A stretch of DNA of 64,000 bases from Streptomyces sp. 1-11. GTDB taxonomy: Bacteria; Actinomycetota; Actinomycetes; Streptomycetales; Streptomycetaceae. Of this stretch, positions 1 to 64,000 are shown one piece after another. How positions within the stretch are numbered: the first letter of the stretch is position 1; every line of letters starts with the position of its first letter. The stretch is from assembly GCF_007176755.1 (NCBI RefSeq), contig NZ_BJTV01000014.1, forward strand, positions 62,001-126,000. Reading direction: 5' to 3'. Below the pieces are notes generated by a model that saw only the letters and a list, made by a program, of their open reading frames with translations, was not told where the DNA came from and made no database searches. The position numbers and the translations under genes are program-made.

Positions 1-306
1 CTGACCAGCCTGCTGGAGGCGGTGCCGAGCTTCCGGGGCGACCTGGTGGTCCCGGAACGGCCGGTGGAGGTCTCGGAGGAGCCGCCCGAGGACATCGAGG
101 AGGAGGAGCCCCCGGCGCCCGCGGCGTCGGCCGGGTCCGCCTACGCGGACGTCCTCATGCCGCGCTCGGTGGGCAGCCACCGGGACCGGCTCATCGGCTC
201 CACCGACCGCCAGGCCGAGGCCGACGGCGTCCGCCCCGGCCGGCGCGCGGCGGTACCGAGCTGGGACGAGATCGTGTTCGGCACCCGGCGCAAGAAGCAG
301 GAGTGA
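1..306 (+). CDS. sepH: Septation protein SepH, C-terminal part (5' end outside window)
   Basis: This open frame runs in from the left edge and ends in TGA, leaving about 101 residues. The visible part is a low-complexity Glu/Pro/Ala-rich linker followed by a short conserved-looking tail rich in Arg/Lys that ends RRKKQE. SepH (DUF3071) is an FtsZ-binding cell-division protein of Streptomyces. Its N-terminal DUF3071 and helix-turn-helix parts lie outside the window. The call rests on the tail and on the convergent neighbour sseA, an arrangement I recall from S. coelicolor SCO5855/SCO5854. Since the diagnostic domain is not visible, the identity is an inference. Confidence 0.7.
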   Translation: MTSLLEAVPSFRGDLVVPERPVEVSEEPPEDIEEEEPPAPAASAGSAYADVLMPRSVGSHRDRLIGSTDRQAEADGVRPGRRAAVPSWDEIVFGTRRKKQE

Positions 307-348
307 ACCTGCCGTACGGCCCTGTGAGCCCTCGTACGACCGTGCGAT

Positions 349-380
349 GAATGGGTGGCACGCGCGCGTGCCACCCATTC
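349..380. terminator. Bidirectional terminator between sepH and sseA
   Basis: A perfect 32-bp inverted repeat: the arm GAATGGGTGGCACGCG is followed directly by its exact complement, so the hairpin must open a few CG pairs as its loop. It sits between two convergent genes, 43 nt after the sepH stop and 14 nt from the sseA stop. There is no clear U tract, which is usual for actinobacterial terminators. Confidence 0.85.
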
Positions 381-393
381 CGGCCGTCTGCGC

Positions 394-1245
394 CTACCGC
401 GGGTCCGGGCCCACCGCCACCGGACGGGACGGGTCCGAGGACCACTCCGACCAGGAACCGACGTACAGGGCCGCCGGAATGCCCGCGACCGCGAGCGCCA
501 GCACCTCCTGGGCGGCCGACACGCCCGAGCCGCAGTAGACGCCCACCGGGACGTCCGTGGAGACGCCCAGGGCCTTGAAGCGGTCCCGCAGGTCGGCGGC
601 GGGCAGGAACCGGCCGTCCGGCCCCACGTTCTCCGTCGTCGGGGCCGACACGGCGCCCGGGATGTGCCCGCCGACCCGGTCGATGGGCTCCACCTCACCG
701 CGATACCGCTCCCCCGCGCGCGCGTCCAGCAGCACGCCCGAGCCGGCCAGCGCGGCCGCCTGGTCCGCGTCCAGCAGCCCGGCCGGATCCGGCGCGGGCC
801 GGAAGTCGCCCTCGGCCGGAGCGGGCGTCTCGGTGGACAGCGGGCCCTGCCAGGCCGGCAACCCGCCGTCGAGGCACCGCACGTCCGGGTGACCCGTCCA
901 GCGCAGCAGCCACCACGCGCGCGCGGCGGCCCAGCCCACCCCGCCGTCGTAGACGACGACCGGGCGGCCGGCCGACACGCCCGCGCGGCGCATGGCCGCG
1001 CCGAACTCGGCCAGGTCCGGCAGCGGATGGCGGCCGCGCTCACCGGGGGCCGAGGCCAGTTCCCGGTCCAGGTCGACGAAGACCGCGCCGGGGATGTGCC
1101 CGGCCGTGTACTCGGCCCGCCCGTCGAACTCCGGTTCGCCCGCCGCCTTCGCGAGGCTGAGCCGCCAGCGCACGTCCAGCAGGACGGGCGGGGTGTCCCC
1201 GTCGATCTCGTGGGCCAGTTCGGTGGCACTGATGATGGCTGTCAT
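394..1245 (-). CDS. sseA: Thiosulfate/3-mercaptopyruvate sulfurtransferase (tandem rhodanese)
   Basis: A 283-residue protein with two rhodanese domains (about residues 10-130 and 155-275), the normal length for the family. The active-site loop of the second domain is CGSGVS, with the catalytic cysteine near residue 238. The CGSGV form is typical of 3-mercaptopyruvate-type enzymes, which transfer sulfane sulfur from a donor to cyanide or thiol acceptors through a cysteine persulfide. The ATG at 1245 gives the full first domain. It is convergent with sepH and divergent from the VOC gene. The exact donor cannot be read from sequence. Confidence 0.92.
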   Translation of the reverse strand: MTAIISATELAHEIDGDTPPVLLDVRWRLSLAKAAGEPEFDGRAEYTAGHIPGAVFVDLDRELASAPGERGRHPLPDLAEFGAAMRRAGVSAGRPVVVYDGGVGWAAARAWWLLRWTGHPDVRCLDGGLPAWQGPLSTETPAPAEGDFRPAPDPAGLLDADQAAALAGSGVLLDARAGERYRGEVEPIDRVGGHIPGAVSAPTTENVGPDGRFLPAADLRDRFKALGVSTDVPVGVYCGSGVSAAQEVLALAVAGIPAALYVGSWSEWSSDPSRPVAVGPDPR

Positions 1246-1558
1246 GGCGTCATCCTTACGTCAGGGGTGGCCGCGGCGTCCAGGTACGGCTACTCTCCCG
1301 CCACGCAGGTCCGATCACCCGGCGTACGGGATCGGGCACACGCTGTACAACTGTCGGACACTCGCCGGCCATCGTGAGGCAGCGGCGGGAGACGGCGGAG
1401 CAGGCATCCTTCCCGGTGCCCCGGGCGGCCGGCGCGGTCCGGCGCGCGGCACCCCGAAGGACGCGGGCCCCGGCGCGGGTGCCCGCGCGCCGACGGCACA
1501 CCCCTTCCGGCGAGCGGAAGCGACACGGCCCCCGTGAGGGCCGGGGAGAGAGTGACGG
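1246..1558. other. Intergenic region between divergent sseA and VOC gene
   Basis: A 313-nt stretch with no convincing gene. It must carry the start regions of both divergent genes. Apart from the purine-rich GGGGAGAGAG ribosome-binding site just before 1559, I see no clear promoter, repeat or RNA element. Confidence 0.5.
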
Positions 1559-2350
1559 ATGACCGAGGCACGGGAGCCGGCCGGCCCGCACGAACGGCGT
1601 GCGCCCGGGACACCCTGCTGGGTGAGCCTGATGGTGCGCGAACCGGCCGCGACCGAGAGGTTCTACGGGGCCCTGTTCGGCTGGGAGTTCCGGCCCGGTC
1701 CGCAGCAGCTCGGGCCCTACGTACGGGCGCTGCTCGACGGCCGCCAGGTGGCCGGCGTCGGCCACCTGCCGCCGGACCGCCGGCTGCCGGTCGCCTGGAC
1801 GCCGTACTTCGCCTCCAGGGACGTGGACGCAACGGCCGACCAGGTCCGGCTGTGCGGCGGCACGGTGGCCGTGGGCCCGCTGGACGCGGCCGAGGCCGGG
1901 CGGCTGGCCATCGCCGCCGACCCCTCGGGGGCGGTGTTCGGCATCTGGCTGGGCGCGGCCCACCTCGGCACGTCGATCGGCGGCGTCCCGGGCACCCCCG
2001 TCTGGAACGAGCTGCTCACCTACGAGACTTCCGTCGTCGCGAAGTTCTACGAGACGGTCTTCGGCTACGAGGAGGAACCGGAGGTCTCCGCCGGCCGCGA
2101 CCACGTCACCCTGCGCGCCGGCGGCTGTCCGGTGGCCGGCCTGAGCGGCCTGGGCCACGCCCTGCCCGGCGACCGCGGCGCCCACTGGCTGACGTACTTC
2201 CAGGTCGCCGACACCGGGGAGACGCTGCTTCAGGTCACCGAACTCGGCGGCCGCGTCCTCACCGCACCCCACGACACCCCGCACGGCCGGGTCGCCACGG
2301 TGGCGGACCCGGAGGGGGCGGTGTTCTCGGTGGTCGAGGGGGTTCGGTGA
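1559..2350 (+). CDS. VOC family protein (two glyoxalase/bleomycin-resistance-type domains)
   Basis: A 263-residue protein made of two vicinal-oxygen-chelate repeats (about 12-125 and 140-260). Each begins with a short TPxWxxL/VxxxxxxAxxFY pattern: TPCWVSL followed by TERFYGALFGWEF, then TPVWNEL followed by VAKFYETVFGYEE. Such proteins are metal-dependent lyases, dioxygenases or antibiotic-binding proteins; this two-domain form is common in Streptomyces and has no assigned substrate. The ATG at 1559 follows GGGGAGAG with good spacing. The stop lies 16 nt from the stop of the convergent helicase gene, which marks the left edge of the accessory island. Confidence 0.85.
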   Translation: MTEAREPAGPHERRAPGTPCWVSLMVREPAATERFYGALFGWEFRPGPQQLGPYVRALLDGRQVAGVGHLPPDRRLPVAWTPYFASRDVDATADQVRLCGGTVAVGPLDAAEAGRLAIAADPSGAVFGIWLGAAHLGTSIGGVPGTPVWNELLTYETSVVAKFYETVFGYEEEPEVSAGRDHVTLRAGGCPVAGLSGLGHALPGDRGAHWLTYFQVADTGETLLQVTELGGRVLTAPHDTPHGRVATVADPEGAVFSVVEGVR

Positions 2351-2366
2351 ACGCCGTCCGGGGTTC

Positions 2367-5300
2367 CTACTCTCCGCCCAGGGCCGCCTTCGCCTCGTTG
2401 CCGTCCCAGCCGGCCGGAGTGCGCCAGATGACATCGACGGTGAACACGTCGCGGATGGCTTGCGCGGACCAGGCCTCAGCCGGCGGCTCGGACAGCACGA
2501 GGTAGCGGCGGTCACCCTTGTCCGACACGGCGTGCTCGATCTCCAGGAGCCGGGCTGCTCCCGCACGCAGGTCGGCGTGGGACGACTGGCCGGCGCCGAG
2601 GACTTCGTAGTGCGCAAGCCCCTGCTCGGCCCGGCAGCTCACGTCCACGACCGCAGAACTCTCCGGCTGCAGGTCGGCGCGCAGCAGAGCCGCCATCAGT
2701 TCGAGACGCACTGCTTCATGCGTCTTGCACTTCCGGTCGGCGGCGACGGTCTCTTCCAGGTGGCGGAGCAGGTCCCCGGCCTGCTGGGGGCTCTGCGCGA
2801 CGGTGGCCATGGAACCGGGCTCCTTTTCTTCGGACTCTGCGGTCTGGGTGATGACGGTCTGGGGCTCGCCCTCGGTGACTGCCGGCAGAGCCACTTCGGC
2901 TTCCACGACGGCCACGCGTTCCTCCAGGGCCTTCCGCGCGGTCGTCAGGGCGTCGGCCCATCCGCTGCTCGCCAGCTCGGCCTGGAACAGGGTCGGGTCG
3001 AACGTCCCCGCCTTCAGGGCGTGGTTGGTGCTCACGGCGAGGTTCTGCAGGCGGCTGAGACTCGCCTTGTCGGGAGAGCCGAGAACGCGCCACACGTCCA
3101 GCCAGTCGTGCTGGTCGAGTTTCATGCAGCGCGTTGCCATGCCCTTGAGCTCCGAGACCCGGGCACGGGCGTTCTCCGGGGCCTCGGCTCGGGTCAGCTC
3201 CTCCACAACACCGAGAGCGTCTACATAGCGCTTCAGCATGGTCGGGGAGATGGGCTGGCGGCCGGAGTCATCGGCTGTGACGAAGGTGGCGTTCGCCGTC
3301 TGGCGCATCACCCAGACGTCCAGTTCGGTTCCGATGGCCGGCGCCACGGCGTCCTTGCGTACGGCCACGTAGAGCGGGCGTCCGACGGGCCCCTGAAGGG
3401 CCTCGGCCTTGTACCGGCCTCCGCTGATCGAGACCACCCGCACCCGGAGCTCCGCCCCGATATCGAGGGTGCCGGCCGCTTCTCCGGCCTCGGAGGCCGG
3501 GGTCGTGGACGGCTCGGGGTGGTCGTCGGCACCGGTCAGCACCGCTGGAAGAGGAGTGGAGTGCATGATCGTGAGGCTCTGGGTGCTTCGGGTCAGGGAG
3601 ATGTAGAGCAGGCGCAGACCGGCTGGTTCGTGGCCCGCTATGGCGGACGGTTCGACAACGAGGACGTGGTCGAATTCCAGGCCCTTGGCCTGCGAGGCCG
3701 GAAGCATGGTGATGGCCTGGCGCTCCTCGGCCGCGAGGCCGTCGGCTTCGTCCAGCCGGCGGTCGATCTCAGCGGTGGCCTCGTAGTCGTCGGGGACGAT
3801 GACCGCCACCGAACGCATGAGGTTCTGGCCGTCGGTGGTGCCGGTCAGGTGGTGGATACGGGCGATGGTCTCCGCGACGAGTGAGCCCGGTTCGGTTTCG
3901 ACCAGTCGCACGGCGTCTTCCCCGGCCGCACGGACCGCCTCCGGATACGGCAGCGTGGGTGCGACGGCGCGAGCCAGCGGCGCGGCGAATCGCATGATCT
4001 CGGCGGGGACGCGGTAGCTCGTGTTCAGTTCGGCCAGCCGGCAGTCTCCGTGGTCGGAGAGAAGTGTGCCGAGGCGGTCCCAGTCGGTGTAGGCGTGGGG
4101 GCCGGTGGCCTGAGCGAGGTCGCCGAGCACCGTCATGGAACCGCCGGCCGCGAGGCGGCGCCGCAGGGACCGGGCCTGCATCGGGGTCAGGTCCTGGGCC
4201 TCGTCGATGATGACGTGTCCGTAATGACGTGGGGTCTCACCCGTGATGAGGTACCGGAGCTCTTCGAGGCAGACGCGGTCGTCGAGCGTCCACGGCTCCT
4301 CGTCCGCCCTGGTCGCGCGCGGGCGTTGCAGGACATACTGCTCGATGTCCTCCAGGATGCCCTCGGCGCAGGCTCGCAGCAGCTGGGGCGAGTCGTAGAG
4401 GGTGCGCAGGGCCTCGGCCGGGCCGGGCGACGGCCAGACGCGTTCTATGAGGCGCTCCACGCGCCGGTTGCGCTCCAGTTCACGACGGATCGTCTGGTCG
4501 CGGCTACGCCGTGGCGCGACGGCGACGAGTTCGCGCAGCAGCAGGTCGACGACGAGTCCGCGGAACCGGTCGCGCCGTTCGCGGTAGGACCCTCCCCCCT
4601 GCCGCACCTCCTCCAGAGCGGCGAGGATCTCCGAGCGGACTACGCGCAGGGTCGTGCCGGCAGCGGTGACGACGAACGCGGGCTCGTCGCCCTCGAAGGA
4701 GGGTGGCGTGGTGAGGTCGTCGAGAGCCGCCGGGCGGTACTCCTTCTCGACACGTCGCCGCAGCAGGGCGCCCATGCGCTCGTCGGACTTCACCAGCCGG
4801 GTACGCGCACTGTCGGTGCCCCGGATGTCGCCGTCCCACAGGCGGGACAGCTGCACGGCGTTGACGTCCCGGGTGCCGAGGGTGGGCAGAACCTGGCCGA
4901 CGTATTCGAGGAACCGCTGGTGCGGGCCGATGACCAGGATGTCCCGCGCCTTGAAGTGGTCGTTGTTCACCAGCCACGTCACGCGGTGCAGACCGACCGC
5001 GGACTTACCCGTTCCCGGACCACCCTGTACGACGAGGATCTCGGAGGGCGCCTCGGTGACGAGTGCCATCTGGTCGCGCCGGATCGTCTCGACGATGTCG
5101 CGCATGCGGCCGCTTCGTGAACGCTGCAGGTCACGTAGCAGGAGGTCGTCCGGCTGCTGAGGCTTGCGCCGCTGGATGCGGGCGATGTCGCCGGGGGTGG
5201 GGCCCGGGCGGCCGGGGGTGTCCGGAGCGGACTTCTCGCCCTCACGGGCCGCCCCGCTCCGGACGGCCGGCCGGCGAACGGCCGTGTCGGTCTCCTCGGA

Positions 5301-5804
5301 CGCCTCCGCCGCGGTGCCCGGTACGGTCACCGGGCTGTCCGGAACCTGCGTCGCCGGTGCGGGAACCGCCGACGCGATGTCATCGGTGTAATCGTCGACG
5401 ACACGCTGCGAGCAGATCAACCGCCGCCGCAGCACCACTTCTCCTGGTGACTCCGGCGATGCGTCGAACCACGTCCGGGCGAGCTGGTTGGTCCACTCCA
5501 CGACCACCCGGTTGCTCTCGCTGTCCGAGACGCCTCGGCGCCCGACGTACCAGGTTTCGACCTCCTGGTGGGGAGCTCCGACGTCGACGCGGCCGATGAC
5601 CAGACTCTCGCCCCCCAATCCGCCGTAGGCGGCCGCCTGCTCCTCGGCCTTGATCCGGTTGGTGACACTGTCCTTACCGCTGGCGGACGCCTTGGCCACG
5701 AAGTCGCCGGTCATCTGCGCCAGCCGGGCCTCGTAGCATTCGTAGGCGAAATCCACCTTCTTCTGCTCAGCGGCGATGACTTCCCTGCGCGCGGGCACTC
5801 CCAT
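2367..5804 (-). CDS. HelD/HelR-like UvrD-superfamily helicase with long C-terminal extension
   Basis: A 1145-residue superfamily 1 ATPase. The N-terminus (1-130) resembles the HelD/HelR arm that begins EQKKVDFAYECYEARL. Walker A is GGPGTGKSAV with Lys near 267, the DEAQDLTPMQ Walker B lies near 530, and late UvrD motifs AKGLEFDHVLVVEP and LLYISLTRSTQ lie near 705-740. HelD proteins, usually about 700-780 residues, remove stalled RNA polymerase. This one has some 400 extra residues, ending in a region that looks like a PD-(D/E)XK fold (see findings). The ATG at 5804 follows AGGGAGGGGA and is preferred over the GTG at 5822. It is the third gene of a minus-strand operon, 69 nt after the HEPN-like gene. 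Role in RNA polymerase recycling versus phage defence is undecided. Confidence 0.85.
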   Translation of the reverse strand: MGVPARREVIAAEQKKVDFAYECYEARLAQMTGDFVAKASASGKDSVTNRIKAEEQAAAYGGLGGESLVIGRVDVGAPHQEVETWYVGRRGVSDSESNRVVVEWTNQLARTWFDASPESPGEVVLRRRLICSQRVVDDYTDDIASAVPAPATQVPDSPVTVPGTAAEASEETDTAVRRPAVRSGAAREGEKSAPDTPGRPGPTPGDIARIQRRKPQQPDDLLLRDLQRSRSGRMRDIVETIRRDQMALVTEAPSEILVVQGGPGTGKSAVGLHRVTWLVNNDHFKARDILVIGPHQRFLEYVGQVLPTLGTRDVNAVQLSRLWDGDIRGTDSARTRLVKSDERMGALLRRRVEKEYRPAALDDLTTPPSFEGDEPAFVVTAAGTTLRVVRSEILAALEEVRQGGGSYRERRDRFRGLVVDLLLRELVAVAPRRSRDQTIRRELERNRRVERLIERVWPSPGPAEALRTLYDSPQLLRACAEGILEDIEQYVLQRPRATRADEEPWTLDDRVCLEELRYLITGETPRHYGHVIIDEAQDLTPMQARSLRRRLAAGGSMTVLGDLAQATGPHAYTDWDRLGTLLSDHGDCRLAELNTSYRVPAEIMRFAAPLARAVAPTLPYPEAVRAAGEDAVRLVETEPGSLVAETIARIHHLTGTTDGQNLMRSVAVIVPDDYEATAEIDRRLDEADGLAAEERQAITMLPASQAKGLEFDHVLVVEPSAIAGHEPAGLRLLYISLTRSTQSLTIMHSTPLPAVLTGADDHPEPSTTPASEAGEAAGTLDIGAELRVRVVSISGGRYKAEALQGPVGRPLYVAVRKDAVAPAIGTELDVWVMRQTANATFVTADDSGRQPISPTMLKRYVDALGVVEELTRAEAPENARARVSELKGMATRCMKLDQHDWLDVWRVLGSPDKASLSRLQNLAVSTNHALKAGTFDPTLFQAELASSGWADALTTARKALEERVAVVEAEVALPAVTEGEPQTVITQTAESEEKEPGSMATVAQSPQQAGDLLRHLEETVAADRKCKTHEAVRLELMAALLRADLQPESSAVVDVSCRAEQGLAHYEVLGAGQSSHADLRAGAARLLEIEHAVSDKGDRRYLVLSEPPAEAWSAQAIRDVFTVDVIWRTPAGWDGNEAKAALGGE

Positions 5805-5873
5805 GTACTTCCCCTCCCTCACGGCCCTCCGGCCGCACCGGACGCATGGCGTCCGGTCCCCTTCACAGAATTA

Positions 5874-6401
5874 TCACGTCTTGTCAGTTGCCGGAGGCAC
5901 AGTCTCTGTTCTCGTCGTCACCGCATGGAGGGTGACGACGGCCTTCGCCGGCGTCTCGGCGAGCGGCGCCCGCCGTACGCCCTTCTGCTGGGGAAGAGTC
6001 AGGGTGACCCCGGGTGCAGCGAGTTCTGTGACGAGTGCTGCGACGGCCGCCTGCCAGACGCGCACCTGGGAGTGGCTCGGGCCGATCTCGTCGTGCTGGT
6101 ACTTGCAGCCCGCGCTGAGCCGGCTCCAGAAGGCGGTGACGCGGTGGGCCAGATCAAGGCCGACGTAATGGCGGAGACAGAGCAGCTTGGCCCGCATGCT
6201 GCGGACTCCGCAGAATCCGGCTTCCTTGGACAGCAGGGTCGCGTCGACGGCCGCTTCCAGGGCGATCCGCAGGGCGTAAGCGGCGCCACGGGCGCGGCCC
6301 GCCTGGGTCAGGGGACCGCCCAGGCCTTCGCTGAGAAGGGCCTCAGCGGTAGCGAGGAGCCCGGCGATCGCCGGGGCGCCGGTCTCGGGAGCGGTCGTCA
6401 C
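5874..6401 (-). CDS. Small all-helical protein, HEPN-like, in ATPase/helicase operon
   Basis: A 175-residue protein of unrecognised family. It looks all-helical: an Ala/Leu-rich N-terminus, a helix with AYALRIALEAAVDATLL, and a block CLRHYVGLDLAHRV followed by FWSRLSAGCKYQHDEIGPS. The polar Arg...His pattern, with a basic Tyr-Gln-His segment before a Pro-Ser turn, recalls HEPN-type proteins that partner ATPases or nucleotidyltransferases, but the spacing (R-X8-H) is not the classical R-X4-6-H RNase motif. The start is GTG at 6401, overlapping the upstream ATPase stop as GTGA, so translation is coupled. The family assignment is inference; the coupling is directly seen. Confidence 0.75.
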   Translation of the reverse strand: MTTAPETGAPAIAGLLATAEALLSEGLGGPLTQAGRARGAAYALRIALEAAVDATLLSKEAGFCGVRSMRAKLLCLRHYVGLDLAHRVTAFWSRLSAGCKYQHDEIGPSHSQVRVWQAAVAALVTELAAPGVTLTLPQQKGVRRAPLAETPAKAVVTLHAVTTRTETVPPATDKT

Positions 6402-8860
6402 TTGGTCACCCCCGGCTTACGGATCTTCTCCGTGAGGGCCTCGATCCTGCGGACGAAGCCGACCCGATCCGTCAGGGGGAGCCCGCTGGGATGTGCACCC
6501 CGCTGGCACTGCCGGATCAGGGCCACGCTCTCCTGGCCGTACAGGGCGCCGAGGCGCGCCCTGACCTCGTCATCGGTGACGGACGCGAGGGTGAGGCCGT
6601 CGGCGTCGTCCGAGGCGGCCTCGGGGAAGAGAGCGAGGGCCGCGAGCCCGAGGAGCCGATCGGTCCTGTCGACGGCTTCCTGGATCTCCTCGGCAGGCTC
6701 ACCGGCCCGCCGACGGCTGACCCAGGCCACTTCGACGAACGCCTGCGCCAGCGCCTCCCGGCACAGCGACGGCAGGACGTTGCGCAGCGCCGCCTCGGGG
6801 CAGTCACCCGTCTTGGCGAGCGCCATGGCGTCGGAGACGGCCTCCCGCACCGGATCCGTGTCGTCCGTGACCTTCACCCTGGACCGCTCGCCCCGCTCCA
6901 CCTTCAGCACGGTCACCGGCAGGCCCTGGCTGCGGAAGGCGTGCGGGAGGCGGGTGTCGTGGGTGAAGACGACGACCTGCCGGTCGCGGCCGAGTTCGTC
7001 GAGCACCTGGGCCAGTCCGTCGACCTTCGCCGGGTCCATGGACTGCACCGGGTCGTCGATGACGACGAAGCCGAAGGGGCTGTCGGCGGTGGCGGCGCGC
7101 GGCAGGAACAGGGAGAGGGCGAGCGAGTGCAGTTCGCCCTGGCTCATGACGCCCAGCGCCGGGGCCTTGGTGTCGTCGACGGTGACGTCCAGGATCAGCT
7201 TGCGTACCGTAGCCCGCTCGGTGCCGTGCAGGCCGACGGGCTTGAGGTCGACGCTGCTCTGCTGGCGCAGCTTCTCCCAGATCCGCTGCGTGTGCCCGGC
7301 GAAGGCGTTCAGTCTCAGGTCGCGGATCTCGGTCGTGAGGTTCTTGATCCAGGTGTGGGCGGCGTTGGCGGCCGTCTTGCGCGGCTTGGCGGCAACGACC
7401 TCGCGGTGGAGCGTCGTCCACTCGGCCAGCAGGCCGACCACCTCACGCCAGCGTTCGTCCAGCGCCGCCAGTTCCGCGCCCGCCGCCCGGGCCACGACGT
7501 CGCATGCGTCCGCCAGCGTCACCGCCGCCCGCAGCGCCCGCTCGGCGAGCTCGGCGGGTTCCGTGATCCGCCGGCACTCGCCCCACTCCCGCCACGGGCC
7601 GGTGAGCGCGGCCGGGAACTCCCGCGGCACATGCACCAGATCATGCAGTGCGCGCATCCCGTCCCGCACTCCGGCCTCCGCCTTGCGCACGGCCTCGGCC
7701 TCCTGCAGGAGGGCGGCGACCTCCGCCTCGGCGCGCCTGGACCACTCCCGGTCCAGGACCTGCTCCGTGCCGCAGACCGGGCAGGCCGTCTCGTCGGCGT
7801 GACGGTCGCTGTGCCGCAGGGCCGCCTGGAGCAGCCCTGCCCTGCTGTGGGCATCGGCGGCCGCGGACCCCTTGAGGTCCTCGGCGTCGGCCATGGCACG
7901 CCGCAGCGTGTCGACGGCGGCGCCGATCCGGTCGAGGTCGGGGCCCTGGGCGTCGGCCTCCAGCCGCGCCTCGCGCAACCGGCCTTCGTCGGCCGTGGGT
8001 ACGCCGCTGATCAGGGCGTCGAGTACGGCGTAGTCGGGGCCGCCCTTCTCGTCCATCGCCATCAGGGCCCTGAGCGCCCGGTCGTCGTGCCCGGCGTTCT
8101 CCAGGGCCGCGTGCAGGAGCGGCTTCTTCTCCTTCTCGGCCTTCTGGACGTCCTCGAGTTCCTTCTTGACGGCCGCCAGCCGCCGGGCGGCGGCGTTGAG
8201 GTGGTCGAGTCCGAGGATCGCGGCGACGTTGTCGTACATCTCGGCCGGCTTGCCGTTGATCATGTTGCCGAGGTCGGCGTACGACAGGAACGGACGGTGG
8301 GCGCGCATCGCCTGCTCCCAGCCGGACTGTTCCAGCGGTACGACGCCCTGTCCCGGCCGCTTCAGCACGGCCCGGGAGTCGGTGAAGGCGTCACCGGTCC
8401 AGGTACGGGTGAGAGTGCTCGGCGACGGATCGCCCTCTACGGCCAGCTTGGCCTCGACGGCGGTCGTCTCACCGTGGTGCAGGTTGCGCCAGCGGACCGC
8501 GTGGCTCGGGTGTCCTCCGGCGCAGTGGGCATTGGTCCCGGTGAACAGGGTCTCGATCGCCTCGGCGAAGCTCGACTTGCCGGACCCGTTGCGCCCGACG
8601 ACGAGGGTGACCCCCGGCTTCGGCCGCAGGTTCAGCCGCGCCTGGGATCCGACACCGCGGAAGCCGGTGACCGTGACCTTCCCCAGGTAGACGGGGCCGG
8701 CGGCGGTACCGGCAGGGCTCTCGGCGCCCTCGGAGCCGCCGAGCGCCTCGCGGACGAGGGCCTTCGCGGCCACGCTGAGCTTCGTGTCGGCGGCCAGCCG
8801 GGCCTCGACGAGGTCGGGCAGCGGCAGGGCGTGGGTCGGGTCCGGTTCCATCGCGTCCAT
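6398..8860 (-). CDS. Rad50/SbcC-like AAA (ABC-type) ATPase, first gene of putative defence operon
   Basis: An 820-residue ATPase of the SMC/Rad50/RecF class. Walker A is GRNGSGKSS (Lys near 95). The middle is a long helical region interrupted near 358 by CPVCG, the zinc-hook signature of Rad50. An ABC signature MSQGE lies near 571, Walker B VVIDDP near 602 and a switch histidine in VFTHD near 631. The residues after 640 are an unassigned tail. Such ATPases drive nucleases or effectors in repair and in several phage-defence systems. There is no nuclease in this chain, so effector activity may come from its coupled neighbours. The ATG at 8860 follows GGGAGA at fitting distance. Confidence 0.88.
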   Translation of the reverse strand: MDAMEPDPTHALPLPDLVEARLAADTKLSVAAKALVREALGGSEGAESPAGTAAGPVYLGKVTVTGFRGVGSQARLNLRPKPGVTLVVGRNGSGKSSFAEAIETLFTGTNAHCAGGHPSHAVRWRNLHHGETTAVEAKLAVEGDPSPSTLTRTWTGDAFTDSRAVLKRPGQGVVPLEQSGWEQAMRAHRPFLSYADLGNMINGKPAEMYDNVAAILGLDHLNAAARRLAAVKKELEDVQKAEKEKKPLLHAALENAGHDDRALRALMAMDEKGGPDYAVLDALISGVPTADEGRLREARLEADAQGPDLDRIGAAVDTLRRAMADAEDLKGSAAADAHSRAGLLQAALRHSDRHADETACPVCGTEQVLDREWSRRAEAEVAALLQEAEAVRKAEAGVRDGMRALHDLVHVPREFPAALTGPWREWGECRRITEPAELAERALRAAVTLADACDVVARAAGAELAALDERWREVVGLLAEWTTLHREVVAAKPRKTAANAAHTWIKNLTTEIRDLRLNAFAGHTQRIWEKLRQQSSVDLKPVGLHGTERATVRKLILDVTVDDTKAPALGVMSQGELHSLALSLFLPRAATADSPFGFVVIDDPVQSMDPAKVDGLAQVLDELGRDRQVVVFTHDTRLPHAFRSQGLPVTVLKVERGERSRVKVTDDTDPVREAVSDAMALAKTGDCPEAALRNVLPSLCREALAQAFVEVAWVSRRRAGEPAEEIQEAVDRTDRLLGLAALALFPEAASDDADGLTLASVTDDEVRARLGALYGQESVALIRQCQRGAHPSGLPLTDRVGFVRRIEALTEKIRKPGVTK

Positions 8861-8991
8861 GTGGTGTCTCCCGTGGTTTCCGTACTGGTGCGGAAGGGGC
8901 GAGCACCGACAGGCCGGGGGCGGTGGGGCCGCCGGTACCTGTCGACGGATGGAACCGTAGGAGCGGACTGGGCTGCTTACGTATGGAGCGG

Positions 8992-9013
8992 TCGATAACC
9001 CGTGTTAGCAGTG
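8992..9013 (-). promoter_or_regulatory. Near-palindromic site upstream of ATPase/HEPN-like/helicase operon
   Basis: Read on the minus strand the core is GCTAACACGGGTTATC, preceded by CACT. The same layout, CACTG-x-TAAC-x-CG-xx-TTATC, recurs at 19193-19214 upstream of the restriction operon (17 of 22 positions identical, aligned by eye). Each site lies about 130 nt upstream of the first start codon of its operon. It overlaps the stop codon of the anti-sigma-like gene. It could be a shared promoter or an operator; which protein reads it is unknown. Confidence 0.5.
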
Positions 9014-9541
9014 CCGTTGACTCTGTGATGCCGGGAATACGTACTCCGCCCAGACGGTCTTGCCCGGACCGTCCGGGCGCGGGTGCCAGTCCCAGCGGGC
9101 GGCGAGCTGCGATACGAGAAGCAGTCCCCGGCCGGCCTCTTCCTCGGTGTCGGCTGCGCCCTGCGGAACGGCGGGGCGACGGGGAAGGCGTTCGCCGCGG
9201 GTGTCGGTGACCTCGACACGCAGGACGCGGTCGTGGGGCGGGGCGTGGAGGCGCAGGTGGAAGTCCCGGCCAGGGACGTGTCCGTGCCGCACGGCGTTCG
9301 CGGTGAGCTCAGCGACGATCAGTACGACCGCGTCGTGCGCGTCGGTGCCGTACGGGATCCCCCACCCATCCAGGCGGACGGCGGCCAGGCGGCGGGCGAG
9401 GCGGGCTCCACGGGGTGTGGAGGTGAAGCGCATCTCGAAGGTGTGCTCCGGGGGCGAGGTGCCGGGGGCGCCGGGGCTTAACAGGGCGTGCGGGATGGTG
9501 GGTTGGGTGGTGGCGGTGCGATTGATGGGTTTTGCCGTCAT
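9005..9541 (-). CDS. ATP-binding protein, RsbW-type anti-sigma/HATPase fold
   Basis: A protein of about 178 residues with a single HATPase_c domain: N-box ELTANAVRHG, a D-box region VEVTDTRGE, and G-box GRGLLLVSQLAARW. These are the marks of the small serine-kinase-like anti-sigma family (RsbW/SpoIIAB) that abounds in Streptomyces. Members of this subclass lie beside DUF5753 and DUF397 genes (the whiJ type of cluster), as here, divergent from the XRE gene. The ATG at 9541 was chosen because residues before it are low complexity; a GTG nine bases upstream is an alternative. The partner and any kinase activity are unknown. Confidence 0.8.
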   Translation of the reverse strand: MTAKPINRTATTQPTIPHALLSPGAPGTSPPEHTFEMRFTSTPRGARLARRLAAVRLDGWGIPYGTDAHDAVVLIVAELTANAVRHGHVPGRDFHLRLHAPPHDRVLRVEVTDTRGERLPRRPAVPQGAADTEEEAGRGLLLVSQLAARWDWHPRPDGPGKTVWAEYVFPASQSQRHC

Positions 9542-9684
9542 GCCGATCACGGTGCCGTCGGTCGCGTAGCGTGACCAGCGGTGACGCAGTGACAGAGCGC
9601 GACTGTACGCGCGGTGTCGGGGGGCGTAGGCGCTGTGCGCCGTAACGGCGTTCCTTGCGGGGGCGTTGGGTCGAGGAGGCGGTG

Positions 9685-10587
9685 ATGGCGGACATGGCGG
9701 AGCGCGAGGACGCGGGGACCGGGCCGGTCGTGAGTCTCGGGGACGGCTGGGACAACGACGACGCGGCCGGGCGGCGCCCGGAGGACGAGGCCGGGCGCGG
9801 GGTCGTGGTCGCGTTCGGGCAGACCCTGAAGACGCTACGGCTGCGGGAGGGCCTGGAGCGCGAGGAGTTCGGGAGACGGCTCGGCTACTCGGCGTCCACG
9901 GTCGCGGCGTTCGAGCAGGGGCGGAGGATCCCGTCACCCCGGACGATCGAGCGGGCCGATGAGGTGCTGGGGGCGGGCGGGTTGCTGTGCCTGTGGAAGG
10001 ACCAGGTGGAGCGGGCTCAGTATCCGGTGTTCTTCCAGGGGATGGCGGTGCTGGAGAAGGAGGCCATGGAGCTGCTTGCCTTTGACACCCTTGTGGTCAA
10101 CGGCCTGCTTCAGACTCAGGAATACATGCGGGCGCTGCTCACCATGCGACGCCCACCCCTCAAGCAGGACACCATCGAGCAACGCGTGACCGCGCGACTG
10201 GCCCGGCAGGACATTCTTGGCAGGGAGCCCGCACCGTTGCTGAGCTTCGTGATGGACGAATCGGTGCTACGGCGTCGCTACGGAGGAACGGACGTACAGC
10301 GGGGGCAATTGGAACATCTTCTCCTCATCGGGCAAGAGCGCAACGTTCAGTTGCAAGTCATGCCACTGAGTTGCGAGGAGAGCGCAGGCGTGGACGGACC
10401 ATTCACCGTCGTCATCCGCCAGGACGGCAAGCAGTTCGTGTACGCCGAAGCACAGGGATCCAGCGCACTCGAAACGGAGCCTGCACGCGCTGCTGTCGCC
10501 GCTGCGCGCTATGGGATTATCCGATCACAAGCTCTCACTCCGCGAGAGTCGATGGCGTTCGTCGAAGGGTTACTGGGATCGCTATGA
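9685..10587 (+). CDS. XRE-family regulator with DUF5753 (WhiJ-like)
   Basis: A 300-residue protein. A helix-turn-helix lies at about 45-100 (GQTLKTLRLREGLEREEF then LGYSASTVAAFEQGRRIPS). It is followed by the DUF5753 domain (about 110-295), beginning with a WKDQVE...ARYPVFFQG-type sequence and containing VVNGLLQTQEYMRALL. The ATG at 9685 follows GAGGAGG by 5 nt. The family includes WhiJ, a repressor of development that works with a DUF397 partner. The stop overlaps the DUF397 start (ATGA), so the two are co-translated. Its position between two defence operons makes it a candidate regulator of them, which is inference only. Confidence 0.9.
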   Translation: MADMAEREDAGTGPVVSLGDGWDNDDAAGRRPEDEAGRGVVVAFGQTLKTLRLREGLEREEFGRRLGYSASTVAAFEQGRRIPSPRTIERADEVLGAGGLLCLWKDQVERAQYPVFFQGMAVLEKEAMELLAFDTLVVNGLLQTQEYMRALLTMRRPPLKQDTIEQRVTARLARQDILGREPAPLLSFVMDESVLRRRYGGTDVQRGQLEHLLLIGQERNVQLQVMPLSCEESAGVDGPFTVVIRQDGKQFVYAEAQGSSALETEPARAAVAAARYGIIRSQALTPRESMAFVEGLLGSL

Positions 10588-10799
10588 ACAACGCTGAGTC
10601 CTCGACCGTCGCTACTGGTCTCCTCTGGTTCAAGAGCAGCTACAGCGGAGCCGAAGGTGGGCAGTGCGTAGAGGTCGCCGCTGCTCCGGCAGTCGTGTGC
10701 GTGCGTGACTCCAAGGCCGTTGCCGGGCCCACACTGACAATCTCGCGTGAGGCGTGGGCGGGGTTCGTCGGACTGGTCTCATCGGAGCGGTGCGTCTGA
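10584..10799 (+). CDS. DUF397 small protein
   Basis: A 71-residue DUF397 protein with the family hallmark WFKSSYSGAEGGQCVEVA near the N-terminus, VCVRDSK in the middle and an AWAGFV segment near the end. These small proteins are encoded directly after WhiJ-like XRE/DUF5753 regulators and are thought to modulate them. Translation is coupled to the regulator by an ATGA overlap. It is the normal length for the family and nothing is broken. Confidence 0.93.
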   Translation: MNNAESSTVATGLLWFKSSYSGAEGGQCVEVAAAPAVVCVRDSKAVAGPTLTISREAWAGFVGLVSSERCV

Positions 10800-10810
10800 C
10801 GCTCGTACGG

Positions 10811-10855
10811 ACGTGAGAGCCCTGTCAATTCTCTCGAACGGCAGGGCTCTCACGT
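10811..10855. terminator. Bidirectional terminator between DUF397 gene and hsdR
   Basis: A 14-bp perfect stem, ACGTGAGAGCCCTG with its complement, separated by a 17-nt loop. It lies 12 nt after the DUF397 stop and 15 nt from the hsdR stop, so it serves both convergent units. Confidence 0.88.
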
Positions 10856-10869
10856 CGGCGAAGGCCTTT

Positions 10870-13800
10870 TCAGTCCTCCGGCACCCCGTTCACGGACCAC
10901 TCGTTGGCGAAGTGCTCCATCTGGCGGAGGACCAGGTCGATGGCCTCTTTCTGCTGGTCCGGCGGGTACTTGTTGCGGGCCAGGAGGCGTTTGATGGTGC
11001 TGCGCAGGCGGGCGCGGACGGACTCGCGGGCGATCCAGTCGGGCTTGAGCTGACGGCGGACCTCGGTGACGAGTTCACGGGCGATGCCGGCCAGGACCTC
11101 GTCGCCCATGAGCGAGCGGGCCGTGCCGTGGTCGGCGACGGCGTCGTAGAAGGCGAGCTCACGCCAGTTCAGCGGCGGTTCGAACTTCTCGCCGCGCCGG
11201 GCATCGGCAGCGACCTCCTTGGCCATCTCCACCAGCTTCGCGATGAGTTCGGCGCTGGTGTACTGCTGGCGCATGTACCGCACCATCAGGTCCTGGAGGC
11301 GCTCGGAGAACGTGGTCTGCCGGACGATGTTGTGCCGGGTGACCTCGCGCATCTTCCGCTCGACGAGCCGCCGCAGCGCCTCGGCCGCCAGGTGCGGGGT
11401 GTCGCTGTTCTGGAGCTGGGCGACGAGGGCGTCGTTCAGGTGGGTCAGGTCGGCGGTTTCAAGGCCCGCCTCGGCGAACAGGTCCGTCACACCGCCCGTC
11501 TCCACGACCGACGAGGTGAGCTGGGCGAGGTACAGCTCGACGTCGCGGGCCACCGGGAGGCCGCGTGCCTCCCGCTCCATGGCGTCCAGCTTGGCCATGT
11601 AGGCGCGGACCTCGGCGAAGAACTGAATGTGCCGCTTCCACGCGGGCCGGCCGGCGAAGCGGTCTCCCACGTCCTTCGAGCTGCCGGCCAGGGCCCAGAA
11701 CCGCTCCAGGCGGTAGGCGTGGTCGCGGAAGCGGCGGCCCAGGGTCTGGCGCGGGTCGTCGAGCAGGTCGGGGTTGTTGCCGGTGGTGCGGGGGTCGCGC
11801 AGGTAGTTGGCCGTCTTCAGGGCCGCGTCGACGAACGCGCGGGGGCCGGGGCGGTCGAGCAGGGGCTCCCAGGCGAAGCCGCGCAGGGTGCCGGTGAGGA
11901 CGTCGTACTCGTTGCGCAGCTCGTCCAGCGCGCGCTCGACGTCCTGGCCCAGAGTGCGGTCGCGCTGGTCCGCCTCGGTGTACTCGGCGATGGCCTTCTG
12001 GAGGTTCTCCGTCAGCGGGGCGTAGCCGACGAGGAGGCCGTCCTCCTTGCCGCGAAAACGGCGGTTGACGCGGGCCAGGGCCTGCATCAGGTTGGCGCCC
12101 TTGAGCGGCCGGTCCAGGTACATGGTGTGGATCGGCGGGGCGTCGAAGCCGGTCAGCAGCATGTTGTTGACGATGAGCAGTTCCAGCTCGTCGTCGGGGT
12201 CCTTGGCCCGGTTGATGACCGACTTGCGGCGGCTGTCGGTCAGGGCGTGAGCGAGCAGCGCGTCGCTGTCCTTGCGGGTGTTCGAAGAGAAGACGATCTT
12301 CATCGTTCCCTTGTCGAACTCGTCGCTGTGCCACTCGGGCCGCAGCTCGCGCAGGGCGTCGTAGACGCGTACGCAGATCTCGCGGGTAGCGCACACCACC
12401 ATGGCCTTGCCGGGCGCCCCGCCCGACTCGGAGGCGCCGACGAACGGCTGCATGCGCTCCCGGCGGGCCTCCCAGTGCTCCACCAGGTCGGCGGCGAGAT
12501 CCCTTATCCGGGCCGGCGCGCCGTACATCGCGTTCATCGTCGCCACGGCCTGCTCGACGCGGCGGCGCTCGGTGTCGTCGAGGCCGTCGGTGATGCGGTC
12601 GGCCTCTTCGTCGATGGTGTTCGGGTCGACGTCGCGGTCCAGGACGAGCTGGATCACGCGGCTCTCGTGGTAGACCTTCACGGTCGCGCCGTCGTCGGCG
12701 GCCCGCTTGAGGTCGTACACGTCGATGTAGTCGCCGAACACCTCGCGGGTGTTGCGGTCGGCCTCGGAGATCGGCGTGCCGGTGAACGCGAGCAGGGTGG
12801 CGTGCGGGAGCGCGTCGCGCAGGTGGCGGGCGAGGCCGTTGAGGTCGTCGTAATGACTGCGGTGGCCCTCGTCGACGACCACGACGATGTTCCGGCGGTC
12901 GGAGAGCATCGGGTGGTCGGTGCCCGACTCCCGCTCCTCCTTGGTCTTGCCGAACTTCTGGAGCGTGGTGAAGAGGATCCCTCCCGTCCTCTTCGCCGCG
13001 AGCTCCTCTCGGAGTTCGGCGCGGGTGACGACCTGCTTGGGCGTCTCCGGGAGGATCTCGCTCTCCTGGAAGGTCGAGTAGAGCTGGTCGTCGAGGTCCG
13101 TGCGGTCGGTGACGACCACCACGGTGGGGTTCAGCAGGGCCGGATCCCGCATCACCAGGGTGGTGGTGAGGACCATTTCCTCCGACTTGCCGGAACCCTG
13201 GGTGTGCCAGACGACGCCGGCCTTGCCGTCACTGGCGGCGGCCGTACGGACAGCCTCGGCGGCGCGGGTCACCGCATGGTACTGGTGCGGTTTCGCGATC
13301 CGCTTCATCCGCTTCGACGGGACGAAGTTGACGAACGACTGGGCCAGTTCGAGGAAGCGGGGCTGGTTGAACAGGCCGTGGATCGCCAGGTTCTGTCCCG
13401 ACTCCGCGAACCCGTCCGCGGTCAGCGGGTCGACGCGGGCGCCGAACTCGTCCGTGTTCCAGGGGGCGAAGTGCTCGTACGGGGTGAACGGCGTGCCGTA
13501 CTTCGCGGTGATGCCGTCGGAGAGCAGGACGATCGCGTTGTGGCGGAAGGCGGTCGGGAACTCCTCGACGTACCGCGCCACCTGGGCGTGGGCCGTCTGG
13601 AGCGTCGCGTCCTCGTCGCCGGCGCGCTTCAGCTCCACGACGGCGAGGGGCAGGCCGTTGACGTACAGGACGACGTCGAAGCGGCGGTTTCTGTCGCCGT
13701 CGATCACCGTGACCTGGTTCAGGGCGCGGTAGGTGTTCGCGTCCGGATCGGCCAGGTCGACAAGGCGGATCGTGGGGTTGTGCTCGGCGCCGAAGGAGTC

Positions 13801-14148
13801 GGTGTAGGTGACCGAGCGTATGCCAGAGGTGAGGTGGCGGTGGGCGGCCCGGTTCTCCTCGTAGGTGTCTTGAGAGCCAGGGGTGGCGGCGGTCGTCAAG
13901 GCTTCGTGCACGGCGTCCGGGGGCAGCTCTGGGTTCAGACGCTCGATCGCCTCCCGAAGGTCCGGGTAGAGGATCAGGTCGTCCCAGGACTTCCGGTGCC
14001 CGGAGCCGGGCGCGAACTCGTTACCGGAGGCCGGCAGCCAGTCCAACTCCGCTAGCTCGTCGAGAGCGAGCAGCTCCCAGTCTGCTTCGGTGGGGCGGCG
14101 GTGGGTTCTGTCATCGGGATCGTCTCCGTCGTGGTGCGTCACCGTCAT
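10870..14148 (-). CDS. hsdR: Type I restriction enzyme, R (endonuclease/translocase) subunit
   Basis: A 1092-residue HsdR. The N-terminal PD-(D/E)XK nuclease shows RFDVVLYVNGLPLAVVELKRA-like residues (D...ELK) near 170-190. Walker A is HTQGSGKSEEM (Lys near 321). A DEAD-like VVVDEGHRSHY and late motifs such as GFDAPPIHTMYLDRPL and QALARVNRRFRGK complete the superfamily 2 translocase. The C-terminus is the helical HsdS/M-binding part. HsdR pulls DNA past the bound HsdM/HsdS complex and cuts at a distance. The ATG at 14148 overlaps the hsdS stop (ATGA). It is the last gene of the operon and intact. Confidence 0.96.
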   Translation of the reverse strand: MTVTHHDGDDPDDRTHRRPTEADWELLALDELAELDWLPASGNEFAPGSGHRKSWDDLILYPDLREAIERLNPELPPDAVHEALTTAATPGSQDTYEENRAAHRHLTSGIRSVTYTDSFGAEHNPTIRLVDLADPDANTYRALNQVTVIDGDRNRRFDVVLYVNGLPLAVVELKRAGDEDATLQTAHAQVARYVEEFPTAFRHNAIVLLSDGITAKYGTPFTPYEHFAPWNTDEFGARVDPLTADGFAESGQNLAIHGLFNQPRFLELAQSFVNFVPSKRMKRIAKPHQYHAVTRAAEAVRTAAASDGKAGVVWHTQGSGKSEEMVLTTTLVMRDPALLNPTVVVVTDRTDLDDQLYSTFQESEILPETPKQVVTRAELREELAAKRTGGILFTTLQKFGKTKEERESGTDHPMLSDRRNIVVVVDEGHRSHYDDLNGLARHLRDALPHATLLAFTGTPISEADRNTREVFGDYIDVYDLKRAADDGATVKVYHESRVIQLVLDRDVDPNTIDEEADRITDGLDDTERRRVEQAVATMNAMYGAPARIRDLAADLVEHWEARRERMQPFVGASESGGAPGKAMVVCATREICVRVYDALRELRPEWHSDEFDKGTMKIVFSSNTRKDSDALLAHALTDSRRKSVINRAKDPDDELELLIVNNMLLTGFDAPPIHTMYLDRPLKGANLMQALARVNRRFRGKEDGLLVGYAPLTENLQKAIAEYTEADQRDRTLGQDVERALDELRNEYDVLTGTLRGFAWEPLLDRPGPRAFVDAALKTANYLRDPRTTGNNPDLLDDPRQTLGRRFRDHAYRLERFWALAGSSKDVGDRFAGRPAWKRHIQFFAEVRAYMAKLDAMEREARGLPVARDVELYLAQLTSSVVETGGVTDLFAEAGLETADLTHLNDALVAQLQNSDTPHLAAEALRRLVERKMREVTRHNIVRQTTFSERLQDLMVRYMRQQYTSAELIAKLVEMAKEVAADARRGEKFEPPLNWRELAFYDAVADHGTARSLMGDEVLAGIARELVTEVRRQLKPDWIARESVRARLRSTIKRLLARNKYPPDQQKEAIDLVLRQMEHFANEWSVNGVPED

Positions 14149-15276
14149 GTGGCGTCCTCAACAATCTTCTCGGCGTCCTTGACGCGGAGGCGGCCGGACA
14201 TGAGTTGGGGGAGGAGGGTGTCGCGGAGAGTGGCGAGAGTGCGGCTCTCAACTTCGGTAGCGGTAGCACGCTTGAAGAGCGGTCGCACCGTATCAGCAAG
14301 CGCCAGGCGGACATCTACCTCTGGAACGTTAATTTCACACTGCAGCGCCGTTTCTCTATTAAGGCCAGGCACAGCAGAATCACCCACAAGCCTTGGGAGA
14401 CCAGCATTCTCAAGGATCAAGAAAGCTACTTCCGGCGACATTTCTGCATGCTTCAGCGACGCATAGAAGGCAGTATCGATGATCCAACAAGATTTTTCCG
14501 ACCATGATACCCATCCGGCATTTGCACCCTTGCGTCCAACGATCACCGTCGATCCGGACGAAAGGCTTGTATCATGCCAACCAACCTGGCCAGTACATCC
14601 ATAGACAGGAACATCGCCGTTGCGCCGATCAGGCTCACGCAGCGCCTTTCCGTACTTGAACTCAAAAAGGTCCCCTACGTGGATATTTTCAGTTCCTGAG
14701 GCAATCGCCTGCCGATAGTAAGCACGGGAGAGTTCGGAAGATATGGCCGCGATTCGCTCATTGACAGAGATCTTGTCATCCAGCGCCCCGAGCAGTGCCG
14801 ATATGGCTCGCTGATCCTCCCTCGATGGGCAGACGAAGCTAAACTCCTTGATCTGATCCGAGCTGATATGTGGAACTGCGGTTCCTGTCTGCACCCCCTG
14901 TACATAGTTACTGAACGGCTTACCGCTGATCACGTATGCGAGGAATCGCTGCTCCAGTGGTTCCCTCGCTCGAAGTCGCGCTACTCGCTGCACAAGTAGG
15001 CACGGAAGGTCGGTTTCGCGCACCTCTGCCCACTTCAACCCGGAGGAGATCCATGGGCGATCCATGGCGAGGATTGTGTCGCCATCATGCAGGGCGTAAT
15101 GCTCGAAGTCTGCAATGTTTTCCTTCGGCCAGTGCTTGGCGCTATCCCAGCGAAGAGTCCCGTGCCCGATGTTGTCGCCCCGCAAGAGTCTCACCCCTTG
15201 TGACGCTCCAACGAACTCAGCGCTCTTGAAGGGAAAACCCGTAACAAGTTCGACAACATCCCCCAATCGCGTCAGC

Positions 15277-15284
<8 letters not shown>
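14145..15284 (-). CDS. hsdS: Type I restriction-modification specificity subunit
   Basis: A 379-residue HsdS with two target-recognition domains. The first (1-150) starts LGDVVELVTGFPFKS. It is followed by a helical spacer with REDQRAISALLGALDDKI. The second (about 200-330) contains VPVYGCTGQVGWHD and ends with the spacer-like ALADTVRPLFKRA and LLPQLMSGRLRV. The pair sets the bipartite DNA target. Start is GTG at 15284, overlapping the hsdM stop by 8 nt. Base composition is clearly lower in G+C than the neighbours, with AT-rich runs at 14270-14580 and 14650-14900, as expected for recognition domains exchanged by recombination. Confidence 0.95.
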
Positions 15285-16896
<1,612 letters not shown>

Positions 16897-16913
16897 CGGG
16901 TGAACCGTCTCCT

Positions 16914-19064
16914 TCAGTGGACGTCGGTGTTCGGGAGGTGCTGGATGGTGAGCGTGCCGTCGGCCATGCCGGCCGCCATCACGCGGGCGAGGTCGTCCAG
17001 CGCGGCGGTCTGCTCGCGCAGCAGGGCCGCCCGGAACTCGATCTCGGCGAGGACGGCCTCGTAGCGGTCGGCCTCGGCACGGCTCAGGTCGGGGACGACG
17101 AGGTCCTCGATGCTGCGGGAGGCGCGCACCGCTCCGCCGGCGCGGGCGTGCTCGGCCGCCGCCGCGCGCAGCAGCGCGGCCAGCACCCGGGGCCGCAGCG
17201 GCGGGTCGGCATCGGGGTGGACGCGCAGGATCCGGGCCGGGGCGGCGACCAGGGAGAGGCCCTCCGTGTCGACGTGGACGCCGAAGCGCGGGTGAGCGGT
17301 GACCACGAGGTCGCCCGGCTCGGTGAACTGGGCGTGCTCGTAAGCGGTGAGCAGTAAACCGCGATCGATGCGGCGGCCGCCGATGCGGGCCGTGCCGAGG
17401 ACCTCCTCCGGGGTGAGGACCGTGTAGTGGCCCTCGGAAGTGAGGTGTGCGGGGTCGAAGCGGTGGCCGGGGCGGCGGCGCAGTCGGCGGGTGCGCAGGA
17501 GCCGGTCGACGGTGGTGCGGCGTACCGGCTGGTCCTCTGGGCGCAGCTCCGCCTGGGCGTCCAGCCGGAGTTCGCGGGTGCGGCCGCGCTCCTGAAGGTC
17601 GCTCAGGTGGCCCTGCAGATCGGCGATGATCGCCGGGCGTTCGACGACGGTGCGGGTGTGGCGGGAGGCGAGCGTGCGGTGCTGCGGAGTGAGAGCGGCG
17701 CCGGGGGCGTCGTCGAGGTCGGTGCCGCGGACGATGGCGGCTTGGCGCGGTTCGTGACGCGGGTCGGGCGTCCAGCCGGAGGCGCGCCAGATGGCGATGT
17801 CCTCGGCGAGGGTGTCGAGGACGGGTTCGCTGAGGGGCTGGGAGGAGTAGTCGGCGAGGAGGACGAGGCCGGTGCGCTGCTCCTCCCGCACTCGAGCGAG
17901 GACCCAGATGGCCGTGCGGTAGCCGGGGCGGTAGGCGTAGGCGCCGTCGGGCAGGCTGATCGCGGCCTTCAGCAGGCCGGGCTTCAGGAAGGAGCGGCGC
18001 AGCCGGTCGGCGTCGCCGTGCCGGGCGAGCGGGCCGGTGAGGACGTCGGCGGGGCCGAGGACGACGGCGGTGGAGCCGGTGTCGAGGTAGTCGGTGAGGG
18101 CAGCGACCTGGTCCAGGACGGCCTTGGGGTCGCGGGTCTCGGCGGCCTCGTAGGGCAGGGCGCAGACGAGGAGGTTCGGGTAGCCCCACTCGTCGGCGGT
18201 CAGTTCCTCGCCGTCGGCGACGTCCAGTCGGAACTCGTACACCCCGCGTACCAGCATCCGCCGGCGCACGAGCCGCACACGGGCCGGGTCGGGGTCGGCG
18301 GCGAGGTGGATGTGGCCCGAGTCCTCGGCCGCGCGGTCGTGGAGGGCGGCCAGGAGGTCGCCGGTGCGGGCGTGCGGGACGGCGACGACCGCGCCCTCGT
18401 CGAGGGTGTCGACGCCGGAGAGGGCGGCGAGGGCGCGGACCACGGCCGGGACGGGCTCGTCGGCGGCCAGGTCGCGGGAGCCGAGGCGGTGGCGGGCCTG
18501 GAGGATCCAGTCGAAGGCCTCGGCGGGGTTGTAGGCGGCGTCGATCAGCTCGTCGGCCAGGTGGGCGAGGGCCGGGCCTGTGCGGTCCGGGTCGGGAAGG
18601 GCTCGCAGCTCGGAGACGAGGAAGCGGTCGTCCGGGTCGAGTTCGGCGGCCCGCTCCAGGGTGGTGTCCCAGGGGCGGCCGTCGGCGGCGGGGGCGTCGA
18701 GCTGCTGATGGAGGCAGACCAGGGCGGTCAGGGCGCCGATCAGGACGGGCGCCGGCAGGGACGGGGTGCGCCAGGCGGCCAGGGTGTACAGGGCCAGCTC
18801 GGCGCGGAGCCGACGGGGGTCGGTGTTGCCGCGGCGGGTCGAGGCGAGCCAGTCGACGACCGCACGGGCGTCGAACAGGGGACGCCCGTCCTCCTGCGTG
18901 ACCGGGGCGGGAAAGTCGGCGTGGCGGCGGGCCCAGGTGGTGGGCACCGGGCGCTTGACCTGCGCGAGTGCGGCGATCTCGGCATACGTCATCCGCCAGG
19001 CAGGGGTTTCGGGCAGGATGGGCGACGTCTGTGAGGGTGCCGGAACGGCGGTGTACGTCGTCAA
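16914..19064 (-). CDS. Degenerate N6-methyltransferase-like protein heading the restriction operon
   Basis: A protein of about 716 residues. An N-terminal winged-helix-like region contains MTYAEIAALAQVKRPVPTTW. A methyltransferase-like middle part resembles HsdM in layout, but the S-adenosylmethionine loop reads VPHARTGDLL and the catalytic NPPF/Y position reads CALPYE, so key residues are missing. The C-terminus (about 520-716) resembles an HsdS half: a recognition-like part, then a helical stretch ending ALDDLARVMAAGMADG. The TTG at 19064 follows GAGAGGGGGG; the ATG at 18992 is an alternative. It lies 17 nt before hsdM. Probably a non-catalytic DNA-binding or accessory subunit; function unproven. 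Confidence 0.8.
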   Translation of the reverse strand: MTTYTAVPAPSQTSPILPETPAWRMTYAEIAALAQVKRPVPTTWARRHADFPAPVTQEDGRPLFDARAVVDWLASTRRGNTDPRRLRAELALYTLAAWRTPSLPAPVLIGALTALVCLHQQLDAPAADGRPWDTTLERAAELDPDDRFLVSELRALPDPDRTGPALAHLADELIDAAYNPAEAFDWILQARHRLGSRDLAADEPVPAVVRALAALSGVDTLDEGAVVAVPHARTGDLLAALHDRAAEDSGHIHLAADPDPARVRLVRRRMLVRGVYEFRLDVADGEELTADEWGYPNLLVCALPYEAAETRDPKAVLDQVAALTDYLDTGSTAVVLGPADVLTGPLARHGDADRLRRSFLKPGLLKAAISLPDGAYAYRPGYRTAIWVLARVREEQRTGLVLLADYSSQPLSEPVLDTLAEDIAIWRASGWTPDPRHEPRQAAIVRGTDLDDAPGAALTPQHRTLASRHTRTVVERPAIIADLQGHLSDLQERGRTRELRLDAQAELRPEDQPVRRTTVDRLLRTRRLRRRPGHRFDPAHLTSEGHYTVLTPEEVLGTARIGGRRIDRGLLLTAYEHAQFTEPGDLVVTAHPRFGVHVDTEGLSLVAAPARILRVHPDADPPLRPRVLAALLRAAAAEHARAGGAVRASRSIEDLVVPDLSRAEADRYEAVLAEIEFRAALLREQTAALDDLARVMAAGMADGTLTIQHLPNTDVH

Positions 19065-19192
19065 CGGACGTGCCCCCCTCTCCCCTGGCGTCCTGAGGCC
19101 GGCGTTCACCGCCTCCGCGCTTCGCGGCCCGCCCCTCGGTGGGGCAGGCGTCAGCAATCTACAGCTGATCAAGGAAGCGTGGCACAGCCCGC

Positions 19193-19214
19193 TTGATAAT
19201 ACGGGTTATCAGTG
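19193..19214 (-). promoter_or_regulatory. Near-palindromic site upstream of the restriction operon
   Basis: Minus-strand core GATAACCCGTATTATC, flanked by CACT and AA, with GATAA/TTATC half sites. It is the counterpart of the site at 8992-9013 and lies 128 nt upstream of the TTG start at 19064. It lies between the restriction operon and the divergent exported-protein gene, so it could act on either. Confidence 0.5.
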
Positions 19215-19292
19215 GTCCCTAGCGACGTGATCCTGGACGGCGGGCACCTTGAGGTCGCCAAGCGCCGCAACGCCGACCGGAGGATCACCGCC

Positions 19293-19913
19293 ATGAGTCA
19301 CACGCCCTCGATGCCGCCCAGCAGCCCGCAGCCCTCCGGCGTCGGCGCCGGACCCGGCTGGAGCGCCGCGCCGCCGGTGCCGCCGGCCGGGGGCTGGCAG
19401 GTCCCCGCCGGCCCGCCCGCGGGACCGAAGCCGTCGCGCCGCAAGGCGTGGCTGACCCACGGCGCGACCGCGTTCGTCGCGCTCCTGGTCGGCGCCGGCA
19501 TCGGCGGCAGTGGGGAATCCGACGGTACGGGCGACTCCGCCGCTCCCGCCCCGAGTGTCACCGTCACCAAGACCGCGGCCCCTGCCCACGACAAGCCGAA
19601 GCCGAGGGTCACCGTCACGGCGAAGGTCACCGTCAAGCCGAAGCCGGCCAAGAAGCGCGGGCCTGCCACCACGGTCGAGGGCGAAGGCCAGTACCTCGTC
19701 GGGGAGGACATGCAGCCCGGGACGTACAAGACCGCCGGGCCCGACAAGGACAGCATCATCGAGAACTGCTACTGGGCCCGCACGAAGAACGCCTCCGGGG
19801 AGTTCGACGCGATCATCGCCAACGAGAACCTGCAGGGGCAGGGGCGCGTGACGGTCAACAAGGGCGAGTACTTCGAGAGCAAGGGCTGCCAGAAGTGGAC
19901 CAAGGTCGGCTGA
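19293..19913 (+). CDS. Single-span membrane-anchored exported protein, unknown function
   Basis: A 206-residue protein with a Pro/Ser/Gly-rich cytoplasmic N-terminus (1-45), a basic PSRRKAW stop followed by one short hydrophobic segment (about 53-68), and an exposed low-complexity Val/Thr/Lys/Pro linker. The C-terminal domain of about 75 residues has GQYLVGEDMQPGTYKT, NCYWAR and a cysteine near the end (SKGCQKW), suggesting one disulfide. This C-terminal domain type is common in Streptomyces exported proteins of unknown role. The ATG at 19293 follows GGAGG by 9 nt; an upstream reading to 19212 is in frame but lacks a ribosome-binding site. Confidence 0.8.
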   Translation: MSHTPSMPPSSPQPSGVGAGPGWSAAPPVPPAGGWQVPAGPPAGPKPSRRKAWLTHGATAFVALLVGAGIGGSGESDGTGDSAAPAPSVTVTKTAAPAHDKPKPRVTVTAKVTVKPKPAKKRGPATTVEGEGQYLVGEDMQPGTYKTAGPDKDSIIENCYWARTKNASGEFDAIIANENLQGQGRVTVNKGEYFESKGCQKWTKVG

Positions 19914-20060
19914 CCGGCCCCCGCATACGCCGCCGCGCTCGTGGGGGGGACGCGGCGGACTCGGTGGGGCGGCTCGGTCCCGGGCCGCCCCACCACCTTC
20001 CTTCCCGTCTCTCACTCCGCCACCCGCCCTTCCCTCCCGTTTGAACAGGAGAAACCGCCG

Positions 20061-20702
20061 ATGGGCCGTCGCTCTCCGCTCGCCCGCGCACCCCGCCCCA
20101 CCGCTCCGGGTCGTCACCAGGTGCACTTCGACAGCTCGGTCAAGGCCGTCGACCGGGCGCCGATCGTCGTCGCCACGGACGCCTCCGTCGCCGCCGGCAA
20201 GGTGGGCACCGGTTACCTCGCCACCACCGGTGAGACCGGACTGCGTGCCCACCTCTACCCGCAGTACCTCACCACTCCCCGGGTCCGTGTGGTCGTCAGC
20301 GAGCTCCGGGCCGTGTACTGGGGCCTGCGACGTGTCCTCGCGGCACATCCTGGCCGGCCCGTCGAGGTGCGCGTCGACAACCTCGACGCCCTCGACCTCC
20401 TGCACCAGTGGCAGAAAGGCGGCGACCGGATGCCCGACGGCTACGAGACCCGGCTGCGCTCGCGAGGCCGGAAGGCCAGCCTCGTCAAGCTGCAGATGTA
20501 CGCGGAGTACACGCCCGGCCTGACATTCGTCCACGAGAAGGCGCACGTCGGCAACCCGCTCAACGAGGCCGCCGACTCCCTGGCCAAGCTCGGTCTGCGC
20601 TCCCTGAACGGCATGGTTCCGGCGACCGAGATACCCCGGCTGGTCCCGCTGTGGGCGGGCGGGGCGCTCGCCGAGTACCGGCGCGGCCGGAGCCGCGGCT
20701 GA
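20061..20702 (+). CDS. Ribonuclease H-fold protein
   Basis: A 213-residue protein with the RNase HI pattern of acidic residues: VATDASV (Asp near 40), VSELRAVYWGL (Glu near 81), RVDNLDALDLL (Asp near 106) and NEAADSLAKLGL near 173 (Asp in AADS). Together these match the D-E-D-D catalytic set, so nuclease activity on RNA:DNA hybrids is plausible. The first 30 residues are a basic, Pro-rich tail. The ATG at 20061 follows AGGAG. It is not the usual rnhA housekeeping gene by context: it lies between two exported-protein genes next to a restriction island. Its substrate is unknown. Confidence 0.8.
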   Translation: MGRRSPLARAPRPTAPGRHQVHFDSSVKAVDRAPIVVATDASVAAGKVGTGYLATTGETGLRAHLYPQYLTTPRVRVVVSELRAVYWGLRRVLAAHPGRPVEVRVDNLDALDLLHQWQKGGDRMPDGYETRLRSRGRKASLVKLQMYAEYTPGLTFVHEKAHVGNPLNEAADSLAKLGLRSLNGMVPATEIPRLVPLWAGGALAEYRRGRSRG

Positions 20703-20774
20703 GCCCCGTCCTCCCCCACCGCTCACTCCTTCCGTCCCACCTCCCTGACTTTCGCACCGAGAGGAAGTCCAGCA

Positions 20775-21362
20775 ATGTCCGTCCCCGAACAGCAGGCGCA
20801 CAACCCTGCCCCCGCCACGGCCCCCGAGACGGTCCATGAGGCGGCCGAGGCGCCGGCCCCCGCGGCTGCCGAACCGGTACCCGCCCTGCCCGACCACCCG
20901 CCCACCTCGCTCGTCCCGTCCGCCTCCCGCTGGTCGCGGCTGTCGCGCGGGACCGTCCTGGCAATCGGCGCCGGCATCGGGGCCGCCGTGGTGGGAGCCT
21001 GCTGGGCTGGGTTGTCGCTGGCCGGTAGCGCGGAAGAAACGTTCAGCACCGACGGGACGCTCACCGTCAACGGAATCGGCTCAGGGCTCGACTCCGGCGA
21101 CCCGTGTTCCGGAACGGACGGCTACTCCGACATCGACTTCGGCACCCAGGTCAGCGTCACCGACGCCGCCGGAACCCTCGTCGCCAAGGGCAGTCTGGGC
21201 CTCGGCAAGGAGACCGAGCTGGGCTGCGAGTTCCCCTTCACGGTCGACGACATCACGCCGGGCTCGAAGTTCTACACGGTCGAGGTCTCCCACCGCGGCG
21301 GTCTGACACAGACCGAGGACGAACTGCGCGCGGGCGGTCTCGCGTTCACCCTCGGCGACTGA
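20775..21362 (+). CDS. Single-span exported protein, unknown function
   Basis: A 195-residue protein: an Ala/Pro/Glu-rich N-terminus (1-50), one transmembrane segment (about 60-82, VLAIGAGIGAAVVGACWAG) and an extracytoplasmic domain of about 110 residues with two cysteines (DPCSGTDGY and LGCEFPF) that could pair. The domain has beta-rich spacing (TQVSVTDAAGTLVAKGSL). The ATG at 20775 follows GAGAGGAAG. Its layout parallels the protein at 19293, but the exposed domain differs. I do not recognise a function. Confidence 0.8.
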   Translation: MSVPEQQAHNPAPATAPETVHEAAEAPAPAAAEPVPALPDHPPTSLVPSASRWSRLSRGTVLAIGAGIGAAVVGACWAGLSLAGSAEETFSTDGTLTVNGIGSGLDSGDPCSGTDGYSDIDFGTQVSVTDAAGTLVAKGSLGLGKETELGCEFPFTVDDITPGSKFYTVEVSHRGGLTQTEDELRAGGLAFTLGD

Positions 21363-21515
21363 GCGGCGGCCGAAGGGCACGGGACAACCGCCCAGTGCCT
21401 TCCTTGCGCATCCCCGCCCCTTTGGGAACTTGTTACTGGAACGATGGACTTCGCCCACATGTCGGTTGGCAGGGCGTGGTGGGCCCGGCGATGGCAGTCG
21501 AATTGGAGACCCTCA

Positions 21516-22529
21516 GTGAGCACTTACGTCGACCCACTCGTCGATGGTGCGACCCCGATGAGCGAGTACGAGAGGCAGGTATGGGACACGCTCAACGAGC
21601 ACTGGCAGCGCCGCAGCGACCGCCGTGGTCTGCCGAACTGGGCGAGCACTGCACTCGGTCGCACCGGTGAGGCCGCGGGAAACGCGGCGAGACGGGTCAA
21701 GGACGCTGTGCCGGAGGCGGTCGCGGAGCCTATCCGTCGCGCAGGTGACGCGGTTGCCGACACGGCCCTGCGGCCGGCGCTCGCAGGCGCGGCCGCGTTG
21801 CTCGAGCTGGTCAATGACAAGGCCATGGATCTCAACGACCCGAAGGGCGTGGAGGAGCTCGCCCGCAAGCAAGGCCTCGACATCGACAGTTTCACCGAAC
21901 TGCGGCAGCAGGACCTCAAGGTCTGCGACCGGCTGCTGACCCGCAACACCCTCAAGTGGCGGACCACCGGCGCGGTCGAAGGCGGCGCCATGGGCCTGCT
22001 GGCCCTGGTGCCCGTCGCCGGTATCCCCGCTGCGATGACAGCGGACATCCTGGTCGTCCAGGTCCTGAGCACGTCGATAGCCGCGCGCATCGCGTACTCC
22101 TACGGCTACGACGCCAAGGATCCCCTGGAGCAGGAGTTCATCCAACGCCTGGTACAGCGGTCCTTCATGGCACAGGCGGCCAAAGCCAAGCCGTTGCGGG
22201 ACACCGCACGCGCTGCGAATGCGATCAAAGGGCGCATAAGGTGGTCGGACAAGCTTCGCCAGGACCACCGTCTCCTGGCCGCCCTTGAGAAGCTGATGCA
22301 GCAGCTGGGCCCGACCGGCTCCAGGGTGCCGGTTCAAAACGTCGCCAAGGTCGTGCCGTTCGTGGGAATCCTCATCGGTGCCGGAATGAACTCCGCGGTC
22401 CTCGGCAGGGTCGCCGCCGACGCCCAGCGGTACTGCCAGACCCGCTTCCTGTGCGACAAGTACGGGATGCCGCTGCCGACCACACTGGCGACCGACCGGG
22501 ACGACGACCTCCAGACCGACGCCACGTGA
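21516..22529 (+). CDS. EcsC family protein
   Basis: A 337-residue protein. After a variable N-terminus the EcsC domain spans about 95-325, recognised by GAMGLLALVPVAGIPA and, near the end, KVVPFVGILIGAGMNSAVLG followed by RFLCDKYGMP. EcsC was named from the Bacillus ecs transporter locus, but its biochemical role is unknown; these proteins are often found near membrane or defence genes. The GTG at 21516 follows GGAG by about 8 nt; an upstream ATG at 21444 is in frame but adds a basic Trp-rich stretch unlike the family. Confidence 0.88.
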   Translation: MSTYVDPLVDGATPMSEYERQVWDTLNEHWQRRSDRRGLPNWASTALGRTGEAAGNAARRVKDAVPEAVAEPIRRAGDAVADTALRPALAGAAALLELVNDKAMDLNDPKGVEELARKQGLDIDSFTELRQQDLKVCDRLLTRNTLKWRTTGAVEGGAMGLLALVPVAGIPAAMTADILVVQVLSTSIAARIAYSYGYDAKDPLEQEFIQRLVQRSFMAQAAKAKPLRDTARAANAIKGRIRWSDKLRQDHRLLAALEKLMQQLGPTGSRVPVQNVAKVVPFVGILIGAGMNSAVLGRVAADAQRYCQTRFLCDKYGMPLPTTLATDRDDDLQTDAT

Positions 22530-22597
22530 CCGATGGCCGCTCGGTCCACGAGGTGCCCTCCGGAATAGCCGCGACACCGCCCCGTGTTGCCGCGTGC

Positions 22598-23473
22598 ATG
22601 ACGACCAACGCGCCACGGCCCGAGGTACTGCGCTACACCGCCTTCTCCAGTGACCCCGTCGGCGGGAACCCCGCCGGCGTCGTGCTGGACGCCACCGGCC
22701 TGGACGACGATGACATGCTGGCCATCGCCGCCGAGCTCGGGTACTCGGAGTCCGCGTTCCTGACCGCACCCCCGGAAAGCCTCGGTGGCCGGCAGGGGCG
22801 GGCTTACGGCATCCGTTACTTCAGCCCCAAGGCCGAGGTGCCGTTCTGCGGGCACGCCACCGTTGCGACCGCCCTCGCGCTCGCCGAGCGGCTCGGCCCC
22901 GGTGAGCTGGTGTTCGCCACACCTGCCGGCACCGTGCCGGTGGAGGTCACCGAGGAGGACGGGACGGTGCGGGCCACGCTCACCAGCGTCGAGCCGCACA
23001 TCGAGGAGATCGCCGACGCCGATCTCGCGGAGGCGCTCACCGCGCTCGGCTGGCCGGCCGGGGATCTCGATCCGGCCTTCCCGCCCCGCATCGCGTTCGC
23101 CGGAGCCCGCCATCTCGTCCTCGCCGCGGCGACCCGCGCCCGCCTCGCGGACCTCGCGTACGACTTCGCGCGCCTCGAAGCCCTGATGCACCGCCTGGAC
23201 CTGACCACGGTCCAGTTGGTGTGGCGGGAGTCGGCCACCGTCTTCCACGTCCGTGACCCGTTCCCCGTCGGCGGCGTCGTCGAGGACCCGGCGACCGGAG
23301 CGGCGGCCGCCGCGTTCGGCGCGTACGCCCGTGAGCTGGGCCTGGTCCCCGAGGACGCCGTCCTCACCCTGCACCAGGGCGAGGACCTGGGCCGTCCCGG
23401 CGAGCTCACGGTGACGCTGCGCGCGGGCGACCCGCGCGTCCGGGTCGGCGGCGCGGGGACTCGCATCGGCTGA
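22598..23473 (+). CDS. PhzF-family isomerase/epimerase-like protein
   Basis: A 291-residue protein of the PhzF/diaminopimelate-epimerase fold. Family marks seen are VLRYTAFSSDPVGGNPAGVV at the start, YSESAFL with the conserved glutamate, RYFSPKAEVPFCGHATVA in the first half, and VEDPATGAAAAAFGAYA in the second. PhzF enzymes isomerise by acid-base catalysis; members outside phenazine clusters have unknown substrates, and no phenazine genes lie here. The ATG at 22598 puts the conserved start in place; no strong ribosome-binding site is visible and a GTG near 22526 remains possible. It is convergent with tdk. Confidence 0.9.
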   Translation: MTTNAPRPEVLRYTAFSSDPVGGNPAGVVLDATGLDDDDMLAIAAELGYSESAFLTAPPESLGGRQGRAYGIRYFSPKAEVPFCGHATVATALALAERLGPGELVFATPAGTVPVEVTEEDGTVRATLTSVEPHIEEIADADLAEALTALGWPAGDLDPAFPPRIAFAGARHLVLAAATRARLADLAYDFARLEALMHRLDLTTVQLVWRESATVFHVRDPFPVGGVVEDPATGAAAAAFGAYARELGLVPEDAVLTLHQGEDLGRPGELTVTLRAGDPRVRVGGAGTRIG

Positions 23474-23552
23474 AGCGCCGGTGACGCGCCACGGACGGCT
23501 CCCAGGCCGACGGGGAGGCACGGCGCCGAACGGCTGCGCCTCCGCGACGGTG

Positions 23553-24203
23553 TCAGGCCGGGGACACCGGCAGCACGTCCGGGGACAGGGCCGCCGCGCG
23601 GGAGGTCGCGGCGGTCATGCGGCGGCGGTGGTGGCGGCGGCACAGCACCTCGTAGCCGATCTCGCCCGCCGCGTGGTTGACGTCGCCGACGACCACCTGG
23701 GCGCCCTCCACGACCATCTCGCCGCCGACCGTGCGGGCGTTGTGGGTGGCGCGGGCGCCGCACCAGCACAGCGCCTCGACCTGGAGCACCTCTATGCGGT
23801 CGGCCAGTTCGACGAGGCGCTGGGAGCCGGGGAAGAGCTTGGAGCGGAAGTCGGTGGTGATGCCGAACGCGTAGACGTCCAGGCCGAGGTCGTCCACCAC
23901 GCGCGCGAGCTGGTCGATCTGCTCCGGCGCGAGGAACTGCGCCTCGTCCGCGATGACGTAGTCCGCCCGGCCGCCCTGGGAGAGGTGGTCGACGAGGTAG
24001 GCGTACAGGTCCTGGCCGTCCTCGACCTCCACCGCATCGGTGACCAGGCCCAGCCGGGAGGACAGCTTGCCCTCGCCCGCGCGGTCGTCCCGGGTGAAGA
24101 TCACGCCGGCGAGGCCGCGCGTGGAGCGGTTGTGCTCGATCTGCAGAGCCAGGGTCGACTTCCCGCAGTCCATGGTTCCGGAGAAGAACACCAGCTCGGG
24201 CAT
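23553..24203 (-). CDS. tdk: Thymidine kinase
   Basis: A 216-residue type II thymidine kinase, normal bacterial length. The phosphate-binding loop is GTMDCGKST (residues 9-17) and DEAQFL near 86 is the Walker B/catalytic region. A zinc site is suggested by CWCGARATHNAR plus LCRRHHRRR near the C-terminus, and the lasso region precedes it. It phosphorylates thymidine for salvage. It is downstream of the phosphodiesterase gene by 40 nt and may be co-transcribed with it. Confidence 0.96.
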   Translation of the reverse strand: MPELVFFSGTMDCGKSTLALQIEHNRSTRGLAGVIFTRDDRAGEGKLSSRLGLVTDAVEVEDGQDLYAYLVDHLSQGGRADYVIADEAQFLAPEQIDQLARVVDDLGLDVYAFGITTDFRSKLFPGSQRLVELADRIEVLQVEALCWCGARATHNARTVGGEMVVEGAQVVVGDVNHAAGEIGYEVLCRRHHRRRMTAATSRAAALSPDVLPVSPA

Positions 24204-24243
24204 GAGGGGATGAGCACCTTTCGGCGAGGTCGGGCGGGGGGGT

Positions 24244-25434
24244 TCAGGAGCGTACTTCGAGCAGCGGGACGAGCTGCTCGGCGGGGGTCATCGAGCCGTG
24301 GTTGCCGACCAGCGCCGATTCCTTGGGCTCCCGCCGGGAGGCGATGACCAGGACGTCGTCGTGCGCGGCCGCGATCACGTCGCCGAGCCGCGCGTACACG
24401 CGCTCGTCGACGCGCGGCCCGAACCAGCCGGCCTCGATCGCCTCGTCCCGCGAGGCCACCCAGAACTGCTCGCCGAGCACCTCGCGCCAGACGGTCAGCA
24501 CGTCGGCCTCGGCGCCCGGCACCGCGTACACGTGCCGCGCCCGGCCCTCGCCGCCGAGCAGGGCGACGCCGGCGCCCAGCTCCCAGTCCTCGTCGAAGTC
24601 GATCCGGTGCTCCTCGTCGAACGGCACGTCGACCATGCCGTGGTCGGCGGTGACGTACAGGGCGCTGCGCGGCGGGAGCTGCTCGGCGAGGCGCTGGGCG
24701 AGCCGGTCGACGTTCATGAGCTGGCCGCGCCAGGTGTCGGAGGCGACGCCGTAGCGGTGTCCGGCGCCGTCCAGCTCGGCGTAGTAGGTGTACACCAGCG
24801 AGCGGTCGCCGGCGGCCAGTTGCCCGGCCGCGAGGTCCATGCGGTCCTCGCCGGTGAGCCTGCCGTGGAAGGTGCCGCCGCTCAGCGCGACCTTGGTCAG
24901 CGGGGTGCTCGCGAAGGTGGGCGAGGACACCTGGGCGGCGTGCACACCGGCGTCGTGGGCCAGTTGGAACACCGTGGGGTACGGCTGCCAGAGGCGCGGC
25001 GGGGCCCAGGGCTGCCAGCGGAGCTGGTTCATCAGCTCGCCGGTGTCGGGGTTGCGCACGGTGTAGCCGGGCAGGCCGTGCGCGCCGGGCGGCAGGCCGG
25101 TGCCGACGGAGGCCAGGGAGGTCGCGGTGGTGGCCGGGTAGCCGGCGGTGAGCGGGCGGCCGGTGCCGCCGCGCGAGCTGCCGAGCAGCGAGTTGAGGAA
25201 GGGCGCCTCCTCGGGGTGCGCCCTGAGCTGCTCCCAGCCGAGTCCGTCGACCAGGAAGACGCAGACCCGGTCGGCCGGGGTCAGTTCCCCGATCGTGGCG
25301 GTCATGCCGGGGACGCCGAGGCCCGCGGCCAGGGTGGGCAGCAGGTCGGCGAGCGAGCCGCTGCCGTACTGGGGCAGCGGCGCGGTGTCCAGGGCGAGGG
25401 GCTCCGGGTGGTCCCAGGCGGAGAGCTGCGCCAT
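24244..25434 (-). CDS. Alkaline phosphatase superfamily / nucleotide pyrophosphatase-phosphodiesterase
   Basis: A 396-residue protein of the type I phosphodiesterase/nucleotide pyrophosphatase family. Metal-binding marks are FLVDGLGWEQL near 60, the nucleophile region AGYPATTATSLASVGTG near 100, YYAELDGAGHRYG near 220 and YVTADHGMVDVP near 260. No signal peptide is evident, so it is probably cytoplasmic. The ATG at 25434 shares one base with the stop of the upstream DUF5998 gene (TGATG), showing coupling. The substrate is unknown. Confidence 0.92.
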   Translation of the reverse strand: MAQLSAWDHPEPLALDTAPLPQYGSGSLADLLPTLAAGLGVPGMTATIGELTPADRVCVFLVDGLGWEQLRAHPEEAPFLNSLLGSSRGGTGRPLTAGYPATTATSLASVGTGLPPGAHGLPGYTVRNPDTGELMNQLRWQPWAPPRLWQPYPTVFQLAHDAGVHAAQVSSPTFASTPLTKVALSGGTFHGRLTGEDRMDLAAGQLAAGDRSLVYTYYAELDGAGHRYGVASDTWRGQLMNVDRLAQRLAEQLPPRSALYVTADHGMVDVPFDEEHRIDFDEDWELGAGVALLGGEGRARHVYAVPGAEADVLTVWREVLGEQFWVASRDEAIEAGWFGPRVDERVYARLGDVIAAAHDDVLVIASRREPKESALVGNHGSMTPAEQLVPLLEVRS

Positions 25435-26021
25435 CAGCGCGTGGTGTCCGCGGTCGCCTCGGAGATGGCCTGTGCGAAGGCGAGCGCCTGGCGCACCGTC
25501 TCGGGGCCGTCGCCGGCCTCGCTCACCCGCAGGCTGAGGTCGTCCGCCGTGGAGCTGCCCGTGTAGCCGTGGTCGGCCTCGCAGTTGGGGTCGCCGCAGG
25601 CGGCGGGCTCCAGGTCGATGCGGCTGACCGCGCCCCAGCCGATGGTCAGCACGATCTCGCGGGGCAGGGTGCCCGGCTTGTACTGCTCCGGGTTGGCGAC
25701 CACCCGGCTGACCACGACGGACGAGATCCGGCCGAGCTTCACGGACTCCGTGGAGGTGGTGGCGTACGGCGTCGGGGAGGTGCTGTCGGCGGCCTGCTCG
25801 TCGGTGTGGCTGACGATGAAGCGGTTGCCGGTGAGGACCAGCACGGTCACGTGCCGGCGGACCTCGTTCTGGTCGAACGTCGTCTCCTGGTGGACCAGGT
25901 ACGACCGGATGGGTTCGCCGCCCACTGCGGCCTCCACCGCCTCGGCCACGAGGGCCGGGTAGTAGCCGCTGCGCTCGATCGCCGCGCGCAGCCCCTGGGT
26001 CGTCGTACTGGTCTTGGCCAT
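25434..26021 (-). CDS. DUF5998 family protein
   Basis: A 195-residue actinobacterial protein of unknown function. The recognisable features are GYYPALVAEAVEAAVGGE near the start, an inner beta-rich part with HVTVLVLTGNRFIVSHTD, IGWGAVSRIDLEPAACG, and GDPNCEADHGYTG, whose Cys and His residues might bind metal. The ATG at 26021 follows AGGATGG; another ATG lies 9 nt upstream. It is the first gene of a coupled unit with the phosphodiesterase and perhaps tdk. Confidence 0.88.
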   Translation of the reverse strand: MAKTSTTTQGLRAAIERSGYYPALVAEAVEAAVGGEPIRSYLVHQETTFDQNEVRRHVTVLVLTGNRFIVSHTDEQAADSTSPTPYATTSTESVKLGRISSVVVSRVVANPEQYKPGTLPREIVLTIGWGAVSRIDLEPAACGDPNCEADHGYTGSSTADDLSLRVSEAGDGPETVRQALAFAQAISEATADTTR

Positions 26022-26195
26022 GGCGTCCATCCTAATCCGTGGGCAAGGGCGGTCCGGGCCAGTCGCCGCCACCCGCGACTGCCCGGCCCGCCCGCGCGCG
26101 GGCGCCGTGCCACGGACCCCGGCGGGCGGCCCGGACACTTCCCGTCCGGCGGGCCCGGGCGCTCCCCCGTCCGACGGGCCCGGGCGCTTCCCCGC

Positions 26196-29171
26196 TCAGT
26201 ACGCCGGCATGGTGCGCGGGCCGTGGTCGTCGCGGGCGGGTGGCGGCGCGAGACGGACGGTGGCGCCGAGGACGCTCACGCCCCGCTGGGCGACGACGAC
26301 GGGCTCCAGGGTGACGGCGACCACCTCGGGGTGGTCGTCCACCAGCCGGGACACGCGCAGCAGCAGCCGCTCGAGCGCGGGGGTGTCCACGGGTGCGGAG
26401 CCGCGCCAGCCGAACAGCAGCGGCGCGGTGCGGATGGAGCGCACCAGCGAGGTCGCCCCCCGGTCGGTGACCGGGACCAGACGGTGCGCGGTGTCGTCGA
26501 GCAGTTGCGAGGCGGGGCCGGCGAGCCCGAAGGACAGCACGGCGCCGGCCGCCGGGTCGATCACCGCGCGTACCACCGTGTCGACGCCCCTGGGCGCCAT
26601 GCCCTGCACCACCGGCCGCAGCTCGTCGGGCTTGCCGAACAGCCCGGTCAGCTCCGCGTACGAGCGGCGCAGCTGCTCCTCGTCCGCGAGGTCGAGGCGT
26701 ACCCCGCCGAGGTCGGCCCGGTGTCGCAGGTGCGGGGCGGTGGCCTTGAGGGCCACCGGGTAGCCGAGGGTGCGGGCGGCCTCGGCGGCCGCGTCCGGGG
26801 TGGGCGCGGGCAGGGAGCGGCGGACCGGGATGCCGTACTTGCCGAGCAGCTCGCAGGTCTCCGCCTCGCCGAGGGTGAGCCCCTGGCCGCGTTCGAGCAG
26901 GACGCCGATCAGTTCGGCGGCGCCCTTCTCGTCGATGTCGTCGTACTCCGGGACCTTGCCGGGGTCGGTGGCGTCGCGGCGCCACTGTCCGTACTTCACC
27001 ACTTCGGCGAGGGCGCGGACGGCGCGCTCGGCGGCCGGGTAGGCGGGGATGAGGCGGCTGCCGTCCCCCGGCGGAGGGGCCGGCGCCTCCGGAGCGGCCG
27101 GCGCCTCGGCAGCGGTGAGCACCTGTGCCGCGGCGGGCGTCTCGGACGCAGCGGGCACCGCAGGCGCGGCGGGCGTCTCGGACGCGGCGGGCCCCGGGGC
27201 CGGTGGCCGGTGCTCGGGGCGGGACGGGCCGGTGCCGTCCGGGGTGCCGGGTGCCGGGGTGGACCGGGGCGGGGCGCTGGTGGCGCCGGGCGCCTGCGGG
27301 GCCGTGCTCGCCGCGGCCGACAACGCCTGCGCGAGCCCCCCGAGTTCCACGTGCACCACCAGCACGGGCTTGCCGGGCGCCCCGGCCGCCGCCGACCGCA
27401 GCGCCTCCGCCAGTTCCGCGTCGCCCGGCGAGCCCTCCCCGATCGCGGGGATCGCCGTGACCACGACCGCGTCGCACGTGTCGTCGGCCAGCGCCCGGGA
27501 CAGCGCGCGGTGGAAGTCTTCCGCCGTCGCGCCGGTCGTCAGGTCCAGCGGCGGCGAGGGCCGCAGTCCCTCCGCGAGGCAGCGGTCGTACGTCAGCAGG
27601 CCCAGCGACTCGGAGTTGCCGAGGATGGCCACCCGGGGTCCGGCGGGCAGCGGCTGCCGGGCCAGCAGCAGGCCCGCGTCGACCAGTTCGGTGATCGTGT
27701 CGACCCGGATGACGCCGGCCTGCCGGAGCAGCGCGGACACGGTCGCGTGCGGCAGCCGCGTGGCCCGTACCGCGTGGCCCTGCGGCGCGGATCCCGCGCT
27801 CTGCACCACGACCAGCGGTTTGGCCGCCGCCGTGCGCCGGGCGAGGCGGTTGAACTTGCGGGGGTTGCCGATGGTCTCCAGGTACATGAGGACCACGTCG
27901 GTGTCGGGGTCGTCGTACCAGTACTGGAGGACGTCGTTGCCGGAGACGTCGGCCCGGTTGCCGGCCGACACGAAGGTGGAGACGCCCGTGACGCCCGTGA
28001 CCCCTCCCCCGCGCCGGTGCAGCCGGGACAGCAGGGCGATGCCGATGGCGCCGGACTGGGAGAACAGCCCGATGCGGCCGGGCCGGGGCATCTCGGGGGC
28101 CAGTGAGGCGTTCAGCCGGACGCCGGGCGCGGTGTTGATGACCCCGAAGGCGTTGGGGCCGATGATCCGCATGCCGTACGCGCGCGCCTGCCGCACCAGG
28201 GCCCGCTGCCGCTCGCGCCCCTCGGGCCCGCTCTCGGCGTACCCGGCGGACAGCACCACGAGCCCCTGCACCCCGTGTGCCCCGCACTCGTCGACGACCG
28301 CGGGCACGTGCTCGGCCGGGACGGCGACGACGGCGAGGTCCACGGGCTCAGCGATCTCCCGCACCGAGCGGTGCGCGGGCACCCCGTCGACGTCCTGGAC
28401 GTCCTCGGGGAACGCCTTGTTGACGGCGTGCAGCCGGCCCGGGTAGCCGGCCTCGCGGATGTTGCCGAGGACGCTGCGGCCGACTCCGCCGGGCGCGCGG
28501 CCGACGCCGACGACGGCGACGGAGCCGGGCGCCAGCAGCCGGCGCACCGAGCGCGCCTCGGCGCGCTGCTCGCGCGCGAGCTGGACGGCGACCGAGCGGT
28601 CGGTGGGCTCGAGGTCCAGCTCCAGGCGTACGACGCCGTCCTCGAAGCTGCGCTTCTGGGTGTACCCGGCGTCCGTGAACACCTTGATCATCTTGGTGTT
28701 GGCGGGCAGCACCTCGGCGGCGAAGCGGCGGATGCCCCGCTCGCGGGCGACGGCCGCGACGTGCTCCAGCAGCGCGGAGGCGACCCCGCGGCCCTGGTGG
28801 GCGTCCTGGACCAGGAAGGCGACCTCGGCCTCGTCGGCGGGCGCGGAGGCTGGCATGCCGTCGGTGCCGATGCGGTCGTAGCGTACGGTGGCGATGAACT
28901 CGCCGCCGACGGTGGCCGCGAGTCCCACCCGGTCCACGAAGTCGTGGTGCGTGAAGCGGTGGACGTCCTTGGCGGACAGGCGTGGGTACGGCGCGAAGAA
29001 GCGGTAGTACTTGGACTCGTCCGAGACCTGCTCGTAGAAACTGACCAGGCGGTCGGCGTCATCGACGGTGATGGGCCTGATGCGCGCGGTACCCCCGTCG
29101 CGCAGCACCACGTCCGCCTCCCAGTGAGCGGGGTACTCGTGCCGGTCCTGCCGGTCCGCCGGGCTCTGCAT
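26196..29171 (-). CDS. GNAT acetyltransferase fused to ADP-forming acyl-CoA synthetase-like domains (Pat-type)
   Basis: A 991-residue fusion. The N-terminal GNAT domain spans about 20-180 (acetyl-CoA loop VQDAHQGRGVASAL). Then come a CoA-binding Rossmann domain from about 205 (VAVVGVGRAPGGVGRSVLGN), a succinyl-CoA-ligase-like part with FSQSGAIGIALL, a Pro/Ala-rich linker of about 80 residues near 620-700, and an ATP-grasp-like C-terminus. GNAT first followed by the synthetase module is the actinobacterial type II protein acetyltransferase layout, as in S. lividans PatA, which acetylates acyl-CoA synthetases. The ATG at 29171 matches the domain start. The targets are unknown. Confidence 0.93.
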   Translation of the reverse strand: MQSPADRQDRHEYPAHWEADVVLRDGGTARIRPITVDDADRLVSFYEQVSDESKYYRFFAPYPRLSAKDVHRFTHHDFVDRVGLAATVGGEFIATVRYDRIGTDGMPASAPADEAEVAFLVQDAHQGRGVASALLEHVAAVARERGIRRFAAEVLPANTKMIKVFTDAGYTQKRSFEDGVVRLELDLEPTDRSVAVQLAREQRAEARSVRRLLAPGSVAVVGVGRAPGGVGRSVLGNIREAGYPGRLHAVNKAFPEDVQDVDGVPAHRSVREIAEPVDLAVVAVPAEHVPAVVDECGAHGVQGLVVLSAGYAESGPEGRERQRALVRQARAYGMRIIGPNAFGVINTAPGVRLNASLAPEMPRPGRIGLFSQSGAIGIALLSRLHRRGGGVTGVTGVSTFVSAGNRADVSGNDVLQYWYDDPDTDVVLMYLETIGNPRKFNRLARRTAAAKPLVVVQSAGSAPQGHAVRATRLPHATVSALLRQAGVIRVDTITELVDAGLLLARQPLPAGPRVAILGNSESLGLLTYDRCLAEGLRPSPPLDLTTGATAEDFHRALSRALADDTCDAVVVTAIPAIGEGSPGDAELAEALRSAAAGAPGKPVLVVHVELGGLAQALSAAASTAPQAPGATSAPPRSTPAPGTPDGTGPSRPEHRPPAPGPAASETPAAPAVPAASETPAAAQVLTAAEAPAAPEAPAPPPGDGSRLIPAYPAAERAVRALAEVVKYGQWRRDATDPGKVPEYDDIDEKGAAELIGVLLERGQGLTLGEAETCELLGKYGIPVRRSLPAPTPDAAAEAARTLGYPVALKATAPHLRHRADLGGVRLDLADEEQLRRSYAELTGLFGKPDELRPVVQGMAPRGVDTVVRAVIDPAAGAVLSFGLAGPASQLLDDTAHRLVPVTDRGATSLVRSIRTAPLLFGWRGSAPVDTPALERLLLRVSRLVDDHPEVVAVTLEPVVVAQRGVSVLGATVRLAPPPARDDHGPRTMPAY

Positions 29172-29308
29172 GGGCCCCAGGGTACGGCTCGCGTCGGACA
29201 GCGTCGCGAGGCAGTCTGTGGGGGACGACAGCCGGACCGAGGCCGCGGTCCGGCGGCACACCCCGGCGGGGCACGGGACCGCGCGGGGCATGCTTCGCGA
29301 TATGGGAA

Positions 29309-29324
29309 ACTGGTCTAGACAACC
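29309..29324 (+). promoter_or_regulatory. DasR-type operator (dre) upstream of ptsH
   Basis: The 16-mer ACTGGTCTAGACAACC matches the DasR consensus ACTGGTCTAGACCACT at 14 of 16 positions. DasR is the GntR regulator of N-acetylglucosamine uptake and PTS genes in Streptomyces. The site lies 23 nt before the ptsH start codon, where it would block or overlap transcription initiation. Confidence 0.85.
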
Positions 29325-29347
29325 TGAACACCGAAGGGCAGCAACAC

Positions 29348-29629
29348 ATGGCTGAGCGCCGCGTCAACATCGGCTGGGCCGAGGGCCTCCACGCCCGCCC
29401 CGCCTCCATCTTCGTCCGAGCCGCCACGGCCACAGGCGTCCCGGTGACGATCGCCAAGGCCGGGGGCGACCCCGTCAACGCGGCCTCCATGCTGGCCGTC
29501 CTGGGTCTGGGCGCCCAGGGCGGGGAGGAGATCGTCCTCGCCTCCGACGCCGAGGGCGCGGACGTCGCCCTGGACCGGCTGGCCAAGCTGGTCGCCGAGG
29601 GCCTTGAGGAGCTGCCCGAGACGGTCTGA
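29348..29629 (+). CDS. ptsH: HPr phosphocarrier of the PTS
   Basis: A 93-residue HPr. The phosphorylation site is His15 in GLHARPAS, and Ser47 in AASMLAVLGL aligns with the regulatory serine region. HPr carries phosphate from Enzyme I to sugar-specific Enzyme II proteins; in Streptomyces the system mainly serves N-acetylglucosamine and fructose. The ATG at 29348 follows GAAGGG. A DasR-type operator precedes it and a strong hairpin follows it, so it looks monocistronic. Confidence 0.97.
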   Translation: MAERRVNIGWAEGLHARPASIFVRAATATGVPVTIAKAGGDPVNAASMLAVLGLGAQGGEEIVLASDAEGADVALDRLAKLVAEGLEELPETV

Positions 29630-29649
29630 CCGCCGGCTCGCCGACAATT

Positions 29650-29688
29650 CCGGAGCCGTGCCGCCCTTTACGGGTGGCACGGCTCCGG
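29650..29688 (+). terminator. Terminator after ptsH
   Basis: A 12-bp stem CGGAGCCGTGCC (29651-29662) with its complement (29676-29687), extended inside the loop by CCC/GGG pairing around TTTA. It begins 21 nt after the ptsH stop. Confidence 0.88.
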
Positions 29689-29779
29689 CATTTCACCGGG
29701 CATTCAGGAGGAGCGGGAAATGCGGGCAGCGAGAAATACCCGCCGCCGAATTACCTCCTCTTTGTATACGGTGCCCGTG

Positions 29780-30475
29780 TTAATGCCGTGGGCCCGACAT
29801 GTTTACAGCATGTTGCGAAGTCCTCACACGGTCAGGGCCGGCCCCGCCCCCGGAAAAGCGCAGCCGGTGCGCGGCCGTCGTCCGCTCGGTGTGCAGGGCC
29901 GTGATCGCACGCGCGCGTTCGACGTCGCCGCGCGCCACCGCGTCCGCGATCGCGCCGTGCTCGGCCCACAGGTCCACCGGGCTCGGCGGGGCGGCCACCG
30001 CGTACATCCAGGCGATCTTGTGCCGCAACTGCGTCAGCGCCGACGCCAGCGAGGGGCTGCCCGAGGCCTGGGCGAGCGTCTCGTGGAACCAGCCGCCCAG
30101 CGCGCGCAGATCCTCGCTGTTGCCCCGCCTGGCCCGCTCCTGACCCAGCCTGACCAGGCCGCGCAGCACCTTCAGATGGGCCTCGGTGCGCCGCTGGGCG
30201 GCCCGGGAGGCGCCGAGCGGCTCCAGCAGCACGCGCATCTCCAGCAGGTCGGCGGCCTCCTGCTCGGTCGGCTCGGCCACACACGCGCCCGCGTGCCTGC
30301 GCGTCACCACGAAGCCCTCCGCCTCCAGGGTGCGCAGGGCCTCGCGGACAGGGACGCGCGAGACGCCGTAGCGGCGGGCCAGGACCTCCTCGGTGAGCCG
30401 GCCGCCGCGCTCGTGGACGCCGGCGACGATGTCGTCCCGGATCGCGGTGCACACCGAGTGCGCCGGAATACGCAT
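29780..30475 (-). CDS. GntR-family regulator, FadR/FCD type
   Basis: A 231-residue regulator. The GntR winged helix is at about 8-70 (LTEEVLARRYGVSRVPVREALRTLEAEGFV in spaced parts). An FCD-type helical effector domain follows (about 85-215), with His-containing segments WFHETLAQASG and AWMYAV that fit its metal or ligand pocket. The ATG at 30475 is in a good position at the start of the winged helix. It is adjacent to ptsH but convergent with it. The ligand is unknown; FCD regulators usually respond to organic acids. Confidence 0.92.
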   Translation of the reverse strand: MRIPAHSVCTAIRDDIVAGVHERGGRLTEEVLARRYGVSRVPVREALRTLEAEGFVVTRRHAGACVAEPTEQEAADLLEMRVLLEPLGASRAAQRRTEAHLKVLRGLVRLGQERARRGNSEDLRALGGWFHETLAQASGSPSLASALTQLRHKIAWMYAVAAPPSPVDLWAEHGAIADAVARGDVERARAITALHTERTTAAHRLRFSGGGAGPDRVRTSQHAVNMSGPRH

Positions 30476-30624
30476 GACCGACCTCCGCCTTGAATCCCCG
30501 TGAAACGCCGACGATGGACGTGTTGACCTGTGACTCTATTCCAATGCCGTGGAATTTCCGACGGCGGGCCGGAATCCATGCCTGTTTTTTGGACAGCGGG
30601 TCCCGTGGGTTCCGTGGAAAACGG

Positions 30625-30657
30625 CGAAAGCCCCGGCTCGGGGAGCCGGGGCTTTCG
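30625..30657 (-). terminator. Terminator after the M23 peptidase gene
   Basis: A 14-bp perfect stem, CGAAAGCCCCGGCT with its complement, around a 5-nt loop. It lies just beyond the peptidase stop (30676). Reading on the minus strand, the arm is followed by GCCG and then AT-richer sequence. Confidence 0.9.
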
Positions 30658-30675
30658 GTTGCGCGCGGGGAGCGG

Positions 30676-31431
30676 TCAGACGTGCACGCCGTGCTCGCGG
30701 AGATAGGCGACGGGGTCCACGTCGGAGCCGTACTCGGGGGAGGTGCGGGCCTCGAAGTGCAGGTGCGGGCCGGTGACGTTGCCGGTCGCGCCGGACAGGG
30801 CGATCTGCTGGCCGGGGGTCACCTTCTGTCCCACCGTGACGCCGATGGACGACAGGTGGCCGTACTGGGTGTACATGCCGTCCGCCATCCGAATCACGAT
30901 CTGGTTGCCGTACGCCCCGCCCCAGCCGGTGGAGACGACGGTGCCGGCGCCGACCGCGTGCACCGAGGTGCCGCTGGCGGCGTGGAAGTCGATGCCCGTG
31001 TGCGAGCCGGACGACCACAGGGAGCTGCTGGCCTGGTAGGCCGTGGAGACGAACGAGTGCACGATCGGGGCGACGAACGCGTTCAGGCGCTTGCGCTCGG
31101 CCTCACGGGCGGCGCGCGCGGCAGCCGCGCGCTCCTTCTTCGCCTCCTCGACGGCCGCCTTGGCGGCGGCCTCCTCGGCCGCCTTCTGCTCGGCGGCCTG
31201 GGTCTGGGCGATGGCCTGCTCGTCGATCTGCGCGGCGACCTGGTCGCTGACGGTGATGACCGGGGTGAGGCCGCTCTGCTCGACCGGCTTCTCCGCGGCG
31301 AACGCCGGGGAGGCGGCGAGGGTGCCGATGACACCGGTGGTGGTGAGGGCGGCGACACCCGCCGCCTGAGCGGTGGTGCGCTTGACGCGGCCGGGCTTGC
31401 GGTGCTTCCCGGAGGCGCACATGAACGCCAT
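30676..31431 (-). CDS. Secreted M23 family metallopeptidase (peptidoglycan hydrolase)
   Basis: A 251-residue exported LytM-type endopeptidase. A basic N-terminus precedes a hydrophobic signal (about 20-45, cleavage after SPAFA). A coiled Ala/Glu/Lys-rich linker (about 75-115) leads to the M23 domain (about 135-250) with SHTGIDFHA (zinc His/Asp) and HLHFEAR (catalytic and zinc His). It would cut peptide cross-links in the wall during growth or germination. The 5' leader carries a c-di-AMP riboswitch, which is typical for wall hydrolases in Streptomyces. The ATG at 31431 is likely; a second ATG is 9 nt downstream. Confidence 0.95.
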   Translation of the reverse strand: MAFMCASGKHRKPGRVKRTTAQAAGVAALTTTGVIGTLAASPAFAAEKPVEQSGLTPVITVSDQVAAQIDEQAIAQTQAAEQKAAEEAAAKAAVEEAKKERAAAARAAREAERKRLNAFVAPIVHSFVSTAYQASSSLWSSGSHTGIDFHAASGTSVHAVGAGTVVSTGWGGAYGNQIVIRMADGMYTQYGHLSSIGVTVGQKVTPGQQIALSGATGNVTGPHLHFEARTSPEYGSDVDPVAYLREHGVHV

Positions 31432-31455
31432 GAAGTGGCTGGTCCTTTCCTTCCC

Positions 31456-31605
31456 TCTCGCCTACCGGGTTAGCTGACGGGTTCGGAGCAGGAAGGTCTC
31501 CTACGGACCCCCTCGCTCGCGCGCGGGCGTCCGATTCACCCCAGGGATCACGATGGGTCCCCGGCTCCCCTGGCTCGCGCCGTGCGGGGACTCGGCGATG
31601 ACTGT
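31456..31605 (-). ncRNA. c-di-AMP riboswitch (ydaO/yuaA class) in M23 leader
   Basis: Read on the minus strand, this leader contains the class signatures in order: GCGCGAGCCAGGGGAGCCGG, then GGGACCCA, then GGGGTGAATCG, then TAGGAGACCTTCCTGCTCCG, and finally AACCCGTCAGCTAACCCGG followed by TAGGCGAGAGG. These are the conserved blocks of the ydaO motif that bind cyclic di-AMP. It ends about 25 nt before the peptidase start. In actinobacteria this class commonly switches off wall hydrolase genes when c-di-AMP is high. Boundaries are by eye. Confidence 0.9.
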
Positions 31606-31850
31606 CCGGTGCCGCGGGTGCGGCGCAGTGCCTGACGGACAGCCCGGAAGACGCTAAGCGGCCCGGTCTCCGGCGCCCAAACGGATCCGGGCTTTTGTAG
31701 CGCATCCCACAGGGCAGACAGGCAACCTCCGCCTCAATTCGGACATTCGAACAAAGGCGGCTCACCCGCTTCGGGAAGGGCCGCGTACACGAAGGGGACC
31801 TGACGGCACGTCGGCCGCCGGGTCCCCCGCGCGCGTGTGAGCGTCCGGCG
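31606..31850. other. Intergenic region upstream of riboswitch and downstream of M16 gene
   Basis: With the riboswitch this makes a 419-nt gap between 31432 and 31850. The part beyond the riboswitch should hold the promoter of the peptidase gene. A possible hairpin, GGGGACC (31794-31800) with GGTCCCC (31821-31827), may terminate the M16 operon. I see no gene here. Confidence 0.5.
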
Positions 31851-33239
31851 CTACTCGGCGGCGACGACGGTGACTTCGCCGATGCCGAGCGCCCGCACGG
31901 GCTCCTTGATCTGCGACGCGTCACCGACGAGGACGGTCACCAGGCCGTCCACCGGGAAGGCGCTGACGACCGCCGCGGTGGCCTCCACGGTGCCGGTGGC
32001 CGCGAGCTGCTGATACAGCGTCGCCTGGAAGTCGTCGGGCAGGTGCTGCTCGACCTGGTCGGCCAGGGTGCTCGCGACGGCCGCCGCGGTCTCGTACTTC
32101 AGCGGCGCCACGCCGACCAGGTTCTGCACGGCGACGTCCCGCTCGGCGTCGGTCAGGCCCTCGGCCGCGAGGGTGCGCAGCACCTTCCACAGGTCGTCGA
32201 GCGCCGGACCGGTGTTCGGGGTGTCGACGGAGCCGCTGATGGCGAGCATCGCGGCGCCGGTGCCGTCCGGGGCCGACCGCAGGACCTGCCCGAAGGCGCG
32301 CACGCCGTAGGTGTAGCCCTTCTCCTCGCGCAGGACGCGGTCCAGCCGCGAGGTGAGCGTGCCGCCGAGGCAGTAGGTGCCGAGCACCTGGGCGGGCCAT
32401 ACCCGGTCGTGCCGGTCGGGGCCGATGCGGCCGATGAGCAGCTGCGTCTGGACGGCGCCGGGCCGGTCGACGATGACGACACGGCCGGTGTCGTCGGCGG
32501 TCACCGGCGGCACCGGACGCGGCTCGGCGGCGGTGCCGGACCAGGCGCCCAGGGTGTCGGCGAGCAGGGCGTCCAGGTCGGTGCCGGTGAGGTCGCCGAC
32601 CACGACGACGGTCGCCGTGGCGGGGCGCACGTGCCGGTCGTAGAAGGCGCGCACCGCGGCCGCGTCGATCTTCTCGACCGTCTCCTCGGTGCCCTGGCGC
32701 GGCCGCGACATGCGCGAGGTGGCCGGGAACAGCTCCTTGGAGAGCTCCTTCGCGGCCCGGCGCGAGGGGTTGGCCAGCTCGTGCGGGATCTCGTCCAGCC
32801 GGTTGCGCACCAGCCGTTCGACCTCGCTCGCGGCGAAGGCGGGGGCGCGCAGGGCGTCGGCGAGCAGGCCGAGTCCCTTGGCCAGGCGGGAGGCCGGCAC
32901 CTCGAGGCTGAGCCGGACGCCGGGGTGGTCGGCGTGCGCGTCGAGCGTGGCGCCGGCCCGCTCCAGCTCGGCGGCGTACTCCTCGGCCGAGTGCTTGTCG
33001 GTGCCCTCGGAGAAGGCCCGCGCCATGATCGTGGCGACGCCGTCCAGACCGGCCGGCTCGGCGTCCAGGGGCGCGTCGAGCAGCACCTCGACGGCGACGA
33101 CCTGCTGGCCGGGGCGGTGGCACCGCAGCACGGTCAGGCCGTTGTCCAGCGTGCCGCGCTCGGGGGCCGGGAACGCCCAGGGCCTGGCCTCGCCCGGCTG
33201 CGGCTGGGGGTGGAAGTCCATCGGGGCGAGCTCGCTCAC
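31851..33239 (-). CDS. M16-family peptidase-like protein, second (non-zinc) subunit
   Basis: A 462-residue M16 protein without the HXXEH zinc motif; the matching place reads GVATIMARAFSEGT. It keeps the late RLDRVLREEKGYTYGVRAF region that, in two-subunit M16 peptidases, supplies substrate-binding Arg and Tyr to the zinc-bearing partner. The start is GTG at 33239, overlapping the upstream M16 stop as GTGA. The two genes therefore look like a heterodimeric peptidase of the PMPCB/YmxG type. No signal peptide is seen. Confidence 0.93.
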   Translation of the reverse strand: MSELAPMDFHPQPQPGEARPWAFPAPERGTLDNGLTVLRCHRPGQQVVAVEVLLDAPLDAEPAGLDGVATIMARAFSEGTDKHSAEEYAAELERAGATLDAHADHPGVRLSLEVPASRLAKGLGLLADALRAPAFAASEVERLVRNRLDEIPHELANPSRRAAKELSKELFPATSRMSRPRQGTEETVEKIDAAAVRAFYDRHVRPATATVVVVGDLTGTDLDALLADTLGAWSGTAAEPRPVPPVTADDTGRVVIVDRPGAVQTQLLIGRIGPDRHDRVWPAQVLGTYCLGGTLTSRLDRVLREEKGYTYGVRAFGQVLRSAPDGTGAAMLAISGSVDTPNTGPALDDLWKVLRTLAAEGLTDAERDVAVQNLVGVAPLKYETAAAVASTLADQVEQHLPDDFQATLYQQLAATGTVEATAAVVSAFPVDGLVTVLVGDASQIKEPVRALGIGEVTVVAAE

Positions 33240-34630
33240 TTGGCCGTCTCCTCGTTGTCGTGTCGGCCCTCCACGGTCGCCTCCGCCTCCGGGTCCTCGG
33301 GGACGCGTGCGTCCTCGACGGTCTCCGGGGACTTGGGCTCGTACACGAGGACGGCGCGGTTGTCCGGGCGCAGGCGCGCCTTGGCGACCGCCTGCACCTG
33401 CTCGGGGGTCACCTCCAGGACGCGCTCGACGGCCGTCAGGGCGAGCTGCGGGTCGCCGAACAGGACGGCGAACCGGCACAGTTCGTCCGCGCGGCCGGCG
33501 ACCGTGCCCAGCCGGTCCAGCCACTCGCGCTCGAGCTGGGCCTGGGCGCGCTCCATCTCCTCGGGCGTGGGGCCCTCCTCGGCGAACCGGGCCAGCTCCT
33601 CGTCGATCGCGGCCTCGATCACCGGCACCTCGACGTCGCCGGAGGTCTTCACGTCCAGCCAGCCGAGCGAGGGCGCGCCGGCCAGCCGCAGCAGGCCGAA
33701 GCCGGCCGCGACGGCCGTACGGTCGCGGCGCACCAGCCGGTTGTAGAGCCGGGAGGACTCGCCGCCGCCGAGGACGGTCAGGGCCAGGTCCGCCGCGTCC
33801 GCCTCGCGGGTGCCGTCGTGCGGGAGCCGGTAGGCGGCCATCAGGGCGCGCGCCGGGACCTCCTCCTCGACGACCTCGCGGAGCTGGCCGCCGACGACCT
33901 CCGGCAGCGAGCCGTCGCGGGGCGCGGGCTTGCCGTCGTGGCCGGGGATGGAGCCGAAGTACTTCTCGATCCAGGCGAGGGTCTGCTTCGGATCGATGTC
34001 GCCGACCACGGACAGCACCGCGTTGTTGGGCGCGTAGTAGGTGCGGAAGAACTGACGCGCGTCCTCCAGGGTGGCCGCGTCCAGGTCCGCCATCGAGCCG
34101 ATCGGCGTGTGGTGGTAGGGGTGGCCCTCCGGGTAGACCAGGGCGGTCAGCTTCTCGAAGGCGGTGCCGTAGGGGACGTTGTCGTAGCGCTGGCGGCGCT
34201 CGTTCTTGACGACGTCCCGCTGGTTCTCCATGGACTCCTCGTCCAGGGCGGCCAGCAGGGAGCCCATGCGGTCGGCCTCGAGCCAGAGCGCGAGCTCGAG
34301 CTGGTGGGCCGGCATGGTCTCGAAGTAGTTGGTGCGCTCGAAGCTCGTGGTGCCGTTCAGCGAGCCGCCGGCGCCCTGCACCAGTTCGAAGTGGCCGTTG
34401 CCCGTCACCTGCGCCGAACCCTGGAACATCAGGTGCTCGAAGAGGTGAGCCAGGCCGGTACGCCCCTTGACTTCGTGGCGGGAGCCGACGTCGTACCACA
34501 GGCAGACCGCCGCCACCGGAGTCAGGTGGTCCTCGGAGAGCACCACGCGAAGACCGTTGGCCAGGCGGTGCTCGGTCGCTGTCAGGCCCCCGGAGCCTGC
34601 CTCGGCTGTGGTCGTGTGACCCATGGGCAT
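33236..34630 (-). CDS. M16-family zinc peptidase, catalytic subunit
   Basis: A 464-residue M16 peptidase with the inverted zinc motif HLFEHLMF (HXXEH, about residues 55-59) and the downstream glutamate region ENQRDVVKNERRQR. It is the normal length for a two-domain subunit. The ATG at 34630 follows AAGGGACGT; another ATG two codons later is possible. It is translationally coupled to the non-zinc partner downstream. Substrates are probably peptides or processed proteins; processing of exported precursors is only a guess. Confidence 0.94.
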   Translation of the reverse strand: MPMGHTTTAEAGSGGLTATEHRLANGLRVVLSEDHLTPVAAVCLWYDVGSRHEVKGRTGLAHLFEHLMFQGSAQVTGNGHFELVQGAGGSLNGTTSFERTNYFETMPAHQLELALWLEADRMGSLLAALDEESMENQRDVVKNERRQRYDNVPYGTAFEKLTALVYPEGHPYHHTPIGSMADLDAATLEDARQFFRTYYAPNNAVLSVVGDIDPKQTLAWIEKYFGSIPGHDGKPAPRDGSLPEVVGGQLREVVEEEVPARALMAAYRLPHDGTREADAADLALTVLGGGESSRLYNRLVRRDRTAVAAGFGLLRLAGAPSLGWLDVKTSGDVEVPVIEAAIDEELARFAEEGPTPEEMERAQAQLEREWLDRLGTVAGRADELCRFAVLFGDPQLALTAVERVLEVTPEQVQAVAKARLRPDNRAVLVYEPKSPETVEDARVPEDPEAEATVEGRHDNEETAK

Positions 34631-34912
34631 GTACGTCCCTTCGCGAGCGGAGGCGGTTGATGGAAACCGCGGTTTTCCTGCCGGTCCTGCCACTGTATGC
34701 AAGCGTGCGCGGCCTCGGCGAAGTTCCCGCCGGACGTACGCCCACAGCGGATCGCGTAGCCTGCGTCCCGCGTGCCGTGGGACGGCTTCCCGGCACCGGG
34801 CGAGACCGCGGGGGACCGGGTCGCGGCCCGGGTTGTCAGTGCCGCGGTCCACAATGGTCCGCGTCAGGTCCGTCAACCGCGAGCGAACAGAAATCTGGAG
34901 GAGCCGGCAGCG

Positions 34913-37369
34913 ATGGCCCGCCGCAGCACGAAGACCCCGCCGCCCGACGATTCGTACGAGGAGAGGATCCTCGACATCGACGTCGTGGACGAGATGCGTG
35001 GCTCCTACCTCGAGTACGCGTACTCGGTCATCTACTCGCGCGCCCTGCCGGACGCCCGTGACGGACTCAAGCCCGTGCACCGCCGGATCGTCTACCAGAT
35101 GAACGAGATGGGCCTGCGCCCTGACCGGAGCTACGTGAAGTGCGCCCGCGTCGTCGGCGAGGTCATGGGCAAGCTGCACCCGCACGGCGACTCCTCGATC
35201 TACGACGCCCTGGTGCGCATGGCGCAGCCGTTCTCGATGCGCGTCCCGCTGGTCGACGGCCACGGCAACTTCGGCTCGCTGGGCAACGACGACCCGCCGG
35301 CCGCCATGCGGTACACCGAGTGCCGCATGACCGAGGCGACGAGCCTGATGACCGAGTCGATCGACGAGGACACGGTCGACTTCGCGCCCAACTACGACGG
35401 CCAGGAGCAGGAGCCGGTGGCGCTGCCGGCCGCCTTCCCGAACCTGCTGGTCAACGGTTCCTCGGGCATCGCGGTCGGCATGGCGACGAACATGCCGCCG
35501 CACAACCTGCGCGAGGTCGTGGCGGCGGCCCGCCATCTGATCAGGTACCCGAACGCGGACCTGGACGCGCTGATGAAGCACGTCCCGGGCCCCGACCTGC
35601 CCACCGGCGGCCGAATCGTCGGCCTGGACGGCATCCGGGACGCGTACGCGTCGGGACGCGGCACGTTCAAGATCCGGGCGACGGTCGCCGTCGATACCGT
35701 GACCGCCCGCCGCAAGGGCCTCGTCGTCACCGAGCTGCCCTTCGCGGTCGGCCCGGAGAAGGTCATCGCCAAGATCAAGGACCTGGTCAACTCGAAGAAG
35801 GTCCAGGGCATCGCCGACGTCAAGGACCTCACCGACCGTGAGCACGGGCTGCGCCTGGTCATCGAGATCAAGAACGGCTTCGTGCCGGAGGCGATCCTGG
35901 AGCAGCTCTACAAGCTGACGCCGATGGAGGAGTCCTTCGGCATCAACAACGTCGCGCTGGTCGACGGCCAGCCGCTCACGCTGGGTCTGAAGGAGCTGCT
36001 GGAGGTCTACCTCGACCACCGTTTCGACGTGGTCCGGCGCCGCAGCGAGTTCCGCCGCGGCAAGAAGCGCGACCGGCTGCACCTGGTCGAGGGCCTGCTC
36101 ACCGCCCTGGTCGACATCGACGAGGTCATCCGGCTGATCCGGTCCAGCGAGAACTCCGCGCAGGCCAAGCAGCGCCTGATGGAGCGGTTCTCGCTGAGCG
36201 ACGTCCAGACGCAGTACATCCTCGACACGCCGCTGCGCCGGCTCACCAAGTACGACCGCATCGAGCTGGAGGCGGAGAAGGACAAGCTCACCGCGGAGAT
36301 CGAGGAGCTGACCCGGATCCTGGAGTCGGACGCGGAGCTGCGCAAGCTGGTCTCGGCCGAACTGGCCGCCGTGTCCAAGAAGTTCGGCACCGACCGACGC
36401 ACGGTCCTGCTGGAGTCCGCGGGCACGCCGGTGGCCGCGGTGCCGCTCCAGGTCGCCGACGACCCGTGCCGGGTGATGCTGTCCTCGACGGGTCTGCTGG
36501 CCCGTACGGCGTCCGACGAGCCGTTCGCGGAGGCGGCCGGCGCCAAGCGCGTGAAGCACGACGTGATCCTCTCGGTGGTCCCCGCCACGGCGCGCGGCGA
36601 GATCGGCGCGGTGACCTCTGCGGGCCGGCTGCTGCGGATCAACGTCGTCGACCTTCCGCAGCTGCCCGCGGCCGCGACGGCGAACCTGTCCGGAGGGGCG
36701 CCGCTGGCGGAGTTCGTCTCCCTGGAGGACGACGAGACGGTGGTCTGCCTGGCCACGCTGGACGAGTCGTCCCCGGGCCTCGCGCTCGGCACGGCGCAGG
36801 GTGTCGTCAAGCGCGTGGTGCCCGACTACCCGTCCAACAAGGACGAGTTGGAGGTCATCACGCTCAAGGAGGGCGACCGGATCGTCGGCGCGGTGGAGCT
36901 GCGCACCGGCGAGGAGGACCTGGTGTTCATCACGGACGACGCGCAGCTTCTGCGCTTCCAGGCGTCCGCCGTGCGCCCGCAGGGCCGGCCGGCCGGCGGC
37001 ATCGCGGGCATCAAGCTGGCCGAGGGCGCCAAGGTCATCTCGTTCACGGCGGTCGACCCGGCCGTCGACGCGGCGGTCTTCACGGTGGCGGGCTCGCGCG
37101 GCACGCTGGACGACTCGGTGCAGACGACGGCCAAGCTGACCCCGTTCGACCAGTACCCGCGCAAGGGCCGCGCCACCGGCGGCGTGCGCTGCCAGCGGTT
37201 CCTGAAGGGCGAGGACTGCCTGTCGCTGGCCTGGGCGGGCCCCGTCCCGGCGCGGGCGGCGCAGAAGAACGGCACCCCGGTGCAGCTCCCGGAGCCGGAC
37301 CCGCGCCGCGACGGCTCGGGCACGTCGCTGCCGAAGACGGTGGCGGTGGTCGCGGGACCGGTGGCGTAG
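34913..37369 (+). CDS. parC: DNA topoisomerase IV subunit A
   Basis: An 818-residue type IIA topoisomerase A subunit. The breakage-reunion part begins [21 protein letters not shown] and contains [19 protein letters not shown]. The catalytic tyrosine is Tyr134 in [10 protein letters not shown], and the coiled arm lies near 400-470. A six-bladed C-terminal domain follows but lacks the canonical GyrA box, which supports ParC rather than GyrA. ParC with ParE (54631-56754) decatenates replicated chromosomes. The ATG at 34913 follows CTGGAGGAG. This gene corresponds, as I recall, to S. coelicolor SCO5836. Confidence 0.95.
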
Positions 37370-37396
37370 GGCGCCCGCCCGCGCGCCCCGCGGCCG

Positions 37397-38473
37397 CTAC
37401 GCCCCGTAGGTCTCCGTGCCCGGCTCCTCCTCGGAGCCGGGCACGTAGCGCAGGACGCCCCACATGCCGTGCTCGTCGGCGTGCGGGGCGTCGTTCCCGC
37501 ACGCCTCGAGTTCCTTGTGGAGGGCGTCCGCGTCGATGCCCGAGCCGATCAGCACGAGCTGGGTGCGGCGGGAGCCGGCCGCCGGCCAGGGCTCGGGCCG
37601 AAAGCGCAGGAACCGGCCCACGGCGTGCACGGCGTACCGGTTGAGGGGGTCGTACGGCCCGAAGTCGACGTATCCCTTGATCCGGTAGAGCCCCTCGGGG
37701 CGGCTGTCCAGGAAGCGCATCAGCCGGCGGGGGTCCATCGGCGGCCCGGAGGCGAAGGACAGGCTGTCGTAGCCGGTGTGCAGGTGGCCGGCGTGGTCGT
37801 CGTCGCGGTGCTCGTGCAGGTCGTCGAAGGAGAGCTGGCCGATGCGCTCCTCGCTCGGCCGGCAGTCGAAGAGGAACTCCGGGTCGACACGGCCGTAGGT
37901 GGCGGGGAGGACCGCGGCCCGGTCGGTGAGCGAGCGGACCAGCGCGAGCACCCGGCCGGCGTCCGGAGCCCGGTCCAGCTTGTTGACCACGACCAGGTCG
38001 GCCAGGGCCAGATGCCGGTCGATCTCCGGGTGCCTGGTGCGGGTGTCGTCGAACTCGGCGGCGTCGACGACCTCGACGAGGCCGCCGTAGACGATCCCCG
38101 GGTGCTCGCTGGCCAGCACCATCCGCACCAGTTCCTGCGGCTCGGCGAGTCCACTGGCCTCGATGACGATGACGTCGACGCCGGCGGCGGGCGCGGCCAG
38201 CCGGTCCAGGTAGACGTCGAGTTCGCTCGCGTCGACGGCACAGCACAGGCAGCCGTTGCCGAGCGAGACGGTCGAGTCGCCGAGGGCGCCGGCCACCGCC
38301 ATCGCGTCGATCTCGATGGCGCCGAAGTCGTTGACGATCGCCCCGATGCGGCTGCCTCCGCTGTGGTGCAGCAGGTGGTTGAGGAGCGTGGTCTTGCCGG
38401 AGCCCAGGAATCCGGCGAGCACGACCACCGGGATCTGCTGCGGGCTGCGGCTGTTCGCCGGGCTGTTCCCCAA
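37397..38473 (-). CDS. COG0523/CobW-family GTPase (metal chaperone-like)
   Basis: A 358-residue GTPase: P-loop VVLAGFLGSGKTTLLNHLL near 15-33, the metal-binding CXCC motif in GNGCLCCAVD near 75-84, VEASGLAEP-like switch residues (IEASGLAEPQ), NKLD for guanine, a His/Asp-rich stretch (HEHRDDDHAGHLH) and the CobW C-terminal domain (about 265-350). The family delivers zinc, cobalt or other metals to client enzymes. The start is TTG at 38473, chosen because AGAGG precedes it and the P-loop comes soon after. No zinc-uptake-regulator box is obvious upstream, so the metal is not settled. Confidence 0.9.
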   Translation of the reverse strand: MGNSPANSRSPQQIPVVVLAGFLGSGKTTLLNHLLHHSGGSRIGAIVNDFGAIEIDAMAVAGALGDSTVSLGNGCLCCAVDASELDVYLDRLAAPAAGVDVIVIEASGLAEPQELVRMVLASEHPGIVYGGLVEVVDAAEFDDTRTRHPEIDRHLALADLVVVNKLDRAPDAGRVLALVRSLTDRAAVLPATYGRVDPEFLFDCRPSEERIGQLSFDDLHEHRDDDHAGHLHTGYDSLSFASGPPMDPRRLMRFLDSRPEGLYRIKGYVDFGPYDPLNRYAVHAVGRFLRFRPEPWPAAGSRRTQLVLIGSGIDADALHKELEACGNDAPHADEHGMWGVLRYVPGSEEEPGTETYGA

Positions 38474-38793
38474 CGGGCGACCTCTCTCACGCGGACGCGC
38501 ACGCCGGATCGTGGCCCGGCGCGCGGACGGAAACTGACTGGGCGACCAGGATACGAGCGGGCTGAAACCCGGCGAAGTGAACGATTGTCGGCAGGCCGCG
38601 CCGGGCACACGTTGGACAAGGCGCCGGAGTGTGCGACCCTCGCATCCCTCCGTGCGCCTTCTCTCCGCCTCCCCGCCGGTCAGAGCCGCTCGGCACTCTG
38701 GGAGACGGCAAGCGCCGCCCTTAGCTCGCCGGTCCCCTACCGTCGACCCGCACTCCGACGACCGGCGGACGGCCGCCTGATTCGGGGGTTGAC
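38474..38793. other. Intergenic region between divergent CobW GTPase and DUF6082 genes
   Basis: A 320-nt gap with no believable gene. It must hold both divergent promoters. I looked for a zinc-uptake-regulator box and for repeats and saw none. A GGGGG run just before 38794 probably acts as ribosome-binding site for the DUF6082 gene. Confidence 0.45.
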
Positions 38794-39375
38794 ATGGCCA
38801 CACAATTTTTTGGTTCCCAGGGGCCGTCGCGCATGGCGGCCGCCCTCGCGCTCTCGGTGGCCGGCACCGTGACCTCGTTCCTCGTCCACCGCCGGGCCGT
38901 GGACGCCCTCTCCCGCGCCGGCGTCGAGGTGCTGCGCCGTCTGGACGCCCTCGAGGAACAGCGCCGGGAGGCCTCCCGGCACGAGGACCGCGTCGAGTAC
39001 CAGCGGGAACACCGGCGGCTGCTGCTGACCGCGATGGAGGACCGGGATCTGCTGCCCCTGCTGGACGCCTACGAGGGCGACCTGCCGCCCGAGGTCCAGA
39101 AGCAGTACCTGTTCGCCAACACCCTGTACGTGCACGCCGTGCACGGCCACCGGATCGGTCTGTTCGGCGCGGCCGAACTGCGCGGGCACCTGCGGGGTCT
39201 CTTCCAGAGCCGGACGATGCGCGCCTACTGGGAGGCCACCCGCCATCACCGTGCGACCCTGCCGCCCGACTCGGAGGAGGCCCGGATCGGCCGCATGACC
39301 GACGACCTGCTGGCCGAGCTGGACGACGCGGACACGGACGAGTGGTGGGTGGTGGGCGGCACCGACGACGACTGA
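38794..39375 (+). CDS. DUF6082 family membrane-anchored protein
   Basis: A 193-residue protein. An N-terminal hydrophobic stretch (about 14-30, AAALALSVAGTVTSFLV) is followed by a coiled region with LDALEEQRREASRHEDRVEY. The conserved body resembles the DUF6082 family: RRLLLTAMEDRDLLPLLDAY, KQYLFANTLYVHAVHGHRIG, LFQSRTMRAYWEATRHHR. An acidic tail follows. These proteins are widespread and multi-copy in Streptomyces, with no known function. It is divergent from the CobW gene. Confidence 0.85.
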   Translation: MATQFFGSQGPSRMAAALALSVAGTVTSFLVHRRAVDALSRAGVEVLRRLDALEEQRREASRHEDRVEYQREHRRLLLTAMEDRDLLPLLDAYEGDLPPEVQKQYLFANTLYVHAVHGHRIGLFGAAELRGHLRGLFQSRTMRAYWEATRHHRATLPPDSEEARIGRMTDDLLAELDDADTDEWWVVGGTDDD

Positions 39376-39582
39376 CACGGTGTCACCCCGCGTTCTCACG
39401 ACATCATTCACCCGGATTCACTCGTTCGGCGGTCGAAGTCCGTCGCCGGAGCGCGATCAGTGCGGCTAGGTTGTCCCCACCTGCCTGGCGCACACCCCGC
39501 TCGCCTCTCCAGCAGGCCTTTCCACGTCCTCGCCGCCCCGGGCGCACCCCTTCCGGCGGCCGGCCGGGGGCAGCCACTGACC

Positions 39583-39846
39583 ATGAACCAACCAAGGACC
39601 GGGATCCACTTGAAGATCGTGCGCCGCATCGGTGTCCCACCTCGTGACAGAGGCAGCGTCAACGGGCAGACCTGCCCGGACATCTTTGAACTGCAGGACG
39701 GCAGTTTCGCCGTGATCGGCACCGACCGGACGGCCCAGCTCGACGCCGAGCTGCCCGCCGACGCGGCACGTGCCGACCACGAGCGCATCGTGGTGATCGA
39801 CCGCGAGACGCTGCTGCGCGCGAAGGCCGACATCCCGGACGCCTGA
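39583..39846 (+). CDS. Small protein of unknown function (DUF-type, 87 aa)
   Basis: An 87-residue soluble protein: IVRRIGVPPRDRGSVNGQTC, PDIFELQDGSFAVIGTD and VVIDRETLLRAKADIPDA. The middle part looks like a small beta-hairpin plus helix; similar short proteins are found in Streptomyces without function. Two starts are possible: the ATG at 39583 after a distant GGGGG, or the TTG at 39610 after AAGGACCGGG. The protein begins to look conserved only from the second. I cannot say what it does. Confidence 0.65.
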   Translation: MNQPRTGIHLKIVRRIGVPPRDRGSVNGQTCPDIFELQDGSFAVIGTDRTAQLDAELPADAARADHERIVVIDRETLLRAKADIPDA

Positions 39847-39970
39847 GGCCTCCCGTCCGGACGATGCCGAACCCACGGCGCCCTCCCCGCCGGTCCGGCG
39901 GCCGCGGGGTGCCGGGCTCGGCCCGGGGCGGCCAGGGGTGGGCCGAGGGCCGCGGGGTGTCCTCGTCGTC

Positions 39971-41134
39971 TCAGGCCGCCGGCGGCACCGCGACCGGCGG
40001 CTCCGGACCGACGTACCGGGCGACCGGCCGGATGATCTTCGGATCCGCCGCCTGCTCCAGGACGTTGGCGCTCCAGCCCACCACCCGGGCGGCCGCGAAG
40101 GTGGGGGTGAACATCTCCCGGGGCAGGCCGCACAGTTCCATGACCACGCCCGCGTAGTACTCGACGTTGGTGTGCAGTTCGCGGCCCGGTTTCAGCTCGG
40201 CCAGAACCGCCTCGACGTGCTTCTCGACCTCGACGGCCAGGTCGACGCGCGGGCCGCCGAAGCCGAGGGCGATCTCCCGCAGCATCCGGGAACGGGGGTC
40301 CTCCGTGCGGTAGACCGCGTGGCCGAAGCCCATCACGCGGTCACCGGCGAGGACCCGCTCCCTGATCCATGCGTCGGCCCGGTCCGGCGTTCCGATGGCG
40401 TCCAGGGTGTCGAGCGCGCGGCTCGGCGCCCCGCCGTGCAACGGCCCGGACAGGGCGCCCACGGCTCCCGCGAGACAGGCCGCCACATCGGCGCCCGTGG
40501 AGGCGATCACCCGTGCGGTGAACGTCGACGCGTTGAAGCCGTGGTCGATCGTTGAGATGAGGTATTGCTCGACGGCCCGGGCCCGCCGCGGGTCCGGCTC
40601 CTCGCCGGTGAGCATGTACAGGTAGTTCGCCCCGTACGGCAGGTCCTCGCGGGGCTCCACCGGCTCCAGGCCCCGCCCGAGCCGGTGGAGCGCGGTCAGC
40701 AGCGTGGGCACGGCCGCGCAGGCGGCGATCGTGTCGGCACGCCGCTGCTCCGGGTCCGTGTCGTAGACCGGGCGGAACCCGCGGGCGGCTCCCAGCAGCG
40801 AGAGCGCGGTGCGCAGACCGGCCAGCGGCCCGGAGCCGCGGCCGGCCGCCGCGACGGCGGGCAGGGCCGCGCCGACCTCCGCGGGCAGCCGGCGCAGCTT
40901 CGCGGTCTCGGCGGCGAAGGACGCGGCTCGCTCGGGCTCCGGCAGGGCACCGTGCACCAGGAGGTGCCAGACGTCCTCGAAACCGCGGGTCCGCGCGAGC
41001 TCGACGGCCGAGTACTGCCGGTAGTGGTAGAAGCCCTCGATACCCCGGACATCCCCGACCCGGGTGTCGGTGACGACGACCCCCGCGAGGCCACGCGGTA
41101 CCTCGACCCGGGGTGCGGTCCTGTTGACGGACAT
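39971..41134 (-). CDS. Citrate synthase (type II-like, short form)
   Basis: A 387-residue citrate synthase. Active-site regions are SGPLHGGAPSRAL (His), MGFGHAVYRTEDPR (His, Arg) and NVEYYAGVVMELCGLP, where the third catalytic acid is Glu rather than Asp, as I recall for the Streptomyces 'citrate synthase 2' family. It condenses oxaloacetate with acetyl-CoA or a related acyl-CoA. It is divergent from the HTH-bearing paralogue across a 114-nt AT-rich control region. The ATG at 41134 follows AGGAGGAGAC. Confidence 0.92.
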   Translation of the reverse strand: MSVNRTAPRVEVPRGLAGVVVTDTRVGDVRGIEGFYHYRQYSAVELARTRGFEDVWHLLVHGALPEPERAASFAAETAKLRRLPAEVGAALPAVAAAGRGSGPLAGLRTALSLLGAARGFRPVYDTDPEQRRADTIAACAAVPTLLTALHRLGRGLEPVEPREDLPYGANYLYMLTGEEPDPRRARAVEQYLISTIDHGFNASTFTARVIASTGADVAACLAGAVGALSGPLHGGAPSRALDTLDAIGTPDRADAWIRERVLAGDRVMGFGHAVYRTEDPRSRMLREIALGFGGPRVDLAVEVEKHVEAVLAELKPGRELHTNVEYYAGVVMELCGLPREMFTPTFAAARVVGWSANVLEQAADPKIIRPVARYVGPEPPVAVPPAA

Positions 41135-41159
41135 GGTGTCTCCTCCTTGGTCTCGATCC

Positions 41160-41225
41160 GACTGTCCATGCTTGACTTAATCCGTGTCAATATTGATTCT
41201 GTCAACATGTACCGATCAAGGTATG
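41160..41225. promoter_or_regulatory. Divergent promoter/operator region of the two citrate synthase genes
   Basis: An AT-rich patch in an otherwise GC-rich sequence. It contains the perfect palindrome TCAATATTGA (41187-41196), the inverted pair TTGAC...GTCAA (41172-41190) and further TGTCAA copies. On the plus strand TTGACT (41172-41177) stands 17 nt from GATTCT; on the minus strand TTGACA occurs twice. Both directions therefore have overlapping promoter-like elements and operator symmetry. Confidence 0.6.
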
Positions 41226-41248
41226 AAGAGACAGCTACGGTGGCCTCC

Positions 41249-42505
41249 ATGCGCGATCACGAACCCGCTCACGACCGGCGTCCCGGACGAAGGCTGAGCA
41301 CCAGGGAGACCGCCGAACTGCTCGGCGTGAAGCCGGAGACGGTGTACGCCTACGTGAGCCGCGGCCTGCTGAGCAGCAGACGCGAACCCGGCGGCCGCGC
41401 CAGCACCTTCGACGCGAAGGACGTCGAGGCGCTCGCCCGGCGCAACCGCCGGGAGGCCGCGGGGAGTCCGGGCTCCGGAGGCGACCTGTCCGTACGGACC
41501 CGCATCACCCTCATCGAGGAGGACCGCTACTACTTCCGCGGCGTGGACGCCACGGAGCTGGCCGCACGGCACTCCTACGAGGAGGTCGCGGAGTGGCTGT
41601 GGACGGGCCGGCTGACGCCGGGCACGGCCTTCACCGCACCCGGGACCACCGTCGAGGTCGCCCGCCGCGCCGTGAACGCCCTCCCGGGGCACACCTCACC
41701 GGCCGACCGGCTGCGGGTGGCGGCCATCGCCGCGGCGGCCGAGGACCCGCTGCGCTTCGACCTCTCCGAGGAGAGCGTGCTGGGTACCGGGCGCATCCTC
41801 ATCCCCACGCTCGTGGCCGCGCTGCCGCCCGTCCGGCACGACCACGAGGACGGCGGCCCGCTGGCTCACCGCCTGTGGGGCCGCCTGACCGGCCGCCGCC
41901 CCGACGACGCCTCGCTGCGCGTCCTGGACACCGCCCTCGCCCTCCTCGCCGATCACGACCTGGCCGCCTCCACGCTCGCGGTGCGGGTCGCCGCCTCGGC
42001 CCGCGCGCACGCGTACGCGGCCGTGTCGGCGGGGCTCGGCGTCCTGGAGGGCCCGCTGCACGGCGCCGCGAGCGGTCTCGCCCACCGGATGCTGCTCGAC
42101 GTCCTTGACCAGGGCACCGCGGTCCCGGTGATCGCGGACGAGCTGCGGGCCGGGCGCCGTGTCCCCGGGCTGGGCCACCCGCTCTACACCGGCGAAGACC
42201 CCCGCGCGCGCGTGCTGTTCGCACTGCTGGAGCAGGTGCCGCAGGCGGAGCCCGCGCTCCTCGCCGCGCGCGACGTCGTCGCCACCACCGCGCGGCACGC
42301 TCCGCTGCACGCCAACGTCGACCTCGCGCTCGCGGTGTTCACCGTCTCCAGCGGCATGCCCGCCACCGCCGGGGAGACCATCTTCGCGGTCGCCCGTACC
42401 GCGGGCTGGATCGCCCACGCCCTGGAGGAGTACGGCGAACGCCCGCTGCGCATGCGCCCGAGCGGTCACTACGTCGGCCCGCGTCCCCCGCAGCCCCTGC
42501 CGTAG
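41249..42505 (+). CDS. Citrate synthase-family protein with N-terminal helix-turn-helix
   Basis: A 418-residue fusion. Residues about 12-65 form a MerR/excisionase-type helix-turn-helix (LSTRETAELLGVKPETVYAYV, with SRGLLSSRREPGG as wing). The rest is a citrate synthase body with EGPLHGAASGLA, PGLGHPLYTGEDPRA and NVDLALAVFTVSSGMP, so the two His and the Asp are kept. It may be a catalytic enzyme that also binds DNA, or a metabolite-sensing regulator. The ATG at 41249 is followed by the helix-turn-helix; in-frame GTG at 41240 and ATG at 41207 are alternatives. Divergent from the other citrate synthase. Confidence 0.9.
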   Translation: MRDHEPAHDRRPGRRLSTRETAELLGVKPETVYAYVSRGLLSSRREPGGRASTFDAKDVEALARRNRREAAGSPGSGGDLSVRTRITLIEEDRYYFRGVDATELAARHSYEEVAEWLWTGRLTPGTAFTAPGTTVEVARRAVNALPGHTSPADRLRVAAIAAAAEDPLRFDLSEESVLGTGRILIPTLVAALPPVRHDHEDGGPLAHRLWGRLTGRRPDDASLRVLDTALALLADHDLAASTLAVRVAASARAHAYAAVSAGLGVLEGPLHGAASGLAHRMLLDVLDQGTAVPVIADELRAGRRVPGLGHPLYTGEDPRARVLFALLEQVPQAEPALLAARDVVATTARHAPLHANVDLALAVFTVSSGMPATAGETIFAVARTAGWIAHALEEYGERPLRMRPSGHYVGPRPPQPLP

Positions 42506-42568
42506 GAGGCCGTCCGTGCCTGCGGCTCGGCGGACACGGGGCCCGGCCGGAAGTCGCCCCAGGGAGAG

Positions 42569-42587
42569 TCAGGTTAGGCTCACCTCT
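42569..42587 (+). promoter_or_regulatory. Iron box (DmdR/IdeR-type operator)
   Basis: TCAGGTTAGGCTCACCTCT matches the 19-bp actinobacterial iron box TTAGGTTAGGCTCACCTAA at 16 of 19 positions, with the dyad intact. It abuts the GTG start of the 2Fe-2S protein gene. Binding of the iron-loaded repressor here would shut off the gene when iron is plentiful. Confidence 0.88.
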
Positions 42588-43529
42588 GTGAGTAGGTGTG
42601 CGACCGTCTCCCGGAGTCTCGACGAGCCCGTGTCCGCCACGGCCGCCACGGCGACGACGTGGCTGCTGCTGGAGCAGTCCGGGCCCTGGGGCGCCAAGGC
42701 GCTCACTTCGAGCCATCTCGACCCCGCGCTCGGCCGCGCGCTGGAGGCCGCCGCCGAGGGGACCGGCGTCCGCGTCGCGCTCATCCGGCGCCCCGGCCGG
42801 CACGCCGACCCCGGCACCCCGGAACCGCGGCAGGTGTACGCGGCCCACACCGTCCCCGGGAACGTATGGCTGCACAGCGCCACCGCCGACGACCCGCGCC
42901 GTCTGCTGGACCTCGACCTCGCCGCGCTCGGCGCCGGCGACCACCGCTCCTTCGGCACCGCGCTCGGCGGCGCGCCGCACACCGGCGACCCGCTCGCCCT
43001 CGTCTGCACCAACGGCAAGCGTGACCGCTGCTGCGCCCTCCTCGGCCGTCCGCTGGCGGCGGAGCTGGCCGCCTCCGGCGTGCGGGGCGTCTGGGAGGTC
43101 ACCCATCTGGGTGGTCACCGTTTCTCCCCGACGGTGCTCGTGCTGCCGTACGGCTACTCCTACGGCCGGGTGGAGGCGGACACGGTCGAGGCGGCCCTGC
43201 GGGGCGTGCGGGAGGGGAGCGTGGTGCTGGAGGGCTGCCGCGGGTGCTCCGCCTGGGAACGGCCGGGCCAGACCGCCGAGCTGGCCGTGCGTTCGGTGGC
43301 GGGGGTCCGCCGGGCCGGCGCGCTGAGGGTCGTGCGGACCGAGGGCAGGGCGCCCCGCTGGCAGGTCACCGTCGCGCACGCCGACGGCCGCCGCTGGCGC
43401 GTCTCGGTGGCGCAGGGCGCGTCGCTGCCGCCGCGCCCCGAGAGCTGCGGCGCCGAGGTGCTCGGCGCGCCGGCGCGCATGGACGTGGTCGCGGTGCGCG
43501 AGCTCGGGACGACCGCGCTGGCGAGCTGA
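42588..43529 (+). CDS. Sucrase/ferredoxin-like family protein (thioredoxin-fold 2Fe-2S type)
   Basis: A 313-residue protein of the sucrase/ferredoxin-like family. Cysteines fitting an Fe-S site are CTNGKRDRCCALLGRPLAAEL near 140 (Cys, CysCys) and GCRGCSAWERPG near 220, with HLGGHRFSPTVLVLPYG between. The start is GTG at 42588. An iron box directly precedes it, which links the protein to iron limitation. Members are found beside siderophore and iron-uptake genes and may act as reductases in iron release; here it stands alone. The 'sucrase' label is historical. Confidence 0.88.
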   Translation: MSRCATVSRSLDEPVSATAATATTWLLLEQSGPWGAKALTSSHLDPALGRALEAAAEGTGVRVALIRRPGRHADPGTPEPRQVYAAHTVPGNVWLHSATADDPRRLLDLDLAALGAGDHRSFGTALGGAPHTGDPLALVCTNGKRDRCCALLGRPLAAELAASGVRGVWEVTHLGGHRFSPTVLVLPYGYSYGRVEADTVEAALRGVREGSVVLEGCRGCSAWERPGQTAELAVRSVAGVRRAGALRVVRTEGRAPRWQVTVAHADGRRWRVSVAQGASLPPRPESCGAEVLGAPARMDVVAVRELGTTALAS

Positions 43530-43622
43530 GACCCGGCGTCACCGGCCCCGCGCGGAAGAGGGCGGGAGATCCGTGCCACACCCGCTGGGGGCGGCCAGGC
43601 TCGCCCACGTACCGTCTTGGGC

Positions 43623-45332
43623 ATGAGCCCCAGTCTCCCCGTACGCCGCCTGCGCCTCGGCCTGCCCCGGCGGGTGTTCTCGCAGGTGCTGCTAATGCAG
43701 GTGGCGATCGCCGCGGGAGTCGCGGTGCTCGCGACGGGGCTGTTCCTGGCACCGCTCAGCAAGCAGCTGGACCAGGAGGCGATGCGCCGGGCGCTGGCCA
43801 TCGCCCAGACCACGGCGCAGGACCCGGAGATCGCCGAGGGCGTGCTGACCACCCCGCCGAGCCGGAACGGCCCGGTGCAGGAGAAGGCCGAGCGGATCCG
43901 GCACGCCACCAACGCCGAGTACATCGTGGTGCTGGACCGCCACTGGGTGCGCTGGTCGCACCCCACGCCCGAGCGGATCGGCCAGCGCGTCTCCACCGAT
44001 CCCCGGGACGCGCTGGGCGGCCGCGATGTCATGGAGATCGACCGGGGCACCCTGGGCCGCTCCGCGCGCGGGAAGGTGCCGCTGTACGACGCCGACCACC
44101 GGATCATCGGGGCGGTGTCGGTCGGCATCGCCTACGACAGCGTGCGCGCCCGCCTGCTCGCCGCGATACCGGGGCTGCTCGCGTACGCGGGCGGAGCCCT
44201 CGCGGTGGGCGCGCTGGCCGCCTGGCTGATCTCCCGCCGGGTGCAGCGCCAGACCCGCGACCTGGCCTTCTCCGACATATCGGCGCTGCTCGCCGAGCGC
44301 GAGGCGATGCTGCACGGCATCCGGGAAGGCGTGGTCGCCCTCGACCGCGGCGGCCGCATCCGCCTGCTGAACGACGAGGCGCGGCGGCTGCTCGGGATCG
44401 GTGACGAGGCCGTCGGCAAGTCGCTGGACGAGGCACTGGGCGAGGGCCGCACAGCCGCCGTCCTGGCCGGCCGGGTGACCGGCACCGATCTGCTGACCGT
44501 GCGCGGGCAGCGCGTCCTGGTCGCCAACCGCATGCCCACCGATGACGGGGGCGCCGTGGCCACCCTGCGCGACCGCACGGAGCTGGAGCAACTGGGCCGT
44601 GAACTCGACTCAACCCGCGGTCTGATCGACGCGCTGCGCGCGCAGGACCACGAACACGCCAACCGCATGCACACCCTGCTCGGCCTGCTGGAGCTGGAGA
44701 TGTACGACGACGCCGTGGAGTTCGTCGGCGAGGTGGTCGGGGACCACCGGGTCACCGCCGAGCAGGTCACGGAGAAGATCCAGGATCCGCTGCTGGCCGC
44801 CCTGCTGGTCGGCAAGGCGACCGTCGCCGCCGAGCGCGGCGTCGCCCTGTGGGTGTCGGAACGCACCCGGCTCCCGGACCGGCTCGTCGACCCGCGGGGA
44901 CTGGTGACGGTCGTGGGGAACCTGGTGGACAACGCGCTGGACGCGGTCGCGGGCACCCCGCACGCGCGCGTGGAGGTCGAGTTGCGCACCGAGGGCCGCA
45001 CGGTCGTGCTCAGGGTGCGCGACACCGGGCCCGGCATCCCGGCGGACCAGCGGGAGCTGGTCTTCACCGACGGGTGGTCGACCAAGAAGCCGCCCGCGCA
45101 CGGCAAGCGGGGCCTGGGCCTGCCGCTGGTGCGCCGGCTCGCCGAACGGCAGGGCGGCGGAGCGACGGTGGGCACGGCGGACGGCGGCGGCGCGGAGTTC
45201 ACCGTCGTACTGCCCGAGGCGCTGACCGACGCGCTCGGCGGGCCGGAGGAGGAACCCGCGCCCGGCGGGACGGACACGTCGGAGGCGGGCACGGCCGGGG
45301 TGCCGGCCCAGGCCGCGGAGGAGGCACGGTGA
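43623..45332 (+). CDS. Sensor histidine kinase, CitA/DcuS family
   Basis: A 569-residue kinase. TM1 at about 22-45 and TM2 at about 180-203 bracket an extracytoplasmic PAS-like sensor domain. A cytoplasmic PAS (about 220-320) follows, then the CitA-type phosphoacceptor region RAQDHEHANRMHTLLGLLEL and an ATPase domain with VGNLVDNALDAV, DTGPGIP and GLGLPLVRRLAERQGG. Such kinases sense small carboxylates such as citrate. The ATG at 43623 is chosen; a TTG lies 6 nt upstream. Coupled to its regulator by a GTGA overlap. Its proximity to citrate synthases and a transporter fits a carboxylate signal, but the ligand is inferred. Confidence 0.94.
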   Translation: MSPSLPVRRLRLGLPRRVFSQVLLMQVAIAAGVAVLATGLFLAPLSKQLDQEAMRRALAIAQTTAQDPEIAEGVLTTPPSRNGPVQEKAERIRHATNAEYIVVLDRHWVRWSHPTPERIGQRVSTDPRDALGGRDVMEIDRGTLGRSARGKVPLYDADHRIIGAVSVGIAYDSVRARLLAAIPGLLAYAGGALAVGALAAWLISRRVQRQTRDLAFSDISALLAEREAMLHGIREGVVALDRGGRIRLLNDEARRLLGIGDEAVGKSLDEALGEGRTAAVLAGRVTGTDLLTVRGQRVLVANRMPTDDGGAVATLRDRTELEQLGRELDSTRGLIDALRAQDHEHANRMHTLLGLLELEMYDDAVEFVGEVVGDHRVTAEQVTEKIQDPLLAALLVGKATVAAERGVALWVSERTRLPDRLVDPRGLVTVVGNLVDNALDAVAGTPHARVEVELRTEGRTVVLRVRDTGPGIPADQRELVFTDGWSTKKPPAHGKRGLGLPLVRRLAERQGGGATVGTADGGGAEFTVVLPEALTDALGGPEEEPAPGGTDTSEAGTAGVPAQAAEEAR

Positions 45333-46009
45333 TCGAGGTCCTGGTCGTGGACGACGACATCCGCGTCGCCCGGGTCAACGCCGCCTACGTCGAGAAGGTG
45401 CCCGGCTTCCACGTGGCCGGCGAGGCGCACAACGCGGCCGAGGCGCTGCGCCGGCTGGACTCGCTGCCCCGGCTCGACCTGGTCCTCATGGACCACTACC
45501 TGCCGGACGACACCGGGCTCGCGGTCGTCCGGGAGATGCGCCGGCGCGGCCACCAGACCGACGTCATCATGGTGACGGCCGCGCGGGACGTCTCGACCGT
45601 CCAGGCGGCCATGCGGCACGGTGCCCTGCAGTACCTGGTGAAGCCGTTCGCGTTCGCGGGACTGCGCGCCAAGCTGGAGGCGTACGCCGTGCTGCGCCGC
45701 AAGCTGGACGGCGGGGGTGAGGCCGAACAGGCCGAGGTGGACCGCATCTTCGGCGCCCTGTCCGTGCCGTCGGAGCCCGGGCTGCCCAAGGGGCACTCCC
45801 CCACCACGGCCGAGCTGGTGCGCCGGGCCCTGGTGCAGGCCGAAGGCGCCCTGTCCGCGCAGGAGATCGCCGAGCTGACCGGAGTGAGCCGGCAGACCGC
45901 CCAGCGTTACCTCAAGCTCCTGGAGCGGACCGGACGGGCCCGGCTGACCCTGAGGTACGGCGACGCGGGCCGCCCGGAACACCGTTACGTGTGGGCGGCC
46001 CGCGCCTGA
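45329..46009 (+). CDS. Response regulator, CitB/DcuR family
   Basis: A 226-residue response regulator. The receiver domain carries acidic residues DDD 8-10, phosphoacceptor Asp55 in VLMDHYLPDD, and Lys in YLVKPF. The output is a CitB-type helix-turn-helix with LSAQEIAELTGVSRQTAQRYLKLLE and the ending RPEHRYVW. The start is GTG at 45329, coupled to the kinase. It is closely similar in length and sequence to the second regulator at 48998-49690. The likely target is the transport operon nearby. Confidence 0.95.
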   Translation: MIEVLVVDDDIRVARVNAAYVEKVPGFHVAGEAHNAAEALRRLDSLPRLDLVLMDHYLPDDTGLAVVREMRRRGHQTDVIMVTAARDVSTVQAAMRHGALQYLVKPFAFAGLRAKLEAYAVLRRKLDGGGEAEQAEVDRIFGALSVPSEPGLPKGHSPTTAELVRRALVQAEGALSAQEIAELTGVSRQTAQRYLKLLERTGRARLTLRYGDAGRPEHRYVWAARA

Positions 46010-46027
46010 GCGGGTCGGTCGCGGACG

Positions 46028-47083
46028 CTACTTGGCGGCCTCGACGAACTCGGTGGTGTACGTCTTCTTCAGGTCCACCTTGGCGTTCTTGATGTTGGGG
46101 TTGAACGCCTTGAGGACCTTCTCGACGGTCTCGGGGCCGTTCGCCGGCATCACGCCGTCCTTGGTGAACATCGGCAGCGTGCTCTTGATGGCGTCCGCGT
46201 AGAGCGCCTTGTCGCCCTGGGAGTAGTCGGCGGGCATCTTGGCGGCGATGTCGGCGGCGCTGTGGGTGGACATCCACTTGAGCGTCTTGACGAAGGCGTT
46301 GGCCAGCTTCTGGACGGTGTCCTTGTGGCTGTTCACCCACTCCGTCTGCATGTACAGGCTGGACGACGGGTACGGCCCGCCCAGCGCCTCCTGGGAGCCC
46401 TCGGGGGTGCGCATGTCGAGGAGGATCTTCCCGGCCTTCTTGTCCAGGATGGTGGCGACGGTCGGGTCGGTGGTCATACCGGCGTCGATCGAGCCCTGCT
46501 GCAGCGCCGCGATGAAGGTGGGGCCGGCGCCCACGGCGACCGGGGTGAACTCGCTGACGTTCACGCCGTTCTTGACCGCGAGGTACTTGGTGAGGAAGTC
46601 GGTCGACGATCCGAGACCCGTGACGCCGAGCTTCCTGCCCTTGAAGTCCTTCGGCGAGGTGACGTCCCCCGCGCTCTTGCTCGAGACCACCTCCACCTCG
46701 CCGGGGGCGTGCGAGAACTGCACGACGGACTCCACCTCCTTGCCCTTCGTCTGCAGGTCGAGGGTGTGGTCGTAGAAGCCGACGGCGCCCTGGACCTGGC
46801 CGGAGACCAGCGCGGTCTCGGCCTGGACGCCGGCGGGCTCGCTGAGCAGTTCCACGTCGAGGCCCTCGGCGCCGAAGTAGCCCAGGCGCTGGGTGAGCAT
46901 GGCCGGCAGATAGATGACCTTGTCCAGGCCACCGACCATGATCTTGACCTTCGTGCCCTTGCCGTCGCCCTTGCCGCCGGCGGCCGAGGTGCTGCTCGCC
47001 GCGTCATTGGCGCAGGCGGTGAGCGAGGAGAGGGCCAGCAGGCCGGAGACGGCGAGCGAGGCGTATCTGGCGGTCTTGCGCAT
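46028..47083 (-). CDS. ABC transporter solute-binding lipoprotein (SsuA/TauA/NMT1-like)
   Basis: A 351-residue exported lipoprotein with signal peptide and lipobox LTAC (Cys24), a Ser/Gly-rich linker, then the NMT1/SsuA-type fold with GGLDKVIYLPAMLTQRLGYF and GRKLGVTGLGSSTDFL. The class binds sulfonates, taurine, pyrimidine precursors or similar small anions. It is the last gene of a three-gene minus-strand transport operon, 87 nt after the permease stop. The substrate cannot be fixed from sequence. Confidence 0.93.
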   Translation of the reverse strand: MRKTARYASLAVSGLLALSSLTACANDAASSTSAAGGKGDGKGTKVKIMVGGLDKVIYLPAMLTQRLGYFGAEGLDVELLSEPAGVQAETALVSGQVQGAVGFYDHTLDLQTKGKEVESVVQFSHAPGEVEVVSSKSAGDVTSPKDFKGRKLGVTGLGSSTDFLTKYLAVKNGVNVSEFTPVAVGAGPTFIAALQQGSIDAGMTTDPTVATILDKKAGKILLDMRTPEGSQEALGGPYPSSSLYMQTEWVNSHKDTVQKLANAFVKTLKWMSTHSAADIAAKMPADYSQGDKALYADAIKSTLPMFTKDGVMPANGPETVEKVLKAFNPNIKNAKVDLKKTYTTEFVEAAK

Positions 47084-47170
47084 GGAGGTTCACGTCCTTG
47101 TGAGTGTGCGGGGAGGAGCAGATGCGTACGACGGCGCCGCGGCTGCACGACAGCGCCGGGCGGGCCGGGC

Positions 47171-48034
47171 TCAGTGGTCGGAGCCCGCCGGCTTCCAGCG
47201 GAAGATGCGTCGTTCGGCGAAGGTCAGCAGGCCCTCGGCGAGGAGCGCGACGACCGCGAGGATGACCATCGCGGCGTAGACGCCGGCGGCGTTGAAGGTG
47301 CCCTGTGACGCGGCGACGAGCAGGCCGATGCCCTTCGTGGCGCCGATGTACTCGCCGACGATGGCGCCGATGAGGGCGAAGCCGAAGCTGACGTGGAGGC
47401 TGGTGAAGATCCACGAGGTCGCCGACGGCACGACCACCTGAAGCGTCACCTTGCGGTCACTCGCGCCGAGGATGCGGGCGTTGGCGACCAGGTTGCGGTC
47501 GACCTCACGGGCGCCCTGGAAGGCGTTGAAGAACACCGGGAAGAACACCAGCACCACGGCCGACGCGACCTTGGAGGCGGGACCGAGGCCGAACCAGATC
47601 ACGAAGATCGGCGCCAGGACGATCCTGGGCAGGGAGTTGAGGACCTTGATGTACGGGCCGAGGACATCGGCGAGGAAGGCGATCCGCCCGAGAGCGATAC
47701 CGAACACCACACCGGCGACGACGCCGATGCCCCAGCCCAGCAGCGCCTCGTGCAGCGTGTACCAGACCTGCTCGCCCAGCGAGCCCTGTGCCGTCCCGTG
47801 CATCACCCAGGTGCTGATCTGGTCCCAGATCTTCGAGGGCATCGAGAAGTTGAACGGATCGATGACCTCGGCCCGGGACAGCACCTCCCACAGGCCGAGC
47901 ACGACCACCAGGAGGAGCACCCGCGCGGCGGTGACGACCACCTTGCGTCTGCGGGCGGCCTGGGCCCGCGACTCCGCGCGGCCCGGAGCCTTCACCGTGT
48001 CGACGACCGGCGTGCTGAGCACCTCAGGCGACAT
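47171..48034 (-). CDS. ABC transporter permease (SsuC/TauC-like)
   Basis: A 287-residue inner-membrane permease with about six transmembrane segments after a charged N-terminus (RRKVVVTAARVLLLVVVLGLW). The EAA-type loop is seen in NARILGASDRKVTLQVVVPSA. It forms the channel for the ATPase at 48024-48839 and the binding protein at 46028-47083. The ATG at 48034 overlaps the ATPase stop by 11 nt, so translation is coupled. Confidence 0.94.
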   Translation of the reverse strand: MSPEVLSTPVVDTVKAPGRAESRAQAARRRKVVVTAARVLLLVVVLGLWEVLSRAEVIDPFNFSMPSKIWDQISTWVMHGTAQGSLGEQVWYTLHEALLGWGIGVVAGVVFGIALGRIAFLADVLGPYIKVLNSLPRIVLAPIFVIWFGLGPASKVASAVVLVFFPVFFNAFQGAREVDRNLVANARILGASDRKVTLQVVVPSATSWIFTSLHVSFGFALIGAIVGEYIGATKGIGLLVAASQGTFNAAGVYAAMVILAVVALLAEGLLTFAERRIFRWKPAGSDH

Positions 48035-48839
48035 TGGCGGCACCCCTTTCCCGGGTGATGCGGACCTCTTCGCCGAGCGACTCCCAGATCTCGCGGTAGA
48101 TCTCGATGAACCGCGGCTCGAGCCGGATCGACTCGACCTTGCGCGGCCTGGGCAGATCGATGTCGAAGACATGCTTGACAGTCGCGGGCCCCGCGGTCAT
48201 CACGACGACCTTGTCGGCCAGCGCGATCGACTCCTCGAGGTCGTGGGTGACGAAGACGACCGAGGCGCCCGTGCCCTCCCACAGCTCCAGCAGTTCGTCC
48301 GACATCAGTGCCCGGGTCTGCACGTCGAGCGCCGAGAACGGCTCGTCCATCAGCAGGATCTCGGGGTCGTTGACGAAGGTGGCGGCGAGGGCGACGCGCT
48401 TGCGCTGGCCGCCGGAGAGCTGGTGCGGGTAGCGGTCCTCGAAGGCCGCGAGGCCGACCCGGGCCAGCCACTCGCGTGCCTTCTCCTTGGCCTCCGCCTT
48501 GGGCACGCCCCGGAAACGGGGGCCGGCCATCACGTTGGACAGCACCGTCCGCCAGGGAAAGGTGGCGTCCTGCTGGAAGACGAAACCGACCTTGTCACCG
48601 ACGCCGTCGACCGGCTCCCCGGCCACCAGCACCTCGCCCTCGCTGGGCTCCTCCAGGCCGCTGACCAGGGTCAGCGTGGTGGACTTCCCGCAGCCGGTCG
48701 GACCGACGACGGCCACGAACTCGCCGCGCTGCACGGTGAGGTCCAGGCCGCGCACGGCCGTGTGCAGACCCCCCGACGGGGTCCTGAAGGTTTTGCTCGC
48801 GCCCCGTAGCTCGATGGCGGGGCTGGTGTCTGTGCTCAT
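48024..48839 (-). CDS. ABC transporter ATP-binding protein (SsuB/TauB-like)
   Basis: A 271-residue ATPase: Walker A GPTGCGKST (about 45-53), Q-loop FVFQQD, signature LSGGQRKRV, Walker B LLMDEPFSALD and switch HD in VTHDLEESI. All catalytic residues are present. It is the first gene of the uptake operon. The ATG at 48839 was chosen by homology; no strong ribosome-binding site is visible. It is divergent from the CitB-like regulator across a 158-nt region with repeats. Confidence 0.95.
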   Translation of the reverse strand: MSTDTSPAIELRGASKTFRTPSGGLHTAVRGLDLTVQRGEFVAVVGPTGCGKSTTLTLVSGLEEPSEGEVLVAGEPVDGVGDKVGFVFQQDATFPWRTVLSNVMAGPRFRGVPKAEAKEKAREWLARVGLAAFEDRYPHQLSGGQRKRVALAATFVNDPEILLMDEPFSALDVQTRALMSDELLELWEGTGASVVFVTHDLEESIALADKVVVMTAGPATVKHVFDIDLPRPRKVESIRLEPRFIEIYREIWESLGEEVRITRERGAANVA

Positions 48840-48881
48840 GGCCCGGGACGGTAGATGTGGCCCCCGCCACAGCAGCAGTCT

Positions 48882-48937
48882 TGTGAGCACATGCCGTTCT
48901 TTTGCTCGCAAGCACCTGTTGTGCTCATTTTGCTCGC
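48882..48937. promoter_or_regulatory. Repeats in divergent region between ABC operon and CitB-like regulator
   Basis: The 10-mer TTTTGCTCGC occurs twice in the same direction (48900-48909 and 48928-48937). Between them AAGCAC and GTGCT form an inverted pair, and TGTGAGCACA lies just to the left. The spacing of 28 bp suits tandem binding of a dimeric regulator, perhaps the CitB-like protein itself. Confidence 0.55.
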
Positions 48938-48997
48938 GTTAGAACTGCGGAGCCGAAACACGGGCTTAACGCTCGCCGGCCTTGGAGGAGAGGCCCG

Positions 48998-49690
48998 ATG
49001 ATTGACGTCCTGGTCGTGGACGACGACTTCCGCGTCGCTGAGATAAACGCGAAGTACGTGGGAAAGGTTCCCGGTTTCCGGGTGGCCGCCCGCGCACACA
49101 GTGCCGCCCAGGCACTGGCCGCCCTCGAACGCGCCGCCATCGACCTGGTCCTGCTCGACCACTACCTGCCGGACGGGACCGGTCTCGAACTCGTCCACCG
49201 CATGCGGGAGCTGGGGCACGGCACCGACGTCATCATGATCACGGCGGCCGGCGATGTGGCGACCGTCCAGCGGGCCATGCGCCTGGGCGCGCTGCACTAC
49301 CTGGTCAAGCCCTTCACGTTCGCCGCCCTGCGCACCCGGCTGGACTCCTACGCGGCCCTGCGCCGCACCGTGGACCGGGTCGGCGGCCGGGGGCTGACGG
49401 GCCAGGAGCAGGTCGACCGGATCTTCGGCGCGCTGCGCACCTCGACGGTGCCGTCCGCCCCGGGCCTGCCCAGCGGCCATTCGGAACCCACCACGGACCT
49501 CATCTGCGGTGTGCTGCACGGCGCGGACCAGCCGCTGTCCGCGCACGAGGTCGCGGCACGCACCGGGCTGAGTCGCTCCACGGCCCAGCGCTACCTCCGC
49601 CACCTGGAACAGGCGGGCCGCCTCAGCCTGTCCCTGAAGTACGGCGACACCGGCCGCCCGGAACACCGGTACGCATGGGTGGCGCCGTAG
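48998..49690 (+). CDS. Orphan response regulator, CitB family
   Basis: A 230-residue CitB-type regulator, similar throughout to the one at 45329-46009: DDD 8-10, phosphoacceptor Asp54 in VLLDHYLPDG, YLVKPFTF, HTH LSAHEVAARTGLSRSTAQRYL and the same RPEHRYAWV ending. The ATG at 48998 follows TTGGAGGAGAGG. No kinase gene adjoins it, so it may share the CitA-like kinase or answer to another. It is divergent from the transporter operon, whose control it probably shares. Confidence 0.94.
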   Translation: MIDVLVVDDDFRVAEINAKYVGKVPGFRVAARAHSAAQALAALERAAIDLVLLDHYLPDGTGLELVHRMRELGHGTDVIMITAAGDVATVQRAMRLGALHYLVKPFTFAALRTRLDSYAALRRTVDRVGGRGLTGQEQVDRIFGALRTSTVPSAPGLPSGHSEPTTDLICGVLHGADQPLSAHEVAARTGLSRSTAQRYLRHLEQAGRLSLSLKYGDTGRPEHRYAWVAP

Positions 49691-49756
49691 GCGCGGGGCC
49701 ACCGAGACGCGGGTGACCGTCGCCTGCCGCGCGGTACGTCCGCCCCTGCCCCCCTG

Positions 49757-51349
49757 CTACACGGCGCCCGCGCCGGTCAGCGAGCGGACCTCCGTTTCCG
49801 CGTACCCGGCCTCGTCGGCGACCTCGTCCGAGGTGATCGTGCCCAGCCAGCCGGCCAGGAAGCCCAGCGGGATGGAGACGATGCCCGGGTTCTGCAGCGG
49901 GAAGTACTGCAGGTCGATGTCCGGGAAGAGCGATCCCGGGCTGCCGGACACCACCGGCGACAGCAGCACCAGCACGAGAGCCGGGACCAGCCCGCCGTAT
50001 ACGGCCCACACCGCACCGCGTGTGGTGAAGGCGCGCCAGAACAGCGAGTACACCAGCACCGGCAGGTTCGCCGACGCGGCCACGGCGAAGGCCAGACCGA
50101 CGAGGAAGGCGACGTTCAGGTCGCGGGCCAGCAGACCGAGCGCGATCGCGACGACGCCGATGCCCACGGCCGCGGTCCGGGCCACGGTGACCTCGCCGTG
50201 CGCCCTGGTGCGCGGCCGCCGCAGTGAGGCGTACAGATCGTGCGCCACGGACGCCGAGGAGGCGAGCGTGATCCCGGCGACCACCGCGAGGATCGTCGCG
50301 AAGGCGACGGCGGCGACCACCGCGAACAGCACCGTCCCGCCCGTGGATCCGACACCCCCGCCGAGGTCGAGGGCGAGCAGGGGCATCGCCGTGTTACCGG
50401 CCGCGTTCGAGCGCTTCAGCGCCTCCGGGCCCACCACGGCGGCGGCCCCGAACCCGAGCACGATCGCCATCAGGTAGAAGGCGCCGATCAGGCCGATGGA
50501 CCACACCGCGGAACGGCGGGCGGCCCGCGCGGTGGGCACGGTGTAGAAGCGGGAGAGGATGTGCGGCAGCCCCGCCGTGCCCAGCACCAGGGCCAGCCCC
50601 AGACTGATGAAGTCGAGGCGGGCGGTCCAGCTCCCGCCGTACTTCAGCCCCGGCGCCAGGAACGCGTCCCCGTGGCCGCTGCGGGCCGCCGCGGTGACCA
50701 GCAGCCGGTTCACGTCGCCGTGGAAGCGCACCAGCACCAGCACGGTCAGCGCGACCGTCCCGCCGAGCAGCAGCACCGCCTTCACGATCTGGATCCAGGT
50801 GGTGGCCCGCATCCCGCCCAGGGACACGTAGGTCACCATCAGGGCGCCGACCGCGATGACCGCCCACGTCTGGGCCGTCCCGCTGGTGCGCCCCAGCAGC
50901 AGTGCCACCAGGCTGCCGGCGCCCACCATCTGGGCCACCAGGTACAGCACGGACACCGTGACCGAGGAGGTTCCCGCCGCGATCCGCACCGGCCGCTCGC
51001 TCATCCGCGCGGCGACCACGTCGGCCAGCGTGAACCGCCCGCAGTTGCGCACCAGTTCCGCCACCAGGAACAGCACGACCAGCCAGGCCACGAGGAAGCC
51101 CACCACGTACAGCAGCCCGTCGTACCCGTACAGCGCGATGAGCCCGGTGACCCCGAGGAACGAGGCGGCCGACACGTAGTCGCCCGAGACCGCGAAACCG
51201 TTCTCCATCGGGGAGAACAGCCGCCCGCCGGCGTAGAACTCCTCCGCGGAACCCTGCCGCCTGCGGCTCACCCATGTCGTGATCGCCAGGGTGACGGCCA
51301 CGAACCCGATGAACAGCAGCAGCGCCAGTGTCTGGTGGTCGCCGGTCAC
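49757..51349 (-). CDS. Sodium:solute symporter, ActP/acetate-type
   Basis: A 530-residue symporter of the SSS family with about 13 hydrophobic segments. Early marks are RRQGSAEEFYAGGRLFSPMENGFAVSGDYVSAASFLG, seen in pieces, and VTYVSLGGMRATTWIQIVK. These match acetate/pyruvate-type carriers (ActP, MctC). The start is GTG at 51349, overlapping the DUF485 stop (GTGA). Pairing with DUF485 is usual for ActP systems. The substrate is likely acetate or another short monocarboxylate. Confidence 0.94.
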   Translation of the reverse strand: MTGDHQTLALLLFIGFVAVTLAITTWVSRRRQGSAEEFYAGGRLFSPMENGFAVSGDYVSAASFLGVTGLIALYGYDGLLYVVGFLVAWLVVLFLVAELVRNCGRFTLADVVAARMSERPVRIAAGTSSVTVSVLYLVAQMVGAGSLVALLLGRTSGTAQTWAVIAVGALMVTYVSLGGMRATTWIQIVKAVLLLGGTVALTVLVLVRFHGDVNRLLVTAAARSGHGDAFLAPGLKYGGSWTARLDFISLGLALVLGTAGLPHILSRFYTVPTARAARRSAVWSIGLIGAFYLMAIVLGFGAAAVVGPEALKRSNAAGNTAMPLLALDLGGGVGSTGGTVLFAVVAAVAFATILAVVAGITLASSASVAHDLYASLRRPRTRAHGEVTVARTAAVGIGVVAIALGLLARDLNVAFLVGLAFAVAASANLPVLVYSLFWRAFTTRGAVWAVYGGLVPALVLVLLSPVVSGSPGSLFPDIDLQYFPLQNPGIVSIPLGFLAGWLGTITSDEVADEAGYAETEVRSLTGAGAV

Positions 51350-51894
51350 GAGGCGCCTCCCCGGGCTCCACGGGTCAGTTCCTGCGTGTCCCAGCGCAGT
51401 TCCAGCGCGAGCCGGTCCCGGCGCAGCCGGGCGTGCCGGGCGTAACCCCAGGTGAGCAGGAAGGTGCTGAGGAACTGCCCGAGCCCGGCCAGCATCCCCA
51501 CGTTCACCGCACCCGTCACCGGCCGGGCCATGAGCCCTGGAGCGGTCGTGGCGACGACCACGTACCCCACGTACCAGACCAGGAAGATGGCGGCACCCGG
51601 CACCACGAACCTCCGGTACCTGCCGCGCACTTCCTGGAATGCCTCGCTGCGCTGCACCTCGAGGTACACGTCGCGGGCTCGGGCCGTCTCCGTGTCCCGC
51701 TCCCCGCGCGGGGCCGGTACGGCCCGGGCCGGCGTGCCGGCGCCTTCCGGTTCGCCCCAGCCGGAGGCCAGGGAGTCGTACCAGGGGTCCTCGTACCTCA
51801 CCTCGCGGGAAGCCGTGCCGTGGTCTTCGTGATTGCCGGCCGAACTCCCGGCACCGTCCCCGGCTCCCCGGGCACGACCGTCGCTTGACTGCAT
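51346..51894 (-). CDS. DUF485 membrane protein (YjcH-like)
   Basis: A 182-residue protein with a long polar N-terminus (1-95) and a C-terminal DUF485 domain. Two membrane spans (about 105-125 and 135-158) surround a short loop: RRFVVPGAAIFLVWYVGYVV and NVGMLAGLGQFLSTFLLTWG, followed by YARHARLRRDRLALEL. It is partner of the symporter encoded next. The ATG at 51894 was used; a GTG at 51945 in frame would add 17 residues. The long N-terminus is unusual for YjcH-type proteins. Confidence 0.85.
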   Translation of the reverse strand: MQSSDGRARGAGDGAGSSAGNHEDHGTASREVRYEDPWYDSLASGWGEPEGAGTPARAVPAPRGERDTETARARDVYLEVQRSEAFQEVRGRYRRFVVPGAAIFLVWYVGYVVVATTAPGLMARPVTGAVNVGMLAGLGQFLSTFLLTWGYARHARLRRDRLALELRWDTQELTRGARGGAS

Positions 51895-51963
51895 GCCCAA
51901 GGATGGACAGACCGGGAAGATCCGTGACTTCTCTTCCCCGGGCACTTCACCCCATCAGGTGAC

Positions 51964-52644
51964 TCATTTCACGGGAGGCCGCACCAGTCCCTTCGCATAG
52001 GCGTAACGCACCGCCTGCGCACGGTCCTTGAGGCCCGTCTTGGCGAAGAGATTGTTGATGTGGGTCTTCACGGTCGCCGTGGAGACGTGCAGCCGGCGGG
52101 CGATCTCCTGATTGCTCAGGCCCTCGGCGATCAGCACCAGGACCTCGGCCTCCCGCGCGGTCAGCCCGTCGGGCGCCTCGGTCACGGCGGCCGCGGGCGC
52201 CGGTTCGGACAGTCTCTCCAGCAGCCGGCGCTGGACGCTCGGCGACAGGCCCGCCTCGCCCGACAGAACGCTCTCCACGGCCCGCACGATCTCGTCGCCG
52301 CCCGCGTCCTTGGTCAGATAGCCGCGGGCTCCCGCGTGCAGCGCTGGGAACAGCGAATCGTCGTCCCCGAAGGTGGTGAGCACCACCACCTGGGTGCCGG
52401 GGTACTCCGAGCGGATCCGGCGCGTGGCCTCCACTCCGTCGCAGCGGGGCATCCGCAGGTCCATGAGCACCACGTCCGGGGCCAGTTCGGCGACCAGGCG
52501 CACCGCCTCCTCGCCGTCCTCGGCGGATCCCACGACCTCGAGACCCGGCAGCAGACCCAGCAGCATCACGATGCCTTCCCGGACCACGGTCTGGTCGTCG
52601 GCGACCACGACCCGGGCGGGCTTCTTCTCCCCCGGCTCCGTCAT
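51964..52644 (-). CDS. Response regulator, NarL/LuxR family
   Basis: A 226-residue regulator: receiver domain with DD at 16-17 and phosphoacceptor Asp62 in VVLMDLRMPRCDG, KDAGGDEIV near 110, then a LuxR-type helix-turn-helix (about 160-220) with LTAREAEVLVLIAEGLSNQ and STATVKTHINNLFAK. The ATG at 52644 overlaps the kinase stop (ATGA). Third gene of a coupled operon (membrane protein, kinase, regulator). The target is unknown; the symporter genes directly downstream are candidates. Confidence 0.95.
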   Translation of the reverse strand: MTEPGEKKPARVVVADDQTVVREGIVMLLGLLPGLEVVGSAEDGEEAVRLVAELAPDVVLMDLRMPRCDGVEATRRIRSEYPGTQVVVLTTFGDDDSLFPALHAGARGYLTKDAGGDEIVRAVESVLSGEAGLSPSVQRRLLERLSEPAPAAAVTEAPDGLTAREAEVLVLIAEGLSNQEIARRLHVSTATVKTHINNLFAKTGLKDRAQAVRYAYAKGLVRPPVK

Positions 52645-53792
52645 ACGGGCACCTTCAGCGTCACCACGAACCCTTCCTCGTCCGGCCCCGCGTCGAGCGA
52701 TCCGCCCAGCAGCTCGGCTCGCTCCCGCATCCCCCGCAGACCGTACCCGCCGCCGGATCCGGTGAGTTCTCCCGGACGGCCGCCCGAGTCCCGCACACCC
52801 AGTGTCACTTCGTGCTCGCCGTAGTCGAGGCGCAACTGCACCTTGGCGCCCTGGGCGTGCTTGCGGACGTTCGTCAGCGCCTCCTGGGCGACCCGGCGAA
52901 CCGCCTGCGACGCCTCGGCCGGCAGGGGTCTGCGCTCACCCGTGACGGTGACATCGGCGCCGTCGGCCGTACTGACGAGCCCGGTCAGGAACTCCTCCAG
53001 CGGGGTCAGCTCGCCGCGCAGGGCGCTCAGCGCCTGCCGGGTCTCGGCAAGGCCGTCGCGGGCCATGCCGCGGGCGGCCACCACCCGCTCCAGGATCTGG
53101 TCCCGGTCGGCGCCGCGCTCGATCAGCAGCCTGGCGGCCTCCAGGTGCACGAGCTGCGCCGAGAGGCTGTGCGCGAGTACGTCGTGGATCTCCCGGGCGA
53201 TCCTCGCCCGCTCGGCCAGCGCCGCCGACTCCGCCTCGGCGGCCCGGGCGGCGCGTTCCTGGGCGAGCAGCCGCTGTGCGCCGCCCCGGGCCTCCGCGTC
53301 GAGCCGCAGGACGTATCCGGCGAGGGCCATGCCCGCCACCGTGGCGGCCGTGGTGAGCCACACATCGTTGTTGAACGCGGAGAACGAGGCCAGCGCCACG
53401 GACGTCACCGGCAGTGCGGCGCCCAGGGGCAGCCGTTCCAGGGCGGAGACTCCGCAGCCGCACCAGATCACCAGGGCCGGACCTCTGAAGCCGGTGGCCT
53501 CGGCCGCTACGGCGATGCCCAGGAGCACCGCCATGAGGGCCAGCGAAGGCATCAGCCGGTGGTCATAGGTGGTGCGGAAGAACGCCCAGGAGACGAGGCC
53601 GGCCAGCAGGACGCCCGCCACGGCCGCGAGCATGCCCCAGACACCCACGTGTCTCTGGCTGACGGCGGCCCACAGCAGCAGGGCGAGTACCAGCACCCGG
53701 ACCGCCTGGGCGAGCATCCGCCGGGGCCGGCCGGCGCCCGCCTTGGCGAGTGCCTCCCGGGTGGGCCACCGGGTCAGAGCGTGCTCCGTCAC
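52641..53792 (-). CDS. Sensor histidine kinase, NarL-type (HisKA_3)
   Basis: A 383-residue kinase with four or five N-terminal membrane helices (about 25-150) and no large external domain, so the signal is probably sensed in the membrane. The phosphoacceptor region is EIHDVLAHSLSAQLVHLEAA; the ATPase part has ALTNVRKHAQGA, VRDSGG and GGGYGLRGMRERAELLGG. The GTG at 53792 follows GAAGGAGCGC at the right distance. Coupled at both ends: GTGA with the upstream membrane protein and ATGA with the regulator. Confidence 0.94.
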   Translation of the reverse strand: MTEHALTRWPTREALAKAGAGRPRRMLAQAVRVLVLALLLWAAVSQRHVGVWGMLAAVAGVLLAGLVSWAFFRTTYDHRLMPSLALMAVLLGIAVAAEATGFRGPALVIWCGCGVSALERLPLGAALPVTSVALASFSAFNNDVWLTTAATVAGMALAGYVLRLDAEARGGAQRLLAQERAARAAEAESAALAERARIAREIHDVLAHSLSAQLVHLEAARLLIERGADRDQILERVVAARGMARDGLAETRQALSALRGELTPLEEFLTGLVSTADGADVTVTGERRPLPAEASQAVRRVAQEALTNVRKHAQGAKVQLRLDYGEHEVTLGVRDSGGRPGELTGSGGGYGLRGMRERAELLGGSLDAGPDEEGFVVTLKVPV

Positions 53793-54310
53793 ACGCGCTC
53801 CTTCCACGCGAGCCGCATGCCGTCACCGTACGCGGGGGCCGGGCGGTCAGAGGCGCCGAGGGACCGCGCCCGCCGGTTCACGACCCCGGCGCGCACCAGC
53901 AGCATGGCGGCGAGGCCGAGCACCAGCGCGGAGCCGTCCTGGTGCACACCGGACGCGACGCCGAGGGCGAAGACGCCTGCTCGCAGGGCTATGCCCGCGA
54001 TCCAGACGGCGGCGCCCGCCTTGGTGCCCCTGGTCCACACGGCTCCGTCCGGCTCGGTCCAGATCCGCGTGGTCCAGGCCCAGCCGGCCCCTGTCAGCGC
54101 GGCGATGAGCAGTTCGACGGCGAGCAGGGCCACCGAGACGGTGGGGTGGTGGTCGTCGAGTATGCCGGGTTCGCGCAGGGCCACCACCGCGAGGATCACG
54201 GGGAGCAGCCACCAACGCCGGTCCGTGTTGATCGCGCGGGCGCGAAACTGCCGCACGATCACCACAGCGACGACGGCCACGATCACCAGCGCGTTGACGA
54301 ACCCGGACAT
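53789..54310 (-). CDS. DUF1453/CcdC-like membrane protein
   Basis: A 173-residue membrane protein with four or five spans: GFVNALVIVAVVAVVIV at the N-terminus, the basic loop RQFRARAINTDRRWWLLP, then TVSVALLAVELLIAALTGAGW and further spans. The layout matches the CcdC/DUF1453 family, often next to two-component genes in Streptomyces. The ATG at 54310 follows GGAGG. It is the first gene of the operon with kinase and regulator and could modulate the kinase. Confidence 0.82.
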   Translation of the reverse strand: MSGFVNALVIVAVVAVVIVRQFRARAINTDRRWWLLPVILAVVALREPGILDDHHPTVSVALLAVELLIAALTGAGWAWTTRIWTEPDGAVWTRGTKAGAAVWIAGIALRAGVFALGVASGVHQDGSALVLGLAAMLLVRAGVVNRRARSLGASDRPAPAYGDGMRLAWKERV

Positions 54311-54436
54311 CACTGCCTCCGTAGGCGGGAAGACGGTGTCGGGAGCGGGTGCCGCCGACACCATCGAAGCTACGGAAAGCGGCCGGTCGGGAGATCGGAG
54401 CGGGGGTGGACCGAAGGTGGATTCCGGAGGCCGGAC

Positions 54437-54567
54437 CGTCTCCACCCACGGGTGGAGACCGCGCGGCCGGCCGGTCTCCTCCACGCGTGGGAACCCCGGG
54501 ATCTACCGGCCGGTCCCCTCCACGCATGGGGACCCCAGGATCCACCGGCCTCCTCGCCGGGGAGGAC
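54437..54567. repeat. Imperfect tandem hairpin repeats between parE and the DUF1453 operon
   Basis: Three related units. Unit 1 is a 22-nt palindrome with stem GTCTCCACCC (54438-54447) and complement 54450-54459. Units 2 (54473-54511) and 3 (54512-54550) are 39 nt each and agree at 34 of 39 positions; every difference is a transition. Unit 2 has the palindrome CCACGCGTGG; unit 3 a 7-bp stem GGTCCCC/GGGGACC. A further small hairpin, CCTCC...GGAGG, follows. There are no unique spacers. Confidence 0.8.
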
Positions 54568-54575
54568 CACATGGC

Positions 54576-54614
54576 GGCAGGCCGGTCCGCTCACCTCGGG
54601 CGGACCGGCCTGCC
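54576..54614 (-). terminator. Terminator after parE
   Basis: A perfect 15-bp stem, GGCAGGCCGGTCCGC (54576-54590) with its complement (54600-54614), around a 9-nt loop, 16 nt after the parE stop. Confidence 0.9.
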
Positions 54615-54630
54615 TGGCCGACCACTGCGG

Positions 54631-56754
<2,124 letters not shown>

Positions 56755-57194
56755 GCGGTTCGCTCCTCGCTGAATTTCAGGTGACCCCCTCGTGGGTAAG
56801 GGGGCGGCTTCGGTTGCCGCTCAGAGGGTACCGAGGCCTGGTAGAGCCGTTGTAACGCCACCCTCGTCGAAATCTCAGCCTAGTCCACGGTCGCATGGAT
56901 GTTCGATCCCTCGATGGAGTGAAGTCCACATCACGTTCCCTTGGAGGCATGAACCATTTAGGCTCCGGGCACGTCCTCATGAACAACCGGCAACCCGGCC
57001 GGGAGGACTGAGACCGGATACAGCGCGAACCCGTAAAGCACACAAGACACGCACTACGGCACATTCGCCGCCACCCGGCAGCAGACAGCCGCCCCGAAAG
57101 ATTTTTTCGAGGAAAAGCCACGAGCGGGAACGTTTTGGGGCTGGTTGGATGTTGACCCTGGTACGACAGCTCGTCGAGCTAGAGAAGAGGCGAC
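56755..57194. other. Intergenic region between divergent parE and DUF7455 genes
   Basis: A 440-nt region, less GC-rich than its surroundings. It must carry both promoters. I see no RNA element. A 20-codon frame at 56949-57011 has GGAGG only one base from its ATG, too close to be useful, so I do not call it. AGAGG before 57195 is the ribosome-binding site of the DUF7455 gene. Confidence 0.5.
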
Positions 57195-57428
57195 GTGACT
57201 ACTGTTCTGACCCCCGCGAGCCCACTGACGGCCGCCGATCGCTGCGACCGCTGCGGCGCCCAGGCATACCTGCGCGTCGTCCTGCTGAGCGGCGGAGAAC
57301 TGCTCTTCTGTGCCCACCACGGGCGCAAGTTCGAGCCGGAACTCAAGAAGATCGCCGCTGAGATACAGGACGAGACGGAGCGGCTGACGTCCGCCCCGAG
57401 CAGCACCGCGAGCGACGAAGAGCGCTGA
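57195..57428 (+). CDS. DUF7455 small zinc-ribbon-like protein
   Basis: A 77-residue protein. CDRCGAQAYLRV (CXXC) and FCAHHGRKF (CXXH) make a probable zinc site in residues 17-45; the rest is a charged helix ELKKIAAEIQDETERL and a Ser/Glu-rich tail. The family is conserved in actinobacteria next to hrdB and parE. The GTG at 57195 follows AGAGG. Its role is unknown; a binding function for nucleic acid or a protein is possible. Confidence 0.92.
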   Translation: MTTVLTPASPLTAADRCDRCGAQAYLRVVLLSGGELLFCAHHGRKFEPELKKIAAEIQDETERLTSAPSSTASDEER

Positions 57429-57470
57429 ATCTCGCAATCACGACGAGCCAGCCCCGGTACAGGCCGGTGA

Positions 57471-57507
57471 ACGGGCGGCCGCTCCTCTCCCAGGAGCGGC
57501 CGCCCGT
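57471..57507. terminator. Strong terminator between DUF7455 and protease genes
   Basis: A perfect 16-bp stem, ACGGGCGGCCGCTCCT (57471-57486) with its complement (57492-57507), around the 5-nt loop CTCCC. It lies between convergent genes and can serve both. Confidence 0.93.
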
Positions 57508-57529
57508 GCTCATGCCCCGCTGAACGCCC

Positions 57530-58390
57530 TCAGGAGCCCCTGTGGGGCCGCTGGGGCCCTGCGGCAGCTCTTCCCAGGTCCCGGAGGATGTCGGACACCC
57601 GTGTGTACACACCGGGACTTCCGGGCTGCCCGCATCCGCTTCCCCAGGACACCAGCCCGATCAGCCGGCCCGACGCCACGAGCGGGCCCCCGCTGTCGCC
57701 CTGGCAGGCGTCCGGACCGCCCGCGGGTTCTCCCCCGCAGAGCATGGTGTCGGCCCGGTAGGTCCCGTCCGGGCCGTCCCGGTACGCACGGGCGCAGACG
57801 TCGTCCGCCAGCACCCGCACGTGTGCGGCGTGGAGGCGGTTCGGGTACGCCCCACCGCCCGTGGTGTCGCCCCAGCCGGAGACCAGGGCGCGTGTCCCCG
57901 GCCTGTACGCGGGGTCGCCCTCCGGCGCCATCGCCACCACGGCGCCGCCAGGCAGCGGCTCGGCGAGGGTGAGCACCGCGTAGTCGCCGGAGTTGGCAGT
58001 AGGGTCGTAGCGCGGGTTCACCCGAACGTCCCGGACGGCGATCTCCTTGCCCTTGGTGGAGAGCAGGTCCGTGCGGCTCGCTATGACCCGCAGGTCGCGC
58101 ACCCGGTCCGGGGGCGCCCCGAGGACCTCGTCGGCCATGCAGTGGGCCGCGGTGAGCACGGTGGTCCGCGAGATCGCGACGCCGCCGCAGAACTGTCCTG
58201 CCCGCGTACCCCCGAACCGGTCACGGCTGGACAGCGCCACGGTCCACGGGGCCTGCGAGACGTCGATCGGGAATCCCCCGACGACTACTCCATCGGGGGC
58301 CGCGGACGCCGGGGTGGTCAGGGGTATGGCGGTCATCGCGGCCGCTAGGGCCGCTGGCCCGATCAGTGCCCGGGCGATCGAACGACGCAT
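57530..58390 (-). CDS. Secreted trypsin-like serine protease (S1)
   Basis: A 286-residue exported protease: signal peptide (about 1-30, cleavage after ASA), a very short pro-part, mature start near VVGGFPID, catalytic His in VLTAAHCM, Asp in GDYAVLTL and Ser in CQGDSGGPL. The Asp six residues before the serine (PDACQGDS) points to trypsin-like cutting after Lys/Arg. Six cysteines could form three disulfides. The ATG at 58390 begins a typical signal. It is downstream of, and in the same direction as, hrdB, but a terminator separates them. Confidence 0.94.
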   Translation of the reverse strand: MRRSIARALIGPAALAAAMTAIPLTTPASAAPDGVVVGGFPIDVSQAPWTVALSSRDRFGGTRAGQFCGGVAISRTTVLTAAHCMADEVLGAPPDRVRDLRVIASRTDLLSTKGKEIAVRDVRVNPRYDPTANSGDYAVLTLAEPLPGGAVVAMAPEGDPAYRPGTRALVSGWGDTTGGGAYPNRLHAAHVRVLADDVCARAYRDGPDGTYRADTMLCGGEPAGGPDACQGDSGGPLVASGRLIGLVSWGSGCGQPGSPGVYTRVSDILRDLGRAAAGPQRPHRGS

Positions 58391-58458
58391 ACGGCTTCCT
58401 CACTCTGGGAGTGGTACTGGAACACCCAGAGTCATTCAGTCCGCCGTGGCGCGCAGCA

Positions 58459-58493
58459 CGAAGGCCCGGCCCCCGAGGGGGGCCGGGCCTTCG
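58459..58493 (-). terminator. Terminator after hrdB
   Basis: A 16-bp stem around a 3-nt loop, with core arm AAGGCCCGGCCCCC (58461-58474) and complement (58478-58491), extended by a further two pairs. It starts 19 nt after the hrdB stop. Confidence 0.93.
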
Positions 58494-58511
58494 GTGCCGC
58501 GGAGCCGGGTC

Positions 58512-60053
58512 CTAGTCGAGGTAGTCGCGCAGCACCTGCGAACGCGACGGGTGGCGCAGCTTCGACATGGTCTTGGACTCGATCTGGCGGATGCGCTCGC
58601 GCGTCACGCCGTAGACCTTGCCGATCTCGTCGAGGGTCTTCGGCTGGCCGTCGGTGAGGCCGAAGCGCATGGAGACGACGCCCGCCTCCCGCTCGGACAG
58701 GGTGTCCAGGACGGAGTGGAGCTGCTCCTGCAGCAGCGTGAAGCTGACCGCGTCGGCGGGGACGACGGCCTCGGAGTCCTCGATGAGGTCACCGAACTCG
58801 CTGTCGCCGTCCTCGCCCAGCGGGGTGTGCAGCGAGATGGGCTCACGGCCGTACTTCTGGACCTCGATGACCTTCTCCGGGGTCATGTCGAGTTCCTTGG
58901 CCAGCTCCTCCGGGGTGGGCTCGCGGCCCAGGTCCTGGAGCATCTGGCGCTGCACGCGCGCGAGCTTGTTGATGACCTCGACCATGTGCACCGGGATACG
59001 GATGGTGCGGGCCTGGTCGGCCATGGCGCGGGTGATCGCCTGCCGGATCCACCAGGTGGCGTACGTGGAGAACTTGTAGCCCTTGGTGTAGTCGAACTTC
59101 TCGACCGCGCGGATCAGACCCAGGTTGCCCTCCTGGATGAGGTCCAGGAAGAGCATGCCGCGGCCGGTGTAGCGCTTGGCCAGGGAGACCACCAGTCGGA
59201 GGTTGGCCTCCAGCAGGTGGTTCTTGGCGCGGCGACCGTCCTCGGCGATGATCTCCAGCTCGCGCTTGAGCTTGGGGGCGAGCTTGTCGGAGTTCGCCAG
59301 CTTGTCCTCGGCGAACAGACCGGCCTCGATGCGCTTGGCCAGCTCCACCTCCTGCTCGGCGTTGAGCAGGGGGACCTTGCCGATCTGCTTGAGGTAGTCC
59401 TTGACCGGGTCGGCGGTGGCGCCGGCCGCTGCGACCTGCTGGGCCGGGGCGTCGTCCTCGTCCTCGTCGGACAGGACGAAGCCCGCGTTCTCGGTGCCCT
59501 CGGGCTCGTCGGCGACCTTGGTGTCCTCGAGGACCTCGTCCTCGATCAGTTCGTCGTCCTTCTTCGCCGCGGTCTTCTTGGCGACCGTCTTCTTGGCGAC
59601 GGTCTTCTTCGCCGTGGCCTTCTTCGCGGTCGCCTTCTTGGCTGCGGCCTTCTTGGCGGGTGCGGCTTCTTCCGCGGGCTCGTCGGCGGCAGGAGCGGCG
59701 GGCGCGACCGGGGCGGCCGTGGTGGCGGTGGCCTTCCTGGTGGTGGTCACCGTCTTCGCCGCGACCGTCTTGGTGGCGGTGCGCTTGGCCGGACTCTTCG
59801 CCGCGACGCTCTTTCGGGTGCGCTTGGGCTCTGCTGCACTGACCATCAGCGTCACACCCTCTTCCTCAAGAATCTGGTTGAGGCTGCGCAGTACGTTTTT
59901 CCACTGAGTGGCCGGAATCTGGTCGGCTTCGAAGGCCCGACGCACATCGTCGCCGGCGATCTGCCCCTCAGCCTTTCCCCGCTCGATGAGCGCCATGACA
60001 GAGACGGACTCGGCGATCTCCGGCGGGAGCGTACGGGATGTGCTGGCCGACAC
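58512..60053 (-). CDS. hrdB: Principal RNA polymerase sigma factor HrdB
   Basis: A 513-residue sigma-70 group 1 factor. The N-terminus is followed by the Lys/Ala-rich insert (about 85-180) characteristic of Streptomyces HrdB. Region 1.2 is [21 protein letters not shown]; region 2 has [17 protein letters not shown] and [20 protein letters not shown]; region 3 [13 protein letters not shown]; region 4 ends [20 protein letters not shown]. It directs core polymerase to housekeeping promoters. The GTG at 60053 follows GAGAGG, giving almost the same length as S. coelicolor HrdB. Confidence 0.98.
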
Positions 60054-60481
60054 GAACAACCTCTCGGAACGTTGGAAAACGACTTCCGGCCCCGTCCACA
60101 GCGGACAGGAGCCGACCACCGGCCGGGGGTGGGCCGACGGAGCGGGCGGGGGCCGGGGAGATGCACAGCGCCTTGCCAGGCGTCCGTATTCCTCCGCGGC
60201 TGTCACCTCTTAGGTCATCGCACTGCTCCCACGAGCGTTACGCCCAATCTGCGTGGCCCGAGTCACACCCCATAAGCAGCCAAAGCCTGTCGAAGGCAGG
60301 CGTAAGGGATCACTGGTGCGGCCGGCCCGTCAGACGCTGCCGGTCACGTGAGCCGCGGCGGACCAGGCCCCGCCGGTACCCCGGGAACCCGGCGGGGGCC
60401 GGCGACGGCCGGCCCCCGAGCCCTGCCGTCGCGCCGGCCACCACACCACGGCGCATCCGCGAGCGATCCGCCGGGTCCGGT
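60054..60481. other. hrdB upstream region and whiH downstream region
   Basis: A 428-nt non-coding stretch between two minus-strand genes. It holds the hrdB promoter(s) and leader, and the whiH terminator. I do not see a promoter clear enough to place. The stretch near 60200-60300 is AT-richer than the rest and is the likeliest place. Confidence 0.5.
60393..60418 (-). terminator. Terminator after whiH
   Basis: An 11-bp perfect stem, CGGGGGCCGGC (60393-60403) with its complement (60408-60418), around loop GACG, about 64 nt beyond the whiH stop. Confidence 0.75.
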
Positions 60482-61369
60482 TCAGTGCTCGCGCGGCGCG
60501 GGGACCACGCGCTCCACCTCGGGGTGGACGGTGAGGAGCTGGCGCATCGCCGTCTCCGCCGCCGTGCCGTCTCCGGTGCCCAGCGCGTCGACGATCCGGG
60601 CGTGCAGCGCGAGCGAGGCCTCGTTCGGCCGGTCACAGCCGGTGACCGGACCTCCGGACACCTGGAGTGCGGCCGAGACGATCCCGGAGAGGTGCTCGAG
60701 CATGCGGTTACCGGCCATCTGGATGAGCAGCCCGTGGAACTCGGCGTCGGCGCGCGAGAACGTCAGCGCGTCGCCCTGCGCCATGGCGTGACTCATGATC
60801 TCCACCATGTCGGACAGGCGCTGCTGCACCTCCTCACGTCCGTGCCCGGCGGCGAGGCGGGCGGCGAGCGGCTCGATCGTCCAGCGCAGCTCGCTCAGCT
60901 CGCGGCGCTGGTCGTCGCGCTGCGGCCCGAAGGCCCGCCACTCGATGATGTCCGGGTCCAGGAGGTTCCAGTCGCTGACGGGACGCACGCGCGTGCCGAC
61001 GTTCGGACGGGCGCTGACGAGGCCCTTGGCCTCCAGGACGCGGAGGGACTCGCGGACGACGGTGCGGGAGACCTCGAAACGCTGGCCGATCTCCTCGGGG
61101 ACGAGCGGGCGGTCCGCCCCCAGGTCACCCGATACGATCATCTGACCCAGCTGCTGAACGAGTTGGCCGTGCAGTCCGCGTCCGCGGCTGCCCGCGGCGC
61201 GCCGGCCCACGCGGCCCAGCTCGGACTCCCCTCCCTCCCAGGCGGGCGCTCCGACCCGGTCGGTCACCGGGGCGTCGGTGTAGGGGTAGCGGTCGAGTTC
61301 GCCCGGGCCGGCCAGACCGGAGTCTGAGGAGCGGGCGGCGGTCATCATGGTGTGCGCAAGGGTACTCAC
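60482..61369 (-). CDS. whiH: Sporulation regulator WhiH (GntR/FCD family)
   Basis: A 295-residue GntR regulator, the same length as S. coelicolor WhiH (SCO5819), which also lies just upstream of hrdB. A variable N-terminus (1-60) precedes the winged helix (about 62-130: LVQQLGQMIVSGDLGADRPL, RFEVSRTVVRESLRVLEAKG). An FCD effector domain follows with RADAEFHGLLIQMAGNRML. WhiH acts in aerial hyphae to time sporulation septation. The GTG at 61369 follows AAAGGA. A candidate sigma-WhiG promoter lies upstream. Confidence 0.93.
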   Translation of the reverse strand: MSTLAHTMMTAARSSDSGLAGPGELDRYPYTDAPVTDRVGAPAWEGGESELGRVGRRAAGSRGRGLHGQLVQQLGQMIVSGDLGADRPLVPEEIGQRFEVSRTVVRESLRVLEAKGLVSARPNVGTRVRPVSDWNLLDPDIIEWRAFGPQRDDQRRELSELRWTIEPLAARLAAGHGREEVQQRLSDMVEIMSHAMAQGDALTFSRADAEFHGLLIQMAGNRMLEHLSGIVSAALQVSGGPVTGCDRPNEASLALHARIVDALGTGDGTAAETAMRQLLTVHPEVERVVPAPREH

Positions 61370-61471
61370 GCATCCTTTGTCGGCGTCGTTTCCAACTCCC
61401 TTGAGGTCTTTGGTGAAAAGCACACGAAAGGGTGATCGCTCACCCCGTCGCAATTGACGCCTTATCGGAAG

Positions 61472-61498
61472 GAAACGAGCCGTATTCGGGGAGTAGTT
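61472..61498 (-). promoter_or_regulatory. Candidate sigma-WhiG promoter of whiH
   Basis: On the minus strand CGAA, 15 nt, then TCCGATAA. The sigma-WhiG/FliA-type consensus is TAAA-N15-GCCGATAA; the -10 element fits 7 of 8 and the spacing is exact, while the -35 is weaker (2 of 4). It stands about 100 nt upstream of the whiH start. whiH is a known WhiG target in S. coelicolor. Confidence 0.6.
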
Positions 61499-61532
61499 GG
61501 CACGGCGGGACCGGATGCGTTCGCGAGGGGTG

Positions 61533-63869
61533 TCATCGGACCCTGGTTCGCACGGTCGTGACCAGAAAGGCGCACAACAGCGCGGTCAGGGACAACGTCA
61601 GCGCGCTGCCGACGGGTTGGGCCACGATCCGGGCCGTGGCCAGGAGGTAGCGGTCACCCCCGAAGGGCCACTGCATCAGCAGTAGCTCCCGCATCCGCAT
61701 CGGAAACCCGGCGGCGGTATGCGCGGCCGGGCCGGCCAGCACCCACTGCAGGACGGGGACGATGACGACGGGTACGGCGAGGACGGCCGCGAGACCCGCC
61801 GTGGTGGACCGGAAGATTCCGGCCGCGAGCACCCCGGCCCAGGCGCATCCGGTCATGAGCCCGAACCAACTCGCGCTCAGGGAGAGCCAGTCCGAGGGGA
61901 TCCGGGTCAGCTCCCGCCCGTATACGAGGTAGAGGACCTCGGCGTCGCAACCCAGCGTGAGGAAGGCCAGCACGACGGCGGTGACCCCGGAGACGAGGAG
62001 TTTGGCGGTGAGCAGCCCGAGCCGGCGGGGAACGGTGCCGCGGTCCGCCGCCAGCGCGGGGTGACGGAACTCGTCGCCGAAGGCCAGGGCACCCAGCAGC
62101 CCCGCCGCGAGCGCCGCGGGTGGCAGCGGCAGTTCCCTCGGCCAGGCGGCGAACAGCCGTGCCTGTGGGGTGTGACCGACCCGGGCGAGGAGGACGGTGG
62201 TGAGCGCGGACACCAGCAGTGCGGCCCCGCAGGTGAGGAACCCGGTGCCGATTCCCACGGCGCGCCGCAGTTCGTAGCGCAGTGGGCGGAGGGGGCCGCG
62301 GGCGGTGCGGACCGTGATCGGCGGTGGCAGGAGGGACAGGGCGTCGAGGGCCCGGTCCGCGCCGGCCGGCGAGCGCGGCGGCGGTTCGGCCGCCGGCTGC
62401 CCGCCGCCGGCACGCCCGGAGCCCGGATTCCGTGCGCCTGGGACGGTGGTGGCGGCCGCGGGTGCGCCGGCGGCGACCATGGTCGTGACGTGGGCTCTGG
62501 CTTGCGTTCCGGTAGCCGCCTCGGAGGAGCCGGCCTCCGCGGAGGGCGCGACCGGGCGGGCGCCGGAGGTGATCACGGAGGCGCTGGTGGCCGCCGTGTC
62601 GGCGCCGTCCTCCGGTGTCTCGGCGGCCGAAGCGGCGGGGGGTGCTGGGTCGGCAGCGGGGGCGGTGCCGGGTTTCGACGGGCCCTCGGTCTGCGCCTCC
62701 GTGAGGGTGTCGGCGCTCCCGGTGGGAGCAGCGTGCTTCCCCGTGGGTGCCGGACACGGGCTTCCGGCTTCCTGCTCCAGCGTGTCGCCCGGCAGGGAGA
62801 CACGGGACACCAGCCGTTCGCACTCGTCGGCGGGAGGATCGGAAACCGCCGACGCCGCCGCGGCACTTCTCTGCGGTGACGCGCCGGACGCGGCCTGCGT
62901 CCGGGCCTGCGGAGTGCGGGCCAGAACGGCCCGGTCCCGCTCCGCGGACGTCGCTCCCCCGCCCGCGGTCTCACCGCCTTCGGGTTCCGCCCCCGACCCC
63001 ATGTCACCGATCTCGTCCGCGAGTTGGTGTACCAGGATGCCGTGCCGGAAGGCGATCTCACCGACATCGGCGGTCGTGCTGCCGTACACCGACAGGTGGT
63101 TGCCGGCTTCCCGTACGACCTCGACGGAACGCTGCGCGGTACGGGCCTCCTTGGTAAGCAGGGCCGCGAGACGCGCGGCGTGGGGGCTGCGGACGGCGAC
63201 GCGCGGACGCAGCCGGGTGCGGGCGAACTCCCCACCCTCCTGGTCCGCGGCGATTCGGCCGCCGTCCAGGGTGACGACCCGGTCGCCCGTACGAGCCGCT
63301 TCCTTGGGATCGGCCGTCGTGAGCAGGACCGTGCCGCCCTGGTCGGCGTGCGCGCGCAGCATGCCGTGCAGCCAGCGTGCCTCACGGGCGGACAGACACG
63401 CGGCGGGTGCGTCCAGGACGAGCGTGTGCGGGTCGGCCAGCAGAGCGCAGGCCAGTCCGAGCCTGCGGTCCATGCCGCGCGAGAGGGTCCCGAGGCGTTC
63501 CTCCCGGAGGCTGACGAGACCGACGACTTCGAGCACCTCGTCCGCACGGCGGACGGGGACGCCGGCCGCCGCGCACAGCATGCGCAGGTGGCCGCGGACC
63601 GAGCGGGCCGGGTGACCGGGCACGTCCCCGAGGAGCACGCCGACTTCCCGTGACGGATGAGCGATCCGGTGCAGCGGCCGTCCCCGGAAGCAGGTGATGC
63701 CGCGGCCCTGTTGCAGTTCGAGCATCAGCCTGAGCGTCGTCGTCTTGCCCGCGCCCCCGGCTCCGTGGAGCACGGTGACATGACCGGCGCGCGCCTCGAA
63801 GGAGACGTCGTCGACGGCGGGCGGGTGCGCCTTGCGGGGGTTGCTGGTCAATCCGAAGGCCTGGATCAC
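61533..63869 (-). CDS. ABC-type ATPase fused to a membrane domain, with long low-complexity linker
   Basis: A 778-residue fusion. The N-terminal ABC domain (1-215) has Walker A GAGGAGKTT, but the signature reads LSRGMDRR instead of LSGGQ and Walker B reads LVLDAPA, so the catalytic Glu after Asp is Ala. An Ala/Pro/Thr/Glu-rich linker of about 240 residues (about 280-520) precedes an ABC-2-like membrane part of six helices (about 545-775). ATP hydrolysis is therefore doubtful; binding may suffice for a structural or regulatory role. The start is GTG at 63869, without a good ribosome-binding site. It is upstream of, and in the same direction as, whiH. Confidence 0.85.
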   Translation of the reverse strand: MIQAFGLTSNPRKAHPPAVDDVSFEARAGHVTVLHGAGGAGKTTTLRLMLELQQGRGITCFRGRPLHRIAHPSREVGVLLGDVPGHPARSVRGHLRMLCAAAGVPVRRADEVLEVVGLVSLREERLGTLSRGMDRRLGLACALLADPHTLVLDAPAACLSAREARWLHGMLRAHADQGGTVLLTTADPKEAARTGDRVVTLDGGRIAADQEGGEFARTRLRPRVAVRSPHAARLAALLTKEARTAQRSVEVVREAGNHLSVYGSTTADVGEIAFRHGILVHQLADEIGDMGSGAEPEGGETAGGGATSAERDRAVLARTPQARTQAASGASPQRSAAAASAVSDPPADECERLVSRVSLPGDTLEQEAGSPCPAPTGKHAAPTGSADTLTEAQTEGPSKPGTAPAADPAPPAASAAETPEDGADTAATSASVITSGARPVAPSAEAGSSEAATGTQARAHVTTMVAAGAPAAATTVPGARNPGSGRAGGGQPAAEPPPRSPAGADRALDALSLLPPPITVRTARGPLRPLRYELRRAVGIGTGFLTCGAALLVSALTTVLLARVGHTPQARLFAAWPRELPLPPAALAAGLLGALAFGDEFRHPALAADRGTVPRRLGLLTAKLLVSGVTAVVLAFLTLGCDAEVLYLVYGRELTRIPSDWLSLSASWFGLMTGCAWAGVLAAGIFRSTTAGLAAVLAVPVVIVPVLQWVLAGPAAHTAAGFPMRMRELLLMQWPFGGDRYLLATARIVAQPVGSALTLSLTALLCAFLVTTVRTRVR

Positions 63870-64000
63870 CCGCAGAAAGATAGCGCGCTATGTCCTGTTT
63901 TTCTGGTATCCCCCTATCTGTTCTTCGGCGGTGCGCAAGTCGAGCGGGACACGCGTCCGCCATTAGGCGGACAGGGTCCCGGCGCGCACCTTCCGGCGCC

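What the first reader, a model, noticed from the sequence alone, without database searches (positions are those of the whole stretch)
16914..19064. Pseudo-methyltransferase/HsdS-like chimera leads a complete type I restriction operon
Seen: a gene 17 nt ahead of hsdM whose methyltransferase motif I reads VPHARTGDLL and motif IV reads CALPYE, with an HsdS-like tail. hsdM, hsdS and hsdR behind it are intact. Known: type I systems need only R, M and S. Inference: a fourth subunit that recognises DNA or regulates the complex; perhaps a variant restriction class found in actinobacteria.
Basis: partly seen in the sequence, partly recalled or inferred. Interest (0 to 1): 0.65.

Follow-up and report, generated by a model that had tools for sequence, protein, structure and literature searches.

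The report
Dead methyltransferase acting as defence regulator
A gene at the head of a bacterial DNA-cutting defence operon looks like a DNA-methylating enzyme that has lost its active site, and genome comparisons suggest it now works as a switch that binds one specific DNA palindrome to control that operon and a second defence-like operon nearby.

Summary
The gene (X, 16914-19064, minus strand, 716 aa) lies 17 nt before an intact hsdM-hsdS-hsdR operon, and its methyltransferase motifs I and IV are degenerate. It is conserved: in 392 same-genus genomes, 33 of 36 hsdM places (E<=1e-120) have X directly upstream, and X-M-S-R recurs in other families of the class. X is under purifying selection; the catalytic motif is lost in steps across the family.

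I think X is mainly a transcription regulator rather than a fourth enzyme subunit. An 18-bp palindrome (TGATAAC-N4-GTTATCA) precedes X in 43 of 44 main-group loci, 32-33 nt before a -10-like hexamer in 41 of those 43. It also precedes a second operon (SMC-like ATPase, 175-aa protein, HelD-like helicase): 25 of 26 X-bearing rows, 1 of 20 X-less rows, the exception having lost the X-M-S-R block. In 20 X-bearing genomes all 27 copies (<=1 mismatch) lie at these two promoters. Operator variants follow X's clade and, partly, its helix residues.

The geometry (no -35 element) suggests activation. Nothing was tested at the bench. Closest precedents: M.SsoII, Ecl18kI and EcoRII methyltransferase-regulators, C proteins, RptR. 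My literature searches listed no such case.

The parts
16914..19064 (-). X: N-terminal winged-HTH-like domain (about residues 25-75), degenerate HsdM-like methyltransferase region (about 206-460), possible HsdS-like tail ending in a long helix (about 500-716)
15277..16896 (-). hsdM, intact motifs DPACGSG and NPPF
14145..15284 (-). hsdS, two specificity-domain stretches, highly variable between loci
10870..14148 (-). hsdR
19194..19211 (-). operator 1 (palindrome TGATAACCCGTATTATCA read towards X), 1 mismatch from consensus
19156..19161 (-). -10-like hexamer TAGATT, 32 nt downstream of operator 1
8993..9010 (-). operator 2 (TGCTAACACGGGTTATCG, 2 mismatches) in front of the ATPase operon
8954..8959 (-). 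-10-like hexamer TACGGT, 33 nt downstream of operator 2
6398..8860 (-). SMC/RecF-like ATPase, 820 aa, first gene of second operon
5874..6401 (-). 175-aa protein without a family hit
2367..5822 (-). HelD/HelR-like and UvrD-like helicase, 1151 aa (NCBIfam scores below the curated cut-offs)

Best explanation
X is a transcription regulator made from an old type I-like DNA methyltransferase. Its N-terminal helix-turn-helix binds an 18-bp palindrome (TGATAAC-N4-GTTATCA) as a symmetric, probably dimeric, unit. The palindrome sits about 53 bp upstream of the start point inferred from a -10-like hexamer, in front of X-hsdM-hsdS-hsdR and in front of a second operon (SMC-like ATPase, small protein, HelD-like helicase), so that X switches both together. 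Because these promoters have no recognisable -35 element and the spacing is fixed, activation is likelier than repression. The methyltransferase part no longer catalyses; it may serve as dimerisation scaffold or as a sensor. Shown by sequence: conservation, motif loss, palindrome, its spacing, its restriction to two promoters and its dependence on X. Inferred: binding, direction of control, dimer, ligand.
For: 1) Palindrome within 600 bp upstream of the HTH in 43 of 44 main-group X loci at <=3 mismatches (42 at <=2); shuffled upstreams 0 of 1240 at <=2, 7 at 3. 2) TANNNT at 32-33 nt in 41 of those 43 and in 22 of 23 ATPase promoters; best -35 match no better than shuffled (2.61 vs 2.56 of 6). 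4) At ATPase promoters: 25 of 26 X-bearing and 1 of 20 X-less rows; independent pairs about 5 the same way, 0 the other way, 1 without difference (p 0.0625). The exception G220 lacks the block between the two palindromes. 5) Operator changes with X: TGATAAC (main group); TGAGAA..TTCTCA exact in 9 of 11 X-int loci; TGATAAG/A-like in four of seven degenerate X (L155, L156, L158, L161). Helix residue after V: K/R/Q with TGATAA, S with TGTTAA (L070 clear; L157, L162 weak), G with TGAGAA. 6) X kept where hsdR is kept: in the HsdM clade X+R 60, neither 12, X without R 1, R without X 0. 7) X proteins that lost all methyltransferase motifs keep HTH and position; the HTH is the best conserved part by identity and by dN in seven of eight comparisons.
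Against: No binding or expression data. The HTH structure model gives no significant PDB match (best Foldseek E 2.1; VIA Z at most 2.8), and X has no Pfam HTH hit. L072 lacks a site; L073 is weak; L152 lacks the ATPase site. G188 and G281 have no site at <=1 mismatch, only at 2-3. In some loci (L103; apparently L151, L156, L158) X and ATPase share one palindrome, so the two promoters are not independent evidence there. Type I relatives outside the clade have M-S-R without X (L109; L203, L205, L208, L209, L217). L159, X-int by clade, has a TGATAA-type site. The link of operator with helix residues is confounded by ancestry. A centre near -53 is not a classical activator position. The sign tests rest on about six contrasts each.
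Confidence: 0.75

Rival explanations
1. X is a structural fourth subunit of the type I enzyme (pseudo-HsdM pairing with HsdM or HsdR), as active/inactive methyltransferase pairs do elsewhere (recalled).
For: Strict gene order X-M-S-R, and X missing where R is missing; the middle region is HsdM-like by profile and by a low-confidence model; the 17-nt spacing would allow coupled translation.
Against: Does not explain the palindrome at the ATPase promoter or its absence without X. Degenerate X proteins keep little of the methyltransferase motifs but stay in place. HsdM-HsdS relatives without X exist; orphan HsdM of M. tuberculosis methylates without HsdR, if, as I infer, it belongs here.
Confidence: 0.12
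2. X is a repressor at the same palindromes (autoregulation as in M.SsoII), not an activator.
For: M.SsoII, Ecl18kI and EcoRII methyltransferases repress; RptR and the Mycoplasma gallisepticum C protein repress type I operons.
Against: The palindrome lies upstream of the inferred -35 region in nearly all promoters, and no -35 is recognisable.
Confidence: 0.25
3. The palindrome is bound by another host regulator and X is a passenger.
For: Binding by X is not shown.
Against: Palindrome (<=1 mismatch) absent from 24 of 24 searched X-less ATPase-bearing genomes and confined to two promoters in X-bearing ones; operator type follows X clade.
Confidence: 0.07
4. The palindromes are recombination boundaries of a mobile cassette, with X as an excisionase-like factor.
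For: In G220 the block between the two palindromes is missing and one palindrome remains.
Against: In L040, L041, L104 the two palindromes do not enclose X-M-S-R, and in L103 one palindrome serves divergent X and ATPase; the fixed distance to a -10 is a promoter feature.
Confidence: 0.04

Closest known systems
M.SsoII / M.Ecl18kI / M.EcoRII bifunctional methyltransferase-regulators (type II)
   Same: N-terminal DNA-binding domain on a methyltransferase; regulatory inverted repeat in the promoter region of its own restriction-modification genes (PMC3978073 passages; PMC12707154 section 11).
   Different: Those are methyltransferases of type II systems (SsoII a C5-cytosine enzyme) and repress; X belongs to the type I HsdM (adenine) lineage, has lost its catalytic motif, heads a type I operon and has a second target operon.
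C (controller) proteins
   Same: Autogenous control of restriction-modification, typically an upstream-binding activator (PMC12707154 section 13).
   Different: Separate regulators, recalled as small (about 80-100 aa); X is 716 aa and methyltransferase-derived.
RptR
   Same: First gene of a type I defence island, regulator with a conserved palindrome (PMC12255303 passages).
   Different: 9 kDa repressor, 6-bp TAGCTA palindromes overlapping the -10.
PacII-type M1M2S enzymes
   Same: Two different methyltransferase-like proteins in one type I system (PMC9613975 abstract and introduction).
   Different: M1 and M2 carry NPPF and NPPY and form the enzyme; X carries neither.
Actinobacterial HTH-type N-6 DNA methylases (PADLOC PDLC03037)
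   Same: Same HTH-methyltransferase-tail layout; X hits this model through its HTH (E 1.3e-8), L096 in three stretches (E 3.3e-121).
   Different: Most keep a DPxxGxG-like motif I and xPPF/Y at motif IV; in the fetched loci they are not followed by S and R of this kind; no shared palindrome was seen upstream of 16 of them.

Membership tests
Type I restriction-modification operon | HsdM with DPACGxG and NPPF, HsdS with two specificity stretches, HsdR with HSDR_N and SWI2/SNF2 motor domains | tested here: met
Functional HsdM-type adenine methyltransferase (for X) | motif IV (N/D)PP(F/Y) and motif I DPxxGxG | tested here: not met
   CALPYE and VPHARTGD; no N6_Mtase hit
Functional HsdM-type adenine methyltransferase (for X) | HsdM-like sequence or fold | tested here: met
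   3lkd E 5e-4, 7bst E 1e-3; model of low confidence, mean pLDDT 52
HsdS (tail of X) | TRD plus conserved helix detectable by profile | tested here: inconclusive
   E 0.0035, probability 9%; for relative L096
Methyltransferase-regulator (SsoII kind) | N-terminal HTH domain | tested here: inconclusive
   helix-helix-strand-strand-helix, pLDDT 75; no significant fold match
Methyltransferase-regulator (SsoII kind) | inverted repeat at own promoter | tested here: met
Methyltransferase-regulator (SsoII kind) | active methyltransferase | tested here: not met
   X is of the HsdM lineage with lost motif IV; judged from sequence, no assay
Methyltransferase-regulator (SsoII kind) | binds the repeat and changes transcription | not testable with these tools
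   needs EMSA and reporter assays
PacII-type M1M2S | two M subunits with NPPF and NPPY | tested here: not met
RptR / C protein | small stand-alone regulator | tested here: not met
   X is 716 aa

The most novel reading that the evidence does not exclude
X is a 'dead reader': the decayed methyltransferase and TRD-like tail still sense DNA methylation state, SAM or an invader's DNA, and this signal gates the HTH at the palindromes, so that one methyltransferase-derived switch turns on a type I restriction operon together with a separate ATPase-helicase operon. M.EcoRII is a partial precedent: its inactive mutant represses only when substrate sites are methylated (PMC12707154 section 11).
Probability: 0.25. 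Interest if true: 0.85.

Novelty: new variant of a known kind. Interest (0 to 1): 0.7.

Why it matters
[quoted passage not shown] This gives a concrete regulator, operator, promoter geometry and two-operon regulon, conserved across several families of the class, all directly testable in Streptomyces. It shows a path by which a methyltransferase may become a dedicated regulator, with intermediates preserved, and it points to an uncharacterised ATPase-HelD-like operon as a likely partner. It also suggests an origin for orphan mycobacterial hsdM-hsdS pairs as remnants of such operons.

Tried and rejected
Full-length AlphaFold model of X: mean pLDDT 52 with 15 sequences, only about residues 290-460 usable; Foldseek nevertheless ranks type I M chains first. 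HTH-only model: pLDDT 75, no significant fold match, some MerR-type regulators among non-significant rows. Viral contigs: four loci, N-terminal matches only, not followed. Motif text search in papers returned unrelated listings. MADS was considered because P0005 hits mad3 (E 6.8e-20) and L096 and L111 hit mad2 in PADLOC; the NCBIfam MADS models score far under their cut-offs, and the MADS paper was not found. Upstream palindromes of canonical HTH-methyltransferases: none shared in 16 loci, perfect 7-bp arms only.

Corrections: the first M-tree table scored six loci (L032, L036, L039, L041, L076, L110) as X-less because of an overlap rule; they have X, and one search uses the corrected states. 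Rows dropped: short loci L118-L147 (most are copies of wider loci); the ATPase row under 250 aa (L039, site present). 'X-less' means no X match at E<=1e-25 and no hsdM place. The 20 'X-less' rows are 18 of the 29 X-less ATPase-bearing genomes, plus G157 (X remnant only) and a second ATPase of the X-bearing G071, chosen by hand. One search covers 24 of the 29; G036, G220, G250, G272, G291 were left out for the genome cap. One search covers 20 of the 22 main-group X genomes (the window's own is; G386 left out). Second sites followed were picked by eye; other weak ones (for example L102 2196, L109 6481) were not followed. Some loci are the same genome twice (for example L036 and G303).

Novelty searches: (listings, mostly the best 8-20 of longer lists; one search found no paper). 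None listed a type I operon headed by an inactive methyltransferase acting as regulator. Only open-licence papers are held. Papers: PMC3978073, PMC12255303, PMC7591249 seen as passages; PMC12707154 passages plus sections 11, 13, 20; PMC9613975 outline with abstract, and introduction.

Full report
What is there. X (16914-19064, minus) precedes hsdM by 17 nt; hsdM/hsdS and hsdS/hsdR overlap by a few bases. hsdM, hsdS and hsdR look ordinary and intact. X has no Pfam hit above cut-off (one chance-level row, E 0.07) and no NCBIfam hit; PADLOC places its HTH in the type I methyltransferase model PDLC03037 (E 1.3e-8). The profile of X relatives hits solved HsdM structures (3lkd 5e-4, EcoR124I M 1e-3).

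Conservation. Relatives at E<=1e-25 are in 25 of 392 same-genus genomes, 26 places, the window's own included. All 14 named Streptomyces loci have X-M-S-R, with M 82-94%, R 80-95%, X 55-88% and S about 25-36% identical over the larger stretches. Of 36 hsdM places at E<=1e-120 in the same 392 genomes, 33 have X directly upstream: 23 main-group, 10 X-int. The three without are L108 and L117 (no hsdR matched; vWA-like genes nearby, named by eye) and L109 (M-S-R behind a GntR-like gene, by eye). One X place, G157, is a truncated remnant without M. In the class sample (345 genomes) I fetched 20 of 26 matching places; 14 carry X: 12 complete X-M-S-R, one at a contig end (L153), one X alone (L155). 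L201 adds an X-M-S-R with a gap of about 0.75 kb.

Stepwise decay. Aligned together, most canonical HTH-methyltransferases read DPxxGxG and xPPF/Y; ten X-int proteins read AGxGD/E and DPPY, DPPF or SPPY, and L159 AGAGA and YPPF; the 44 main-group X read mostly ARxGD-like and xLPY/F; L154 and L155 have lost motif IV but keep a trace of motif I; L156, L157, L158, L161, L162 have lost both. All these keep the HTH, and all but L155 and L153 were seen in X-M order. X is under purifying selection: in eight comparisons dN is about a fifth to under a half of dS.

X goes with R. On the HsdM tree, 73 rows form one clade (support 100). In it 60 have X and R, 12 have neither, one has X without R (L116, truncated), none has R without X; independent pairs about 6 to 0, median p 0.031, range 0.031-0.063. 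Five of the X-less, R-less rows (L200, L210, L211, L213, L215) are hsdM-hsdS pairs beside genes that I recognise from memory as the mycobacterial thyX-dapA / thyA-dfrA region; L212 groups with them, its neighbours were not looked at. L200 keeps an X-tail relic. HsdM of M. tuberculosis (Rv2756c) is described as an orphan methyltransferase lacking HsdR (PMC7591249 passages); that it belongs to these rows is my inference.

Operator. Upstream alignment of 19 close loci showed a palindrome, CTGATAACC-NN-GGTTATCAG-like, at a fixed place before a conserved hexamer. Counts: 43 of 44 main-group loci at <=3 mismatches; the 7 degenerate loci have a TGATAAC or TGATAAG form at <=3 mismatches, two of them at 3 only; X-int has TGAGAA..TTCTCA, 9 of 11 exact and 10 of 11 at <=1. 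In X-int the palindrome lies about 0.9-1.1 kb before the HTH; the -10 spacing was met in 5 of the 7 listed there. In six of these loci a gene lies between, an Abi_2 match in the two tested (L115, L089), alike by eye in L088, L110, L112, L114. In the window, two matches at <=3 mismatches against 0.08 expected. In the window's whole genome the pattern at <=2 mismatches occurs at four places, two of them in this locus. Exact copies in 121 genus genomes: five genomes, all X-bearing.

Second operon. In the window and 19 loci the second copy precedes the same gene, the SMC-like ATPase. Its operon in the window adds a 175-aa protein and a HelD/HelR-like helicase. At ATPase promoters the palindrome is present in 25 of 26 X-bearing and 1 of 20 X-less rows; on the tree, losses of X and of the palindrome coincide in about 5 of 6 independent pairs, never the reverse. 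The X-less exception, G220, runs from the equivalent of window 8963 to that of 19238 with one palindrome between: the X-M-S-R block is missing there. In L103 (G071) X and the ATPase operon diverge from one shared palindrome. Genome-wide, all 27 sites at <=1 mismatch in 20 X-bearing genomes are at the two promoters (reversed-pattern control: 1); G188 and G281 have none at that stringency but have sites at 2-3 mismatches at the ATPase promoter. None in 24 X-less ATPase-bearing genomes.

Promoter geometry. TANNNT starts 32-33 nt after the palindrome in 41 of 43 main-group X promoters and 22 of 23 ATPase promoters. If it is the -10 element, the palindrome is centred near -53, outside the core promoter. 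No -35 is recognisable. This is why I favour activation; that step is inference.

Who binds. X is the one gene with an HTH-like domain that I saw at all these operons, operator type changes with X clade, and the residue after the conserved V of the helix changes with the operator. This is correlation and partly ancestry. Binding is not shown.

Known or new. Methyltransferase-regulators and C proteins are known in type II systems, RptR and a Mycoplasma C protein in type I. A catalytically dead HsdM-lineage regulator heading a type I operon with a two-operon regulon was not in the listings. I rate it a new variant of a known kind.

Noticed in passing
window 2367-8860 (-): Three-gene operon: SMC/RecF-like ATPase, 175-aa protein without family hit, HelD/HelR-like helicase (E 1e-70 but below cut-offs). 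Perhaps an uncharacterised defence or RNA-polymerase-related system; the ATPase also occurs without X.
   Followed up: partly
L259 (G220) around 3650-3740: The block between the two palindromes is absent, with one palindrome left; perhaps deletion by recombination between them.
   Followed up: partly
L200 8578-8922; L210, L211, L213, L215: Mycobacterium-like orphan hsdM-hsdS pairs nested among X-M-S-R systems; L200 keeps an X-tail relic upstream of hsdM.
   Followed up: partly
L115 11887-12687, L089 4276-4953; alike by eye L088, L110, L112, L114: Abi_2-like gene directly upstream of X-int, so these operons look five-gene, with the TGAGAA palindrome in front of the whole.
   Followed up: partly
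L093, L094, L095, L099: Canonical HTH-methyltransferase followed by a second HsdM-like gene and, further on, a weak HsdR-like helicase match: a different multi-gene system.
   Followed up: no
L108, L117, L202: HsdM relatives without a matched HsdR, beside vWA-like or trypsin-like genes (named by eye).
   Followed up: no
L161 5058-6128: Extra gene between hsdS and hsdR in an X-M-S-R operon; resembles DUF1016-type nucleases from memory, not tested.
   Followed up: no
window 9655-10799 (+): XRE-like regulator and a small DUF397-like gene (named by eye) between hsdR and operator 2; a similar gene recurs in several close loci.
   Followed up: no
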